Shown here: in pieces, positions 1-64,000 of the stretch
How positions within the stretch are numbered: the stretch's first letter is position 1
Layout: every line of letters begins with the position of its first letter
Assembly: GCA_018457135.1 (NCBI GenBank)
Contig: JAGGDU010000219.1
Location: 1-64,000, forward strand
Source: Trichodesmium erythraeum GBRTRLIN201
GTDB lineage: Bacteria > Cyanobacteriota > Cyanobacteriia > Cyanobacteriales > Microcoleaceae
Direction of reading: 5' to 3'
DNA length: 64,000 nt
Position numbers and translations under genes: made by a program
Notes under the pieces: generated by a model
What the model was told of the DNA's origin: nothing
What the model saw: only the letters and a program-made list of their open reading frames with translations
The model's database searches: none

Positions 1-8674: not shown

Positions 8675-10008
8675 ATATTCATTATCCTAATTTTATATTT
8701 AGTAACTTTAATATTATATGTAAAAAATTACCATAATTGAAAGGATTTACACTTTTTATAATTTGGTGATAATTCACAGATAAAATTAAAGTTTTACTCA
8801 TATAATTTAATATTTAGAAACCTAAAAATAAATGTAATTATTCTGAGAAATTATTAAATATGATATTTTCCCAAAAATCAACTAATTACTGTCTAAATTT
8901 CATAAAAAAGTTGGCTATTGATTAATAAATTGTGATTTCTTAATCAAATAGCACAAATTAATCTCAATAGAATTATTGATTCTAGGATGAAATAAATATT
9001 CCTGACTGGTCCTCACTTAATCAGTAAAATTACTAATAAATTAATGAGAGGTCAAATGTCAAGAAAAAATAAAAGTTAGCAAAAAAAAATTAATCTGAGA
9101 ACTATTGACAAAAATTTTATATCTTTGCTATTATTCAAATTAATAAAGTATAAAATTTTAGAACCTATAGTCATTAGTTGGCTGCTGTCTCATCCATGGT
9201 AGATATATCAAGTTTATTTGTGTATCCAATCTTTGTAAGTAATCTCTAGCATAAATATATAATTATTTATTTAGGTAAATAGTTCAAAAGAATAATAATT
9301 TTTAAGATAGTTATTTCCAACTATGATATGAGCAAATAAGTTTTTAAGTTTCTACTTAACTAAAAATATCATAATTCTTTATCTAAAAGAAAAGTAACTA
9401 CAAATGAGATGAAAGCAATAAGTGTAATATATGGCAATCTACCATTGATAAGACATTAGCTTAGCTGAGGAAACTTAATATAATGTTTGCTCAGTTTGAG
9501 TGGTTCTAATTTGATAAAATTTTATGCCGAAAAACATACCAATATTATTAGTAATTTTGGAGTGATATTACAGCTAATTTCGGGCATAAGATGTACGGCT
9601 GTATTTAGAGAAAATTATGCATTGCGGGAATCTTGCTAGGGTGAGGGTATTCATAAAGTTGAAATATCCTGTATTTGTCACTCTCAATATATATTTTTTT
9701 GGTAATTGTCTATCAAGAGATGGGAGTTTTTTTTATTTATACACTATTAAAAATAGATATCTAATATTCCCATATGTAAGTATTCAGTTATTAGCAGTCA
9801 GCTCTCAGTTTTTCCCAGCATAACCTTGTAAAAAACATGGATAAAAGTAATAAATTACTAAGTTTAGCTGATCGTCTTTTTCGTGTTGGACTTTTAATTT
9901 TTTTTGGAGGCTCATTCTTCCTTTTAGCTGATAGCTGATAGTTGATAGCTGAATACTTACCCAATATAGATAAATATAAATAAATATCAATAAATTGAAA
10001 ATTAGCAA
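8675..10008. other. Long AT-rich intergenic region between hisH and rnc
   Basis: About 1.3 kb. The open frames present are short, low in complexity and unlike proteins. The only structured part is the inverted-repeat element at 9776-9960. No RNA gene is recognised. Confidence 0.5.
9776..9960. repeat. Inverted-repeat element bounded by heptad-like repeats
   Basis: GTAAGTATTCAG (9776-9787) is matched perfectly by its reverse complement at 9949-9960, and both arms continue inward as weaker TCAGTTA/TAGCTGA heptads. Total length is about 185 bp with no gene inside. It ends 48 bp before rnc and could be a MITE-like element or a structured leader. Confidence 0.55.
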
Positions 10009-10710
10009 ATGATAGATAAAATACCTGAGTTTAAAAATCAAAAACTTCTTCAACAAGCTCTAACCCATCGTTCCTATTTAAACGAAAATTATGGAGATGA
10101 GGAAGACAACGAAAGTCTAGAATTTATCGGCGATGCTTTACTAGGTTTCTTAGTAGGAGAATTGCTATATAGAAGATACAAAGAAGAGCATAATCTCAAA
10201 CCCAAAGAACTTACTCGGATCCGTTCACTTTTAGTAGATGAAAAACAATTAGCAAAGTTCGCAGTTCAATTGGGAATTGGTGCAAAAATGCGCTTAGGTA
10301 AAGGTGCGGAAAAAGATGGTGGAAGGAAAAATCCAGCTTTACTAAGTGACACTTTTGAAGCAATAATTGGAGCCTATTTTTTGGACTCAAATTTAACGAA
10401 AGTTAAACCTTTTATTAAAAGGCTTTTTGAACCTGTTGCAGATAATATAATTTTGCCTAATTATGGTGATAATTCACAACCAAAAGATTTAGTAGATACT
10501 AAGGGTAAATTTCAACAGTGGGCACTCGCAAAATTTGGAGAAAATCCTAGATATGAATCTAATAATGGAGAAGGTTTAGATCATGCTAAAATATTTACTG
10601 CGGAAGTTAGAGTTAGAGGAAAATTATATGGTGTTGGTAAAGGAAATCGTAAACAAGAAGCAGAAAAAAGTGCGGCAGAAAAAGCTCTGAAAAAAGTAGG
10701 GTTAATTTGA
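10009..10710 (+). CDS. rnc: Ribonuclease III
   Basis: 233 residues. The RNase III signature NESLEFIGDALL (35-46) contains the metal ligands Glu39 and Asp43, with Asp114 and Glu117 in LLSDTFEAIIG completing the site. A C-terminal double-stranded RNA-binding domain follows (from about 160, ending AEKSAAEKALKKVG). It is a cytoplasmic endonuclease for rRNA precursors and structured mRNA. The start ATG at 10009 has no strong ribosome binding site. It stands alone on the plus strand. Confidence 0.95.
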   Translation: MIDKIPEFKNQKLLQQALTHRSYLNENYGDEEDNESLEFIGDALLGFLVGELLYRRYKEEHNLKPKELTRIRSLLVDEKQLAKFAVQLGIGAKMRLGKGAEKDGGRKNPALLSDTFEAIIGAYFLDSNLTKVKPFIKRLFEPVADNIILPNYGDNSQPKDLVDTKGKFQQWALAKFGENPRYESNNGEGLDHAKIFTAEVRVRGKLYGVGKGNRKQEAEKSAAEKALKKVGLI

Positions 10711-11070
10711 TTGAATAAGGAAAAACTAATTTGGATAATTTCCTAGATTCATTTTTTTGAAGAGCTTAATTTTTTATTTGGGCAAGTCAGCCAATAAATT
10801 TTTATTTAAAAAGATTTAACTTAAAAAAAAGCTGATAACTCAATACTAATTGATATAAATAATTTTGAAATCTTAACTTTTGAGTTTCAACTTAAAATTA
10901 CCAAAGAAATAAAGTTAATCTTTTACTCTTTCAACAGAATAAAAAAAACGAAATTTGGGATTTTTAGGTCTCCCTATTACTGGAAGTACTGTTGCCCTAC
11001 GCGATATGAAAAGCCCAGTTCCTCCTCCAGGAAGCTAACCAATAAATGATAATTGATACTGATAACTGAA
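10711..11070. other. Region upstream of the reverse transcriptase, candidate site of retron RNA
   Basis: 360 bases, AT-rich at first. At 11019-11033 TTCCT and AGGAA can form a short hairpin. About 43 bases from about 10994 to 11050 resemble 19178-19222, in front of a methyltransferase gene. Heptad repeats (GATAACTGAA) run up to the start codon. Retrons carry their msr-msd RNA upstream of the RT, but I cannot identify convincing a1/a2 repeats or a long msd stem. Confidence 0.35.
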
Positions 11071-12519
11071 ATGACGGATCAGCCAAGCTCCCGCAAAGAA
11101 CTATATGCTCGTATTCGCGAAATAGGCCGGGAAGAATTTCTCCTCGAAGAAATGACTCGCTATGGCTTTTGGCCAGAAGGTGAAGAAATGCCTCTAGACC
11201 CTGTCGATGAAATTCAGCGTCGTGGGGAACTAGAACAACAACTGAAAAAACTTCGCCAAGAAAATGCCCACCTTTTTAACTTAAAGAAACTGGGTCAAGA
11301 AGCTTACAAACAAAGATTAGTTGAGTCACGTCGCAAACAACAAGAAACTAAAGAACTTCGGGAAAGAGAAAGACAAGAACGCGCTAAAGCATGGCAAGAA
11401 AAAAAAGAAAATGACATTATTTATCTAGGGGAAGAGATATCTGGAGGACTGAATAATGTTGAAGGGAATATCTTTCGTCTCGAAATTTACAACCTCCCTA
11501 TCCTTAATACTGCCCAAGATATAGCTAATGCTATGGATATTACTGTGGGAGAACTTAGGTTTCTGGCATTTTCCCGCCCTACTTCTACAGTTTCCCACTA
11601 CATCCGTTTCAAAATTCCTAAGAAAACAGGGGGAGAAAGGCAAATATCTGCTCCGATGCCACGTTTGAAAAATGTTCAAACTTGGATACTTGATAATATT
11701 CTCTGTAATGTTCCCCTCCATGAAGCAGTTCATGGTTTCCGTGCCGGACATTCTATTCTTACTAATGCTGAACCTCATGTGGCTAAAGATGTAATTATTA
11801 ATTTTGACCTAAAAAATTTTTTTCCCTCTATTTGTTACAAGCGTGTCAAAGGATTATTTTTTTCATTGGGTTACTCTGAAGCTGCTGCTACTATTTTTGC
11901 TCTTCTTTGTACTGAACCTAATGTCGTAGTAGTAGAGTTAGACGGACAGGTTTATTATGTAGCTCAGAGCGATCGCCACTTACCTCAAGGTTCTCCTGCT
12001 AGTCCAGCAATTACTAATATTATGTGTCGTCGCTTGGATAAACGTCTAAGTGAAATGGCAGCCAAACTTGATTTTGTTTATACTCGTTATGCTGATGACT
12101 TGACTTTTTCTAGTTCTGGAGATAGTCTCCGACACATTTGCAATGTTTTCCGACGTACTGAGTCTATTGTTAGTCATGAAGGGTTTACTGTAAATAGAGA
12201 AAAGACCAGACTTCTTCGGGGCAAGTCTAGTCAACTTGAAGTTACTGGTGTTGTGGTGAATGAATTTCCGAATATTTCTCGCAAAGAGTTGAAGAGGTTT
12301 CGGGCAACTTTATATCAGATAGAAAAGGACGGACCTCAAGGGAAAAGGTGGGGTCATAGTGATAATGTGATAGCTGCAATAGAAGGTTTTGCTAATTTTG
12401 TGGCGATGGTCAACCCGGAAAAAGGTAGGGAGTTAGTGAGGCGGGTGAAACAAATTAAGGAAAAATATACTGGGAGAAGGAGGCGATCGACGAAAATTTT
12501 GGAGCACGATGGTACTTAG
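11071..12519 (+). CDS. Retron-type reverse transcriptase with long N-terminal helical extension
   Basis: 482 residues from the ATG at 11071; a TTG 18 bases upstream lies in heptad repeats and is less likely. Residues 1 to about 120 are a charged helical or coiled-coil extension (KELYARIREIGREEF, then ELRERERQERAKAW). The RT domain follows: NAEPH at about 232 (retron-type NAxxH), FDLKNFFPSI, PQGSPASP, the catalytic YADD at 340-343, and a VTG triplet at 391-393 typical of retron RTs. PQGSPASP excludes a DGR RT, which would carry a different motif. The C-terminus is short, with no maturase or endonuclease domain. Retrons are anti-phage systems; no toxin partner is obvious next to it. Confidence 0.85.
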   Translation: MTDQPSSRKELYARIREIGREEFLLEEMTRYGFWPEGEEMPLDPVDEIQRRGELEQQLKKLRQENAHLFNLKKLGQEAYKQRLVESRRKQQETKELRERERQERAKAWQEKKENDIIYLGEEISGGLNNVEGNIFRLEIYNLPILNTAQDIANAMDITVGELRFLAFSRPTSTVSHYIRFKIPKKTGGERQISAPMPRLKNVQTWILDNILCNVPLHEAVHGFRAGHSILTNAEPHVAKDVIINFDLKNFFPSICYKRVKGLFFSLGYSEAAATIFALLCTEPNVVVVELDGQVYYVAQSDRHLPQGSPASPAITNIMCRRLDKRLSEMAAKLDFVYTRYADDLTFSSSGDSLRHICNVFRRTESIVSHEGFTVNREKTRLLRGKSSQLEVTGVVVNEFPNISRKELKRFRATLYQIEKDGPQGKRWGHSDNVIAAIEGFANFVAMVNPEKGRELVRRVKQIKEKYTGRRRRSTKILEHDGT

Positions 12520-12929
12520 TTTACACCAGTTTAAGTTGTAATATTTTGCTGGCAGTTAAGACTCAAGAGTCAGGAGTCAAAATTTCAGAGGTTTTCAGTT
12601 AAAATTTTTAGTGAAAGATACAATTAAAATATAGCCAAGTTTTTGAGAATTGGTATAAGACTTTTAAGTTAATTTTTATTTAATCTTCTGTATTAACGAA
12701 CCAAGGAGAATTAGTTTGAATTGCTCAATATTACCGAAAGTCTCTCCAAGTGGCTAAAGACTTTACAAAAACGTTGATACTGAAAGAAAAAAGGCAGCAA
12801 CAGATGGTTAAAAAATGTTTGCTCAAATGTGTTTTGAGTAAGCAAAGAAAGACTATCTAAAATTTAAAATGAAGCCGGTCATCTTATATATTTATCTTAG
12901 TTAGGAATAGAAAACCAATGCTATTAAAA
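12520..12929. other. Intergenic region after the reverse transcriptase
   Basis: AT-rich with heptad-like GAGTCAGGAGTC repeats near 12560. No open frame that looks coding and no RNA recognised. A retron RNA downstream of the RT cannot be excluded. Confidence 0.35.
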
Positions 12930-13420
12930 CTATCGTTACCTTAGTTTAGGGTAATTCTCCAAGTATTCCCGAAAAACCATACCATTTTAGTTTGCTTGCT
13001 CCTGGGTATTTCATCATGAATTAGGATACTTCTGGTAAAACCGCCACAGTTTAGGAGTTCTAGTCTCAGACACGGAATTGTATGTGGGAACGAAGTCAGT
13101 CCTTGAGTCCTCATCTGTTTAGAGGTAAGAAAAGAGTACACTTGAAGGCTCAAGAATTAAGGATATTCCAATAAGCAAAAGCCTAGCCTTATAGCTGGGA
13201 TACCCAGGCTTGGGAAGGTATTGGAGGTATTAGTCTTAGTTGAAATTACTTACAACGGCTAAAACCCAGCTATTAGCAAAAGTGGGATCTATTACTATGG
13301 GCGAACCCTTAAGCGTATATCCAGTATCAGAAGCCATGAGGGGCAAAACTCTCATTTATGGCGCATAAAGGAGGGAAGTAAGGGGATGCAATCTCCCCCA
13401 TTGACTCTATGATAAATATC
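12930..13420 (+). mobile_element. Decayed ORF-less group II intron (boundaries approximate)
   Basis: The plus strand has a chain of short motifs I associate with cyanobacterial group II introns: GGGAACGAAGTCAGTCC near 13088, AAAAGCCTAGCCTTATAG with GGGATACCCAGGC near 13178, and CTTACAACGGCTAAAACC near 13250. A domain-V-like hairpin starts AGCC with the catalytic AGC (13336-13367, with ATGAGGG and CTCTCAT arms), followed by AAGGAGGGAAGT and a short stem ending near TTGACTCTAT. There is no intron-encoded protein inside. The hairpin is imperfect, so the element is probably dead. Confidence 0.5.
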
Positions 13421-14130
13421 CATTGGTAAGGGTAGGAGTAAAGATTAGGGAGAGACTTTGCATCAAGGCGCGCCTAGTATATAATAGTGGGAATTACAGA
13501 GGATGTAGTTGAAAGAATTGCCCCTTAATTTTCTGCCCTTGTCTCTCACAAAACTCACATGCTCAACTATGGGAACTATGGGAAGAAAAAAGCTCGCAAT
13601 TTTTTCCCAGATGCAAAGGCTAAAGTCTTGATATGTAAATGCTTTTAGATTTAGTCAGTAAGCCCTAATTAATTAAAGATGGATGGATACTTACTAATTA
13701 TCCTGATTTGATTGAATAGACCTCTTCAAAAACTAAGTTTTTACTTAGGTATTTCAAGGGTTTGAGATTAATTATCTCATAGATATAATATAGAAAATAA
13801 AACTCTATTCTGCAAAATGGGTGTTTCACATATAGTATTTGTATTTAACACCCCAATTAAATTTTGAATCCATTTTTGATTAATCGTATCTCTTTCTATA
13901 TTCAATCCAATATTTTTTCTTGATAGTGAAGTTTCTACTTAAAGCTATGATTTGAGAACTGATAACTGATAGAGTTATTTCCTATATATCCTTGTCTAAA
14001 AAGTTAGATAACTTTCCTGAATTGATCTAAATATTAGCTAGAATGTAACTGATGGCCATAGATTTGTTTAATTTCTGTATTATGATATTTCAAGAATAAT
14101 GAAGTAAATTTACAATAGGAGGTGAGTCCC
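13421..14130. other. Intergenic region upstream of a small hypothetical gene
   Basis: About 700 bases with no supported gene. It contains an AscI-type palindrome GGCGCGCC at 13467-13474, unusual in this AT-rich DNA, and a GATAACTGATAG heptad stretch near 13960. Confidence 0.4.
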
Positions 14131-14472
14131 ATGTTAAAGGAACAGAATCACAACCTCAAGGTTGTTAAACTAACAGAAGGAATATTAGTCCGTACTCAAC
14201 TAAAAAATGCTTATATTCCTGCGCTGCGTTCTGGATTTGCCGGATACCCAGTCAATCCTCGTTGGAGTGGGGTCAAGTTTTGGGCCTGGAAGACAGGGAA
14301 ACAATGGCGAAAAGCTTTATTAAATGGAGAGATGGTAGTGCGTTCGACTGACTCAATATTAGTATCTGTCGATCAACTTCCAGACTCGGAAAAAGATTCT
14401 GATGCTGTAGAGTGGCTCTCTCAAAATTCATTTCTAGATAACTTACTTAAGCGAGAAAAATTGACAGTTTGA
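14131..14472 (+). CDS. Small hypothetical protein
   Basis: 113 residues from ATG 14131, which has a near-perfect AGGAGGT ribosome binding site 7-8 bases upstream; a GTG at 14122 overlaps that site and is rejected. The protein has a hydrophilic start (MLKEQNHNLKVVKL), a central basic and Trp-rich part (NPRWSGVKFWAWKTGKQWRK) and an acidic end. There is no signal peptide or membrane segment. The strong translation signal makes it a real gene, probably well expressed. I do not recognise the family. Confidence 0.75.
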   Translation: MLKEQNHNLKVVKLTEGILVRTQLKNAYIPALRSGFAGYPVNPRWSGVKFWAWKTGKQWRKALLNGEMVVRSTDSILVSVDQLPDSEKDSDAVEWLSQNSFLDNLLKREKLTV

Positions 14473-15483
14473 CAGTTTAATTATTTAACTATTTTGTTAA
14501 GTTGTTTAGAATAGCTGATTTTATGGTTTTGTAACAATACAACCTAATGCTTCAAAAAAAACCTTATTACCCCGTAGAAACAAGAAAAATTATCTGCGGG
14601 GTAATATCATTTTCAGATAGACTGGAACTCCCAGAGGCTTTAAATTGAGTTTAGGTGGTAAAAAAGCTAGTCTAAATAGAATGGCAAGTCTTCTACAAGG
14701 ATTTATGCCACTAAAATTAAAATACTCTAGAAGATTATCAGTAAAAGAGTATAGAATCAAAGAAAAATTATAGTTACACGTATGGAGTATTGAATAAAAT
14801 ATTTGGCAGCTAAAAATAAGTGTTTACGGATATCTACCCCAACTTACCTATGATTATGATAGAGTTAACATGAATGGGTTCCCTCGTATTGATGGGAAAA
14901 TCAGAATCAACATTGAGGCGCTGGGATTAATTATAGAGGGAAATTAGTAGGGAACTTGAAAGTTCAATAGAAATTAACGATACTTATTTAAAATTATATA
15001 TACATCTACATAGCGATACTGTAGCAGTATGGGTAATGAGTGAAAAGTATGTGAATAAGTCGCTTTAGCTTTCTGGGGATTTGAAGCCTGGGTCGTAGAT
15101 AAGTAGAAAGACTGCGGCCTAGTGACATAAAGGTGAAACACCGAAGCTAGCTCCAAAACTTATAGGATCACGCTTATGTAAGTTTGGGTAAGTTTAGTCA
15201 AACGAAAATGTTCCCTCGGAAACCAAAGATATTATGATGAAAATAATTTAGAAATCGTTTTAAGCTCTTTACTTGGAATGCTATATGGAAGTTATGGAAA
15301 GAAATTGAGGTATTTTACCTCAACTCCTTTCCCCAGACTATAGCAGATCCGCTCCTGAATGCATTACCTTTTTCAAGTTCTTCTCTAGCTCTTCTGCCTT
15401 AACTTCAAAAATTATGCTTCTATCTAAACCAGATTTAGTCTTAGGTATTATTGTGCTAACTCAGGCTCTTTATCTGCTACAAT
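14473..15483. other. Intergenic region with one strong hairpin
   Basis: About 1 kb between convergent genes. The only clear structure is the stem-loop at 14566-14605. GC and purine content rise at 15070-15150, but nothing there matches an RNA or protein I know, and the minus-strand 60-codon frame at 14974-15156 does not look like a protein. Confidence 0.45.
14566..14605. terminator. Stem-loop after the small hypothetical gene
   Basis: ATTACCCCG (14566-14574) pairs perfectly with CGGGGTAAT (14597-14605), extended by adjacent TAG/CTG pairing, about 95 bases after the stop of the 113-residue gene. A poly-A run lies just left of it, so it would work best as an intrinsic terminator for leftward transcription. 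Confidence 0.5.
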
Positions 15484-16866
15484 TTATTCTTCAGGTAATC
15501 CGAGCATTGATTTGTACATTTTGATATAACCTTGAGCTGACTTATCCCAGCTAAAGTTCTCTCTCATGCCACGCTTCTGTAACTCCTGCCATTGATCTTT
15601 GAACCGGAAACCTTCATAGGCTCGGACCATTGCAGTAAGCAGGTCTAGTGGTTCATAGCGATCAAAAGAATAGCCAGTACCTACATTATTAATAGGATCA
15701 TAGAAAGAGACAGTATCAACTAACCCACCTGTGCGACGGACAATAGGTATACTACCATAACGCATTGCCAATAACTGACTAATACCACAAGGCTCAAATC
15801 GACTGGGCATTAAGAAAGCATCAGTACCTGCATATATTCGTCGGGAAAGGGCATCATTATGTAAAAGTTGGACACTCATCCGACCAGGATAACGACTTGC
15901 TATTTGCCACATTTGGGTTTCATAGAAGCGATCGCCTGTACCCAACAAAATAAACTGAGTATCAGTATAAGCCATAAACCGATCTAAGACTTGCAGCATT
16001 AAATCAAGTCCTTTTTGTTCTACCAGTCGGGAGACCATTCCCATGAGAAAGCTATTTTTGTTAACTTCAAAACCTACTTCTTCTTGAAGAGCAATTTTAT
16101 TGTCAACCCGTTTTTCCAGGGTATTGACATCATAAGTTTGAGGAATATATCTGTCATTAGCTGGATTATAAAAGTTCATATCAATACCATTGAGGATACC
16201 GTGTAGTTTCCCCGTAATAAAAGACATTAAACCATCTAGATTTTCTCCGTAGGCAGGTGTTTGGATCTGACTAGCATAGGTTGGAGAAACAGTAGTTACC
16301 CGATCTGCAAACTGAACTGCTGCTGCCATTGTATTATGCCCTTCCATGTACCAAGGACACCAAGTAATTCTTTCCAAGTACCAGCGCCAAGGTCCTTGAT
16401 AAGCTAGGTTATGAATAGTAAATACGGTTTTAATGTCTGGAGTTTCGTGCATCCAAACTGGAATCATGCCAGTGTGCCAGTCATTACAATGAACTATCTC
16501 TGGTTTCCAGCCATTCCAGCAAAACTCGGCCGCCCCATTAGCAAATAGAGTGAATCTCCAGTCCTCATCATCTCCATAGTAAATATGACGTGGCCAAAAA
16601 GCCGGGTGACCAAATAGGTACAATGGCACGTCACTTTTTGGTAGTACCGTCTCATAAATCTTAAAGTTTTGATACATGGCCGTTCCTTCCCAGATAGGTT
16701 CCTCAGGAACTTCCATCTTGTCGCCTAAAAAGCCATAATAAGGCATGAAGATACGAACATCGTGACCCATTTTCCGTAGTACTTTGGGTAAGGCACCCAC
16801 TACATCTGCCATACCACCAACTTTTGCTAAAGGAGTCGCTTCAGCAGACACAAATAAAATTCGCAT
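15484..16866 (-). CDS. glgA: Glycogen synthase (ADP-glucose)
   Basis: 460 residues, glycosyltransferase family 5. The ADP-glucose-binding KVGG motif is at 15-18 in FVSAEATPLAKVGGMADV. The C-terminal half has the GT-B second domain with GMVSRLVEQKGLDL, MPSRFEPCGISQLLAMRYG and RRTGGLVDTV. It extends alpha-1,4-glucan from ADP-glucose in the cytoplasm, storing photosynthate as glycogen. The length is usual for bacterial GlgA. Cyanobacteria often have two paralogues, and I cannot tell which this is. It stands alone on the minus strand. Confidence 0.95.
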   Translation of the reverse strand: MRILFVSAEATPLAKVGGMADVVGALPKVLRKMGHDVRIFMPYYGFLGDKMEVPEEPIWEGTAMYQNFKIYETVLPKSDVPLYLFGHPAFWPRHIYYGDDEDWRFTLFANGAAEFCWNGWKPEIVHCNDWHTGMIPVWMHETPDIKTVFTIHNLAYQGPWRWYLERITWCPWYMEGHNTMAAAVQFADRVTTVSPTYASQIQTPAYGENLDGLMSFITGKLHGILNGIDMNFYNPANDRYIPQTYDVNTLEKRVDNKIALQEEVGFEVNKNSFLMGMVSRLVEQKGLDLMLQVLDRFMAYTDTQFILLGTGDRFYETQMWQIASRYPGRMSVQLLHNDALSRRIYAGTDAFLMPSRFEPCGISQLLAMRYGSIPIVRRTGGLVDTVSFYDPINNVGTGYSFDRYEPLDLLTAMVRAYEGFRFKDQWQELQKRGMRENFSWDKSAQGYIKMYKSMLGLPEE

Positions 16867-17377
16867 AATTTTTGAGTTTGCGTTCCCTTTTTAATTTTAA
16901 ATATCGTCATCATAGTTTATAAAAATATAGTCACATAAAATATATCTTTATTTTGCAGGTGTTATCCTGGCTGGTTTAACTACAACACCCTCACTCCCAT
17001 AGTTAAAGACATAAGGGAGCTGTTTTTATTATGATTTTCTCTGAACTGTTCACATCAGCATTTGTTGCTCTTTTGCTTACGGTACAGTTAGATTCGTCTT
17101 TTTAGTCTTTTTTTTCCAAAAAAAGTACTTTGATTGTTTTTACCTTTTTTTGTCAACTGGAATAGTATTTTTATCTATAAAAATTACTTTAAAGATATTA
17201 TCCTGCTTCTAGTCTAGATTATGGCCAATTATCTTAGTATGGGCATACCTATAGCTGAATTCAGAACTCAGAAATTAGAACTCAGAAGTTAGAAGTTAGA
17301 CTTCAGAGGTTAAATTCTTTGTTTTGCTTGTTCCCTATCACCCCATCATTCCTATTCTCTCCAAAAATCCGAATCTT
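16867..17377. other. Intergenic region upstream of glgA with heptad repeats
   Basis: Contains T-tracts near 17100-17150 and, at 17262-17315, imperfect repeats of AGAACTCAGA/AGAAGTTAG. A 24-codon hydrophobic frame at 17031 is noted but not accepted as a gene. Confidence 0.45.
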
Positions 17378-17842
17378 TTATCCCAAAAATTTAGTTAAAT
17401 CAAATTCGGCTTCTGCCTGAGGTTTCTGATATCTTTCAGAAATTAAAACTAATAAAAGACGCTCTGAATAATTTACTGCACCTCGCAGTTCATCTTGTAA
17501 TATTTCCAATCCCCCATTAGCATACTCTTCAAATATTTTAATCCGATTTTCCTCTATTTCTTCATTAGTTTGGGAGAGAATTTTTGTATCTCTTGTGTCG
17601 GCGATCGCAATTAATTTAATAATATTTTCATATCCCCTAGACCAAAACACCTCAATATTAATTGGCCCTGGTTCTCTTATAGAAATTTCTGTCACTGGAA
17701 TTCGCTTTTTTTTCTTAATAGCTAAAGATGCAGCAAATACTATTACATCTGCATAGGTTTTAAATGGGCCTGTTTTTCCTTCTGATTCAGTTAAAGCTTT
17801 AACTAAATCTGCTTTATCTTTAGCAATTCTAATTCTGTTCAT
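17378..17842 (-). CDS. DNA phosphorothioation (Dnd) system-associated protein 4-like
   Basis: 154 residues starting MNRIRIAKDKADLVKAL. The pattern of a basic N-terminus, GPFKTYADVIVFAASLA, a run of lysines, IREPGPINIEVFWSRGYENIIKLIAIAD, and a C-terminal helix with LLLVLISERY matches, from memory, the Dnd system-associated protein 4 family found with phosphorothioation genes. Its biochemical role is unknown. No dndB, dndC or dndE lies beside it, but a DndD-like ATPase is 3 kb to the right on the same strand. The family assignment is recall and should be confirmed by profile search. Confidence 0.65.
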   Translation of the reverse strand: MNRIRIAKDKADLVKALTESEGKTGPFKTYADVIVFAASLAIKKKKRIPVTEISIREPGPINIEVFWSRGYENIIKLIAIADTRDTKILSQTNEEIEENRIKIFEEYANGGLEILQDELRGAVNYSERLLLVLISERYQKPQAEAEFDLTKFLG

Positions 17843-18370
17843 AACTCAAAAAATTAAGGTAGTGATTAAGAACTAATTCTGACCATAAAGAGATCGATAA
17901 AAAGCAATATTTAATTACCTTTTTTTATTGCTATTTTCGAGCCATCTAAATAAATATAAAACCTTAATTATACATTATTTTAATTCGTTTAAACCTTAAT
18001 AAAAGTACCAAACAATTAGGGAACTAATATTCGCTTCCTGAGGATTTTCTCTAATATTAGTGAGTGAGAAAAATGTACAAACAAAACATACTGCAACTAT
18101 TACAAACAATCATATTCTTGATTACTCCCTGTCACTAACATACTTTTTCATAAAAGTCTATTTTAGCATTACTAAAATTAAATATTTATAGCAATTTCAC
18201 AAAAAATATAGAAGATTACTCAAAACTTTATTTCTTAAGTAATAAGTAAGTAATAGTAGTTTTTTTTTACGATTATATACTTGTAAATACCTCTTAATAT
18301 CTACGCTTTTTTCTTCCTTATTAACAAATCCAACAAGTCTAGTCACAACCAGAAAGTTAAAAACCTCCCC
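17843..18370. other. Intergenic region
   Basis: AT-rich, about 530 bases, nothing recognised. No strong hairpin or open frame. Confidence 0.4.
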
Positions 18371-18721
18371 TTATGAAATATTCCTACTCCTTACTCTCTT
18401 TTCTTCTGTCCATAACAACATAGTTTTATTATCAAAATTTCCTTTACTTGCTCGCTTTTTATCTTGTTCTAATCTAACTCTACCATGAGAAATACCATAA
18501 CTTCTTAGTAAAGCATCTACTACTTCTAATAAATCTGCTATTTCTATTACTAAATCAGCGTTATTTGCTGCAGCAGCTTCTTGAGCTTCTTCAATAAGTT
18601 TCTGTCGTAGCGCTTGCTGATATTCTATTTCTGATAGAGTTACAGTTTCACATTCTATACCACTTTTAAGGATAATTTCTGGGATGCGATCGCGGACTAA
18701 TTTATTATATTCTTGACGCAT
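18371..18721 (-). CDS. MazG-like / phosphoribosyl-ATP pyrophosphohydrolase-like NTP pyrophosphatase
   Basis: 116 residues. The N-terminal YNKLVRDRIPEII is the hallmark of this all-alpha NTP pyrophosphohydrolase group, and the metal-binding acidic residues are in LIEEAQEA and DLVIEIADLLEV. These enzymes hydrolyse nucleoside triphosphates to monophosphates and pyrophosphate, either as house-cleaning enzymes or in nucleotide-depletion defence. It is short and single-domain, unlike HisE or full-length MazG. It sits between a Dnd-associated gene and a DndD-like gene, but the large spacings give no evidence of an operon. Confidence 0.85.
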   Translation of the reverse strand: MRQEYNKLVRDRIPEIILKSGIECETVTLSEIEYQQALRQKLIEEAQEAAAANNADLVIEIADLLEVVDALLRSYGISHGRVRLEQDKKRASKGNFDNKTMLLWTEEKRVRSRNIS

Positions 18722-19241
18722 AATTATATTGCCTTATTCAGTAAGTTTTGTTTATTAATTAAACTAACACAAACCATTATATATAAAATATATAGCAATT
18801 ATATAAAACGGTTATAAAAATTAAAAAACTCAAAATAAACTTTGAAACTCTTGCTCATTGCCCTCATTGCCCGTTGCCCCAAACCCTCAAAAACGCCAAT
18901 ATTTTGGACAACATAAATATAGGATAGCTATCTACCAATTGCTAAAAATATGCTTATTCTCAAGTCAATGTTCCGTGGTTTATTTGTAACAAAGGTTCAT
19001 CAGAACTATAATGTTTTATTAAACAGACTTTGGATTGCATCGAATTTATGTTTGTTTTTTTCTTTATAATGTTTAGTATTATTTCCCTTATTCAAAATTA
19101 ATTTTATTTATGACCAAAAAATCAGGTCTCAAGTCTCTGAATTAAGCGTTCGGTACTGATAACTGTTTAACTACAGGAGATGAAAAGGGAAGCTCCGACC
19201 CAAGAAGGCTAACTCATAACTGAAATAACCAGGTATTTGCT
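18722..19241. other. Divergent intergenic region
   Basis: Between the MazG-like gene (minus) and the methyltransferase (plus). It contains CTCATTGCCC repeats near 18860 and, at 19178-19222, the element shared with the region before the reverse transcriptase. Confidence 0.4.
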
Positions 19242-20009
19242 ATGACTAAAAATATCATAAAATTTATAGAAAATTTAGGAAAAATTTTATCTCTATTGCT
19301 GCTAGTTTCGACTCTAGCTTCTTGCGCCATTAACACTGGTATAGTTACCAATTCAGATAGTATTTACCAATATAGAACTATTCATAATTATGAAGGTATT
19401 GGCAAATTTTATCTAGGTCGAGAAATTGCTAAAGTAATGGGGCATGAAGGCGCAGGATGGTTAGAAAGAGATAGTAGAACTTATCAAGAAAAACCTGAAA
19501 GTGCTATTAATAATCTTGAATTAAAATCAACAGATATCGTGGCAGATATTGGTGCTGGTACTGGCTATTTTACTTTTAGGATGAGTCCTTTAGTTCCAGA
19601 GGGAAAGGTACTAGCAATAGATATACAGCCAGAGATGTTAGAGTTAATTAATTTTGTTAATCATGAGGAAAATATTACTAATGTTGAGACAATTTTAGGT
19701 GATGTAGATAATCCAAAGATACCGCCATCTAGTGTTGATATTGCCTTGTTAGTTGATACTTATCATGAGTTTGAATATCCACGAGAAATGATGTTAGGAA
19801 TAGTTGAGGGATTGAAACCTGGTGGGCGAGTAGTTTTATTGGAATATCGGAGTGAAAATCCAATGATTATGATTAAGGGTTTACACAAAATGAGTGAAAA
19901 ACAGGTAAAAAAAGAAATGAAAGCTGTTGGTTTGATTTGGCAAGATACTAGAGATTTTTTACCACAACAGCATTTTTTAGTGTTTAAAAAGCCTGATATT
20001 TCTTTGTGA
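19242..20009 (+). CDS. Class I SAM-dependent methyltransferase with lipoprotein-type signal sequence
   Basis: 255 residues. Residues 1-28 form a signal peptide: basic start, hydrophobic LSLLLLVSTLAS, then Cys as in a lipobox (L-A-S-C). The rest is a Rossmann methyltransferase with VADIGAGTGYFTF (motif I), AIDIQPEMLEL, a DxxLLVDTYHEF motif IV region and LKPGGRVVLLEYR. An exported methyltransferase is odd because SAM is cytoplasmic; the protein may face the cytoplasm, or the fold may be used for something else. The substrate is unknown. It is isolated on the plus strand. Confidence 0.8.
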   Translation: MTKNIIKFIENLGKILSLLLLVSTLASCAINTGIVTNSDSIYQYRTIHNYEGIGKFYLGREIAKVMGHEGAGWLERDSRTYQEKPESAINNLELKSTDIVADIGAGTGYFTFRMSPLVPEGKVLAIDIQPEMLELINFVNHEENITNVETILGDVDNPKIPPSSVDIALLVDTYHEFEYPREMMLGIVEGLKPGGRVVLLEYRSENPMIMIKGLHKMSEKQVKKEMKAVGLIWQDTRDFLPQQHFLVFKKPDISL

Positions 20010-20565
20010 AACTAAGGTTAAGAATAATACTAAGTTAATACTATTAGATAATTCAAGAAAAACTACTATAGCAATCTTATTTGAATTCTGAGAATTTGTA
20101 GATTTTTGGTAACAAATAATAGGGCAGAGGATAGATATAAAAACTATATCTGATTAATATAAAAAGGGTGATGTTCTAGATTTTAAGAAATAGTCAAATT
20201 ATCCTATTTAATTCATGATACCCTTATGAGCAAATCTCATAAATTTTTAATCAGGTCTTTTCGGGTATATGTGTAAGCCACTAAGATAAAAAATTTCTAT
20301 TGTCTAACTTTCACATTTTATATGTCAGGTTTTAGGTATCAGGTGTCAGGTTTCAGGTGTTAGGTATTAGTTTTAAAAATCAATAAATTGATAGCATATT
20401 ACTACCAAATATATTGATTTTAGCCCGTTAAATATCAATAACTTTTTACTTCAATTCACTTTCAATTATTTCTAATAACCTGAAACCTGAAATCACCAAA
20501 CCTTAAACATTAAACCTACTAAAACTTAATATATAAATGAGTGCTAATGGTTAGTTATTATATGA
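20010..20565. other. Intergenic region with an inverted-repeat element
   Basis: Convergent gap between the methyltransferase and the DndD-like gene. Apart from the repeat element at 20323-20517 nothing is recognised. Confidence 0.45.
20323..20517. repeat. Heptad/octad repeats facing each other (CAGGTTTCAGGT family)
   Basis: The left arm (20323-20371) is a run of CAGGT/TAGGT units; the right arm (20475-20517) carries the reverse complement (ACCTGAAACCTGAAA). The arms flank about 100 AT-rich bases. The same unit in the right-arm orientation recurs at 37120-37172. Confidence 0.7.
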
Positions 20566-22638
20566 TTAAAAATCATTATTATCTACCTCAAGTAATTCTG
20601 TATATTCAAACTCATTTGGACTACGTTTTACCAAAGGATAAGATTTACCACCTAACTCAATAGCATCTTCCTCACAATCTGATTTTGGAGAATTATAAGA
20701 AAGCACATATTCCCTGCCAATATAATCAGCCATTTCCTCAGCAACTTCACCTCGCCATTGAGTCTTAGTTACTAATACAACTAATTGATTTGCTAATTGA
20801 GGAATTATTTTAGCAATTTTTCGCCGATAAATCTCATCTAAACTCCCAAAAGGAGAATCCATTACAATAGGAAAAGTACTACTGTCAGGACCCATTAAAG
20901 TATTTTTTTTACTCCACTCTCTTACCTGATCAATAATGCTACCAATAAATGCCAAACTGAGGATTTGATTCTCTCCTGTAGAAGCAGCAACTAAGTCATT
21001 TTTACTACTAGTATTTTCTACTAAAGTTAACTCATAGTTTTTATTTAGCTGAGGAATATAAGGAGTAAAAGAAATTTCAGAAAATAACTCTTGTACCCGT
21101 TTTTCTAAAGAAATTCTAAATTGTTTTTCTAAACGTAAACGTACTTCGTTTAGCCTCTCAATAGCATCCTGAGTAGCAGCAATTCGTCTTTGAGATAAAA
21201 CTTGCCTTAACTCATTCATAGTTTGGCGATCGACTTGTTTATCTAAAACCTTAATTTCTTTATGTAAAGTTTCTAACTGTAGACTATTTGAACCAGTTTC
21301 TCTATTTAAATTTCCCACCTTAATTTCAATTTCATCTAACCTTTTTTGTAACTCCTGAATATCCTCATCTGGATAAGAGCGTAATTTTTTTTGAACTATT
21401 TCCAATTCATTTTCCACCCCTGAAAGCTGATAACGTAATTGTTCTATATTTCCTTGTTGTCTATCAACTTCATCCCAAAAATCTACAATTTGCTTATCAA
21501 CTTCATCCATTTGTACAGTCATTCTAATTGCAGTTTCTTCAACATCAGCAACCTCTACTTTTTGCATCCATTTTTCTACTAATTTTCTCCCATTAGAATC
21601 TATAGTTAATTCAGTGCCACAAATACAACGTTGTTTTTCTAATAACTGTTGAACAAACTGCCGATTAATTCCTGTAAGTAACTCACCTTTTTCCTTTAAA
21701 TGACTAAATAATTCTCGAAATTCTACTATTGCTTCTGATAAAAAAACCATATAACCACGAGTTGATATAGCTCTTTTTAAACTCTGATTTGCTTGTACTA
21801 TTTGTTCTTTTATTTCCCCAATACGAACCTTTAATTTGTCTCTTTGTTGAGGCAATCCTTCTGCACCTTTAAAATCTAACAAACGACTATTAATTTCTTT
21901 TTTAAATTTTCCATGATGTTGTAATTCTTGATCTATTTCTTGTTGGCGTTTTGATAATTTATAAATTTCCTGTTCAATTTTACTTTTTTCTTTCAAGAAC
22001 TTTTTAGTCTCTGGATTCCCAATCAATCTTAAATCAGTTTCTAGGGATTTTTTAGCTTCCCCTAAATGTCTAACAGAACGATTTAATACTTCAATTCCTA
22101 ATAATTCCTTAGTAGCTTCTGCAATTTCACTTTTTTGGTTATCCCTAACAATATATTCAATTCTTTCACCGTCAAAAAAGAAATATCGATGTAAACTTTC
22201 TGGCAGAATTCTACCAATAATATCATCAGGATGTTCTGGTGGTGGAGACCAACGTCCATCATCTCCAGCTATCTGCATATATAGCTCACTTTTGCCATGT
22301 TCAATTTTATTTTCTTCGTTTCTATAAGCTCGACATAAACGCTTTGCTTGATAACGTTTATGATTATGTTCAAATATAATTTCTACCCAACAAGCAATAG
22401 CTTTACCCGCTTTTGCTTCTGTAATTGCTCGTTTATTTACCAATTGAGTTTCTGCAGCAAAAGCTGCACTAAATTTCTCATAAAGTACCCAGGTAAAAGC
22501 ATTCATGATAGTAGTTTTACCGGCACCATTGTTGCCATGAATAATTGTCGTATTTTGTTTCCCTGAAGCACAAATTATTTCTGGAGTTTTGCCATAAAAC
22601 TGGCGAAAGTTACACAATATAATTGACACTAATTTCAT
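20566..22638 (-). CDS. DndD/Rad50-like SMC-type ATPase
   Basis: 690 residues. Walker A GNNGAGKTT is at 35-43 after FRQFYGK, the FFFDGERIE segment characteristic of DndD-type proteins near 155, then long coiled coils on both sides of a CICG (about 338) that could be a zinc-hook-like apex. The C-terminal ABC signature region and Walker B (PIVMDSPFGSLDE, about 590-605) complete the head. DndD provides ATPase function in DNA phosphorothioation; related ATPases serve other DNA-targeting defence systems. The start ATG overlaps the stop of the small upstream gene (ATGA type), implying translational coupling. Without dndB, C or E nearby, DndD-like is safer than DndD. Confidence 0.8.
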   Translation of the reverse strand: MKLVSIILCNFRQFYGKTPEIICASGKQNTTIIHGNNGAGKTTIMNAFTWVLYEKFSAAFAAETQLVNKRAITEAKAGKAIACWVEIIFEHNHKRYQAKRLCRAYRNEENKIEHGKSELYMQIAGDDGRWSPPPEHPDDIIGRILPESLHRYFFFDGERIEYIVRDNQKSEIAEATKELLGIEVLNRSVRHLGEAKKSLETDLRLIGNPETKKFLKEKSKIEQEIYKLSKRQQEIDQELQHHGKFKKEINSRLLDFKGAEGLPQQRDKLKVRIGEIKEQIVQANQSLKRAISTRGYMVFLSEAIVEFRELFSHLKEKGELLTGINRQFVQQLLEKQRCICGTELTIDSNGRKLVEKWMQKVEVADVEETAIRMTVQMDEVDKQIVDFWDEVDRQQGNIEQLRYQLSGVENELEIVQKKLRSYPDEDIQELQKRLDEIEIKVGNLNRETGSNSLQLETLHKEIKVLDKQVDRQTMNELRQVLSQRRIAATQDAIERLNEVRLRLEKQFRISLEKRVQELFSEISFTPYIPQLNKNYELTLVENTSSKNDLVAASTGENQILSLAFIGSIIDQVREWSKKNTLMGPDSSTFPIVMDSPFGSLDEIYRRKIAKIIPQLANQLVVLVTKTQWRGEVAEEMADYIGREYVLSYNSPKSDCEEDAIELGGKSYPLVKRSPNEFEYTELLEVDNNDF

Positions 22639-22880
22639 TGTACTGCTTCCTTAATAATTTTGAGAATATCATCATTAATTCGAGGAGTTTTTTTATAAAG
22701 CCTGTCTTTTTCTAGTTGTAATACTCGGCCAATGATATACTTTACTTCTGGAGGTGCAGTAGTAATTGGTTCTTGAATATTATTTAGCTTACTTTGACTT
22801 TGAGCATTGTATGTTGAATGCTTCTCTGAAAAAATATTTGATATGTTTATGATTCCTTTGTCTGAGTATTTTGAAGTCAT
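22635..22880 (-). CDS. Small protein translationally coupled to the DndD-like ATPase
   Basis: 81 residues from the ATG at 22880 (MTSKYSDKG); the open frame extends 15 codons upstream, but ATG at that point is the more natural start. The N-terminal half is polar and Ser/Asn-rich. The C-terminal part (PPEVKYIIGRVLQLEKDRLY, then RINDDILKIIKEAVQ) looks like two helices. The last codons overlap the ATPase start by 4 bases. It does not resemble DndE as I know it. I do not recognise the family; a dedicated partner of the ATPase is inferred from coupling. Confidence 0.65.
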   Translation of the reverse strand: MTSKYSDKGIINISNIFSEKHSTYNAQSQSKLNNIQEPITTAPPEVKYIIGRVLQLEKDRLYKKTPRINDDILKIIKEAVQ

Positions 22881-24544
22881 TTGAATTTTAATAATAAGTA
22901 ATACCTCATGTTCTTTATGTACCAAATTTTTATCAAAGATGGCTACATATCATGCTCAAAAACTAAATCACACAATTTTTTAAAATATTTAGTGTAGCCT
23001 AAGTTAGGAGTTATATATGTGTAGCAATATTCACAATAAAATTCCTTTCATTCTCACAAGCCTAACTGCAAAAATCACTACTTGTACACTACTACCCCTA
23101 AATTAATGAAATTGGAATCATTATACTGGGTTGCTAAGTATTAGTGGTAAGTATTACAGCACTTTTCAGATTTATGAGCCATACCTTCATAACCAAAAGA
23201 AAATCCTGTAGAGGCATTTTCCTGTAGAATACTATGTAAACATATTGAACAAAAAAAGGGCCATTTACTCTTATTCAAATCTACTGAAATGAAAACTGCT
23301 GTATGTATATAAGTGGTAGGTATTATGTACATTGTTTTCAACAACAAATTTGGCTAAGGTTAAGAAATAGTATTTATAGGGTTAATTTAATTGAATACAT
23401 TCAAGTTTTGTTAACAGATTTTAATTTGTATTGGCATAAAAAAGCTGGCTTCCTAATATACTAAAATCTTAATTGTAAAATTTTAGTAGCGGGAAAAATC
23501 AGGTGATAACTGAATAAATACAGCAAAAAACAAGCACTTAGAAAAGTTGATAGGTTTTATCCTTTATCAAATATTTACTTTAACTATGTTTATCTATCGG
23601 GTTTTTAACTATTGTCTATAATTTGGTATGATATACAATTATCTCCTATTATCTATTTATTTTATGTTACTAGTATATAGAAAAATAGCTAACATCAGAA
23701 AAAATACATTGGATAAACTGACTACTTATCTGGTTCTTAAACAAACAGATAGTAATATAAAATTTGAATGTATGATTTAAATGTATCAGGAATAATATCG
23801 AATCATAACCCACTCCCAAGAGGGAAAATATTGCTCTATTTACCCTGTTTGCAGCGCAAATTTGCCCGGCACCCGAAATTTATACCTTTGAACCCATTCC
23901 GTCAATTTTCCATAGCCTGCTTTTCAATGGAGAACTCTAGGACTTCAAAGGGAAACTTTTAATTGCAGTCTGGCTGACAAAACAAAGCAAGCTACTTTTA
24001 CCTATGATTCTAATATGTCAGTAATTTCTAGACGGTTGGCAGAGCTTGAGTCAGAAAACCTGATGGCTAATTGTTATTTACTCTTAATGCTTATTCTGGT
24101 GGAGTTAATTTACTAATCTTTACTCCGCCAGCCTACGATAATAGTTGCAATGATCCCATTCTTGTTAGTAGGTTAGGTATGGTTTTCTTGAGCTAACTAT
24201 CAAACTGTGATATGTAGCTGATAGCTCCTTATTATCAACTATTGAAACTAAGGGTCAGGCTTATTCAGTAGTCTTAGCTTTCAACAACAACGATCATAAT
24301 TATTGAATTTTGGGAATAGTAAGAATACTTTTTCCCAGTATGAATTCACTAGTCTTCGTTCCTGATGGTACTACTATCATTAGTGGTAGCGACGATCATA
24401 GAATCAGATTTTACTAAGTATCATAGCTTGTTGCTCTCAGGAAATAGTTACCCCACAACAACCTTTAGAAGATATATAATTTTACTCCCCACAACATTGT
24501 ACTAAAATAAGAACGGCTATAACCAATACTAAAAAAATTACCCA
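22881..24544. other. Long intergenic region with a WD40 remnant
   Basis: About 1.6 kb with no intact gene. The only recognised coding trace is the WD40-like fragment at 24343-24417. Upstream of it 24000-24200 has protein-like stretches broken by stops, which I cannot assign. Confidence 0.45.
24343..24417 (+). pseudogene. WD40-repeat remnant
   Basis: Translates as NSLVFVPDGTTIISGSDDH followed by RIRFY and a stop. This is the core of a WD40 blade (SLxFSPDG, IISGSDD, IRLW), with no start and no neighbouring blades. It is too short to be a gene, so it is a fragment of a decayed or transposed WD40 gene. Confidence 0.6.
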
Positions 24545-25282
24545 ATGACACAATCAAATTTGCCAAAACAACAAAATTCTCCCATTATCTCTATCTTACT
24601 CTGGCTATTATCAGCAACATATATCTACATTCTCCTACTTTCACCCCAAGATCAACTACTTCCTAACGGACCAATTTGGGCGGTTCAACCTGAAACTATT
24701 AAAGAAGTCATTGAGGTATCTATCAATTTTTTCTTCATTCTTCCCATCTTTAATGTTATTGGTATAAAATATATGGAAGCACCGATCGTACATCCTTGGT
24801 TAGAAAGTTTATTCAACTTTGCTGAAGCTTGGATATTTATGTTTCTTCCCCTCCTGCTTGTCGATCGCCGTGGTGGAGAACTTCCAAAAATCTTGATTTG
24901 GAGTATGGCAATGTTCCTTACCAATACTTTCTTACTACCATACATGGCTTGGCGCAGCACTGCAACTGAACTTCCTATAGAGGAACAAATGAGTAAAGGT
25001 TTACTGGCGAAAATATTCGGTGTTGTCGGATTAATTATAGGCAGCATCGCTATAGTCTGGGGAATTTTCGCTAGACCAGAATTTGGCGATATCGCTACTA
25101 GGGGAAAATTTTTTATACAAAACTTTCAGAGCGATCGCCTCACCATTGCCTTTTGTGTAGATGTAATTTTATTTGCCATTTTTCAAGCAGTATTAATAGG
25201 AAATATTGAACCGCCAGAAAGTGGCAAACGTTGGTTAAGATTTATACCATTTTGGGGATTAGCTGTTTGGCTAATTTTGTAG
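24545..25282 (+). CDS. Multi-spanning membrane protein, function unknown
   Basis: 245 residues starting MTQSNLPKQQ. Hydrophobic segments at about 15-33, 58-75, 93-108, 118-135, 155-175, 197-217 and 230-245 suggest six or seven transmembrane helices. Short loops include EAPIVHPWLESLFNFAEAW and LVDRRGGELPK. I do not recognise a named family; similar proteins of about this size are, as I recall, annotated only as conserved cyanobacterial membrane proteins. It stands alone on the plus strand. Confidence 0.75.
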   Translation: MTQSNLPKQQNSPIISILLWLLSATYIYILLLSPQDQLLPNGPIWAVQPETIKEVIEVSINFFFILPIFNVIGIKYMEAPIVHPWLESLFNFAEAWIFMFLPLLLVDRRGGELPKILIWSMAMFLTNTFLLPYMAWRSTATELPIEEQMSKGLLAKIFGVVGLIIGSIAIVWGIFARPEFGDIATRGKFFIQNFQSDRLTIAFCVDVILFAIFQAVLIGNIEPPESGKRWLRFIPFWGLAVWLIL

Positions 25283-25966
25283 AAGTTTTGCTTCTATATT
25301 GTGTCTCCCATTTTTAGTAGATTTAGGAAGTAGGTACTTGGGCAAAAAAGAGGTACAGTTTAATATAAATCTCCATTCCTTCTTTTCTGCTGTTTTATAA
25401 AACTGATACAAAGGATCACATAACGTTATCAATTGATGTTTACTTCCTGCTTCTACTGAGGCTGTCGGTAGTTACTCATGCACACACATTCACGGTCGAG
25501 CTGACCCCATTTCTATTTTTTGTTTTTATGATGAAAATTGGCAAAACCCAGAAGAAACTTGCCCGCCAGCATTACATCAGGCTAAAATTGATTAAATAGC
25601 TTGACACAAAAGTAATTTTATGATAGCTATTCACAATATCTAGAGGCGCAATATAAAAAATATTAAGATGTAGAAAAATCAAAAGGAAATTTCTGAAAAT
25701 CAAATTTAATTAGAGGTTGTGATAAGAGCAAAAATATAAATTTTACATTTGTTAAATTCTATTGTTAAATTCTATTATACTAAATCCGGCTTTTAAAACC
25801 ACTTTATAATCTTCGTTTAATTCTCTTTAACTATAAAGTTAAAGTCTAAAATAACAGGTTTATAAAAACCGGATTTAATATTATTTGGGGGGTTTTTTTC
25901 CCTAGCAGAAATGATAATGATATAATTTGAATTAGTAAATTGACATTCAAGCAGTTGAGATATATC
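25283..25966. other. Intergenic region with a gene-end relic and a MITE-like element
   Basis: The stretch 25527-25598 reads as a plausible protein end (FYDENWQNPEETCPPAL, stop) without a start, so it may be a remnant. The inverted-repeat element at 25781-25877 lies just before the next gene. Confidence 0.4.
25781..25877. repeat. MITE-like element with about 20-bp terminal inverted repeats
   Basis: TAAATCCGGCTTTTAAAACC (25781-25800) faces GGTTTATAAAAACC plus GGATTTA (25857-25877), which is its reverse complement with one mismatch and one indel. Length is 97 bp and there is no coding capacity. It could fold into a long hairpin in the leader of the HAD gene 90 bp downstream. Confidence 0.65.
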
Positions 25967-26464
25967 ATGTGGGTTTTCCTAGATATTGATGGAGTATTAG
26001 TACCAGAGAAAAAGTTTGATAAACGAGTATTACAAAAAGACATAATCAAGTTCGATCCAGGTTGTTTAAATGAATTTGAAAATGTCTTGCGTCGTTATCC
26101 GAAGACTAAAATAGTTATATCCTCATCCTGGCGAGAAATGTATTCTCTGCAGAAAATTTCTAGCTTATTTTCACCGGATATTGGTATGCGTGTTATTGGA
26201 GTAACTCCATATTTACACCCGATAGTTATTGAAACAAATCAACATATTCGGCAGCAAGGAGTTTTGGAATATCTCAGACAAAAAAATGAGAAAAATCCAC
26301 AGTGGGTAGCTATTGATGACATTGCTGAGTTCTATGAGCCAGGTAGTCCAGTTATTGTTACCGATGCTTATCATGGTTTTAATCATAATTCTGCCCAAAT
26401 GCTCGATCGCTATCTTGCCTCGTTTTGTGAGAAAATAACATCAGGTAATACTATTGGACAATAG
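25967..26464 (+). CDS. HAD-superfamily domain protein
   Basis: 165 residues from ATG 25967 (MWVFLDIDGVLVP); a TTG nine codons upstream is less likely. HAD motif I is FLDIDGVL at the very N-terminus, motif II is VISSSWRE (about 49-56), and the acidic motif is WVAIDD near 116-121. Motif III Lys is not obvious. The compact caps and SSSWRE resemble small HAD phosphatases such as those linked to RNA repair or nucleotide metabolism. The aldo/keto reductase starts 6 bp after its stop, so the two form an operon. Confidence 0.8.
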   Translation: MWVFLDIDGVLVPEKKFDKRVLQKDIIKFDPGCLNEFENVLRRYPKTKIVISSSWREMYSLQKISSLFSPDIGMRVIGVTPYLHPIVIETNQHIRQQGVLEYLRQKNEKNPQWVAIDDIAEFYEPGSPVIVTDAYHGFNHNSAQMLDRYLASFCEKITSGNTIGQ

Positions 26465-26470
26465 TTAAGG

Positions 26471-27451
26471 ATGCAAACTAACCAAAAACTTATCTTGCCA
26501 AAAATAGGTTGTGGTACATGGGCATGGGGTAACCGACTCCTGTGGGGATATGACGAAAGTATGGATAATGAACTGCAGAATGTCTTTAGCCTCTGTGTTA
26601 GTAATGGGGTAACCTTATTTGATACGGGCGACTCCTATGGAACTGGTAGATTAAATGGACGTAGTGAAATGCTGTTGGGAAAATTTTCTCAAGGATATAT
26701 GGGTGCATATCAGGATAATATTTGCATTGCCACAAAACTTGCAGCTTATCCTTGGAGGTGGAGAGCTAAAGCAATGATTTCGGCTTGTGCAGCATCTGCT
26801 CAACGTCTAGGTAAAAATGTTGATTTGGTACAGATGCATTGGTCTACTGCTAATTATTTTCCCTGGCAAGAATGGGGACTTTTGGATGGTTTAGCCGATC
26901 TGTATGAACAAGGAAAAGTTAAGGGAGTGGGGTTATCGAATTACGGACCGAAACAACTGAAAAAAGTTTATAAAAGGTTTAGCGATCGCGGGGTCCCAAT
27001 TGCTACTTTACAGGTTCAATATTCTCTGTTATCAACCTACCCAGTGACAGAATTGGGAGTCAAAGAAGTATGTGATGAATTAGGTATTAAACTAATTGCA
27101 TATAGCCCTTTAGCTTTGGGAATATTAACAGGAAAATATTCAGAAAAAGGTTCTTATCCTAAAGGAATTAGAGGTATTTTATTTAAGCAAATATTGCCAG
27201 GCATTCGCCCATTATTATTATGTTTAGAAGCTGTGGCAAAATCAAGAAATAAAACTATGTCACAAGTAGCAATTAACTGGTGTGTTTCTAAAGGTACAAT
27301 TCCTATTCCAGGAGCCAAAAATCAAGTTCAAGCACAAGAAAATATTGGTGCTTTGGGTTGGGAGTTAGACTCTGGTGAAGTTGCAGAATTAGATAAGGCT
27401 GCTGCGAGTACAGGCAAGAAAATGGTGCAAAATATTTTTCAAACTCAGTAA
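26471..27451 (+). CDS. Aldo/keto reductase
   Basis: 326 residues. Catalytic residues are seen in LFDTGDSYGTG (Asp, Tyr), CIATKLA (Lys) and VQMHWST (His). The cofactor-binding end is IPIPGAKNQVQAQENIGALGW. It is a second, only distantly similar member of the family beside the one at 3292-4275. An NADPH-dependent cytoplasmic reductase is expected, with unknown substrate. It follows the HAD gene by 6 bp and is probably co-transcribed with it. Confidence 0.92.
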   Translation: MQTNQKLILPKIGCGTWAWGNRLLWGYDESMDNELQNVFSLCVSNGVTLFDTGDSYGTGRLNGRSEMLLGKFSQGYMGAYQDNICIATKLAAYPWRWRAKAMISACAASAQRLGKNVDLVQMHWSTANYFPWQEWGLLDGLADLYEQGKVKGVGLSNYGPKQLKKVYKRFSDRGVPIATLQVQYSLLSTYPVTELGVKEVCDELGIKLIAYSPLALGILTGKYSEKGSYPKGIRGILFKQILPGIRPLLLCLEAVAKSRNKTMSQVAINWCVSKGTIPIPGAKNQVQAQENIGALGWELDSGEVAELDKAAASTGKKMVQNIFQTQ

Positions 27452-28091
27452 CTTCTTTCTGAAAATAATTAATAATAATAAAAATTATTTAGATGTATGT
27501 CTTTCCCCTATTCATCTCTAATATCCCGTGGCGTTTAAACTACATTTCTCTCTGCAAATTCGCTGTTCTTCAAGTTTTATAGTTCATGGGATGACAACCT
27601 AGTTGAAAGTAATAATAGACTGGGTCTTTTGGAGATTCTTTTGGGGATAATATCCAATTGGTAGCGATCGCTCGAAAGAATATAGCAATTGTTTCCAAAG
27701 TTATACAATTTAGATGATGGTGGTAAATTAGCACTAGGAATTTAGGGAGCTCATACCAATTCTCAAAAAGAAATCAAAGATGAGATTTTTTCTGAGCAGA
27801 AAATTATATAAAATTACATCCCCTCTTAAAAAATAGCTCCTGTTTCAATTCTTTCTGTTTTCTGCCTCCTACTTTCTAGTCGCCTATTTCTCTCACTCTT
27901 TATATAGGATTATTGCTATGGTAAGGTAAGAGTGATAAGATAGATATTTTAAGGGCTAAAACCCTACTGCAAACTATATACTTTTGGTTGAATTATTTGC
28001 TATTAAAAGTTTAAGTCTATTGCAATTACTAGTTTGCTTAAACTAGTCTAGGAGAGCCAAAAAAACTACTGATAATCTATTTATTTAGGTT
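27452..28091. other. Intergenic region with a broken copy of the next gene
   Basis: Contains the methyltransferase fragment at 27697-27807. The rest is AT-rich with nothing recognised. Confidence 0.5.
27697..27807 (+). pseudogene. Fragment of a duplicated methyltransferase gene
   Basis: About 110 bases are close to 28556-28673 inside the following methyltransferase: AGATGATGGTGG, TTAGCACTAG, AAAGATGAGATTTTTT and GAGCAGAAAAT are shared. An in-frame stop (TAG at the position of a Gln codon) and a small indel show decay. It is the remnant of a tandem paralogue. Confidence 0.75.
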
Positions 28092-28853
28092 TTGATAAAT
28101 ATACCCATAAATTGGGTTGAGTTAAACATAATTGATGAGAATAAAGAAATGATTAATGAGTATGTTGAGATAGCTAATTACTATGACAACGTATTGACAA
28201 GTGGATACTATGACTTTGATTCTCTTAGCAATACTTTGTACAATTTACTTGGTGCTAGAAGAAAGATTTTAGATATTGGCGTAGGAACTGGGTTACTTAC
28301 TGAAAAAATGCTTTCTTTGGCAAACTATAAGATTGTTGGTGTTGATTTTTCTTCCCGAATGTTGGAAATTGCTAAGAAAAGATTGGCAATTTCAGATGTT
28401 AAGTTGATTTGTCAAGATATGACAGAGTTTGAAACTGAGGAAAAGTTTGAAGCTATAGTTTCTACGGGAGGTGTTATTGCTGCTGTGGAAGAAGAAGGAG
28501 AATATAGAATTTATAGTCATATAACTGATCCAGAACAAAATAAGCAGTTGCTGGCAAAGTTACACAGTCAGTTAGATGATGGTGGATTATTAGCACTAGC
28601 AATTCAGGGACCTCATAATAATTATAAAAAGGAAATTAAAGATGAGATTTTTTATGAGCAGAAAATCAAGAAAGAGGGAAGTTATGTGGATAAGTGGTAT
28701 GTTTTTTCTCAAGCTAATGGAGAAGTTCTTAAGGAACAATTTTGCCGTTTTTATTTTTTTGATGGAAAACAAACTAACCAAACTTTAATTGATGCTGGAT
28801 TTCAGCAAGGATATCAGATTATTGATGGTAAGTTTTTGGTTAGTTACAAATAG
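28092..28853 (+). CDS. Class I SAM-dependent methyltransferase
   Basis: 253 residues if the TTG at 28092 is used (weak TAGG before it). The frame closes just upstream at a TAG, and the next choice is ATG 28149 (MINEYVEIANYYDNV), which would also give a complete fold. Motif I is ILDIGVGTGLL, post-I VGVDFSSRMLE, and motif IV region CQDMTEFE with an acidic loop. A C-terminal beta-rich part (FYEQKIKKEG...FFDGKQTN) may bind substrate. The substrate is unknown. No operon partner; a broken paralogue fragment precedes it. Confidence 0.82.
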   Translation: MINIPINWVELNIIDENKEMINEYVEIANYYDNVLTSGYYDFDSLSNTLYNLLGARRKILDIGVGTGLLTEKMLSLANYKIVGVDFSSRMLEIAKKRLAISDVKLICQDMTEFETEEKFEAIVSTGGVIAAVEEEGEYRIYSHITDPEQNKQLLAKLHSQLDDGGLLALAIQGPHNNYKKEIKDEIFYEQKIKKEGSYVDKWYVFSQANGEVLKEQFCRFYFFDGKQTNQTLIDAGFQQGYQIIDGKFLVSYK

Positions 28854-29439
28854 TCTGCTAATATCTATTTAAGATGTATATTAGAAAGTCATAATTTCAG
28901 TTATAATTTATCTGAATTATGATTTCTGTGAGATGGTATCAGTACTACTAAAAATGAGCGATCGCTTTTGGTTTTGATGGATATTTTTTATTGGTTGATT
29001 TTCATGATGATTGTCTTTTTTTCAGAGATTAATTAATCACAAAATCTGGGTATAGTTTGTTTTTTTTGATGGAGCTTGACTTTTTGCTTTACTATTACTC
29101 TTATTCGGAAATAAGTGGCTTTTTATTGTGGTAGATTTTAATTCTGATATTAGGGCTTGAATTTTGACATTTTCTGAAGCTCAAGATTTTTTTTCGGCGG
29201 CGACTTTTTTTTTGCTTTTGCTTGACTTTTGTTTCCCTTGACTGGTATTATTATCATAATGGAAGTGGTGACACATTTAAAAATTTTGCTTCTATTCCCA
29301 TTATCTTAATTATAGCTGTCAAATGCAAGACTTGTCAACTACTTTTACCCTCTTTTTTCAGAAAAATTTTCGAGAATATATAAAGTTACAGAAAGACAAA
29401 ATGATCTTCTATTTGCTCGAAAGAAATCTGCTGTAAATT
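28854..29439. other. Intergenic region with a possible decayed lysine-rich frame
   Basis: On the minus strand, 29025-29265 reads as a Lys/Ser-rich peptide (SQAKAKKKVAAEKKS, stop, then ALISELKSTTIKSHLFPNK) interrupted by a TGA. This could be the remnant of a small basic protein gene or chance. Nothing else seen. Confidence 0.3.
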
Positions 29440-29937
29440 TTAGATACTAATTAAATTTAAATCAATATCCAACTTACCTATCGAAGTCAATTTAGCATAG
29501 CGTCCGTGGAGAGTTTCGTCAAAATTATCTCCTACACTAGAAAAACTCAAACAAACTTGTAAAAAATCTGGGGGATAATAAACTAACTTCTCAGCCCATT
29601 CAATGGCGAGAATACCTAAAGGTACTTCTAAACCTTCCCAATAAATCTCTAAATTTAGGGCTTCTATCTCTGAACTTTCTAAACGATATAAATCAAAATG
29701 ATAAAGAGGAATTCTGCCAGAAAAATATTCATTAATTAATGTGAATGTGGGGCTATCAATTGTTTCAGTTATTCCCAAACCTATCCCAAGACCTTGAACT
29801 AATGTGGTTTTACCAGTACCTAAATTTCCCTCCAATAAAATTACACCACCAGCAGGTAAAAATTTTCCTAAACTTTTACCAAGGTTATAAGTAGCTGCTG
29901 CATTTCCTAGTGACAAAAATACTTCTTGACTTTTCAT
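29440..29937 (-). CDS. tsaE: tRNA threonylcarbamoyladenosine biosynthesis ATPase TsaE
   Basis: 165 residues. Walker A is GNLGTGKTT (37-45); SPTFTLINEY and YHFDLYRLES are typical TsaE switch motifs, and AIEWAEKL follows. With TsaB, TsaC and TsaD it makes the t6A modification on ANN-decoding tRNAs. Start and length fit the family. It is the last gene of a minus-strand series, 91 bp after the caspase-like/FGE gene. It is a housekeeping gene and its position there is probably incidental. Confidence 0.95.
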   Translation of the reverse strand: MKSQEVFLSLGNAAATYNLGKSLGKFLPAGGVILLEGNLGTGKTTLVQGLGIGLGITETIDSPTFTLINEYFSGRIPLYHFDLYRLESSEIEALNLEIYWEGLEVPLGILAIEWAEKLVYYPPDFLQVCLSFSSVGDNFDETLHGRYAKLTSIGKLDIDLNLISI

Positions 29938-29944
29938 TTAATTC

Positions 29945-29985
29945 TTAATTGGTAATTTCAGTTATTAGTTATTAGTTATTAGTGA
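29945..29985. repeat. Short tandem repeat TTAGTTA
   Basis: Four near-perfect heptamers between tsaE and the FGE gene stop. Same unit as at 33478-33520 (opposite orientation) and 40192-40218. Confidence 0.8.
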
Positions 29986-30028
29986 AAAAAAAACAGGGTA
30001 AAGGGCAAAAGGGGGAAAGAGAAAAGGG

Positions 30029-32023
30029 TTAGAGAGTTATCCCGCCATCGCAGACAACACGAAAACCGATAAAGATGAAGTGGTCGTCGCGCCTAAGAGA
30101 GCCGCTGCGAAACGCAGAACGGCAATAACTAGGATAGGAGACCCAGGAACCGCCCCGTACTAAGGCCCCAATTTCGGTATAATATTTTTTATTACTAGCA
30201 ACCCAAGGACTTCCATATGTAGGAGCATAATGATAACCATCACGGGAACAATTATCAGCACACCATTCCCATACATTTCCGTGCATATCATATAATCCAA
30301 AAGCATTTGGTGGAAATTGACCTACAGGAGTAGTTTGGTTTCTATATTCTCCTTTGGGCCCATTCCCGTAATAGTTGCCATTATAGTTAACTAACTCAGA
30401 TGTTATAGTTTCTCCAAAGTAGAAAGGTGTAGTGGTTCCTGCACGGCAAGCATATTCCCACTCTGCTTCACTGGGTAGTCTATAATTCCTTCCTGTTAAT
30501 TTCGATAGTCTTTCACAGAACTCTACTGCTTGGTACCAGTTTACCTTCTCAACTGGTCTCTCCCATCTATCTATATCTTGATATGGTTCCTTAAAGTATG
30601 ATGGCTCTGGGTCTAGGTCTAAATTTACTTTCAAGTTTGTCTGAGAAGCGATCGCTCTCCACTGTCCTTGAGTAACCGGATATTTGCCCATAAAAAAGGG
30701 AGAGACAGTCACATCGTTTTGGGGGCGTTCATCATGATAGCTACCCTCTTCACTTTCAGGAGAACCCATGGTAAAGTTACCACCAGGAATAATTACCATT
30801 TCTAGTTCTAACTGTTGCGCAATAGTTTCCCTAAAGTATTGGGTAAGCTTAGTATCTTGCTTGATAATTTTTCCCCCTCCGTCAACTGTAGGTGTTGTAT
30901 ACTGAAAAACCTGAAAGTCTGAAGGAAAAGGAACCCATTCTCCCAAATTTTTGGGAGAAATAAACTTTTGTAGAATTTGCCTCTGCTGGTTATTCCGTTT
31001 GTTAAGTTCCCGACCGCGATCGCTCAAAAACTTCTGAAGTTGATTTATACTCAAACTCCCTTCACTCGACCGGAGTGCTTCGTGTAAAGCATAAGTAAAA
31101 CTTCCCTGCTGAAGTTGCTCAACTTCATTAGCTTCTTTACTCAAGAAAACTATCAGTTCCTGCCCATCTTTAACAGAAAAAGAAAAACCGGAAAAGAAAG
31201 AAATTTCACCAGAGATATAGTTAGTATCTAAGAACAAAATTACTTTTCCTGCACCAGAAGAAAATAATTTTTCTACAAGAGAATTAACAGAAATAGCAGT
31301 TGTTCTGAAGTCATCCTTTTGACTATCTGCTGGGATGAGATAGTCTACATCTTCTATACACTCACCGTAGCCACTAAAGAAAAACCAAAAATTATCTTCT
31401 GCTGAGAGGAAAGGTTTCTCAAATTTCTCTGCCAAAAACCTCTTAAGTCTCACTGAAATTACTTCTGTAAATAAATCAACCTTGCTAAAGTTTTTCTGCT
31501 CAAACCAATTTTTTATTACCTCTGCATCTTTAACAGCATATCTTAGAGATGGTAGATAATTATATTGGTTAATGCCCATAGCGATCGCGTGATTATTTCT
31601 AACCTTAACTCCAGCAATAATTGAGTCATCTTGTTTATCCGCAACTACAGCCACATTCTCCAAACGCAACCTTTTGAGAGGTACGCCCCAACCATTAACC
31701 AAAGTTACTCTAATCTCTCCTTCCATCTCCTTTTGAGCAGCAGTTAATAAAAATTTTGCCGGGCCGTAAGTCCCCCCAAAGCGATGTAAAACCACTGCAG
31801 GTTCGCCGATAATTTGAATCTTAAATAATGGAGTAGTATCTCCTTGACAATAGGTATCTACCCGAAAATAAATAGGATATTCTTCCTCCTCATAATTCCA
31901 TTTTTCAAAATCCTCAGTTTGTTTAATATCAATTTCCATCAAATAAGTTTTACCCACTTCTGCCGAATGGGGATAGTTAATTATAGGTTGAATTGATATA
32001 GGTAGTTGTTGAGTTTCATTCAT
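30029..32023 (-). CDS. Pseudo-orthocaspase fused to FGE/C-type-lectin domain
   Basis: 664 residues from the ATG at 32023 (MNETQQLP); a TTG eight codons upstream also opens the frame. Residues 1 to about 135 are a beta-rich domain of unknown type. A caspase-like p20 domain follows (about 140-355: HAIAMGINQYNYLPSLRYAVKDA, then FWFFFSGYGE). The catalytic His of SGHG is Tyr219 and the catalytic Cys of DxCxSG is Asn268 (DTNYISG), so it cannot be a protease. An FGE-sulfatase fold fills about 404-664 (MVIIPGGNFTMGSPES, FGLYDMHGNVWEWC, VRGGSWVSY) and ends in a candidate DGR variable region. Such YN pseudo-variants are known among cyanobacterial orthocaspases. A sensor or adaptor for the CHAT protease encoded just upstream is inference. 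Confidence 0.85.
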   Translation of the reverse strand: MNETQQLPISIQPIINYPHSAEVGKTYLMEIDIKQTEDFEKWNYEEEEYPIYFRVDTYCQGDTTPLFKIQIIGEPAVVLHRFGGTYGPAKFLLTAAQKEMEGEIRVTLVNGWGVPLKRLRLENVAVVADKQDDSIIAGVKVRNNHAIAMGINQYNYLPSLRYAVKDAEVIKNWFEQKNFSKVDLFTEVISVRLKRFLAEKFEKPFLSAEDNFWFFFSGYGECIEDVDYLIPADSQKDDFRTTAISVNSLVEKLFSSGAGKVILFLDTNYISGEISFFSGFSFSVKDGQELIVFLSKEANEVEQLQQGSFTYALHEALRSSEGSLSINQLQKFLSDRGRELNKRNNQQRQILQKFISPKNLGEWVPFPSDFQVFQYTTPTVDGGGKIIKQDTKLTQYFRETIAQQLELEMVIIPGGNFTMGSPESEEGSYHDERPQNDVTVSPFFMGKYPVTQGQWRAIASQTNLKVNLDLDPEPSYFKEPYQDIDRWERPVEKVNWYQAVEFCERLSKLTGRNYRLPSEAEWEYACRAGTTTPFYFGETITSELVNYNGNYYGNGPKGEYRNQTTPVGQFPPNAFGLYDMHGNVWEWCADNCSRDGYHYAPTYGSPWVASNKKYYTEIGALVRGGSWVSYPSYCRSAFRSGSLRRDDHFIFIGFRVVCDGGITL
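30031..30156 (-). other. Candidate DGR variable region of the pseudo-orthocaspase/FGE gene
   Basis: The final 126 bases are markedly GC-rich against the surrounding AT-rich gene. Constant codons G-G-S-W, Y-P, C-R-S and G-F-R match the FGE gene at the left edge of the window, and most residues between them differ. The coding end runs into CTGCGATGGCGGGATAA. No reverse transcriptase of DGR type or template repeat is found in the window. Confidence 0.65.
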
Positions 32024-32144
32024 ATTTTTGGGCAAGTCAGAATTCAAAAATGATAATAATTATGTGAGAATAACTATGTATATTATTAGTAAAAGTCATT
32101 AAAAAAACAGATCACAAATAACAGATAATTAAAAAAGCTGATAT

Positions 32145-33476
32145 TTAAATACCTTCTTTTTTCAAAAGCTCCAATTTAGCCATAGGGTTCCCATAATAAA
32201 TATACATAAAGGTATAAATAAATAAATATTTATTCTCATCATTACCTTTCTGACGCTGATATTCATCAGCAGCTTTCCGTCGGAGATTTTTTAAAATTGT
32301 AGCGACAGAAAGATGGGGATATTTTTGACATTCTTGAAAGAAATTACGAGAAATTTTAGCTGCATATGTATCATAAACTTCACATAATGTTCCTATGACT
32401 CCCTCAGCTCCTTTTTCTAAGAAAAATGTAGAAAACCCTATGGGATATTCTTGTCCTATTGTAGGGTTAGTATCAATAATTTTTAAAGTATCATTTTGTT
32501 GTAAACGTCCAGAGTTACAAGCATTCATAAAAACAATTGAACCTTTTTTGAAAAAATTAAAATCATATTCATATAAATCATATACAGATATTTGTTGTGT
32601 CTCATCTTTTTCTCCTAGTTTACTTTGAGATAAATCCTTATCAAAAAAACCATGACTGGCGATAAAAACTAAACTAACCTCTGAATTAACTTGATCTAAA
32701 TTAACTTTATCTAAATCATCAAAAAAATTTCGTACATTGTCATAAATAGTCGAATGAAAAACTTCTATAATCTCCTTTTCTTGCTCAACTTCGGGTAAAT
32801 CTTTAGTATTTAGATAAGCTACTATTTTACCGCAACATTTTTTTTCTGTAACTTCTAAATTAATGAAGCCATTAACGTTATCTAAATCTTCTGGATTTGT
32901 AATATCTTGCCATCTGACTGTAACGAGAGAAGCTCCTAAATAATCATTATTTTTCAATTCCAACATTTCCCAAGGAATTTCAAAAGTTGTACGGTCATTA
33001 ATAATTAAATAAGAGAAATTATGTTGTCTTTCTTGTAATTTTTCTTGTAATTTCAGTAGCCATCCCCTAATTTTTTTAGCCTGAGAATTTTTCTGAGAAA
33101 ACATCCGCATTATACCGGGAGTTTCTTCTAGATTTAGATTGATAATGTTATCAAAAGATATTCTTGGAGCTGGAGTAGGGTCAGTATGTAATTGTTCGCC
33201 TATTTTTAACGAGCCGTGACGGCAGCGAATAATTATATTATCATTATTATTATTAGGAGATTCTACTTCTAAAAAAGCAAATTTCCAATCAAATTTTCCA
33301 TCTAATTTAATGCCAAAACTCTCAGAAAGTGAGCTTTTATTATTATCAGTCAACCCTTCAATTTTTTCCAGCTCTAATTCTTGATCATTGAGTAATTTAT
33401 CCGGAGATTCTCCTTGGGCAAATAATCTACTTGGATAAGGACTTTGTTGATTTTTTAGCTTTTGAATTGGATTCAT
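32145..33476 (-). CDS. CHAT-domain (caspase-like) protease
   Basis: 443 residues. The N-terminal half (1 to about 210) is of unknown function with an acidic, Asn-rich start. The C-terminal CHAT domain has an intact dyad: His275 in FIASHGFF and Cys320 in FMNACNSG, with the family features AYLNT and a late FSTFFLEKGAEGVIGTL. CHAT proteases act as effectors in bacterial conflict and cell-death systems, and some are activated by a partner protein. It is 122 bp upstream of the pseudo-orthocaspase/FGE gene on the same strand, so the active protease and its dead relative are probably co-expressed. Confidence 0.87.
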   Translation of the reverse strand: MNPIQKLKNQQSPYPSRLFAQGESPDKLLNDQELELEKIEGLTDNNKSSLSESFGIKLDGKFDWKFAFLEVESPNNNNDNIIIRCRHGSLKIGEQLHTDPTPAPRISFDNIINLNLEETPGIMRMFSQKNSQAKKIRGWLLKLQEKLQERQHNFSYLIINDRTTFEIPWEMLELKNNDYLGASLVTVRWQDITNPEDLDNVNGFINLEVTEKKCCGKIVAYLNTKDLPEVEQEKEIIEVFHSTIYDNVRNFFDDLDKVNLDQVNSEVSLVFIASHGFFDKDLSQSKLGEKDETQQISVYDLYEYDFNFFKKGSIVFMNACNSGRLQQNDTLKIIDTNPTIGQEYPIGFSTFFLEKGAEGVIGTLCEVYDTYAAKISRNFFQECQKYPHLSVATILKNLRRKAADEYQRQKGNDENKYLFIYTFMYIYYGNPMAKLELLKKEGI

Positions 33477-33477
33477 T

Positions 33478-33520
33478 AAACTAATAACTAATAACTAATA
33501 ACTAATAACTAATAACTATA
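33478..33520. repeat. Short tandem repeat ACTAATA
   Basis: Five to six near-perfect heptamers directly upstream of the CHAT gene start, separating it from the VWA gene. This is the reverse complement of the TTAGTTA unit at 29945 and 40192. Confidence 0.85.
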
Positions 33521-33599
33521 GCAACTTCCACAGTATTTTGAGTATATCAAACTTGCTGAGGTACAACTAGTAATATACACCTAATCTTGGTGAGGCACA

Positions 33600-33625
33600 C
33601 CTATCCCGGGCAAGATGCCGGCACT
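33600..33625. repeat. Small GC-rich palindromic repeat (GGCAAGATGCC type)
   Basis: CCGGGCAAGATGCCGG can form a short hairpin. The core GCAAGATGCC is, as I recall, a dispersed repeat in several filamentous cyanobacteria. Confidence 0.45.
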
Positions 33626-33743
33626 AGAAACATTTAATTTTTAATATTTGTACTTTGTATACTTGGAATTTGCTGCAAAATTTAACCTTTGACTTAATTT
33701 TGACTTTCTTCTAGCCTTTTACTTTTTAGTTTTGATTTTTAAA

Positions 33744-35696
33744 TTAATTGTGACTTGTAATTTCCCAATTTTCCACAGGTGGAATAGACAAAATTTTTGC
33801 TCCTAATGCTTTCGCTAATAGTAATGGTAAATCAGGATATTGTTTAGATTGAGGATTAAGAAATATAGTTTCTAAATTACCTAAATTACTAATTTTTCGA
33901 GCAACTTCCAAAGCATCTTCTACCCCTTTTTTCCCCACAGGAGGCTTAATTTTTCCTACATGACTTGCTTCCAAAGGAACATTACCTCTACCATCACTAA
34001 CTACCACTAATACCGCTTTTTGTACAGTATTTTTCCCATGTTGTAAAGCATGACGAAGAGTTTTCAAAGCCAAGTCAAAGCCATGTGCCAAAGGTGTAGC
34101 TTTACCTTTTTTAGTCTTTTCCAAGTCTAGTCCCATGGCAATTGTAGGTACCAGAATATTTTGACCAGATATTTTTTTAGCCCGTAATTCTACAGGATTA
34201 ATTGTAACATTTGACTGGTTATTATCTAATACGATAGAGTTCGGAGCAATACCAACTTGAATTAAACCAACACTTGCTCTTTGGCTGTAAGCCCAACTAA
34301 GATAGGGCAATAATTTTTCTTCCCATTGACAATATTCTAAACAAGTATAATCTAGTAAAAGCATGAACATCTGTTCCGCAACGGAAGCGCGACGATAACG
34401 ATATAAATCAGAGGGCAATATTTTCAATTTATGATAATTATTACCCTGTTTTTTCTGACGAATTTTCTGAAATTTAGCTGCTTCTAATAGACTCCTAACT
34501 ATAGCTAAATCATTAGCGTTAGTAGTTTTTTCTAGCCCAAGAATTGTGCCACAATGAATAGTTTTAGATTGAGAAATACGGGTAGGTAATTTAAGGGAAT
34601 CTATTTCTCTTTCTAATGAAGTAGTATCTTCTATATAAGGATTTTCTAAAAGTGTAATTTCTGGCAAATCAGTATCTGGAAAATAATTAGATACCTGTGA
34701 TTGATAAACAGGAATTTCTGGTGGATTATTTGATAAAGATTCGTCTTTAATTTCTGATAATTCGGGTGATCTTCGTGGTTCAAAATCATTATCTTCTGTC
34801 TCTGGTTGTGGATTGAAACTCTTAAAATCAATAGAATTATTAATATTATTTCTTTCTAACTTCAATCCCATAATTTTAGCTACTTTATCCACATGCTTAA
34901 CTGTGACTGAATCTGCTGCTTCTAATTGAGCATAGGTACTTGCAAAACGAGCCAAAGCAATTTCTCGCCGATGATAAATATTTGACTCATAATTATAATT
35001 TAAAATTGTCTCCAAAGCTGATGGTGTCATACTTGGTAAAGAGGAACGAATTTGTCTCAACCATTCCTGTAATTCTGGTTCAATTTTCCTTTCTTCAAAC
35101 AATAATTTTTGTGGTTTTTCCGGACTATTTAATAACTTTTGAATCTGAGTTACTCTCTTATCATTATTCTCAATTTGTTGTATATTGAGACGCAGGGCAA
35201 ACCTATCTAATAAATGAGGTGAAATCTTACCAATTTCCTCATTCTGACTCGAACAACCAACTAACCAACAAAAATTAGGTTGCCAATATTTATGTTGTCC
35301 GTGACGCTCTAAATGTGCGACATCTGCTCCCATCAATACAACACAAGCCCTCATAGCTGCTAAACTTAATTTAGTCAGATCTGGAATAATTACTAACTTA
35401 ATTTCATTCGTATTATCTGCACTACTAAATAATCCAAATTGCCAATTAAAAGCTTGTTTTTCCAACTCATCCCCTAGCCCAACTTGCCCCCATAAATTAT
35501 CCTCTGATTCAAAAGTTCCCAACTTCAACGGAACAACTTTTTCACATTCTGTTGTTACTTTAAGTAGAGACACTAAAATACCAGCAACTTGCTGCAAATT
35601 ATTAATAGAAATATCAAACAGCAAAATACTGCGTAACTTGGAATTAAGCGCTACACAACAAAGAGATTTCATTAAAGAGCTTTGAATATTTACCAT
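33744..35696 (-). CDS. ChlD-like VWA-domain protein of a conflict system
   Basis: 650 residues laid out like magnesium chelatase subunit D: a degenerate AAA+ domain without Walker A (about 1-210, with DLTKLSLAAMRA and LLDRFALRL), an AAA lid (about 215-275), an acidic, Pro-rich linker (about 290-370) and a VWA domain (about 440-640, VVVSDGRGN, VARKISNLG). The MIDAS DxSxS is degenerate (LDYTCLE near 447), while a Thr (ATPLAHG) and the Asp of SDGR remain. It is too divergent to be the biosynthetic ChlD. Its place between a ChlI-like ATPase remnant and a CHAT gene points to a VWA-MoxR-type signalling role. Confidence 0.75.
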   Translation of the reverse strand: MVNIQSSLMKSLCCVALNSKLRSILLFDISINNLQQVAGILVSLLKVTTECEKVVPLKLGTFESEDNLWGQVGLGDELEKQAFNWQFGLFSSADNTNEIKLVIIPDLTKLSLAAMRACVVLMGADVAHLERHGQHKYWQPNFCWLVGCSSQNEEIGKISPHLLDRFALRLNIQQIENNDKRVTQIQKLLNSPEKPQKLLFEERKIEPELQEWLRQIRSSLPSMTPSALETILNYNYESNIYHRREIALARFASTYAQLEAADSVTVKHVDKVAKIMGLKLERNNINNSIDFKSFNPQPETEDNDFEPRRSPELSEIKDESLSNNPPEIPVYQSQVSNYFPDTDLPEITLLENPYIEDTTSLEREIDSLKLPTRISQSKTIHCGTILGLEKTTNANDLAIVRSLLEAAKFQKIRQKKQGNNYHKLKILPSDLYRYRRASVAEQMFMLLLDYTCLEYCQWEEKLLPYLSWAYSQRASVGLIQVGIAPNSIVLDNNQSNVTINPVELRAKKISGQNILVPTIAMGLDLEKTKKGKATPLAHGFDLALKTLRHALQHGKNTVQKAVLVVVSDGRGNVPLEASHVGKIKPPVGKKGVEDALEVARKISNLGNLETIFLNPQSKQYPDLPLLLAKALGAKILSIPPVENWEITSHN

Positions 35697-36055
35697 AATT
35701 ATGGAATAGTAATTCTGTGATTAATTACCGGCTTTTTCTGTGACTTTTTGCCAAGGATATAATTAGGGTTTGCTAACTAAATGAGGACTTACCCACGGGC
35801 ACTACACGAGAGCAAAGGCGAATGCCAGAAAGTCTCTACATATAGTATTTTCAAGGTGAATTGGTGTAAGTCTTGTCAATATAATTTCCCGTTGCTCTGT
35901 AGGAATGTTGCATGCAACCTCCCTACTTCTCATCCTGGGAGATAAGATGTTAGCAGTGGGTCTACTCCCAGGAGTGGTTAGGAGTGCTTCCACCAGTTCC
36001 CCTACCTAGAAGGAAAAAGCCTTATGCCCTAACATATATCGCGGTTCTGGGCAAG
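35697..36055. other. Gap between VWA gene and ATPase pseudogene
   Basis: About 360 bases, GC-richer than its surroundings, with a TTGCATGCAA palindrome at 35907-35916 and ACCTCCCTAC, a motif also in the repeat at 2069. No gene is supported. Confidence 0.4.
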
Positions 36056-37003
36056 TTATGTTAATATATTCTTTACCTTATTCTCATCTTCATCAGTCCA
36101 AGGAGGTTGGGTACTTTGGAGAAATTCAGGGCGACGGTGTTGCAAAACTAATTGAGCGACTGCTTGAATATGCTCAATATTTACCTGTTGAAAACCATGC
36201 AAAGCAGCATAGGCACGGGAAGCTAGGGCAATTACATAATCTGCTCTGTTTCCTTCTGCCTGAAAAGCCGCCGTCAACTCTACACAATATTCGATCGTAT
36301 CCTTTGGTATTTTTATCTGACGAACATTATTTTTTGCATCCTCTAACTTTTGTTTGTATGCTTGATCCTTTTCCCTAGCTTTATCAATATATTCAGAAGA
36401 TGTACCTTGAGAAAAGTCGAACATTGCCTGATCCCATTCCATAACTGTTTGTAAAATTTTCATCCGTTCTTGGCGGTCAGTTTGTGCCTTGATATCCACC
36501 ATCAAGCCAAACCTATCTAATAACTGAGGACGCAAACCCCCCTCCTCAGGGTTCATGGTACTTACCAAAGTAAACGATACTGCCTCTTCCATTCGTTTTC
36601 CTTCTCGCTGCACCACTAAAACTCCCGTAGAAGTAACATCAAGAATAATATTGACAATATGATCGTCAAGTAAATTCACTTCATCAATATAAAGTAACTT
36701 ATCATTAGCTTCTTTGAGCAAACCATCTTGCCATTTTGCTTCACTCTCCATTAACTGACTAATTTCCCAACCTCCCATCACCCTGTCTTCTGTAGCATTT
36801 ATTGGTAAAGTTACAGGTAATTTTTGTCCATCATTACCGAAAACGCTCTCACTGCAGTTGACTTACCTGTTCCTCGCTATCCGCTTAACAAAACTCCCCC
36901 AATACGAGGAACAATATAAGCTAATTCTAATGTAAGTTTTAACTTTTCCTGACCAACAAGCAAAGTGTAAGGTAATATTTTTTTTTGCTATGGGATGTTC
37001 CAT
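36056..37003 (-). pseudogene. ChlI/MoxR-like AAA+ ATPase, disrupted
   Basis: The 3' three quarters is a clean AAA+ sequence: LPINATEDRV, LLYIDEVNLLDDHIVNIIL (Walker B), STMNPEEGGLRPQLLDRFGLMVDI and a lid. The 5' part, from an ATG at 37003, reads across three lesions: an indel at a run of nine A on the coding strand (36978-36986), a TAG at 36877-36879 inside Walker A (SG, stop, RGTGKST), and a frameshift at 36840-36843 after AVRAF. Ignoring these the product would be a full-length ChlI-type ATPase. The Walker A stop means no active ATPase from this locus unless the base calls are wrong. The nine-A run alone could be passed by slippage. Confidence 0.8.
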
Positions 37004-37116
37004 CGTCAAAAATTAAGGTAGTTAGAAACCAGCCAGTTTTAAGGGCTGGATGAAAACAACAGATATAGCTTAATGGAAAAACTAAGTCAAAAGAAAAAAA
37101 GAGTGAACTTTCTTAA

Positions 37117-37172
37117 TTTTTAAACATGATACCTAATACCTAACACCTGAAACCTAAAACCTAAAACCTAAC
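37117..37172. repeat. ACCTAA/ACCTGAA heptad repeats
   Basis: About seven imperfect units (ATACCTAATACCTAACACC and on) between the Trypco1-like gene and the ATPase pseudogene, of the same family as 20475-20517. Confidence 0.75.
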
Positions 37173-37188
37173 ATCCTATATATAAATA

Positions 37189-37542
37189 TTACTCTTTTAA
37201 TTTCCATTTCATGGTAACTTCCATTTGCGCTTCTGCACCTGCTTTTGCCAACATTGGTACACCTGCCTCAGAATCTAAAGTAATTGACAATTTCATTTCA
37301 AATTCATTAGGTTTAATATCATCGCTCATTTGGTTGACACTTTCTATGACTTTAGCAGCACAATTACGAGTTAAAGCCAAACCATCCCCAAATAAATCCT
37401 TTGCTGCCGCAATAACTTCTTTTCCCGAATTACCTCGAGACAAAGGCTTAGGATTATTTTGAACTTTAAAATCATCATTAACCTGAATATTGATTTCAAT
37501 TTTTTCATTGCCAAGTTGGCTAATGGTTTTAACAATTGCCAC
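37189..37542 (-). CDS. Trypco1-like (CU044_2847 family) small protein
   Basis: 117 residues from a GTG at 37542 with a good GGAGG site upstream. It is a small beta-rich protein: VKTISQLGNEKIEINIQVND, a helix around IAAAKDLFGDGLALTRNCAAKV, then a beta strand with KLSITLDSEAGVPMLAKAG and a basic end. This is the pattern of the trypsin-co-occurring domain 1 family as I recall it, described as a component of NTPase-based conflict systems in multicellular bacteria. It heads the minus-strand series leading to the ChlI-like, ChlD-like, CHAT and pseudo-caspase genes. Family assignment needs a profile search. Confidence 0.7.
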   Translation of the reverse strand: MAIVKTISQLGNEKIEINIQVNDDFKVQNNPKPLSRGNSGKEVIAAAKDLFGDGLALTRNCAAKVIESVNQMSDDIKPNEFEMKLSITLDSEAGVPMLAKAGAEAQMEVTMKWKLKE

Positions 37543-37690
37543 AAATCATATCCTCCAAAAATTAACATTATAACTGACCCACCTCCACAGCTCCCCTTTT
37601 ACGGATGGGATGGGGACTAGTAACCGGTGGCTATAATCTCTGATAGTCTCTAATAATCTCTAAATAATCTCCAGTTATTGATAATTTATC

Positions 37691-39067
37691 CTAACTTCCA
37701 CTATACCACTGAAATAAAACCTGAGCCAACATCGTAGAATCATGGCGAACAAAACCATTTTGTTCGTCCTCATACATAACATTAGTTAAAAGAATTTTCC
37801 GCCCCAAATTGTTAACTGCTTCTCGGTCAAGAAAAACCGGATGAGAATTTTCTTGAGCATACTTAATTAATGCTTGTGCCGAAGGACTTTTTCCCTGTAC
37901 TAAAACAGTATCAAATAATCTTTGACCACAAGCAACATCAATAGCACAAATATGGTCAGCCACACTATATCCAGTAGTTTCTCCAGGCTGAGTCATAATA
38001 TTACAAACATAAATACTAGGAATATTTCTACAAGCGATCGCCTCAGCAATTTCAGGTACTAATAAATTAGGAATAACGCTAGTATATAAACTACCAGGAC
38101 CAATAATAATATAGTCAGCTTCTTCTATAGCTTGCAAAACCTTAGGCAAAGCCGGAGGATGTTCAGGAGTACAGCCAATTTTAACAATTTTGCCCCCTGC
38201 TTCAGTAATATTAGACTCCCCCTCAATGTGTCGTCCATCAGCTAACTCTGCCCACAAATACACATCAGTAAGAGTAGCAGGCAAAACCTGACCTTGGACA
38301 GCTAAAACCTTTGAACTAGCAGCAACAGCCCGTTCCAAATCTCCTGTCACCTCACTCATAGCTGTCAGAAACAAGTTGCCAAAACTATGCCCTACCAAAC
38401 CATCACCAGCCTTGAAGCGATACTGAAATAATTCAGTTAATAACTTTTCCTCGTTAGCTAAAGCCGCCAAACAATTCCGAATATCTCCTGGTGGGAGTAC
38501 CCCTATTTCTCGGCGCAACCTACCAGAAGAGCCACCATCATCAGCCACCGTAACAATAGCAGTAATATTTGCACTATAACTCTTGAGACCCCTTAATAAG
38601 TTGGAAAGACCAGTACCCCCACCAATAGCGACAATTTTGGGACCTTTATTTAATCGCCGATGAGTGAGTAACCGGTCTACAAGTTGTTCATCTCCTTCTG
38701 GCATTAACGCTTGGGTAATAGTTTTTAAGCTGCGGTTTTGGCCTAGAAAGATTAATAGTAAGCCAACAACAATAATTATTGGGCCAGAAATGTACTTAGG
38801 GACTATTGTTGTTACCCACCCTAAAAATTCCCTAATTGTTTGTAGGATGTAAAAAATAGGAGTCATTCCCGTCCATATTGCCAGCCCTAAACTAGTTAGT
38901 AGTACACCAGCAGCACTTAAAAGTAACCACCGTTTGACAAATAATCCTGGGGCGAGCCATTTGAACCATTGACTAACTATTTGATAGTTACTTTTTTGAG
39001 GTTTTGTAATAGGGAAGTTTTTCTTCAGAAAGATACGTAGAGTTTTCTTAAATAAACTAGTTGACAT
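37691..39067 (-). CDS. YvcK/CofD-superfamily protein (gluconeogenesis factor family)
   Basis: 458 residues. Two N-terminal transmembrane segments (about 46-68 and 95-110) precede a cytoplasmic YvcK domain beginning at [15 protein letters not shown] (about 143). Further family motifs are [49 protein letters not shown] and [14 protein letters not shown]. YvcK proteins bind UDP-sugars and affect cell envelope and carbon metabolism in other bacteria; the membrane anchor is typical of cyanobacteria as I recall. It is divergent from the ABC/MCE transporter genes, 190 bp away. Confidence 0.9.
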
Positions 39068-39257
39068 AATAATTTTTATAAAAATATTTTTTACATAAAA
39101 AGAATTCTGGCATTATTATGACTCTTCAGGACCAACTTTGTTTTAGATGAAATCTAGCAAACTCAAAATATTTATAGGGAATAGAAAATATAAGGATGTT
39201 TTCAAGTATTTGCCTAGTCATTTATAATATAGTGGGAAAAAAGTCAATTTCTAATCT

Positions 39258-40043
39258 ATGAACAATGAACCTTTAATTCAACTCAAGGGAGTTAGTAAGT
39301 CATTCGGGCAAAACGTTGTGTTAGATGAAACAGACTTAACTATTTATCGTGGAGAGGCATTAGCTATTATTGGTCCATCAGGAACTGGTAAGTCTACAGT
39401 TCTGAGAATTATTGCTGGTTTATTAACTCCTGATGCTGGGGAAGTTTATGTGCAGGGAAAGAAACGGGTTAGATGGATAGATGATTTAAAAGATCCAATA
39501 ACTATTGGTATGGTGTTTCAGAATGCAGCTTTGTTTGATTCTTTGACAGTAGAAGAAAATGTGGGTTTTCTTTTGTATCAACATTCTAAGTTGTTACGTC
39601 CCCAGATTCAGGAATTGGTCAACCAGAAGTTGGAAATGGTGGGTTTGGGTAATATTGGCGATCGCTATCCGGCGGAGTTATCTGGTGGGATGCGTAAACG
39701 TGTTAGTTTTGCTAGAGCAATTATTACTAATCCAGAAAATCCCCATCATGATCCAGATGTATTATTATATGATGAACCTACCGCTGGCCTAGACCCTATC
39801 GCTTCTACTGTGATTGAGGATATAGTTCGTCATATACAATATGTAGATGGTGGCTGTAATACTTATGTGATGGTGACTCATCAGCATAGTACTATTCGTC
39901 GTACAGCGGACAGAATTGTATTTCTTTACCAGGGTAAGGTGCAGTGGGAAGGTACTGCAGATGAAATTGATACTGTGGATAATGCTTTGGTCAAACAATT
40001 TTTTACGGGTAGTGTAAATGGTCCAATTCAGGTGGTGGGTTAA
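39258..40043 (+). CDS. ABC transporter ATP-binding protein, MlaF/TGD3-like
   Basis: 261 residues. Walker A GPSGTGKST (about 38-46), Q-loop VFQNAALFDSLTVEENV, ABC signature LSGGMRKRV, Walker B VLLYDEPTAGLDP and the H-loop MVTHQH are all intact. FQNAALFDSLTV and the signature are characteristic of MlaF-type ATPases that drive MCE lipid transporters. An MCE-domain gene follows on the same strand after about 445 bp. The permease MlaE is not in the window; in cyanobacteria it is often encoded elsewhere. Role: lipid trafficking between envelope membranes. Confidence 0.9.
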   Translation: MNNEPLIQLKGVSKSFGQNVVLDETDLTIYRGEALAIIGPSGTGKSTVLRIIAGLLTPDAGEVYVQGKKRVRWIDDLKDPITIGMVFQNAALFDSLTVEENVGFLLYQHSKLLRPQIQELVNQKLEMVGLGNIGDRYPAELSGGMRKRVSFARAIITNPENPHHDPDVLLYDEPTAGLDPIASTVIEDIVRHIQYVDGGCNTYVMVTHQHSTIRRTADRIVFLYQGKVQWEGTADEIDTVDNALVKQFFTGSVNGPIQVVG

Positions 40044-40079
40044 TTAAGTTATTTCAGTTATCGGTTCTCGGTATCTCTG

Positions 40080-40340
40080 AGACTCAGCATCCAGGTTGAA
40101 ATACATAAGGCGAATATTTTTTTTTAACATTGAAATAGTAGGTTATTAACCTGATTTTTTTGCTCAGAAGTTAGGAAACCAAAAATTGTTTTAGTTATTA
40201 GTTATTAGTTATTAGTACTGAGTAGCCCTCAGCATCTAGATTGAAATACACAAGAGGAATATTTGTGTCCAAACCTTGAAAGGGCAGCTATTATCAGAAT
40301 TTTTTGGTAAATTGAACTCAGAAGTCAGAAGTTGTTTTGG
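40080..40340. repeat. Imperfect direct duplication of about 100 bp with a heptad tract between
   Basis: GACTCAGCATCCAGGTTGAAATAC... (40080-40172) recurs as CCTCAGCATCTAGATTGAAATAC... (40226-40338). Between them is a TTAGTTA tandem (40192-40218). The stretch lies between the ABC ATPase and MCE genes, so it lengthens their shared transcript or separates them. Confidence 0.7.
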
Positions 40341-40487
40341 TCACAGGGATAACTAAGTCATCAGCTAAACATCAAAATTTTCACCTTGACACGAATAGAA
40401 AATAAAGATGGATATTATACCATAAGTTGATTGATTATCAAGTAAAATTTTTAGGTTTCAATACAATAAAAGTTGGTTGGGGAAATT

Positions 40488-41918
40488 ATGCGATCGCGAA
40501 CAACTAGAGAAGGTTCAGTAGGTTTATTAACTTTATTCGGACTGGGTTTGTTTGGTGCTTTAATGCTTTGGCTCAAAGGAGTAGAATTAGGCAAACGTAG
40601 TTATAAATTCATAGTTGAATTTGAAAGTGCATCTGGTATTGAGTTAGGTACATCAGTTAGATATCGAGGTATTGATGTTGGGCAAGTAGTAAAAATCAAA
40701 CCAGGGTCAAATGGAGTAGATATTACCCTAGAAATTCAGCCAGAAGATTTAATTATTCCTCGTGATGTATACATTCAAGGCAATATATCTTCATTTATTG
40801 GAACTGCGCAAATAGATATTATTCCAAGAAATAGAATACCAGAATCAGAAATTTCTGCTACTGCCTTATCATCTAATTGCCCTGAAATAATTATCTGTAA
40901 TAATGACCGTTTACAAGGAGAGGCCGGAGTAGAAATGCAACAATTATTAAGGGCAGGAATACGTTTAATTGACCTCTATAGTGACCCAGAGTTATTTAAT
41001 AATGTGAAGATAATTGCTGAAAATACAGCTAATGCATCTGCTGAAGCTTCTAAGTTAGCGAAACAACTCTCTGATTTATCAGAAACTATTAAAAAAGAAA
41101 TGAAAGGTTTAAGTCAATATCTAAGAGAAGATATTGATAATATAACAGGAATTATCCGCACAGAAGTGGGTAGTTTAACTCAAACATTAGAAGGAGAAAT
41201 TGGAGGCTTAACTCAAACATTAGAAGGAGAAATTAGTGGTTTAACTAATACAGTAGAGAAAGACTTAGATAGTTTGACTAAAACCTTAGAAAAAGAAGTG
41301 AATGATATTTCTAATCAAGTAACTACTGTGACTGAAACCATGAAAGAATCTACAAAAAAAGTTTCTTCTGCCGCAGTCGCTTCAGCAAATTCTGTAGAAG
41401 AAGTAGCTAATCAATTTAGTTTAACAGTTGAGCAGATTAATGAAATTGTTAATACAAATCGTTCGACTCTAGTTGCAACTTTAAATAATATCGAAAAAAC
41501 AACTGAAGAATTAGTAGGACTAGTGGCAAGTTTAAGTCCGATGATTGGTGAGTTAGAAAGAGGAGAATTTATTAGTAATTTAGAGATATTATCAGAAAAT
41601 GCAGTAGAAACTTCTGCGAATTTACGAGATATTTCTACTGATTTAAACAGCCCAACAAACATAATTATGTTGCAACAAACATTAGATTCAGCTAGAGCAA
41701 CATTTGAAAATGTGCAGAAAATGTCATCAGATTTAGATGATATAACAGGGGATGAAAGATTTAGGAAAAGCCTCAAAAAAATTATTAATGGATTAGGTGA
41801 TTTATTCTCTTCAACAAAGCAGTTAGAGAAGCAAACTCAGACGGCAAAAAATATTGAAAGTTTGTTGAAAGAGAGTAGCAGTTCAGAGATTAGTAAATTT
41901 ACCAAAAGTTATGAGTAG
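40488..41918 (+). CDS. MCE/MlaD-family substrate-binding protein
   Basis: 476 residues from ATG 40488 (MRSRTTREGS), with GGGG 7-9 bases upstream; a TTG five codons earlier is less likely. A single N-terminal membrane anchor (about 12-28) is followed by one MCE domain (YKFIVEFESASGIELGTSVRYRGIDVGQV, about 39-115). From about 165 to the end it is long coiled-coil, including a triplicated GSLTQTLEGEI/GGLTQTLEGEI/SGLTNTVEKDL unit. This matches the cyanobacterial MlaD/TGD2-like proteins that form the periplasmic part of lipid ABC importers. Functional partner of the upstream ATPase. Confidence 0.9.
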   Translation: MRSRTTREGSVGLLTLFGLGLFGALMLWLKGVELGKRSYKFIVEFESASGIELGTSVRYRGIDVGQVVKIKPGSNGVDITLEIQPEDLIIPRDVYIQGNISSFIGTAQIDIIPRNRIPESEISATALSSNCPEIIICNNDRLQGEAGVEMQQLLRAGIRLIDLYSDPELFNNVKIIAENTANASAEASKLAKQLSDLSETIKKEMKGLSQYLREDIDNITGIIRTEVGSLTQTLEGEIGGLTQTLEGEISGLTNTVEKDLDSLTKTLEKEVNDISNQVTTVTETMKESTKKVSSAAVASANSVEEVANQFSLTVEQINEIVNTNRSTLVATLNNIEKTTEELVGLVASLSPMIGELERGEFISNLEILSENAVETSANLRDISTDLNSPTNIIMLQQTLDSARATFENVQKMSSDLDDITGDERFRKSLKKIINGLGDLFSSTKQLEKQTQTAKNIESLLKESSSSEISKFTKSYE

Positions 41919-43298
41919 CTTTGAGGTTTTAGATGTGAATTTTTAGGTGGGGATAGAATGGAAATATTACTGTTTTTATTAACATAGTATTTCTATGCCG
42001 GAATGCTCCACAAATAGCTATCAGCTATCAGCTATTAGCTATTAGTTCTAGTCAAAACTATTGGTTGTAAAAGATTTCAATTTTATCAATGTCAAATGTA
42101 CTTTTTTATAGTTTTATACTTTTTATCCTAGGAAAATAAAAGTGGAGGCGATCGCTTTATGACTCATAGTAAGGTCAATGAAGCAGAGGCTAAGACTAAA
42201 AAATTGCTAGAAAGGTAAAGGTTGCGATCGCTAGGCATTAACCCAGAAAAAATTGTTTGAGTTTTATTCCTCAAATAAGGAAGTTTTTATTCTTTGACAT
42301 CCTCTAGTGGCTGTTAGTTCTGAGGGGGGTTATACCAAACCAAAGCTCCTACATGGGTTGAGTCTTTTGCACTTAGCACGCGCTTCGAGCTCTACAGGCT
42401 GCTATACCTCCTCTGGGGGCAAGTTTTCCTTGTCTCCGTGTCTGTTTTTTTGTCTTGGACTGCCCACCTGCGACTAATTAATTGATAGAATAACAATATA
42501 TGTATTCAAAAAAACAACTAAAAAGTCTCCTATTTATGCATCAAACTTTCAATCCAATTTTTAGGTAAAAAGTTTTGATAAAGTTGATTATTGATGGGAA
42601 TTATTGCTTCTTGGAAAAGTCTATATATTAGAGGTTTGACTCTAGTAATTTGCAGTTAAATTTTTATTATCAACAACTCTTATAATCATTATTTAGCCTT
42701 AAAATATATTCAATAATCTAATTTTAATCAGGTATCAATATTAGTAATAAAATAAAACTTGCGAATAATAATTATGGGAAATTGAGAAATTTGAATATTT
42801 ATAAATTATGGCTAAATTATTTAAAATTGAACTTAAGATATAAATCTATTTTAATAAATTAGCATTGAAATTATAAGAAGCTAAAATTTAACCAATATCG
42901 AATTTTGATACTACTAGTTTTATTTTGTTTATAGAGTAGCACAGCCAATTCTATTTTTAATTCCTATTCTGTAATTTTGGCAGCTTGCAAAATGTTTTTA
43001 AGAATAACAAAAATAATTGTTTTTTTGTTGGGGCTGTAAAACTAAGTAACTACTATAATGATACAATAATAATTTAACAAAAAAAAATATTCTCCTTTTT
43101 AAAGAAGACAAAAAAATAAAATTCAGTTTATTGTTAATAGTACTGATAACTAATAACTAAAAAGGCCATAGTCTCTGGACAGTCGTGGGACAAGTAATAA
43201 ATGCTGAGGAGGCGATCGCTTTTTGGTTCAAACTGGGAAAACTGGATAAGGTAGATGTTAAGAGTAGAATGCTAATGCAAGGAACAGAGAAAGAGTAC
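41919..43298. other. Long intergenic region with heptads and a Uma2-like remnant
   Basis: About 1.3 kb. A heptad tract AGCTATC/AGCTATT is at 42013-42052, and the gene remnant at 42159-42260. Most of 42480-43150 is low-complexity AT DNA with no supported gene. Confidence 0.45.
42159..42260 (+). pseudogene. Remnant of a Uma2/DUF820-type gene 3' end
   Basis: From an ATG the frame reads EAEAKTKKLLER, a TAA, then RLRSLGINPEKIV and stop. The helix AEAKxxxLLExLRxLGIxPE is the usual C-terminal tail of Uma2 family (DUF820) putative endonucleases in cyanobacteria. The in-frame TAA and the missing catalytic domain show it is a relic. It contains two HIP1 sites. Confidence 0.5.
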
Positions 43299-43670
43299 AT
43301 GGAAGCCCGTAAGCAGCGAAGTAAAACATTGAGAAGAATAATGTCCTTAGTCGGGCTTATATCTTTTGGGAGTGCTGCTTTGTTTGGGATAGCGAATATG
43401 TTTAAAAGTGCTTTACAGGAGTCTCAAAAGGTAGAAACGGACACAGTTGTTTCGGTAGAGGAGCAGCTGCAGAAAATAGCTCGGGGATATGAGGGTGTTT
43501 TGGAGCGAGAACCTGAAAATGTGACCGCTTTGGAAGGGTTGGTTAAAGTAAGGTTGGAGATGGGGGATAGGAAAGGGGCGATCGCTCCTCTGGAAAAATT
43601 GGTGGGGTTGTATCCTCACAAAGATGATTATAAAGTTGTATTGGAGCAGCTAAAGTTGGAGGTTGACTAA
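43299..43670 (+). CDS. Membrane-anchored TPR protein
   Basis: 123 residues from ATG 43299 (MEARKQRSKTLRR); the frame is open back to a GTG at 43185 and there are ATGs at 43269 and 43275, so the start is uncertain. A basic N-terminus precedes one hydrophobic segment (SLVGLISFGSAALFGIANM) and a periplasm- or lumen-facing domain with tetratricopeptide-like helices (ALEGLVKVRLEMGDRKGAIAPLEKLVGLYP). Proteins of this shape are common in cyanobacteria. The function is unknown; TPR suggests protein binding. Confidence 0.7.
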   Translation: MEARKQRSKTLRRIMSLVGLISFGSAALFGIANMFKSALQESQKVETDTVVSVEEQLQKIARGYEGVLEREPENVTALEGLVKVRLEMGDRKGAIAPLEKLVGLYPHKDDYKVVLEQLKLEVD

Positions 43671-44043
43671 CATTAAAGATAATAATTAACTAATTTCTGA
43701 TGTCTAGGTAGTAAATTTGAAGAAAATTTTATGATTTATAAAAAAGATAAATCTGATTGGTTATATTTGCTATCATTGGTTCAGAAAAAGCTATTGATTA
43801 TTCTATAATTAGTATTTGTTAGTAGTTGGTTTTATGATACCTTCAACTTAAATAAATATTGGAGTCCCACACTATAATTTTAATTTAGTGTCGGGAATAA
43901 TTTATAAACAACGATAATATTTATTGTATGTAGAATTTACCCACAGGCAATATATTTATATCATTACGATCCATAGGGAAGTCATCTCAAACTAATACTT
44001 TCCTAGTGGATGATTAAGGCCTGGGATAGTTATTTTTCATCAT
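43671..44043. other. Convergent intergenic region
   Basis: AT-rich gap between the TPR gene and the OGT-like gene. Holds the stem-loop at 43866-43895 and no gene. Confidence 0.5.
43866..43895. terminator. Stem-loop between convergent genes
   Basis: CCCACACTA pairs with TAGTGT-CGGG (one bulged C) around an AT loop. Its position between two gene ends makes a bidirectional terminator plausible; T-tracts are weak. Confidence 0.35.
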
Positions 44044-47000
44044 TCACCACGAGGAATATTTTCGGACTATTTGTTGATAAAAATCTTCTAAGGCATTGAC
44101 ACAAGTTTGGTCATCAAATAGATAATTATGGCGTAAACTCATCCTCTGAGAAATGTCATTTCGCCAAGCAGTTTCTAAACCTAATTTAACAGCAATATGA
44201 ATATATTCTGCTTCATCTTTAGCAATAGTATCTATAACTCCCAACATTTTTAAGAAACTATCTGCATGACGACTGCGCATAAATTCTCCAGGACAAGTTA
44301 CTATCGGTAAATTACAAGCGATCGCCTCTAAAGAAGTATTCCCACCAGACCAAGTAAAAGTATCTAGAAAAACATCTGAAAGTAGATTTAACATCAAATA
44401 ATCTGACCTTTCTGGAATCTTTAAATGAACACAATAATCTTCACTATTTAACCCTCTAGAATAAAAAGCTTTTTCTAAACGAGGTTTTAATAAAGTTCCT
44501 CTGAGAAAAACAAATTTTGCTTGGGGAACTCCTAAAGCTATTTCTGGGAAAATATAATCATATTGAGGCAAATATTTAAAAGGTGCTTGACAGCATAAAT
44601 AAATAACTCCATCTTCAGGTAATTGGAATTTTTTTTCGCCCCTAACGCTCTTTGGAAAAGGGGGAATAGTCTGTTTTTTTGTCAGGTTAGTAATGTCTTT
44701 AGGTTCAGGATAAGCCACCCCAATATTAGGTAGTTTAATTAAAGTTTCTGAGTAATGTTCTTGAGCATTTTCTGGCTCCATTAATTCACTGGATAGAAAA
44801 TAATCAATAGTTGGTAACCCTGTAGTTACTGGATGGCCCCAGGCAGTACATTGTATAGGTGCTAACCGCAAGGCTGCTATTTGCATTGTGGGTGGGTCCA
44901 TACCTATTTCGGGATAGACTAATATATGTAGTTTATCATTTAATATTTGTTGGCAAACTGCGGGTAAATTGCCTGGAATATGATGAAATTTATGGCTATA
45001 TTGACGAAATTTTTCTGTTATTGGGTCAGGAGAATTACCAGTATAATAACAGTAAATTTCAAAATTTTTATGGTCAGCATAACGTAACCAACCTATTAAC
45101 CACAAGCTGCCACTATAAGAATGTAAATAGTTGGAAATATAGCCAATGCGGATTTTATTTTCTACGGGTGGAATGGATAATGGTTGTATGTATTCTGGAT
45201 AATTAGCTCCTAGAATTTTATGGAGAAAATTACCATAGATAATTTGAGATTTTTGAACATTATGAGCTTGATAAGCTAAGTAAAAATTAGTGAATCTGCT
45301 AGTACCTAAAAGAGCGTTTTTTCGCGATTCAGTATTTTCTAAATTGGTTGTTTTTATGAGGTTTTGTATTTCGGTTTCAAATCTTTGGCGATAAAAGCTG
45401 ATTGATTCTGGACTGTGGTAAATAATGGGAACTATTAAATGTTTTAGGAGTTTAAATGTGTAATCTTGGGGCAGGTTTTGTAAAGCTATTTCTGCTTGAG
45501 ATATTGCTTGTTCAGTTCTCCCATTTTGTAATAGGGTCATAATTAAGTTAAAATGGAGCTGTCCTGAATTGGGGCAGGTTTGGGTACCCTCTTGGAGAAT
45601 GTTTATAGTTGCTTGTTTTTGGTCTAATTGTTGATAACATTCTGAGAGAAAAGAATAGACTTGAGTATCTGTTGGTTGAAGTTCTAGATATTTACGATAT
45701 TCTAAAATTGCTGTTTCATATTTTCCTAATTGTTGCAGTCTTCGTGCCCAATTTAATAATATTGGGGCAGGGTTATTTTTTGCTCGAAGAGCGATGTTGA
45801 GATTGTTAGCTATATCTGAATTTTCGGGATTGATTTCTAGGGCCTTTTCATAATTAGCGATCGCCAACTCAACTCGATTTTGTTCGAGCATTAAATTACC
45901 TAGATTAATATAACTTCCCCAATGGTTGGGGTTAATAGAAATGCTCTGGCGATAAATAGTTTCTGCTTGTTCAAATTCACTTTTTGTCTTGAGGAGATTG
46001 CCTAAATTATTATAAGGATCTATGAAATTAATATCTAGTTTAATTGCTTGTTGGTGGGAGGCGATCGCTTGTTCAATTTGATTGATTTTTTCTAACCCTA
46101 AACCCTGGTAGTAATATCCATAACTTGATGGTTCTATTTCTAAAGATTTAGATATAGCTGAAATAGACTGTTGATAATTTTCTATTTGATAATAAAGCAC
46201 TCCTAATTGTAACCAAACCAGGGAATTATTAGGTTGCCATAATAATAACTCTTGATATTTTTTTTCTGCTAATTGCCATTGCTGTTGTTGGTGTAAATAT
46301 ATTGCTTCTTCATAGAACAACTGCCTGGATGATTCTGTCTCCCATTGTTGTAGATTAGAAATGGCTGTAATGACATTTTGTTGACGATTATTAATAATCC
46401 TAGAAGGTGGATAATTATGATTTCTTTCACTGTCAAAACTTAGGAGTTGAATCCCATTACCAAATAAGTGATTTATTTGTGCAAATTCTGGTAATTCTGA
46501 TAATATTTTATATTGAGGAAAACTAGCCATTAAATCCCAATAAGCTTGCTGTACTAGACTTTTATTAGAATTATTAATAACCACTAATGCTTTTTTAGAT
46601 AAAAAAGGCTTAATTAACATTAATCCTAACAGTACGGAGCGATATTCAGGAGAGCCATTATAGAAATAGACACCAATATTATTTTCTGTTTCTATTTCTC
46701 GTAATTCTAATAAAAATTCTTCTAGATCTTGGTCACAAAAAAAGACCTGTGATTCAAGATTAAATTGCTGCAAATTTTCTAATAGTTCTTGTTGTAGTTC
46801 TCCAGTAGAATCAAAGTTAGAAAAGTTGTTAACTGCATAGGCCATTTTTTCGGTATGCTCAAATAATGCTCCGATTAAAGTGAGACCTTGAGTAGTGCCT
46901 ATCTCGCAGTAAATCTCATCTGGTTCTGTGTGTTCTACAGCGCTGTTGAGTAGTTTCATGAGGTTGAGGGTGTTGACGTTGGGTTTAGGGGTGAGGGTTT

Positions 47001-47088
47001 TTGGCCATTGGTCAGATGGTTGAAGGGAGTTATTGCCCCAGTTTTGGTAATTAGTGGGAAGTTGTTGGATGAATTTTTGGTAGTCCAT
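44044..47088 (-). CDS. Methyltransferase-TPR-OGT fusion (SPINDLY-type O-GlcNAc transferase family)
   Basis: 1014 residues. Residues 1 to about 225 resemble a class I methyltransferase (EIYCEIGTTQGLTLIGALF, then IGVYFYNGSPEYRSV), probably degenerate. About 255-560 are TPR repeats (SISINPNHWGSYINLGNLMLE, ANYEKALEINPENSDIANNL). The C-terminal 380 residues are a glycosyltransferase family 41 domain: IRIGYISNYLHSYSG, LRLAPIQCTAWGHPVTTGLPTIDY, LDTFTWSGGNTSLEAIACNLPIVT, GEFMRSRHADSFLK. GT41 enzymes transfer GlcNAc or other sugars to proteins; the bacterial acceptor is unknown. It is divergent from the large glycosyltransferase gene, with 347 bp between. Confidence 0.9.
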   Translation of the reverse strand: MDYQKFIQQLPTNYQNWGNNSLQPSDQWPKTLTPKPNVNTLNLMKLLNSAVEHTEPDEIYCEIGTTQGLTLIGALFEHTEKMAYAVNNFSNFDSTGELQQELLENLQQFNLESQVFFCDQDLEEFLLELREIETENNIGVYFYNGSPEYRSVLLGLMLIKPFLSKKALVVINNSNKSLVQQAYWDLMASFPQYKILSELPEFAQINHLFGNGIQLLSFDSERNHNYPPSRIINNRQQNVITAISNLQQWETESSRQLFYEEAIYLHQQQQWQLAEKKYQELLLWQPNNSLVWLQLGVLYYQIENYQQSISAISKSLEIEPSSYGYYYQGLGLEKINQIEQAIASHQQAIKLDINFIDPYNNLGNLLKTKSEFEQAETIYRQSISINPNHWGSYINLGNLMLEQNRVELAIANYEKALEINPENSDIANNLNIALRAKNNPAPILLNWARRLQQLGKYETAILEYRKYLELQPTDTQVYSFLSECYQQLDQKQATINILQEGTQTCPNSGQLHFNLIMTLLQNGRTEQAISQAEIALQNLPQDYTFKLLKHLIVPIIYHSPESISFYRQRFETEIQNLIKTTNLENTESRKNALLGTSRFTNFYLAYQAHNVQKSQIIYGNFLHKILGANYPEYIQPLSIPPVENKIRIGYISNYLHSYSGSLWLIGWLRYADHKNFEIYCYYTGNSPDPITEKFRQYSHKFHHIPGNLPAVCQQILNDKLHILVYPEIGMDPPTMQIAALRLAPIQCTAWGHPVTTGLPTIDYFLSSELMEPENAQEHYSETLIKLPNIGVAYPEPKDITNLTKKQTIPPFPKSVRGEKKFQLPEDGVIYLCCQAPFKYLPQYDYIFPEIALGVPQAKFVFLRGTLLKPRLEKAFYSRGLNSEDYCVHLKIPERSDYLMLNLLSDVFLDTFTWSGGNTSLEAIACNLPIVTCPGEFMRSRHADSFLKMLGVIDTIAKDEAEYIHIAVKLGLETAWRNDISQRMSLRHNYLFDDQTCVNALEDFYQQIVRKYSSW

Positions 47089-47435
47089 TTTGGTATGTTG
47101 CTTCTTTGGGGTTATTATAGAGGTTGGTTGAGTGGGAGGCGATCGTTTTTGTGGGGAAATGGGGAATAATTGGGAATATCGAGTTTCTGAGATTCAAACA
47201 CTGATTTTTAGGAGCTTGAATCTAACATAAAATAGTTAATAAAAAAGAATTTGATTATTTCTCAAAAAATCAATCTTAATTCTTTTATTTGACATCAGAG
47301 GGAGGATTATAAAGTGGTGTTGGATTAGGTAAGGCTAAGGGTTAGAGAAAAAGGAGTGGATGGGAGCAATCTAACCTTTAAAGTTATTAGTAAGATTATT
47401 ACCAATAAAAATAAAGATTATTAAAGAAAGGAAAA
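47089..47435. promoter_or_regulatory. Divergent promoter region of the glycosylation locus
   Basis: 347 bases between two diverging genes. It holds a purine-rich AAGAAAGG ribosome binding site just before the 47436 start and no gene. No clear operator palindrome was found. Confidence 0.4.
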
Positions 47436-50400
47436 ATGTCAGAGGATAAAGTATTGGAGGAATTAGAAAAAGCTTATAAATTATTTAGGCAAGGTAAATT
47501 TAAGGAAGCAGTGCAGTTATATAAAGAATTAATCACTAATAACCCTGACCTAGCCAGGAGTGGAATCAATATTAACCTAGCACATAGTATTATTTTATCT
47601 ACAGATTGGTCTGATGTTTCACAAAACTTACCACCTGGTATAAATTATCCAGAATCATCAGGCTGGATAAATTCCTTAATGACTGGTTTACCTATCAATT
47701 ATGATTCAAAACCTATCCCCTGGTACACCTATCCAGCTATAGAGTTTATAGAAAATAAGATAGCATCAGATTTTCAGGTTTTTGAATATGGAAGCGGGCA
47801 ATCAACATTGTGGTGGGCTGAAAGAACATTAAAGGTAATTTCGATTGAAAGTAATCGAAACTGGTTTTCTGATCTTCAGGAAAAAATCCCCAATAATGTA
47901 GAACTAAGCCTTAGTGAGAATGAAGAAGAATATGCAGCCAACATCAATAGATATCAAAATAACTACTTTGATGTAATTGTTATAGATGGTATTAATAGAA
48001 ATAGGTGTGTAGAATTAAGTTTAAGCAAGCTCAAAGAAACAGGATTTATTATTTTTGACAATACAGATGATTATCAGTACGACTTGGGTGTAAGACTTTT
48101 AGAATTGAAAGGATATAAAAGAATAGATTTCTATGGAATGATTCCAGGGTACACTTACAAAAATTGTACGTCAGTTTTTTTTAAAGATAGTAAAGTTTTA
48201 GATAGGGGAGGATTACCTAGCGAGAAAGAGTCTTGCTTAGGACTTTCTTGTTTTCAAGTAACTAGCCCTAGATCTAAAAATAATTGTATGTTAAAAGAAT
48301 CTAATATTGCTGAATGTCAAGCTAAGTTTAATCTTAGTTATCACGTTCCTTTTGCCCGTATATGTCAAGATTTAGTAGGTTTTGAAGGTAAAGATGTTTT
48401 AGAAGTAGGTGGGAGTTTACCACCAGAATTTGTTTTTGATTATCTTCATGTTAAGTCTTGGTCAGCAATAGAAACTCCAGATTATGAAGAATCCCTCAAG
48501 GAAGCAGGAGGACTATCTCATACAGGAACAATTATTCCTAATATTAAAGATACTTCTAATTTAGGTTTTGATAATAGAAAACTAGAAAAATATAATTTCT
48601 TCTTAGAAAATATAGAAAATCTTCCCGAGGAATATTACGGAAAGTACGATCTAATTTTTTCTATTGCAACTTTCGAGCATATTCATAAATTACCAGCTGC
48701 TTTAGATAAAATGTTTCTGGCTTTAAAACCAGGAGGCAAATTATTCTCTATGTTTTCGCCTATTTGGTCAGCCTACGATGGGCATTATTTGCCAAAAATA
48801 ACTGACCAAGCAGGCAAAGTTTTTAACTTTGGCAATTCGCCTATCCCACCTTGGGGACATTTGTTAATGAAGCCTGATGAACTATGTCATTATTTATATC
48901 AATATACTGATCAAGAAACAGCAGAATTGATGGTTGATTATGTTTATAATTCACCTCATATTAATAGGTATTTTACAGAAGATTATCTAGAAATTGTTAA
49001 AAGGAGTAAATTTCAAAGTAAGCATATAGAATTAATATTTGAAAATCCTATTGATGAGAAAACTCAAGAGAGTTTAGAACAGTTATATCCAAATAAAAGA
49101 GAATTTTCCAACAATGGAATATTAGTTGTACTTGAAAAAAATAGTTCGGAAGATAATATGATGACTGAGCAAATAACTATGATACCAGCTTACCAAAGTA
49201 CCAAACAAGAACTCGCATCTAAAGTGTTCGACTCAATAACCAGTCCGAAAGTTAAAGAAAGAGTTTACTCTGTTATTAGCCTTTTAACTCAGGATCGTTG
49301 GTTATCCAATGATTTGAGAAATTATTCAAGTTCATCTGCTCAAACACAATCAAAATGGTTTGATTTAATTTCGTTTTTAAACTGGTGTGGGCATAATTTT
49401 AAACCTAAGAATTATCTAGAAGTAGGTGTGCGTCGGGGGCGTTCTATGGCCCAGGTTTTAGTAGAATCCCCCGATACTAATGCTTATGGTTTTGATATGT
49501 GGATACCTGGGTATGCTGCTGAAGATAATCCCGGTCCTGAGTTTGTACGTTCAGAGTTAGAAAAGTTGGGAATCAAAAAACAGCCAACTTTAATTAGGGG
49601 TGACTCTCACGAAATGCTCCCATCTTTTTTTGCTAATTCAGATAATCCCCAAGAATTTGACCTAATTAATATAGATGGAGACCATACTTACTCCGGTGCC
49701 AAAATGGATTTGGATATCGCCTTTACTCATTTGGCATCTGGTGGAGTATTGGTTTTCGATGACATTGCTCACCATGCTCATCCTGAGTTGGGTGTTTTGT
49801 GGAACGAGTACAAGAGCAAATATCAAGATTATTTATTTATTGATGATCACTATGCCACAGGAACAGGAGTAGCTTTTAAGCCTCCTTTTTCTAAGTTATC
49901 ACAAATACTTGCAACGTTACCCATTCATTTCTTTACCATTGTCCTTAACGGCCAACCATTTATTCGCTACCACATCGACATTTTCAAGCAACTTCCCTTT
50001 AAGTGGCATTGGCATATTATTGAAGGTGTAGCTGACTTAAAACACGACACTGGTTGGAGCTTGCAGTTAGGGGGAAAAATAACCGATGAAATTCATAAAC
50101 AAGGTCGCAGCAAAGATGGTACATCGGAATATCTAGACGAACTTGCAGCCAAATACCCAGAAAATATAACTCTTTACCGCAAACCAGAAGGAGAATTTTG
50201 GGATGGCAAACGGGAAATGGTTAACGCGCCTTTGAGAAACATAAAAGAAGAATGTTTGCTGTGGCAGGTAGATGTTGATGAAATCTGGACTTTAGAACAG
50301 ATTTGTAATAGTCGGAAATTGTTTATTAAAAATCCAGAGAAAACGGCGGCGTTTTATTGGTGTTGGTATTTTGTGGGAGAAAATCTGGTTATTAGTAGCC

Positions 50401-52748
50401 GCAACTGCTACACACAAAATCCCAAACAAGATTGGTTACGCACTTGGAGGTTTAAACCAGGATACCTTTGGGCAGCCCACGAACCCCCAGTATTAGTAGA
50501 AAATTTGCCAGATGATCAACAAAAAAATATTGCTGCTATTAATCCTTTTATGCACGCAGAAACAGAAAAAGAAGGTTTAATTTTCCAACACTTTGCTTAT
50601 GTCACCCCAGAACAACTAAGCTTTAAAGAACAATACTATGGTTATAAGAATGCCGTCAGTCAATGGCAAACCTTACAGTCACAAACTAAGTTTCCAGTAT
50701 ATCTGCGGGATTATTTTGCCTGGGTAGGAGATAACACGATGGTCGATAGCACTGAGTCATTAGGCATAGTTCCACTGGTGCAAAAAGATGTAACTGGAGA
50801 TAATTGGAAATTTTTGCAACCAGAATATTTACAACAACCAGTGAAGAGGGAAAGGCGATCGCCCACTATTCTTATTGATGGTGTATTTTTCCAACTTTAT
50901 AGTACGGGTATTGCTCGTGTGTGGCGCTCTGTCTTAGCAGAATGGGCTAAAACTGAATTTGCTAATCACATAATATTACTTGATAGAGCAAATACAGCAA
51001 AAGTACCAGGCATCAGATATAGAGCTTTACCAGCATATAGCTACAACAACACCGATGCCGACAAGCAAATACTCCAACAAGTCTGCGACGAAGAGGGAGC
51101 AGATTTATTCATCTCCACTTACTACACAACTCCCATATCAACACCCTCAGTATTTATGGCTTATGATATGATTCCGGAAGTATTGGGGGCAAATTTCAAC
51201 GAACCAATGTGGCGAGAAAAACATCACGCTATTGGTCATGCTTCCTCCTACATTTCCATATCAGAAAGTACTGCTCGGGATTTGGTTAAGTTTTTCCCAG
51301 ATATTACACCAGATGATGTGACTGTAGCTCATTGCGGTGTTGCTCCCACTTTTACTCCAGCTACAACAGCAGAAATAAGTGTGTTTAAATATAAATACGG
51401 CATCAGCAAACCTTATTTTCTTTTGGTAGGTGCTGGAAGTAACTATAAAAACGCGATTTTATTTTTCCGAGCCTTTGCCCAACTCCACAGCAAACAAGGT
51501 TTTGAAATAGTCTGCACAGGTAGCGGTGTCACCCTAGCTAACGAATACAGACAATATGCCTCTGGCAGTGTCGTACATTCACTCATACTCAGCGATGAAG
51601 AATTGAAAGTTGCTTATTCTGGTGCAATAGCTTTAGTTTATCCTTCTTTATACGAAGGTTTTGGAATGCCTGTTGCCGAAGCATTAGCTTGTGCTTGCCC
51701 GGTGATTACTTGTGCCAATGCTTCTATTCCTGAAGTTGTCGGGGAAGCTGCTATATATGTTGATGGCAATGACGTAGATGGTTTGACGGATGCCCTGTGT
51801 GAAGTGCAAAAGCCAAAAGTGCGTAATTCTTTAATTGCTACTGGTTTAGAACAAGCGAAGAAATTCTCTTGGGGTAAAATGGCTGATATTATGAGTATTG
51901 CTTTAATGAAAGCAACTTTAGGGCATTTAAATCTCAGGGATATTAATTTAATTATTTTCCCAGACTGGACGCAACCAGAAGAAACAGTGGGATGGGAATT
52001 CCAAGAGGTAATCAAAAATCTGGTGACTCATCCAGATAGAGCTAAGATGACTTTATTAATAGATAACAGCAATATTACTGCTGAAGATGCAGATTTAATT
52101 TTATCTAGCGTGGCAATGAACTTGTTAATGGAGGAAGAATTAGAGGTAGATGAGGGACCAGAAATTGTTTTAGTTGGGGAGTTGAGTCAAGTGCAGTGGT
52201 CTGCTTTAATACCTCAGTTACAAGGTAGGATTAAATTGGAACATGAGAATGGGGAAGCGATCGCTGTTGTTGATAAAGATCTCCCTGTTTATGAGATTCA
52301 AGGTATAGAGCGATCGCGATCTCTTAGGCTAGAAACTGGTAGATGGGAACTTTTTAAACTAAGCGAAATTAATTTTGTTATATTCCCAGACTGGTCCCAA
52401 CCAGAAGAAACAGTGGGATTGGAATTAAAAGAGGTAATCAAAAATCTGGTGACTCATCCAGATAGAGGTAAGATGACTTTATTAGTAGATAACAGCAATA
52501 TTACTGCTGAAGATGCAGATTTAATTTTATCTAGCGTGGCAATGAACTTGTTAATGGAGGAAGAATTAGAGGTAGATGAGGGACCAGAAATTGTTTTAGT
52601 TGGGGAGTTGAGTCAAGTGCAGTGGTCTGCTTTAATACCTCAGTTGCAAGGTAGGATTAAATTGGAACATGAGAATGGGGAAGCGATCGCTTCTGCAAAA
52701 GCAAGTCATATTACTGCTCTAAGTCTGAATGATTTAGCTAATAGTTAA
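47436..52748 (+). CDS. Giant multidomain methyltransferase/glycosyltransferase
   Basis: 1770 residues. In order: a short TPR-like start (1-60); methyltransferase 1 (about 70-255, FEYGSGQSTLWWAE); methyltransferase 2 (about 270-560, DVLEVGGSLPPEF, DLIFSIATFEHIH); methyltransferase 3 (about 570-820, YLEVGVRRGRSMAQ, LINIDGDHTYSGAK); a GT2-like domain with a DVDE motif (about 825-1110); a GT4 domain (about 1145-1495, LLVGAGSNYKN, PSLYEGFGMPVAEALACACPVI); and two copies of a module of about 110 residues (from 1503 and 1643, IIFPDWTQPEE). It probably builds and methylates a surface or protein glycan. The FkbM gene 35 bp downstream shares the end module and forms an operon with it. Confidence 0.88.
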   Translation: MSEDKVLEELEKAYKLFRQGKFKEAVQLYKELITNNPDLARSGININLAHSIILSTDWSDVSQNLPPGINYPESSGWINSLMTGLPINYDSKPIPWYTYPAIEFIENKIASDFQVFEYGSGQSTLWWAERTLKVISIESNRNWFSDLQEKIPNNVELSLSENEEEYAANINRYQNNYFDVIVIDGINRNRCVELSLSKLKETGFIIFDNTDDYQYDLGVRLLELKGYKRIDFYGMIPGYTYKNCTSVFFKDSKVLDRGGLPSEKESCLGLSCFQVTSPRSKNNCMLKESNIAECQAKFNLSYHVPFARICQDLVGFEGKDVLEVGGSLPPEFVFDYLHVKSWSAIETPDYEESLKEAGGLSHTGTIIPNIKDTSNLGFDNRKLEKYNFFLENIENLPEEYYGKYDLIFSIATFEHIHKLPAALDKMFLALKPGGKLFSMFSPIWSAYDGHYLPKITDQAGKVFNFGNSPIPPWGHLLMKPDELCHYLYQYTDQETAELMVDYVYNSPHINRYFTEDYLEIVKRSKFQSKHIELIFENPIDEKTQESLEQLYPNKREFSNNGILVVLEKNSSEDNMMTEQITMIPAYQSTKQELASKVFDSITSPKVKERVYSVISLLTQDRWLSNDLRNYSSSSAQTQSKWFDLISFLNWCGHNFKPKNYLEVGVRRGRSMAQVLVESPDTNAYGFDMWIPGYAAEDNPGPEFVRSELEKLGIKKQPTLIRGDSHEMLPSFFANSDNPQEFDLINIDGDHTYSGAKMDLDIAFTHLASGGVLVFDDIAHHAHPELGVLWNEYKSKYQDYLFIDDHYATGTGVAFKPPFSKLSQILATLPIHFFTIVLNGQPFIRYHIDIFKQLPFKWHWHIIEGVADLKHDTGWSLQLGGKITDEIHKQGRSKDGTSEYLDELAAKYPENITLYRKPEGEFWDGKREMVNAPLRNIKEECLLWQVDVDEIWTLEQICNSRKLFIKNPEKTAAFYWCWYFVGENLVISSRNCYTQNPKQDWLRTWRFKPGYLWAAHEPPVLVENLPDDQQKNIAAINPFMHAETEKEGLIFQHFAYVTPEQLSFKEQYYGYKNAVSQWQTLQSQTKFPVYLRDYFAWVGDNTMVDSTESLGIVPLVQKDVTGDNWKFLQPEYLQQPVKRERRSPTILIDGVFFQLYSTGIARVWRSVLAEWAKTEFANHIILLDRANTAKVPGIRYRALPAYSYNNTDADKQILQQVCDEEGADLFISTYYTTPISTPSVFMAYDMIPEVLGANFNEPMWREKHHAIGHASSYISISESTARDLVKFFPDITPDDVTVAHCGVAPTFTPATTAEISVFKYKYGISKPYFLLVGAGSNYKNAILFFRAFAQLHSKQGFEIVCTGSGVTLANEYRQYASGSVVHSLILSDEELKVAYSGAIALVYPSLYEGFGMPVAEALACACPVITCANASIPEVVGEAAIYVDGNDVDGLTDALCEVQKPKVRNSLIATGLEQAKKFSWGKMADIMSIALMKATLGHLNLRDINLIIFPDWTQPEETVGWEFQEVIKNLVTHPDRAKMTLLIDNSNITAEDADLILSSVAMNLLMEEELEVDEGPEIVLVGELSQVQWSALIPQLQGRIKLEHENGEAIAVVDKDLPVYEIQGIERSRSLRLETGRWELFKLSEINFVIFPDWSQPEETVGLELKEVIKNLVTHPDRGKMTLLVDNSNITAEDADLILSSVAMNLLMEEELEVDEGPEIVLVGELSQVQWSALIPQLQGRIKLEHENGEAIASAKASHITALSLNDLANS

Positions 52749-54152
52749 AGTAAAAAAACTGAACAAAAGAGGAAATTTTAAGGATGCCAATATTTGTTGA
52801 TAACTTAAAGAAAAATAGAAAAATAGATGATATTCATTTAACCATAGCCATTGTAGGTTCTAGAAAGCTTGAACAGTTTGAAGAAGAATATATCAATCAA
52901 GGATGGGGTTTAATGTCCCCCAATCTGACCATATACGGTTTTGATGCTGATCAAGACGCGTGCAAGAAAATGAACACAAAGCTGCAAGAACAACAAATCA
53001 GCCATCAAGAAAAACACATACCCTTGGCTCTTTGGGATTCTGTAGAAACTGCTACTTTGCACATTACTAAATTCCCTGCTTGTAGTTCTTTGTACCCTCC
53101 AAGTCAGTCATATATTGATCGCTTTATTGGAAATTCCCCACTTATGGAATTAGCATCCACCCAAGAGATTCAAACAACAACTTTAGATGATTTTTGTCAT
53201 TCTGAGGAAATCAGTGAAATTGATTTTATACAAATTGATACTCAAGGAGCAGAACTCAAAATTTTAGAAGGTGCTAAGGAAATTTTAAAAAGTGTTTTGT
53301 CACTAAATGTAGAGGTAGAATTTACGAGTCTCTATGATAATCAACCTTTGTTTGGGGATGTTGACTTGTATCTGAGGAAAAAAGGCTTTACCCTATTTGA
53401 TTTTGGAACTTTGTATCGAGATTCCCGTCGCAGAAGTTCCATATGTTCTCAAGAGCATCCCGGTCAATTAATATGGACAGATGCTTTTTACTTTCAGGAT
53501 TTGATCCAAAAGTCATCCGCTCAGGAATCGTGTAATAAGACTCCAGAAAAGCTGTTAAAGTTAGCTTGTATTGCCGATATCCTAAAATTTCCTGACGTAG
53601 CAATGGAAGCCCTGGAGTGCTTAACTTGGAAGTATGGTGATAATCCTAAGTACAATTTTGCCAACAACATAGCAGAGGTTTTATCCCAATTCCACAATTT
53701 GGCTAAGGAGGGAGTGGGCGCTTTACCAGCGATGGAAAGAATCAAAGGTTATCTCAATAGTAAGTATTTTTTAAATCAGCCAGTGGTTAAAGAAGACGAG
53801 CTACATTCAAGGTTAAAATTCAGACAATTTAATCTGATAATTTTCCCAGACTGGACGCAACCAGAAGAAACAGTGGGATTAGAATTACAAAAAGTAATTA
53901 AAAGTCTAGTGACTCATCCAGATAGAGCTAAGATGACTTTATTAATAGATAACAGCAATATTACTGCTGAAGATGCAGATTTAATTTTATCTAGCGTGGC
54001 AATGAACTTGTTAATGGAGGAAGAATTAGAGGTAGATGAGGGACCAGAAATTGTTTTAGTTGGGGAGTTGAGTCAAGTGCAGTGGTCTGCTTTAATACCT
54101 CAGTTGCAAAGTAGGATTAAATTGGAACATGAGAATGGGGAAGCGATCGCTC
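51943..54152 (+). repeat. Three near-identical copies of a module of about 320 bp in two genes
   Basis: Copies lie at about 51943-52265 and 52367-52690 in the giant gene and at about 53827-54152 in the FkbM gene. Long stretches, for example from AGATGACTTTATTA through GGGGAAGCGATCGCT, differ by only a few bases, although the sequences between copies are unrelated. This implies recent duplication or gene conversion. The domain function is unknown. Confidence 0.9.
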
Positions 54153-54241
54153 AAATTAAAGCAGAAAATATTCCTATTATTGAACTCAATAACTTGGCAA
54201 GAAAAAGTTTTTGTATTCATAAAACCGTTGATTTCACCTGA
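52784..54241 (+). CDS. FkbM-family methyltransferase with shared C-terminal module
   Basis: 485 residues with a good GAGGAAATTTTAAGG region before the ATG. Residues 1 to about 240 are an FkbM-type methyltransferase: IYGFDADQDACKKM, TTTLDDFCHSEEISEIDFIQIDTQGAELKILEGAKE, NVEVEFTSLY. A linker of about 100 residues follows, then the repeated module (about 348-460) also found twice in the preceding gene. FkbM enzymes O-methylate sugars or other hydroxyls. The 35-bp gap to the giant gene indicates co-transcription and work on the same glycan. Confidence 0.9.
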   Translation: MPIFVDNLKKNRKIDDIHLTIAIVGSRKLEQFEEEYINQGWGLMSPNLTIYGFDADQDACKKMNTKLQEQQISHQEKHIPLALWDSVETATLHITKFPACSSLYPPSQSYIDRFIGNSPLMELASTQEIQTTTLDDFCHSEEISEIDFIQIDTQGAELKILEGAKEILKSVLSLNVEVEFTSLYDNQPLFGDVDLYLRKKGFTLFDFGTLYRDSRRRSSICSQEHPGQLIWTDAFYFQDLIQKSSAQESCNKTPEKLLKLACIADILKFPDVAMEALECLTWKYGDNPKYNFANNIAEVLSQFHNLAKEGVGALPAMERIKGYLNSKYFLNQPVVKEDELHSRLKFRQFNLIIFPDWTQPEETVGLELQKVIKSLVTHPDRAKMTLLIDNSNITAEDADLILSSVAMNLLMEEELEVDEGPEIVLVGELSQVQWSALIPQLQSRIKLEHENGEAIAQIKAENIPIIELNNLARKSFCIHKTVDFT

Positions 54242-54479
54242 CAAAATGCTCAATTGTCGACCGTCTCGTAAATAGCGATCGAGTATTTAAGAATTTAGTC
54301 AAAATTAGTCCTGACCAACTTTTGTCTAAAAGATACTTCCTCTGTTAGCTGTTGTGTTAGTAAAACTATCTCTTCACTCAGATAACCATTAGAGGGTAAG
54401 GTACGAAACTAACAGGGGAAATACTTCCATACATTCATAGGCATCTCTAAACTAAGCAATTGTAAAACACCTAGAGCTA
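54242..54479. other. Region after the FkbM gene
   Basis: No intact gene. It probably contains the left end of the decayed insertion sequence described next; no clear terminal inverted repeat was found. Confidence 0.35.
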
Positions 54480-55639
54480 AGTGTTGATGAAAAACCGTTC
54501 CATTGCCTCTGCCTCAACTTTTCTCTGAAACTGTTGTTATTGTTTTTTCGGATATTGACTGAGAATTAAGTCTTTCGGCCACCCCTGAGTCCGAGTCATA
54601 TCTTTCATCCAAAACTGATAGCTAAAAACCGACAATAGTTGAATAAGTTCCGGAAAGTAACTTCAACCTTGAAACGCCAACTGTAAGCGGTTAAAATTTA
54701 TGCTGCTGATCAAGTGACATCAGTTGAAAGCAGGATTATTTATTTCCCCGACCGCCACACAGCTAGTACAAAGCGAACTTTTTGAACAGAAGAGTCCTAA
54801 TGCAAATCTATACTGTGACTGTGGTATTTGAGCTTCACCATGTTGCCATAAAGTAGTAGAGTTTCTGTAGTAAAGCAGTCTTTCTCGTCAAACAAGTTCC
54901 GTAATTTGACTGATTCACCCCAGATGCGAGGCATGTCCCGACTGTATTTGAGTGGTGGTGGCAGTAAAGGATATTTATCTACTGCATTGATGCGTACTCT
55001 GGTAATTAAGTGTATCTAATAATTCCTAAAATCTTCAATCAAGTGTTTAGAAGCATAATAAGCATCCAGAATGATATCGCTACCAGCATAGATAAGTTCG
55101 ATACACAAAGTAGACATTCACTCTACTATTATAGTTTCATCATCCTCAGCCATCTTGATACCATCTTGTAACCCCAAAGTCACAGGAACTGCTTTTAAAC
55201 AAGAGCCTGTAACTGAAAGTAAGGCGAGAGCTCCAAAGTAATGACCTCGTATCCACTCTGGTTTGGTGACATTTTCTGATTCATTATGCAGTTTTTTCAC
55301 CGCCGGCATTTTTCTTCCTTCCTTACCGACTTTAATACCATCACCTAGATAAACTAGTTGACCTCTGAGACGGTAGACTTTTGGGTGAGTGATTAACCAC
55401 TTGTGCCACATGGTGGATAATTTTTAGACACTAATTCCCTTTGAATGAAATCAGTGTAAAGCTTGGGTGTAGTAATTTTGTGTTACTCCCACTGGGTTTA
55501 CATAGCTGGTAACTGCCCGATGTTGGCTACATAAAAGAATGCCCCAAATCAGGATAACAAAACATTCATAAGTGGCATGAAGACTAAACACTGGACTTAA
55601 GTTGGTCAATATTTGCTCTAGACAACGTATTATGTGCAT
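54480..55639 (-). pseudogene. Decayed DDE transposase
   Basis: Read on the minus strand from an ATG at 55639, one frame carries a transposase: ATYECFVILIWGILLCSQHRAVTSY, stops at the QALH-FHSKG and GISV-KLSTM joints, then LVYLGDGIKVGKEGRKMPAVKKLHNESENVTKPEWI, DIILDAYYASKHLI (an Asp of the DDE triad), LKYHSHSI and a last block TAYSWRFKVEVTFRNLF holding the Glu region. At least six in-frame stops interrupt it. The order of motifs fits a DDE-superfamily transposase (IS4/IS701-like) of about 400 residues. Inactive. Confidence 0.8.
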
Positions 55640-55862
55640 AATAAAGATTAGCTAGTCAAATTTAAGAATCATTAACTAGTATGCACCATTCCCCGACTTT
55701 TAGTGGGAAATGTTTTTTTTTACTCAGAACTTTGTACTGTCCAGTTAGTAGGTATGAGTGAAAAATTAACCCTCATACCAAACTCAGGATACCAGGTAAA
55801 AGTCACCGTACGAAAAAAACTGTAGAAAATCGTAACAGCTTTTATCTTGATATTGGATTAAG

Positions 55863-56020
55863 CTATACAGGCTCTACCGCACAGCTCACTATTCCCTCGG
55901 CAGTAAATGCCTCTGGGAATTTCTTGTCTTAAATTTGAATACTGCCATTGATATCGGCATTAATGACTATACCAGTTGCACTCCTGAATAAACCACGTTT
56001 GATTTATTTACCCCCATAAG
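55863..56020 (-). pseudogene. TnpB (IS200/IS605, IS1341-type) C-terminal remnant
   Basis: The minus strand reads KRGLFRSATGIVINADING, then SIQI, a stop, KKFPEAFTAEGIVSCAVEPV and a stop. The NADxNGxxxI block is the end of the RuvC-like nuclease domain of TnpB with its catalytic Asp. The rest of the gene is missing or unreadable. A guide RNA end could lie left of it (55700-55860) but cannot be shown. Confidence 0.7.
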
Positions 56021-56365
56021 TTTCATGTTTAATTGGTAGCTCTTGCTCAAGTGCAGAAGTTTTACTGGTGTAACAATATCCGTTTCAATTGAACCAGTGG
56101 GGTTAAATTCCTAATCTGTCTCCAGCCCTCGGAGCACAGTTATGAATATCACTCAATCAATAGGACAATAATAATAATCCGTGAGAAAGATAGTTTAAAC
56201 GTTCTACTTTTACCCTTCGATTTAATCAGTTTCCTTGGAATGTTCTACAAGATTTGTATAATCTAGTTTATCGCTCTATTGATAAGATCAGCTTATAGGT
56301 TTTCATTACAAGAAACATAAGAGAACCTACTTATAAGCGGCTCTACATAAGGGTTTTAAAATTCG
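56021..56365. other. Decayed sequence right of the TnpB remnant
   Basis: Probably more of the same TnpB element beyond recognition, up to the palindrome at 56366. No gene. Confidence 0.35.
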
Positions 56366-56410
56366 ATAGTCATCATATATGATGAGTCAGTAATCATATA
56401 TGATGACTAT
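56366..56410 (-). terminator. Perfect 18-bp inverted repeat downstream of the FAD monooxygenase gene
   Basis: ATAGTCATCATATATGAT (56366-56383) and its exact reverse complement (56393-56410) flank the 9-base spacer GAGTCAGTA. It is 45 bp after the stop at 56455, where a leftward transcript would end. AT-rich and without a T-tract, it may be a terminator or mRNA-stabilising hairpin; a protein-binding operator is possible. Confidence 0.55.
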
Positions 56411-56454
56411 TTCTTCGAGAGCGTGATGAAACGTAAAAATATAGCCTCAGTAGA

Positions 56455-57711
56455 TCAAGACACAGCTGTTTTTACATCAAAATCATAAATCCAAGCTGTT
56501 TTTTTATTCAGTAGACTAGGAACAGTCGTCGATACTACACCCAAAGCAAAATTTCTGATCGCTGCTTTCACTCCTGAAGCATGGAAGATATTAGCGTTAT
56601 TTATCGATACTTGCTGTACTTTTGTCGTGCGTTTGATTCGGGCTTGTTGATACTTGATAAAGGCTTTTTCTATATCCCTTTCACTAGCTAGATACTTAGC
56701 TAAGACATAAGCATCTTCTATTGCCATAGCTGCTCCTTGCGCCTGAAACGGAAGCATAGGGTGGGCTGCATCCCCTAATAGTGTTACCTTACCTCGCGAC
56801 CAATAAGGTAGTGGTTTATGGATAAATAAGCCCCATTTGAAGCAAGGTTCGGGACTTGCTGCCATATCTTCTAAAATCTCATTAAGTTCCTCAGATTGGT
56901 TGGCAAAATCCCTAGCTACAGCTTTTTTATCCGCAGGAATTGTCCAACCCTGCGGATTCCAGTTTTTATCTTTGACAACTAATACTAAGTTGAGCCAAGA
57001 TGTTGAGTTCTGTTCGTTACCATTAGGATAGACTACAACGTGATGATTTTTTCCCATCCAAACAGTTGCTTTACCCCATAAAGGAAGATATTTGTCTTGA
57101 AAAGGTAAAATTGCCCTGTATGCAGCATAGCCAGCGTATTGAGCTTGATTTTGGGAAAAGACAGATGTAGCGCTATCTTGCGGGTTTTCCCCATGGGCGA
57201 CAGCATTAAAAAGCGATCGCCTGACGAGCGAACGAACCCCATCTGCTGCCACCAATGCTTTTGCTGTTGTGGATGGGAGGTTGTGCCAGGAAAGCAATAG
57301 TTGGTCATCCTTTTCTTCATAAGACTCCAAACATCGCGAGAAATGAATTCTACTTTTATCTTGGATCGAATTAAATACTAAGGAGTGTAAATCTGCCCGT
57401 CGGCATTGATAATAAGGTGTATCGTTGTCAAGTTGCCATGTCGCTAAAACTCTGTTGGAGTTAAAAGAGCGCAATTCAAAACCCAGACAAAGATGAGATA
57501 CTTCCTCTAGCTGTTGTTCTAAACCTAATTCCCTCAACACCCGAACCACATTAGGGCTTACTTGAATCCCGTATCCTAAAGCTTCAAAAGAATCTGCTTG
57601 CTCGTATAGTTGAAAATCAATGCCTTTTTGTTCTAAAGCACAAGCTAAAGTTAAACCACCAATACCAGCACCAACTATGATAATTTCTTCTTCCATTTGG
57701 TTTTTTCTCAA
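56455..57711 (-). CDS. FAD-dependent monooxygenase (PHBH/salicylate hydroxylase-like)
   Basis: 418 residues from ATG 57711; a second ATG five codons on (MEEEIIIVG) is equally plausible. The N-terminal dinucleotide fold is IIVGAGIGGLTLACALEQKG, followed by the RADLHSLVF region, the DG motif (AADGVRSLVR), and the second FAD motif VTLLGDAAHPMLPFQAQGAAMAIEDA. These are class A flavoprotein hydroxylases or epoxidases acting on aromatic or isoprenoid substrates. It is the last gene of a three-gene minus-strand operon, 73 bp after a quinol methyltransferase homologue, so a quinone or phenolic substrate is likely. Confidence 0.9.
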   Translation of the reverse strand: MRKNQMEEEIIIVGAGIGGLTLACALEQKGIDFQLYEQADSFEALGYGIQVSPNVVRVLRELGLEQQLEEVSHLCLGFELRSFNSNRVLATWQLDNDTPYYQCRRADLHSLVFNSIQDKSRIHFSRCLESYEEKDDQLLLSWHNLPSTTAKALVAADGVRSLVRRSLFNAVAHGENPQDSATSVFSQNQAQYAGYAAYRAILPFQDKYLPLWGKATVWMGKNHHVVVYPNGNEQNSTSWLNLVLVVKDKNWNPQGWTIPADKKAVARDFANQSEELNEILEDMAASPEPCFKWGLFIHKPLPYWSRGKVTLLGDAAHPMLPFQAQGAAMAIEDAYVLAKYLASERDIEKAFIKYQQARIKRTTKVQQVSINNANIFHASGVKAAIRNFALGVVSTTVPSLLNKKTAWIYDFDVKTAVS

Positions 57712-57784
57712 TAAAGAATGCTACAGATTATTAGCTTTGCTTTTCATCTGTAGCAAATATTTGCTGAAATCAGTATTTAATCTC

Positions 57785-58771
57785 TTAAGCGTTAGCTACT
57801 TCAGTGGTAGCAGTCTCTGTTGAGACAGGTACTGAGTTAGACTTAACAGCGCGGAACATTCCAAATCTGCACAGCCCAGCACCAAATCCCAATCGCATCA
57901 ATAACATAGTAGGTACTTCTCTGAGAGATTTAATAAACCCTGAAAAGCCAAACTTAATCAATCCTTTGGGTCTAACAATTCCTTGCCAAATTGATTCGAA
58001 CCAAGAAGGGAGAGTTTCTTGAGTCCAATCTGCGGTGGCTACTTCTCCTTCGACTAACCCAGTTTCCGCTATTTGTTCCGAAAAGCCTTCGATACTAGAA
58101 AAGGCAGGATGTGACCACTGGTCCAATAATTGACGCATTACGGGTTTTTCCCAATAATTCAGGGGTTTTTGACGGTCATCGCGCTGATTCCAATCAGCTA
58201 CGACCAAAATACCGCCAGGTTTTAAGACACGCATCATTTCTGAACCATACTTGACCTTATCCGGCATATGAGGTCCAGCTTCAATCGACCAAACCACATC
58301 AAAACTATTGTCTGGGAAAGATAGTGCCAACGCATCATCTACCTGGAATTTAGCCGTAACTCCTTGAGGGGTTAATTCTGTTGCCCGTTGTACCTGTTTG
58401 GGGCTAATGGTAACCCCCGTAACTTCAAACTCGTATTCTTTGGCTAAGATACGGCTGCTGCCACCAATTCCACAACCGACATCTAAAACAGTAGTACCAC
58501 GAGGTAATTTGTCTAAACCACCCCACTTGACCATTTCGTGAACGAAGTCAGCTTTGGCTTGCAAAAAATCTTTGCGTCGTGGTGGTGAACCATAGTGACC
58601 TAAATGAATATGTTCGCCCCAGTAAAATTCTAAAATACCGTCTTGAGTCCAGTCGTCATAGGAATTGGCTACCGTATTAGAGGATTCATAGCTACGGGGA
58701 GTGATTAAATAGATAACTATGCCGAGGGCTACGAGTAATAATATAAATCCAAGAGCGTAATATAAGTACAT
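57785..58771 (-). CDS. MPBQ/MSBQ methyltransferase (Sll0418-like)
   Basis: 328 residues. One N-terminal membrane anchor (about 3-25) is followed by SYESSNTVANSYDDWTQDGILEFYWGEHIHLGHYG, the SAM motif VLDVGCGIGGSSRILA, VTGVTISPKQVQRA, WSIEAGPHMPDK and LVVADWNQRDDRQ. This is closely the pattern of Synechocystis Sll0418, 2-methyl-6-phytylbenzoquinol methyltransferase, which methylates precursors of tocopherol and plastoquinone. The C-terminal tail is Thr/Val-rich. It may be a paralogue for a related quinol, as it lies in an operon with a monooxygenase and a membrane protein (43 and 73 bp gaps). Confidence 0.9.
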   Translation of the reverse strand: MYLYYALGFILLLVALGIVIYLITPRSYESSNTVANSYDDWTQDGILEFYWGEHIHLGHYGSPPRRKDFLQAKADFVHEMVKWGGLDKLPRGTTVLDVGCGIGGSSRILAKEYEFEVTGVTISPKQVQRATELTPQGVTAKFQVDDALALSFPDNSFDVVWSIEAGPHMPDKVKYGSEMMRVLKPGGILVVADWNQRDDRQKPLNYWEKPVMRQLLDQWSHPAFSSIEGFSEQIAETGLVEGEVATADWTQETLPSWFESIWQGIVRPKGLIKFGFSGFIKSLREVPTMLLMRLGFGAGLCRFGMFRAVKSNSVPVSTETATTEVANA

Positions 58772-58814
58772 GAAGAAAACCGTAATATTTATTTATAATG
58801 TTCTGTATATAATA

Positions 58815-59591
58815 TCAACTTTCGGCAGTGCACAGCTTCTTGCTTGTGAGCAAGTTTTTTGTGTAGCTAACCTTTTCGTCCACAACCAGGGGGACGATAG
58901 CCTGAGTAAGAGGTAAAGAAGGATAAGAGTAGTTTGGTATAGTCTGTATTAACAGCCAGACAAAACTAGAGTGAATTGCTGATAAGACAACAGCCCAGAC
59001 AGTATCTTTTAGGAAAATACCCCTAAAAATTGTGGAACTAAACCCATGTCCACCCGTTAACAGAGCAATCAACACGATACTGCCCTGATAAATAGCATAA
59101 CCACCGACAACAGCGATCGCTAACCACAGTAAATAACCCCGAAAACTACGAGGGCTAAATTTTAGTCGTAGGGTAATTAGCCAAGTAATCAGCAGTGTTC
59201 CCAAACCCATTACTAGCCCACAACTAAAAGACTCAAAAGTACAGGGATATTGGCGAATGGTGAAACCATAAAGCTGATTGGCAAACCAGATACTTGTAAC
59301 AGTAATAAGCGCTTTTTTGCGAGTCAAAGTGTTACCATATACCGCAGCAAAACCGACTAAAGGCACATGGGGATAGATAATACTGCTAGCACTACCAATA
59401 GCAATTAGAGATAGCTGCCACTTATTGCCACTACTCACCATTTCTCCTACTGTTTGCCATAAATTAAGCTTACTCAAAGCAGCCAATGAAAATTTTTTAG
59501 ATGGTACTTTGAATGAGAATACGTAAGGATTCAGAGCAGGTTGTGAATCAACTAATCTCGAACTATCCAGTTTTTTGATCTGGGAATTCAT
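58815..59591 (-). CDS. Multi-spanning membrane protein, first gene of the quinol-methyltransferase operon
   Basis: 258 residues. A soluble N-terminus of about 58 residues precedes five or six hydrophobic segments: about 60-84, 92-110, 121-143, 150-180 and 196-216, with a hydrophilic C-terminal tail of about 35 residues. Motifs such as SIIYPHVPLVGF and CTFESFSCGL are distinctive, but I do not recognise the family. It is 43 bp upstream of the MPBQ-type methyltransferase and probably heads the operon. A transporter or membrane enzyme in the same pathway is inference. Confidence 0.75.
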   Translation of the reverse strand: MNSQIKKLDSSRLVDSQPALNPYVFSFKVPSKKFSLAALSKLNLWQTVGEMVSSGNKWQLSLIAIGSASSIIYPHVPLVGFAAVYGNTLTRKKALITVTSIWFANQLYGFTIRQYPCTFESFSCGLVMGLGTLLITWLITLRLKFSPRSFRGYLLWLAIAVVGGYAIYQGSIVLIALLTGGHGFSSTIFRGIFLKDTVWAVVLSAIHSSFVWLLIQTIPNYSYPSLPLTQAIVPLVVDEKVSYTKNLLTSKKLCTAES

Positions 59592-60229
59592 CTTTGAGTT
59601 CTTTTGCTACGAACATCACTTAGTAGTATTATAGCAATTTTTAAGTAGTCTAGCATAGGACTGAGCCAATAATACCCAATTGTCTTGACAACTCCCGTTG
59701 CTCAAAGCAAGGGATTTTTCCTTCATCATTCAATACCTTGCAAAAGCAGTACCTTTGCTTGGTATTACTCGAACTCCAGAAGCGTTAGAGAGATGCCCTC
59801 CCGCCTAAATTCTTAATCCTTCATACATGATATAATTCAAGCTAAAAATTAACGTTTAGTATCACAATCTCTATTCTAAAAATTTACCCCTTCAGACTGC
59901 AATCGGAAGAGGGCAGAAAAAAACAAACACTAAAAACATAAACAAATAAAATTTATAAACAGAGTCCATACCGAAATATGGTTTGATGCTGAATAGGGAC
60001 CTAAAGGTCATCCAATATCAGTTACTCTAGTCACAATGAATAAAGTATATCACATCATCGACAATAAATACAAGAACTCTCACAATTACAAAAGGCACAA
60101 ATTCGACAGAAAATACAAAAGAATAATAAGATTTTGTGATCTAAAAAAGACGGAAATTATACCTAAACTTTGTATTAAAATAGGCATACATCCTTATCAC
60201 AATAGCAATGTTGATATAGCAATCGAAGG
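59592..60229. other. Intergenic region left of the IS630 remnant
   Basis: No supported gene; a plus-strand 71-codon Lys/Asn/Ile-rich frame at 60036-60251 reflects AT-rich DNA and runs into the IS end. Promoters of the three-gene operon are expected near 59600-59700. Confidence 0.4.
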
Positions 60230-61152
60230 AAAGGTTAGGACGTTAACTTAATAGCATAATCAACTCTCAATGCGAAAATTTTCTCTTGTTCCAACGGACT
60301 TTCTGAGGAGGTTTTTAATTGGAAACCAATAATGTTCTATTTTATTTAAGTCAGGAAAATATGGTGGTAAATATTCAATTTCACTTTGGCACTGATTCTA
60401 TTAATTCTCTCATTTTTGGGAATTTATGAAAACTTCCATTGTCTAATATTACTAATTGTCCTATCTTTAATTATGGCCACAATTTTTTTGCCAACCATTT
60501 TTCAAAAACTACACGGTTACAAGAGCCTTCAAATTGTGTTATGGGGCAACTAATTTTCCCTGACACAAACCACTTATAACACTTACCCTTAGACTTCTTT
60601 TTCCTGACTTTAAATCGTAATATCTTTTTCCCAATTCATTCCATCCATAACCATAATCTTCTCTATTATCCATACCTGATTCATCTATATACACTAGCTG
60701 TTCCGGCCTTTTATCGCGAATTTTGGCCAGAAATTTCTTTCTTTTGTCTTCATCTCTTTCTCTGTAACCGTAAGTTTTTTTTTCTTGTATAACCAATTTT
60801 TTTTAAGGCTTTACTTATAGTGCGATCGCTTACCTTATCTGGCCATTCATCAGCCATTTCTTTTTGAGTTTTACTGCCATTAATCTGGGCAAATTTTCTG
60901 AATTGTTCTAAGTCTGGTATTTTGGGATTATATCCTTTTTGATAACCTGTTAATGCTATTATATCCCCAGTTTCTCTTCTTCTATGTAACCAAATATTGA
61001 TGGTATTACGACTAATCTTAAATATAGAACTTACTTGAGTTTTACTCATCCCACCATCAATGGCCTTTTAAACTTTTTGTCTTAAGTCATAGCTATAAGG
61101 AGAAGGCATAATCTTTCCTAGATGATTTTTCGAGCATTACATCCTAATCTTT
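60230..61152 (-). mobile_element. IS630-family insertion sequence, inactive
   Basis: Imperfect terminal inverted repeats AAAGGTTAGGACGTTAA (60230-60246) and, reversed, AAAGATTAGGATGTAAT (61136-61152). The transposase starts at ATG 61109 and has a TAA at 61068-61070, then VSSIFKISRNTINIWLHRRRETG (HTH) and SDRTISKALKKIGYTRKK. A frameshift at a run of nine A on its coding strand (60775-60783) leads into LVYIDESGMDN (first Asp of DDE). Several more frame changes precede YFPDLNKIEHYW (last Glu). IS630 elements may use frameshifting at such A-runs, but the extra stops make this copy dead. Confidence 0.82.
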
Positions 61153-61189
61153 GCCTCAACTACTATATCTCAATATTCAATTTACTTAG

Positions 61190-61494
61190 AGGACAGGACA
61201 AGGTAGTGTAATCTGGTACTGGTAGTTCTAACCCAATTAAGGCAAATATAGATTCCAAAAATCACTCGGTTTGTCGTCCTGCCAAGCTAAACAGAGATTG
61301 TAGGGTAGCCATTGATTCAATATTTTTCGTTACTGTAGGTATTAAATGCCCCCCGATGTCCAGTTTTCTCTTGGTTGAGCCACTGCTCTATGATGTCATC
61401 ACAAGCACCAAAATGTTAGATTCCCCCTTTGTTTCAAGGAAGCATTGTATTCAGACCAGTTACTGACTCTGTATTTGGACTTGGACTTACTCAT
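61190..61494 (-). pseudogene. IS5-family transposase 5' fragment
   Basis: From ATG 61494 the minus strand reads MSKSKSKYRVSNWSEYNASL, then KQRGNLTFW, the usual N-terminus of IS5/IS903-type transposases (NWSEYNxxLxxRGxLTFW). After stops it continues as WLPYNLCLAWQDDKPSDFW, the frame-shifted equivalent of the next domain. The rest is missing, cut off by or decayed before the IS630 copy. Confidence 0.7.
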
Positions 61495-61602
61495 ATCTAA
61501 AATAGGTGCAGATTTTTTGTACTATAACTATATTTTTAGTCCATTTTCATCTTTTGTGCAACAAAGCAGCAAAAAAATCCCGAAAATTACTGTCAAAATT
61601 GT

Positions 61603-62934
61603 TTAGGCAATTTCCGAAAAAATCAAAGCTCGACCCCGAACTTCAGAATTAAATTCACCACGATTAAAAGCAACCTCTCCCCCAACAATAGTAACAACAG
61701 GCCAACCAGTTAAACTCCATCCTTCAAAAGGACTCCACCTACATTTTGTCATCAATTCCTCTCTTAAAACAGGGCGATAATTATTTAAATCAACTAACAC
61801 TAAATCTGCATCAAAACCAGGAGCGATCGCACCCTTTTTCAGAATTCCATAACCCTTAGCCACAGCAGTAGACATCCAATTCGAAACCTGAGCAACAGAA
61901 CATCTTCCCTCAATAGCTTGAGTCAACATCAAAGGCAAAGAAGTTTCCACCCCAGGCATTCCCGAAGGAGTATTCGGATAACCTTTACCCTTTTCTGCCA
62001 AAGTATGAGGTGCATGATCCGTTGCAATAAAATCAATTACTCCATCCAACAAAGCTCGCCATAAAATATCATTATCACCAGCAGATTTTAAAGGAGGATT
62101 CATCTGAGCTAAAGTACCAATTTTTTCATAAGCACTTGTATTTAAGAACAAATGTTGAGGCGTAACTTCAGCAGTTACCCAACTAGGCTTATCCTGACGC
62201 AACAATTCAGCCTCATCTCCAGTCGAAGTATGCAAAATATGTAACCTCCGCTCATACTTCTTAGATAATTTCAAAGCCATCTTAGTTGCCAACAAAGCAG
62301 CTTCATTATCCTGAATTTGTGAATGAATAGCAGGATCAGAAATACCAGCAAACTGTTTTTTCCTTTCATCAATTCGAGCTTGATTTTCAGCATGAACAGC
62401 AATTAATCTTTTTCCCCTAGCAAAAATTGGCTCTAACTTTTCCTCAGTATCCACCAACAAAGGTCCGTGCATAGAACCCATAAAAATTTTAATTCCAGGA
62501 GTAGGATTAGCTGTTAATAAATCAGGTAAATTCTCTGCCGTTGCCCCAATAAAAAAACCAAAATTAGCCACGCATTTTTGCTCTGCCCGTCGTAACTTAT
62601 CATCCAATGCTCCTTGAGTTGTAGTCAAAGGTTTAGTATTAGGCATTTCTAGAAAAGAAGTAACACCACCCTTCACACAAGCCCGACTAGCAGTAAATAA
62701 GTCCTCCTTATGTTCCAACCCAGGTTCCCGAAAATGTACTTGAGGATCAATTACTCCCGGTAATAAAGTTAAACCTTCAGCATCTATGATTTTTTCTGGA
62801 GCTTCAGAAGATGAAATCTCTGGAGCAACCTGAATAATTTCTCGGCCTTGAGTTTGCACATCACCAATCAAAAATGTCCCATCCGGTAAAAGGATGCGGG
62901 CACGACGAATCAACAAAGAAGAGATAGGAGCCAT
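61603..62934 (-). CDS. pyrC: Dihydroorotase (type I, PyrC family)
   Basis: 443 residues, amidohydrolase fold. The N-terminal beta sandwich leads to LLPGVIDPQVHFREPGLEHKED (about 58-79), GGVTSFLEMPNTKPLT, the lysine region PGIKIFMGS (about 149), HAENQ and ILHTS metal ligands, and FIATDHAPHTLAEK with the catalytic Asp. It closes carbamoyl aspartate to dihydroorotate in pyrimidine synthesis. The first ligand of the usual HxH is Gln (Q65-V-H67), which I believe is normal for the cyanobacterial group and may mean altered metal binding. It is divergent from lepB. Confidence 0.9.
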   Translation of the reverse strand: MAPISSLLIRRARILLPDGTFLIGDVQTQGREIIQVAPEISSSEAPEKIIDAEGLTLLPGVIDPQVHFREPGLEHKEDLFTASRACVKGGVTSFLEMPNTKPLTTTQGALDDKLRRAEQKCVANFGFFIGATAENLPDLLTANPTPGIKIFMGSMHGPLLVDTEEKLEPIFARGKRLIAVHAENQARIDERKKQFAGISDPAIHSQIQDNEAALLATKMALKLSKKYERRLHILHTSTGDEAELLRQDKPSWVTAEVTPQHLFLNTSAYEKIGTLAQMNPPLKSAGDNDILWRALLDGVIDFIATDHAPHTLAEKGKGYPNTPSGMPGVETSLPLMLTQAIEGRCSVAQVSNWMSTAVAKGYGILKKGAIAPGFDADLVLVDLNNYRPVLREELMTKCRWSPFEGWSLTGWPVVTIVGGEVAFNRGEFNSEVRGRALIFSEIA

Positions 62935-63514
62935 AATAAAAATTTGGTTTGAAAACTAGAGAAAGAAAATTTGGTTTGAAACTTATTATATTATTTTAGG
63001 AATTAAAGATAAAGGACTAGGAGCTAGTAATTCAGTAAACAGAAATATAGAAAATACGAAAAAACCATACCTCAATAACTAGAGAAACCGTATAATATTA
63101 TTTTTATTAAGACTATGGTAATATTTTAAATTATAAGCACTACAAAAACTAAGACGTTATAGTTTTTATTCACAATCTCTACTAAAGTATTCCAACCATA
63201 GGTTGTAGTATTTTATTGTAGGGCTTTGGTCTGCAAGCCGAGGACAAAAAAATGGCATGAAAAGACTAAACTCAATTCCGTTTTTTTCACAATTTTTTTA
63301 GGATTGTTATAATTATCCCTATTATGACTATCAACTCAAAAACATAAAAAATCAAAATATCACTATAATACAACATGAACTTAAGATGATTGAAATTCTC
63401 GGCTATTTTCAATGCTTAGACAGGGTACTTAAAAAAAATCCTGAATCATTAAGGGTTAAAAAACTGTTAAATAAAACCAGTATTTTCAGATTAATTCTGT
63501 GATTGATATAGATA
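62935..63514. promoter_or_regulatory. Divergent region between dihydroorotase and signal peptidase
   Basis: 580 AT-rich bases holding the promoters of both genes. A TTGGTTTGAAA duplication (62943 and 62970) sits in the dihydroorotase leader. No small gene recognised. Confidence 0.4.
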
Positions 63515-64000
63515 ATGAATAAAGAAGAAAAATCAACACATAAAGAAAATCAAAATGAAGAAAATCCTTTGATTGAGTCAATAAAAACTATTGGACTTAG
63601 CGTGATTTTAGCTATAGGAATTCGTCAATTTGTTGCCGAAGCACGTTTTATTCCCTCTGGTTCGATGCTACCAACATTACAAATTAATGACCGCTTGATT
63701 ATAGATAAATTGGGTTATCAATTCCAAGAACCGAAAAGAGGAGATATTGTGGTTTTCAACCCAACAAATGAACTAAAAACTCAGTATAAAGATGCTTTTA
63801 TTAAACGGATAGTTGGATTACCTGGAGAGCGAGTAGAATTGAAAGATGGAAAGGTATATATAGATAATCAGATAGTAGAAGAAACTTATGTTGCTTCAGA
63901 TTCTAATCCAGCAGAACTTGAAGCTAGAAAAACTAATCACCAACAAACAAGAATAGATGTCTGCCCTCCTGATAAAAGATTTCTTTCTCAACCTGTGGAA
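63515..64000 (+). CDS. lepB: Signal peptidase I, 3' truncated by the window end
   Basis: 162 codons from ATG 63515, still open at base 64000. A polar N-terminus is followed by one membrane anchor (about 24-40) and the signal peptidase motifs: [11 protein letters not shown] with nucleophile Ser50, RGDIVVFNP, and [14 protein letters not shown] with general base Lys97. It cleaves Sec and Tat signal peptides on the outer face of the membrane. In cyanobacteria two paralogues may serve plasma and thylakoid membranes; the type is not distinguishable here. Confidence 0.93.

Follow-up and report, generated by a model that had tools for sequence, protein, structure and literature searches.

Introduction

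The 3′ end of one AT-rich gene of Trichodesmium erythraeum GBRTRLIN201 is unusually rich in GC, which raises two questions: which process wrote this gene end, and is the process still at work on it? The stretch of DNA analysed here (64,000 nucleotides, hereafter the window) comes from contig C219 of a draft assembly of 7.22 Mb in 241 contigs with a completeness estimate of 99.97%. From T. erythraeum IMS101, two DGR RTs (Tery_1035 and Tery_1728) and 18 TR/VR loci have been described, at least 11 of them hypervariable at sea (PMC8867640, PMC7517822). Publications on DGR targets of this genus thus exist, and the variable repeat (VR) of the window is a further one; degenerate DGR loci, too, are known in Thiohalocapsa.

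The gene end had been interpreted in the initial annotation as a DGR variable region. This interpretation is supported by paralogous VRs, by the adenine pattern of a subset of six VRs, by hypervariation between orthologues and by loci with DGR RT, Avd and template in the same genome; ongoing diversification of the window copy is unsupported. The stretch is very probably the VR of a remote DGR target that was written from a template of the type termed V1 below, is now retired and belongs to a presumed sensor in a conflict-system complex. According to this explanation, an RT-Avd complex would have copied a V1-type template RNA and placed random bases opposite the adenines, after which the resulting cDNA would have replaced the 3′ end of the target gene. 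This would have diversified an FGE/C-type-lectin domain on the face presumed to bind ligand; the domain is fused to a caspase-like domain lacking catalytic residues. The features of the window are collected in Table 1.

Table 1. Positions in the window of the variable repeats, the target gene and the genes adjoining it.
Feature	Position	Strand	Remarks
V1-family DGR variable repeat (VR)	30026..30157	-	CGGGGC...TAACCC ends (minus strand); ~130 nt; 78–84% identity to 10 other V1 gene ends
Stop codon inside the V1 VR	30029-30031	-	
Hypervariable core of the V1 VR	30069-30142	-	
Pyrimidine-rich tract	29982..30028	-	Directly 3′ of the VR; common to V1 VRs
Hairpin site of clean VRs	29958..29981	-	CTAATAA-type short repeats instead; no hairpin in this copy
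Target gene, caspase-like + C-terminal FGE/C-type-lectin domain	30029..32047	-	Start codon uncertain
Caspase-like domain of target	31025-31591	-	Pfam PF00656, E=2e-8
FGE/C-type-lectin domain of target	30053-30802	-	Pfam PF03781, E=4e-57
CHAT-domain gene adjoining target	32145..33476	-	PF12770, E=6e-16
Chelatase-subunit-D-like gene (AAA + presumed vWA region)	33744..35696	-	TIGR02442, E=9e-29; TIGR02031, E=1e-26
MoxR/ChlI-like ATPase gene, broken	36056..36972	-	TAG at 36877-36879 in Walker A region + frameshift upstream of 36811 (three-frame translation)
Trypco1 (CU044_2847 family) adaptor gene	37189..37542	-	PF19493, E=1e-17; NF041216
Second VR, family V2, end of FGE gene 2-1870	1742..1857	+	Templated by C237; without perfect hairpin

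The Target Gene and Its Neighbourhood

The GC-rich gene end claimed initially is confirmed: the GC content at 30031-30156 is 54.8%, against 38.0% in the remaining CDS and 34.7% in the whole window, and equally GC-rich stretches of 126 nt make up only 0.05% of all such stretches in the window. The fixed GGSW, P, CRS and GFR residues, with substituted codons between them, are likewise present in the sequence as described. An alignment by codons with the FGE gene at 2-1870 also gives the claimed picture, in which the fixed positions are kept and most of the intervening codons differ. However, the gene chosen for this comparison belongs to a separate family (V2), the template of which lies on contig C237. 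Profile matches and PDB relatives show that FGE/PvdO-type domains generally have GGSW...P..CRS..GFR as their C-terminal frame. Because this frame is common across the FGE family, the motif says little for a DGR at the protein level, and it is the nucleotide pattern that carries the case.

The FGE-sulfatase domain of the target reaches residue 665 of 672, and FGE genes are heavily duplicated in the host genome. An AlphaFold model of this domain, made with nine relatives, had a mean pLDDT of 47 and was set aside. The caspase-like domain has SGYG at 31361-31375 and LDTNYISG at 31208-31231, and is therefore without catalytic His and Cys; the motifs expected at those sites in an orthocaspase are SGHG and one resembling DACHSG. 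The catalytic His-Cys dyad of orthocaspases is thus absent from the target. TvpA of Treponema denticola presumably has no caspase-like domain, unlike the window target. It resembles the target in being an FGE-type C-type-lectin DGR target (PDB 2y3c, E=7e-22) and is one of its PDB relatives, together with PvdO (5hha).

The genes for Trypco1, a MoxR-like ATPase, a chelatase-D-like protein, CHAT and caspase/FGE stand side by side, an arrangement resembling the MoxR-vWA ternary conflict systems (PMC7159879), which in cyanobacteria are often tied to DGRs (PMC7159879, PMC10907252). Two points set the window apart from those systems: its ATPase gene is broken (the orthologue in G005 is open), and the fusion partner of its FGE domain is a caspase-like domain instead of vWA. 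The chelatase-I/D-like pair was recognized by profile and may be of the chelatase rather than the MoxR type. By analogy with these systems, the target is likely to be the variable sensor of a complex for containment or cell suicide.

Several other features of the window were recorded. The RT at 11053-12519 (+; PADLOC RT_XIII, E=4e-190; NCBIfam Ec67/St85-like) is probably a type XIII retron; as a candidate for the DGR RT it was rejected, being of the retron type with QGSPASP in place of the SQ motif. A DndD/PbeC-like ATPase of a phosphorothioation-type defence system is encoded at 20566-22638 (-; PADLOC PbeC, E=0), and two large genes at 47436-54241 (+) have near-identical C-terminal repeats in common (…IIFPDWTQPEETVG…LEHENGEAIA). 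An Rfam scan of the window returned one tRNA and nothing else.

The V1 Family of Variable Repeats

The window VR is one of about 12 related V1 repeats in the genome; its relatives are ten gene ends at the identity listed in Table 1 and one more distant. Six V1 VRs have the same coding sequence outside 29 columns, every one of which is the first or second position of an AAC/AAT-type codon. No third-position change occurs in the core of these six VRs, and one extra variable column adjoins the stop codon. The base mix at the variable columns is 46% A, the remainder being T, G and C. An AAC/AAT template copied with random bases placed opposite its adenines gives this pattern; ordinary codon drift would give the opposite. 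The C237 template allows an independent comparison: 23 of its 26 adenine columns coincide with variable columns of V1, versus 6 of 58 others (p=4e-12).

Two V1 genes were also compared with their orthologues in G001, another Trichodesmium, using adenine columns that had been defined from other genomes. The upstream regions differ by 3.7% and 5.2%, the adenine columns by 59% and 73%, and the other VR positions by 9% and 7%. As the flanks of the orthologues differ by 4–5% and the adenine columns by 59–73%, V1 rewriting must have continued after speciation. A G005/G006 pair with decayed VRs serves as a natural negative control (0/22 changes at adenine columns). The clean V1 VRs of the host genome carry common fixed bases that are absent from relatives, which fits overwriting from one template that had changed in this lineage. 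The expected concentration of differences at template adenines therefore holds at the level of the family; the window copy has 20 of its 22 mismatches at adenines when judged against a V1 template that is itself inferred, in part from the same V1 family.

Two V1 VRs are irregular in other ways. The copy at C21:12362-12493 (L147) has an in-frame TAG in the hypervariable core and hence encodes a truncated target protein. The second V1 VR on C216 (L149) has one extra codon in the hypervariable loop, and its reading frame runs beyond the usual VR stop codon.

The V2 Family and the DGR Cassettes of the Genome

On C237, Avd and a template repeat (C237:1665-1777, minus strand) accompany an RT that has LPIGNLTSQ/YVDD. 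Ten VRs align to this template without gaps, and 146 of their 163 mismatches fall at template adenines (p=7e-87); in six V2 VRs, two of which are identical to each other, the mismatches lie solely at adenines. The V2 VR of gene 2-1870 has 17 mismatches to the template, 13 of them at adenines. The N-terminus of the protein encoded by this gene (+) contains near-identical tandem copies of a segment of about 90 residues with helix-turn-helix/sigma-r4-like matches.

Another locus with Avd, SQ-type RT and template is found on C32, with a VR that has 15 mismatches, 12 of which lie at adenines. The C237 and C32 templates are followed by a structured RNA that is conserved throughout the order; of its 40 predicted pairs, 23 have changes on both sides with the pairing kept. 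The contig end of C32 (L036) holds another copy of this template-linked RNA at 4520-4561, which is truncated and has no template before it.

The initial annotation had called for a DGR-type RT with the SQ motif in the genome. Two such RTs exist, but both are interrupted, and neither was shown to serve V1. The RT at C237 has an in-frame TAA at 2842-2844 and that at C32 is frameshifted, either of which may be a sequencing error. RTs of relatives in the genus, from fragmented assemblies, are also partial or broken; those outside the genus are open over 361–389 codons. The system is similar to that of IMS101 in the genus, the two DGR RTs, the remote targets and the FGE/C-type-lectin nature of these targets, including orthocaspase fusions. 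It differs from IMS101 in that both RTs are interrupted in the host assembly and that the V1 family is without a template.

The Missing V1 Template

A template repeat identical to the window VR save at adenines, as the initial annotation envisaged, is not present in the assembly. BLAST with a template-like query, a pattern search allowing up to 3 mismatches and a covariance model of the template-linked RNA all failed to find a V1 template there; the covariance model matches only C237 and C32. Among the matches examined in 58 relatives no V1 template was seen either. The exact template pattern gave zero matches among genome contigs, and a looser template-like pattern gave matches only in Trichodesmium MAGs among genome contigs and none in viral contigs.

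The nearest cassette remains to the V1 family were found on C171 at about 75.1-75.6 kb, between two V1 genes. They consist of the N-terminal 40 residues of an Avd, with 65% identity to that of C32, a piece of the RT C-terminus and a template-RNA tail; the remainder is missing, and this V1 cassette is a fossil. The counterpart contig in G005 keeps the RNA (E=2e-31) with no template before it, and ends there. We infer that the window VR was written from a V1 template of which none is left in the assembly; it is apparently an orphan VR, written by a DGR and not part of a working one. For Thiohalocapsa PB-PSB1, too, more than one class of DGR has been reported, along with degenerate loci, diversification of VRs in trans and a link to MoxR ternary conflict systems (PMC10907252). 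However, each class of PB-PSB1 keeps one complete locus (PMC10907252), unlike V1 in the host, for which no complete locus was found.

The Downstream Hairpin and the Probable Retirement of Variable Repeats

Behind clean VRs come a pyrimidine tract and, beyond it, about 60 nt downstream of the VR, a GC hairpin with a stem of 5–10 bp that starts 39–65 nt on and a loop of 3–4 nt. The stem sequence varies between VRs (CCCGC, CTCGCC, TCCGCC, TTCCCGC), while the pairing is kept. A hairpin at that place occurs in none of 33 other window genes and at 0.4% of random positions. Its interpretation as a general terminator was rejected on these counts; it is specific to VR genes, in which it may nevertheless act as a terminator.

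In the Bordetella phage BPP-1, target recognition is driven by hairpin/cruciform structure and not by sequence (PMC3240598), and deletion of the hairpin severely, though not completely, impairs homing (PMC12875486). The Trichodesmium hairpin is similar in that a GC stem lies behind the VR, is absent at the template and is conserved in structure rather than in sequence (PMC3240598, PMC12875486). Unlike that of BPP-1, it starts about 40–65 nt behind the VR, after the pyrimidine tract, has loops of 3–4 nt and has a role that is predicted. The downstream hairpin is a DGR feature defined in BPP-1 and is not universal.

A total of 48 VRs were compared. The hairpin is present in 33 (median 0 off-template substitutions) and absent from 15 (median 6), with a Fisher p=9e-6 that is optimistic, as the VRs are related by descent. 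Within the host genome alone, a rank test of hairpin against off-template decay gave p=3e-4. Age is a confounder in these comparisons, since older duplicates may lose the hairpin and the clean VR together simply by being older. The open-licence literature searched yielded no earlier study that relates the hairpin to VR decay across many natural VRs.

Neither of the two window VRs has a perfect hairpin. Because three VRs of the host genome that lack a perfect hairpin are still clean, its absence is not proof of retirement. Outside the hypervariable columns, the V1 VR of the window also has six departures from the clean host consensus, several of which are common to VRs on C21 and C171. These non-adenine departures, the loss of the hairpin as the likely landing signal and the broken ATPase gene adjoining suggest that this VR is retired and probably not rewritten now. 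The V2 VR also looks retired, as it has no perfect hairpin.

As a tentative generalization, for which the chances seem slightly less than even, a gene end would be marked as rewritable by a pyrimidine tract together with a GC hairpin, free in its sequence and located about 60 nt past the VR, and loss of the hairpin would freeze the VR. Whole VR families could then lose their template while the targets persist as frozen sensors, thereby forming a natural mutant series for DGR targeting in Trichodesmium.

Alternative Explanations

The window VR could still be active, with a cognate V1 template and an intact RT that exist in the organism, are missing from the draft assembly and rewrite the VR in trans. 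The six V1 VRs of the host without off-template decay imply that the V1 template worked very recently, and an assembly in many contigs, one of which (C32) ends in a second partial copy of the template RNA, could have missed a locus. However, the completeness estimate is high, three types of search find no V1 template, and the window copy itself has six departures in fixed columns and no hairpin. Continued activity is therefore considered unlikely.

Alternatively, the dozen repeats might shuffle sequence among themselves by VR-to-VR gene conversion, in the manner of silent cassettes, with no template involved. This would agree with the many homologous copies, the template that was not found and the species-specific fixed bases common to the host VRs. 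Yet the variable columns have no shared blocks beyond those seen after shuffling the columns (p=0.78 for the longest run and p=0.77 for the best agreement), and conversion leaves unexplained why changes occur at adenine columns only, which makes it highly improbable. A reading with no retroelement, in which the end of a duplicated FGE gene changed by ordinary divergence or by positive selection, could draw on the general nature of the C-terminal motif and the heavy duplication of FGE genes, but is scarcely credible given six VRs with 29 variable first and second positions and no third-position change in the core, orthologues with 59–73% change at adenine columns between flanks about 95% identical, and the contradicting V2 mismatches (146/163 at template adenines).

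Significance

A DGR-written VR that is probably retired bears on how DGR targets are chosen and how long they last. The signal that makes a cellular gene a DGR target is poorly known outside the Bordetella phage model. The set of 48 VRs, which differ both in the presence of the hairpin and in off-template decay, makes this question of targeting directly testable. Variation of DGR targets at sea is already established for the genus, and its DGR target genes may outlive their templates.
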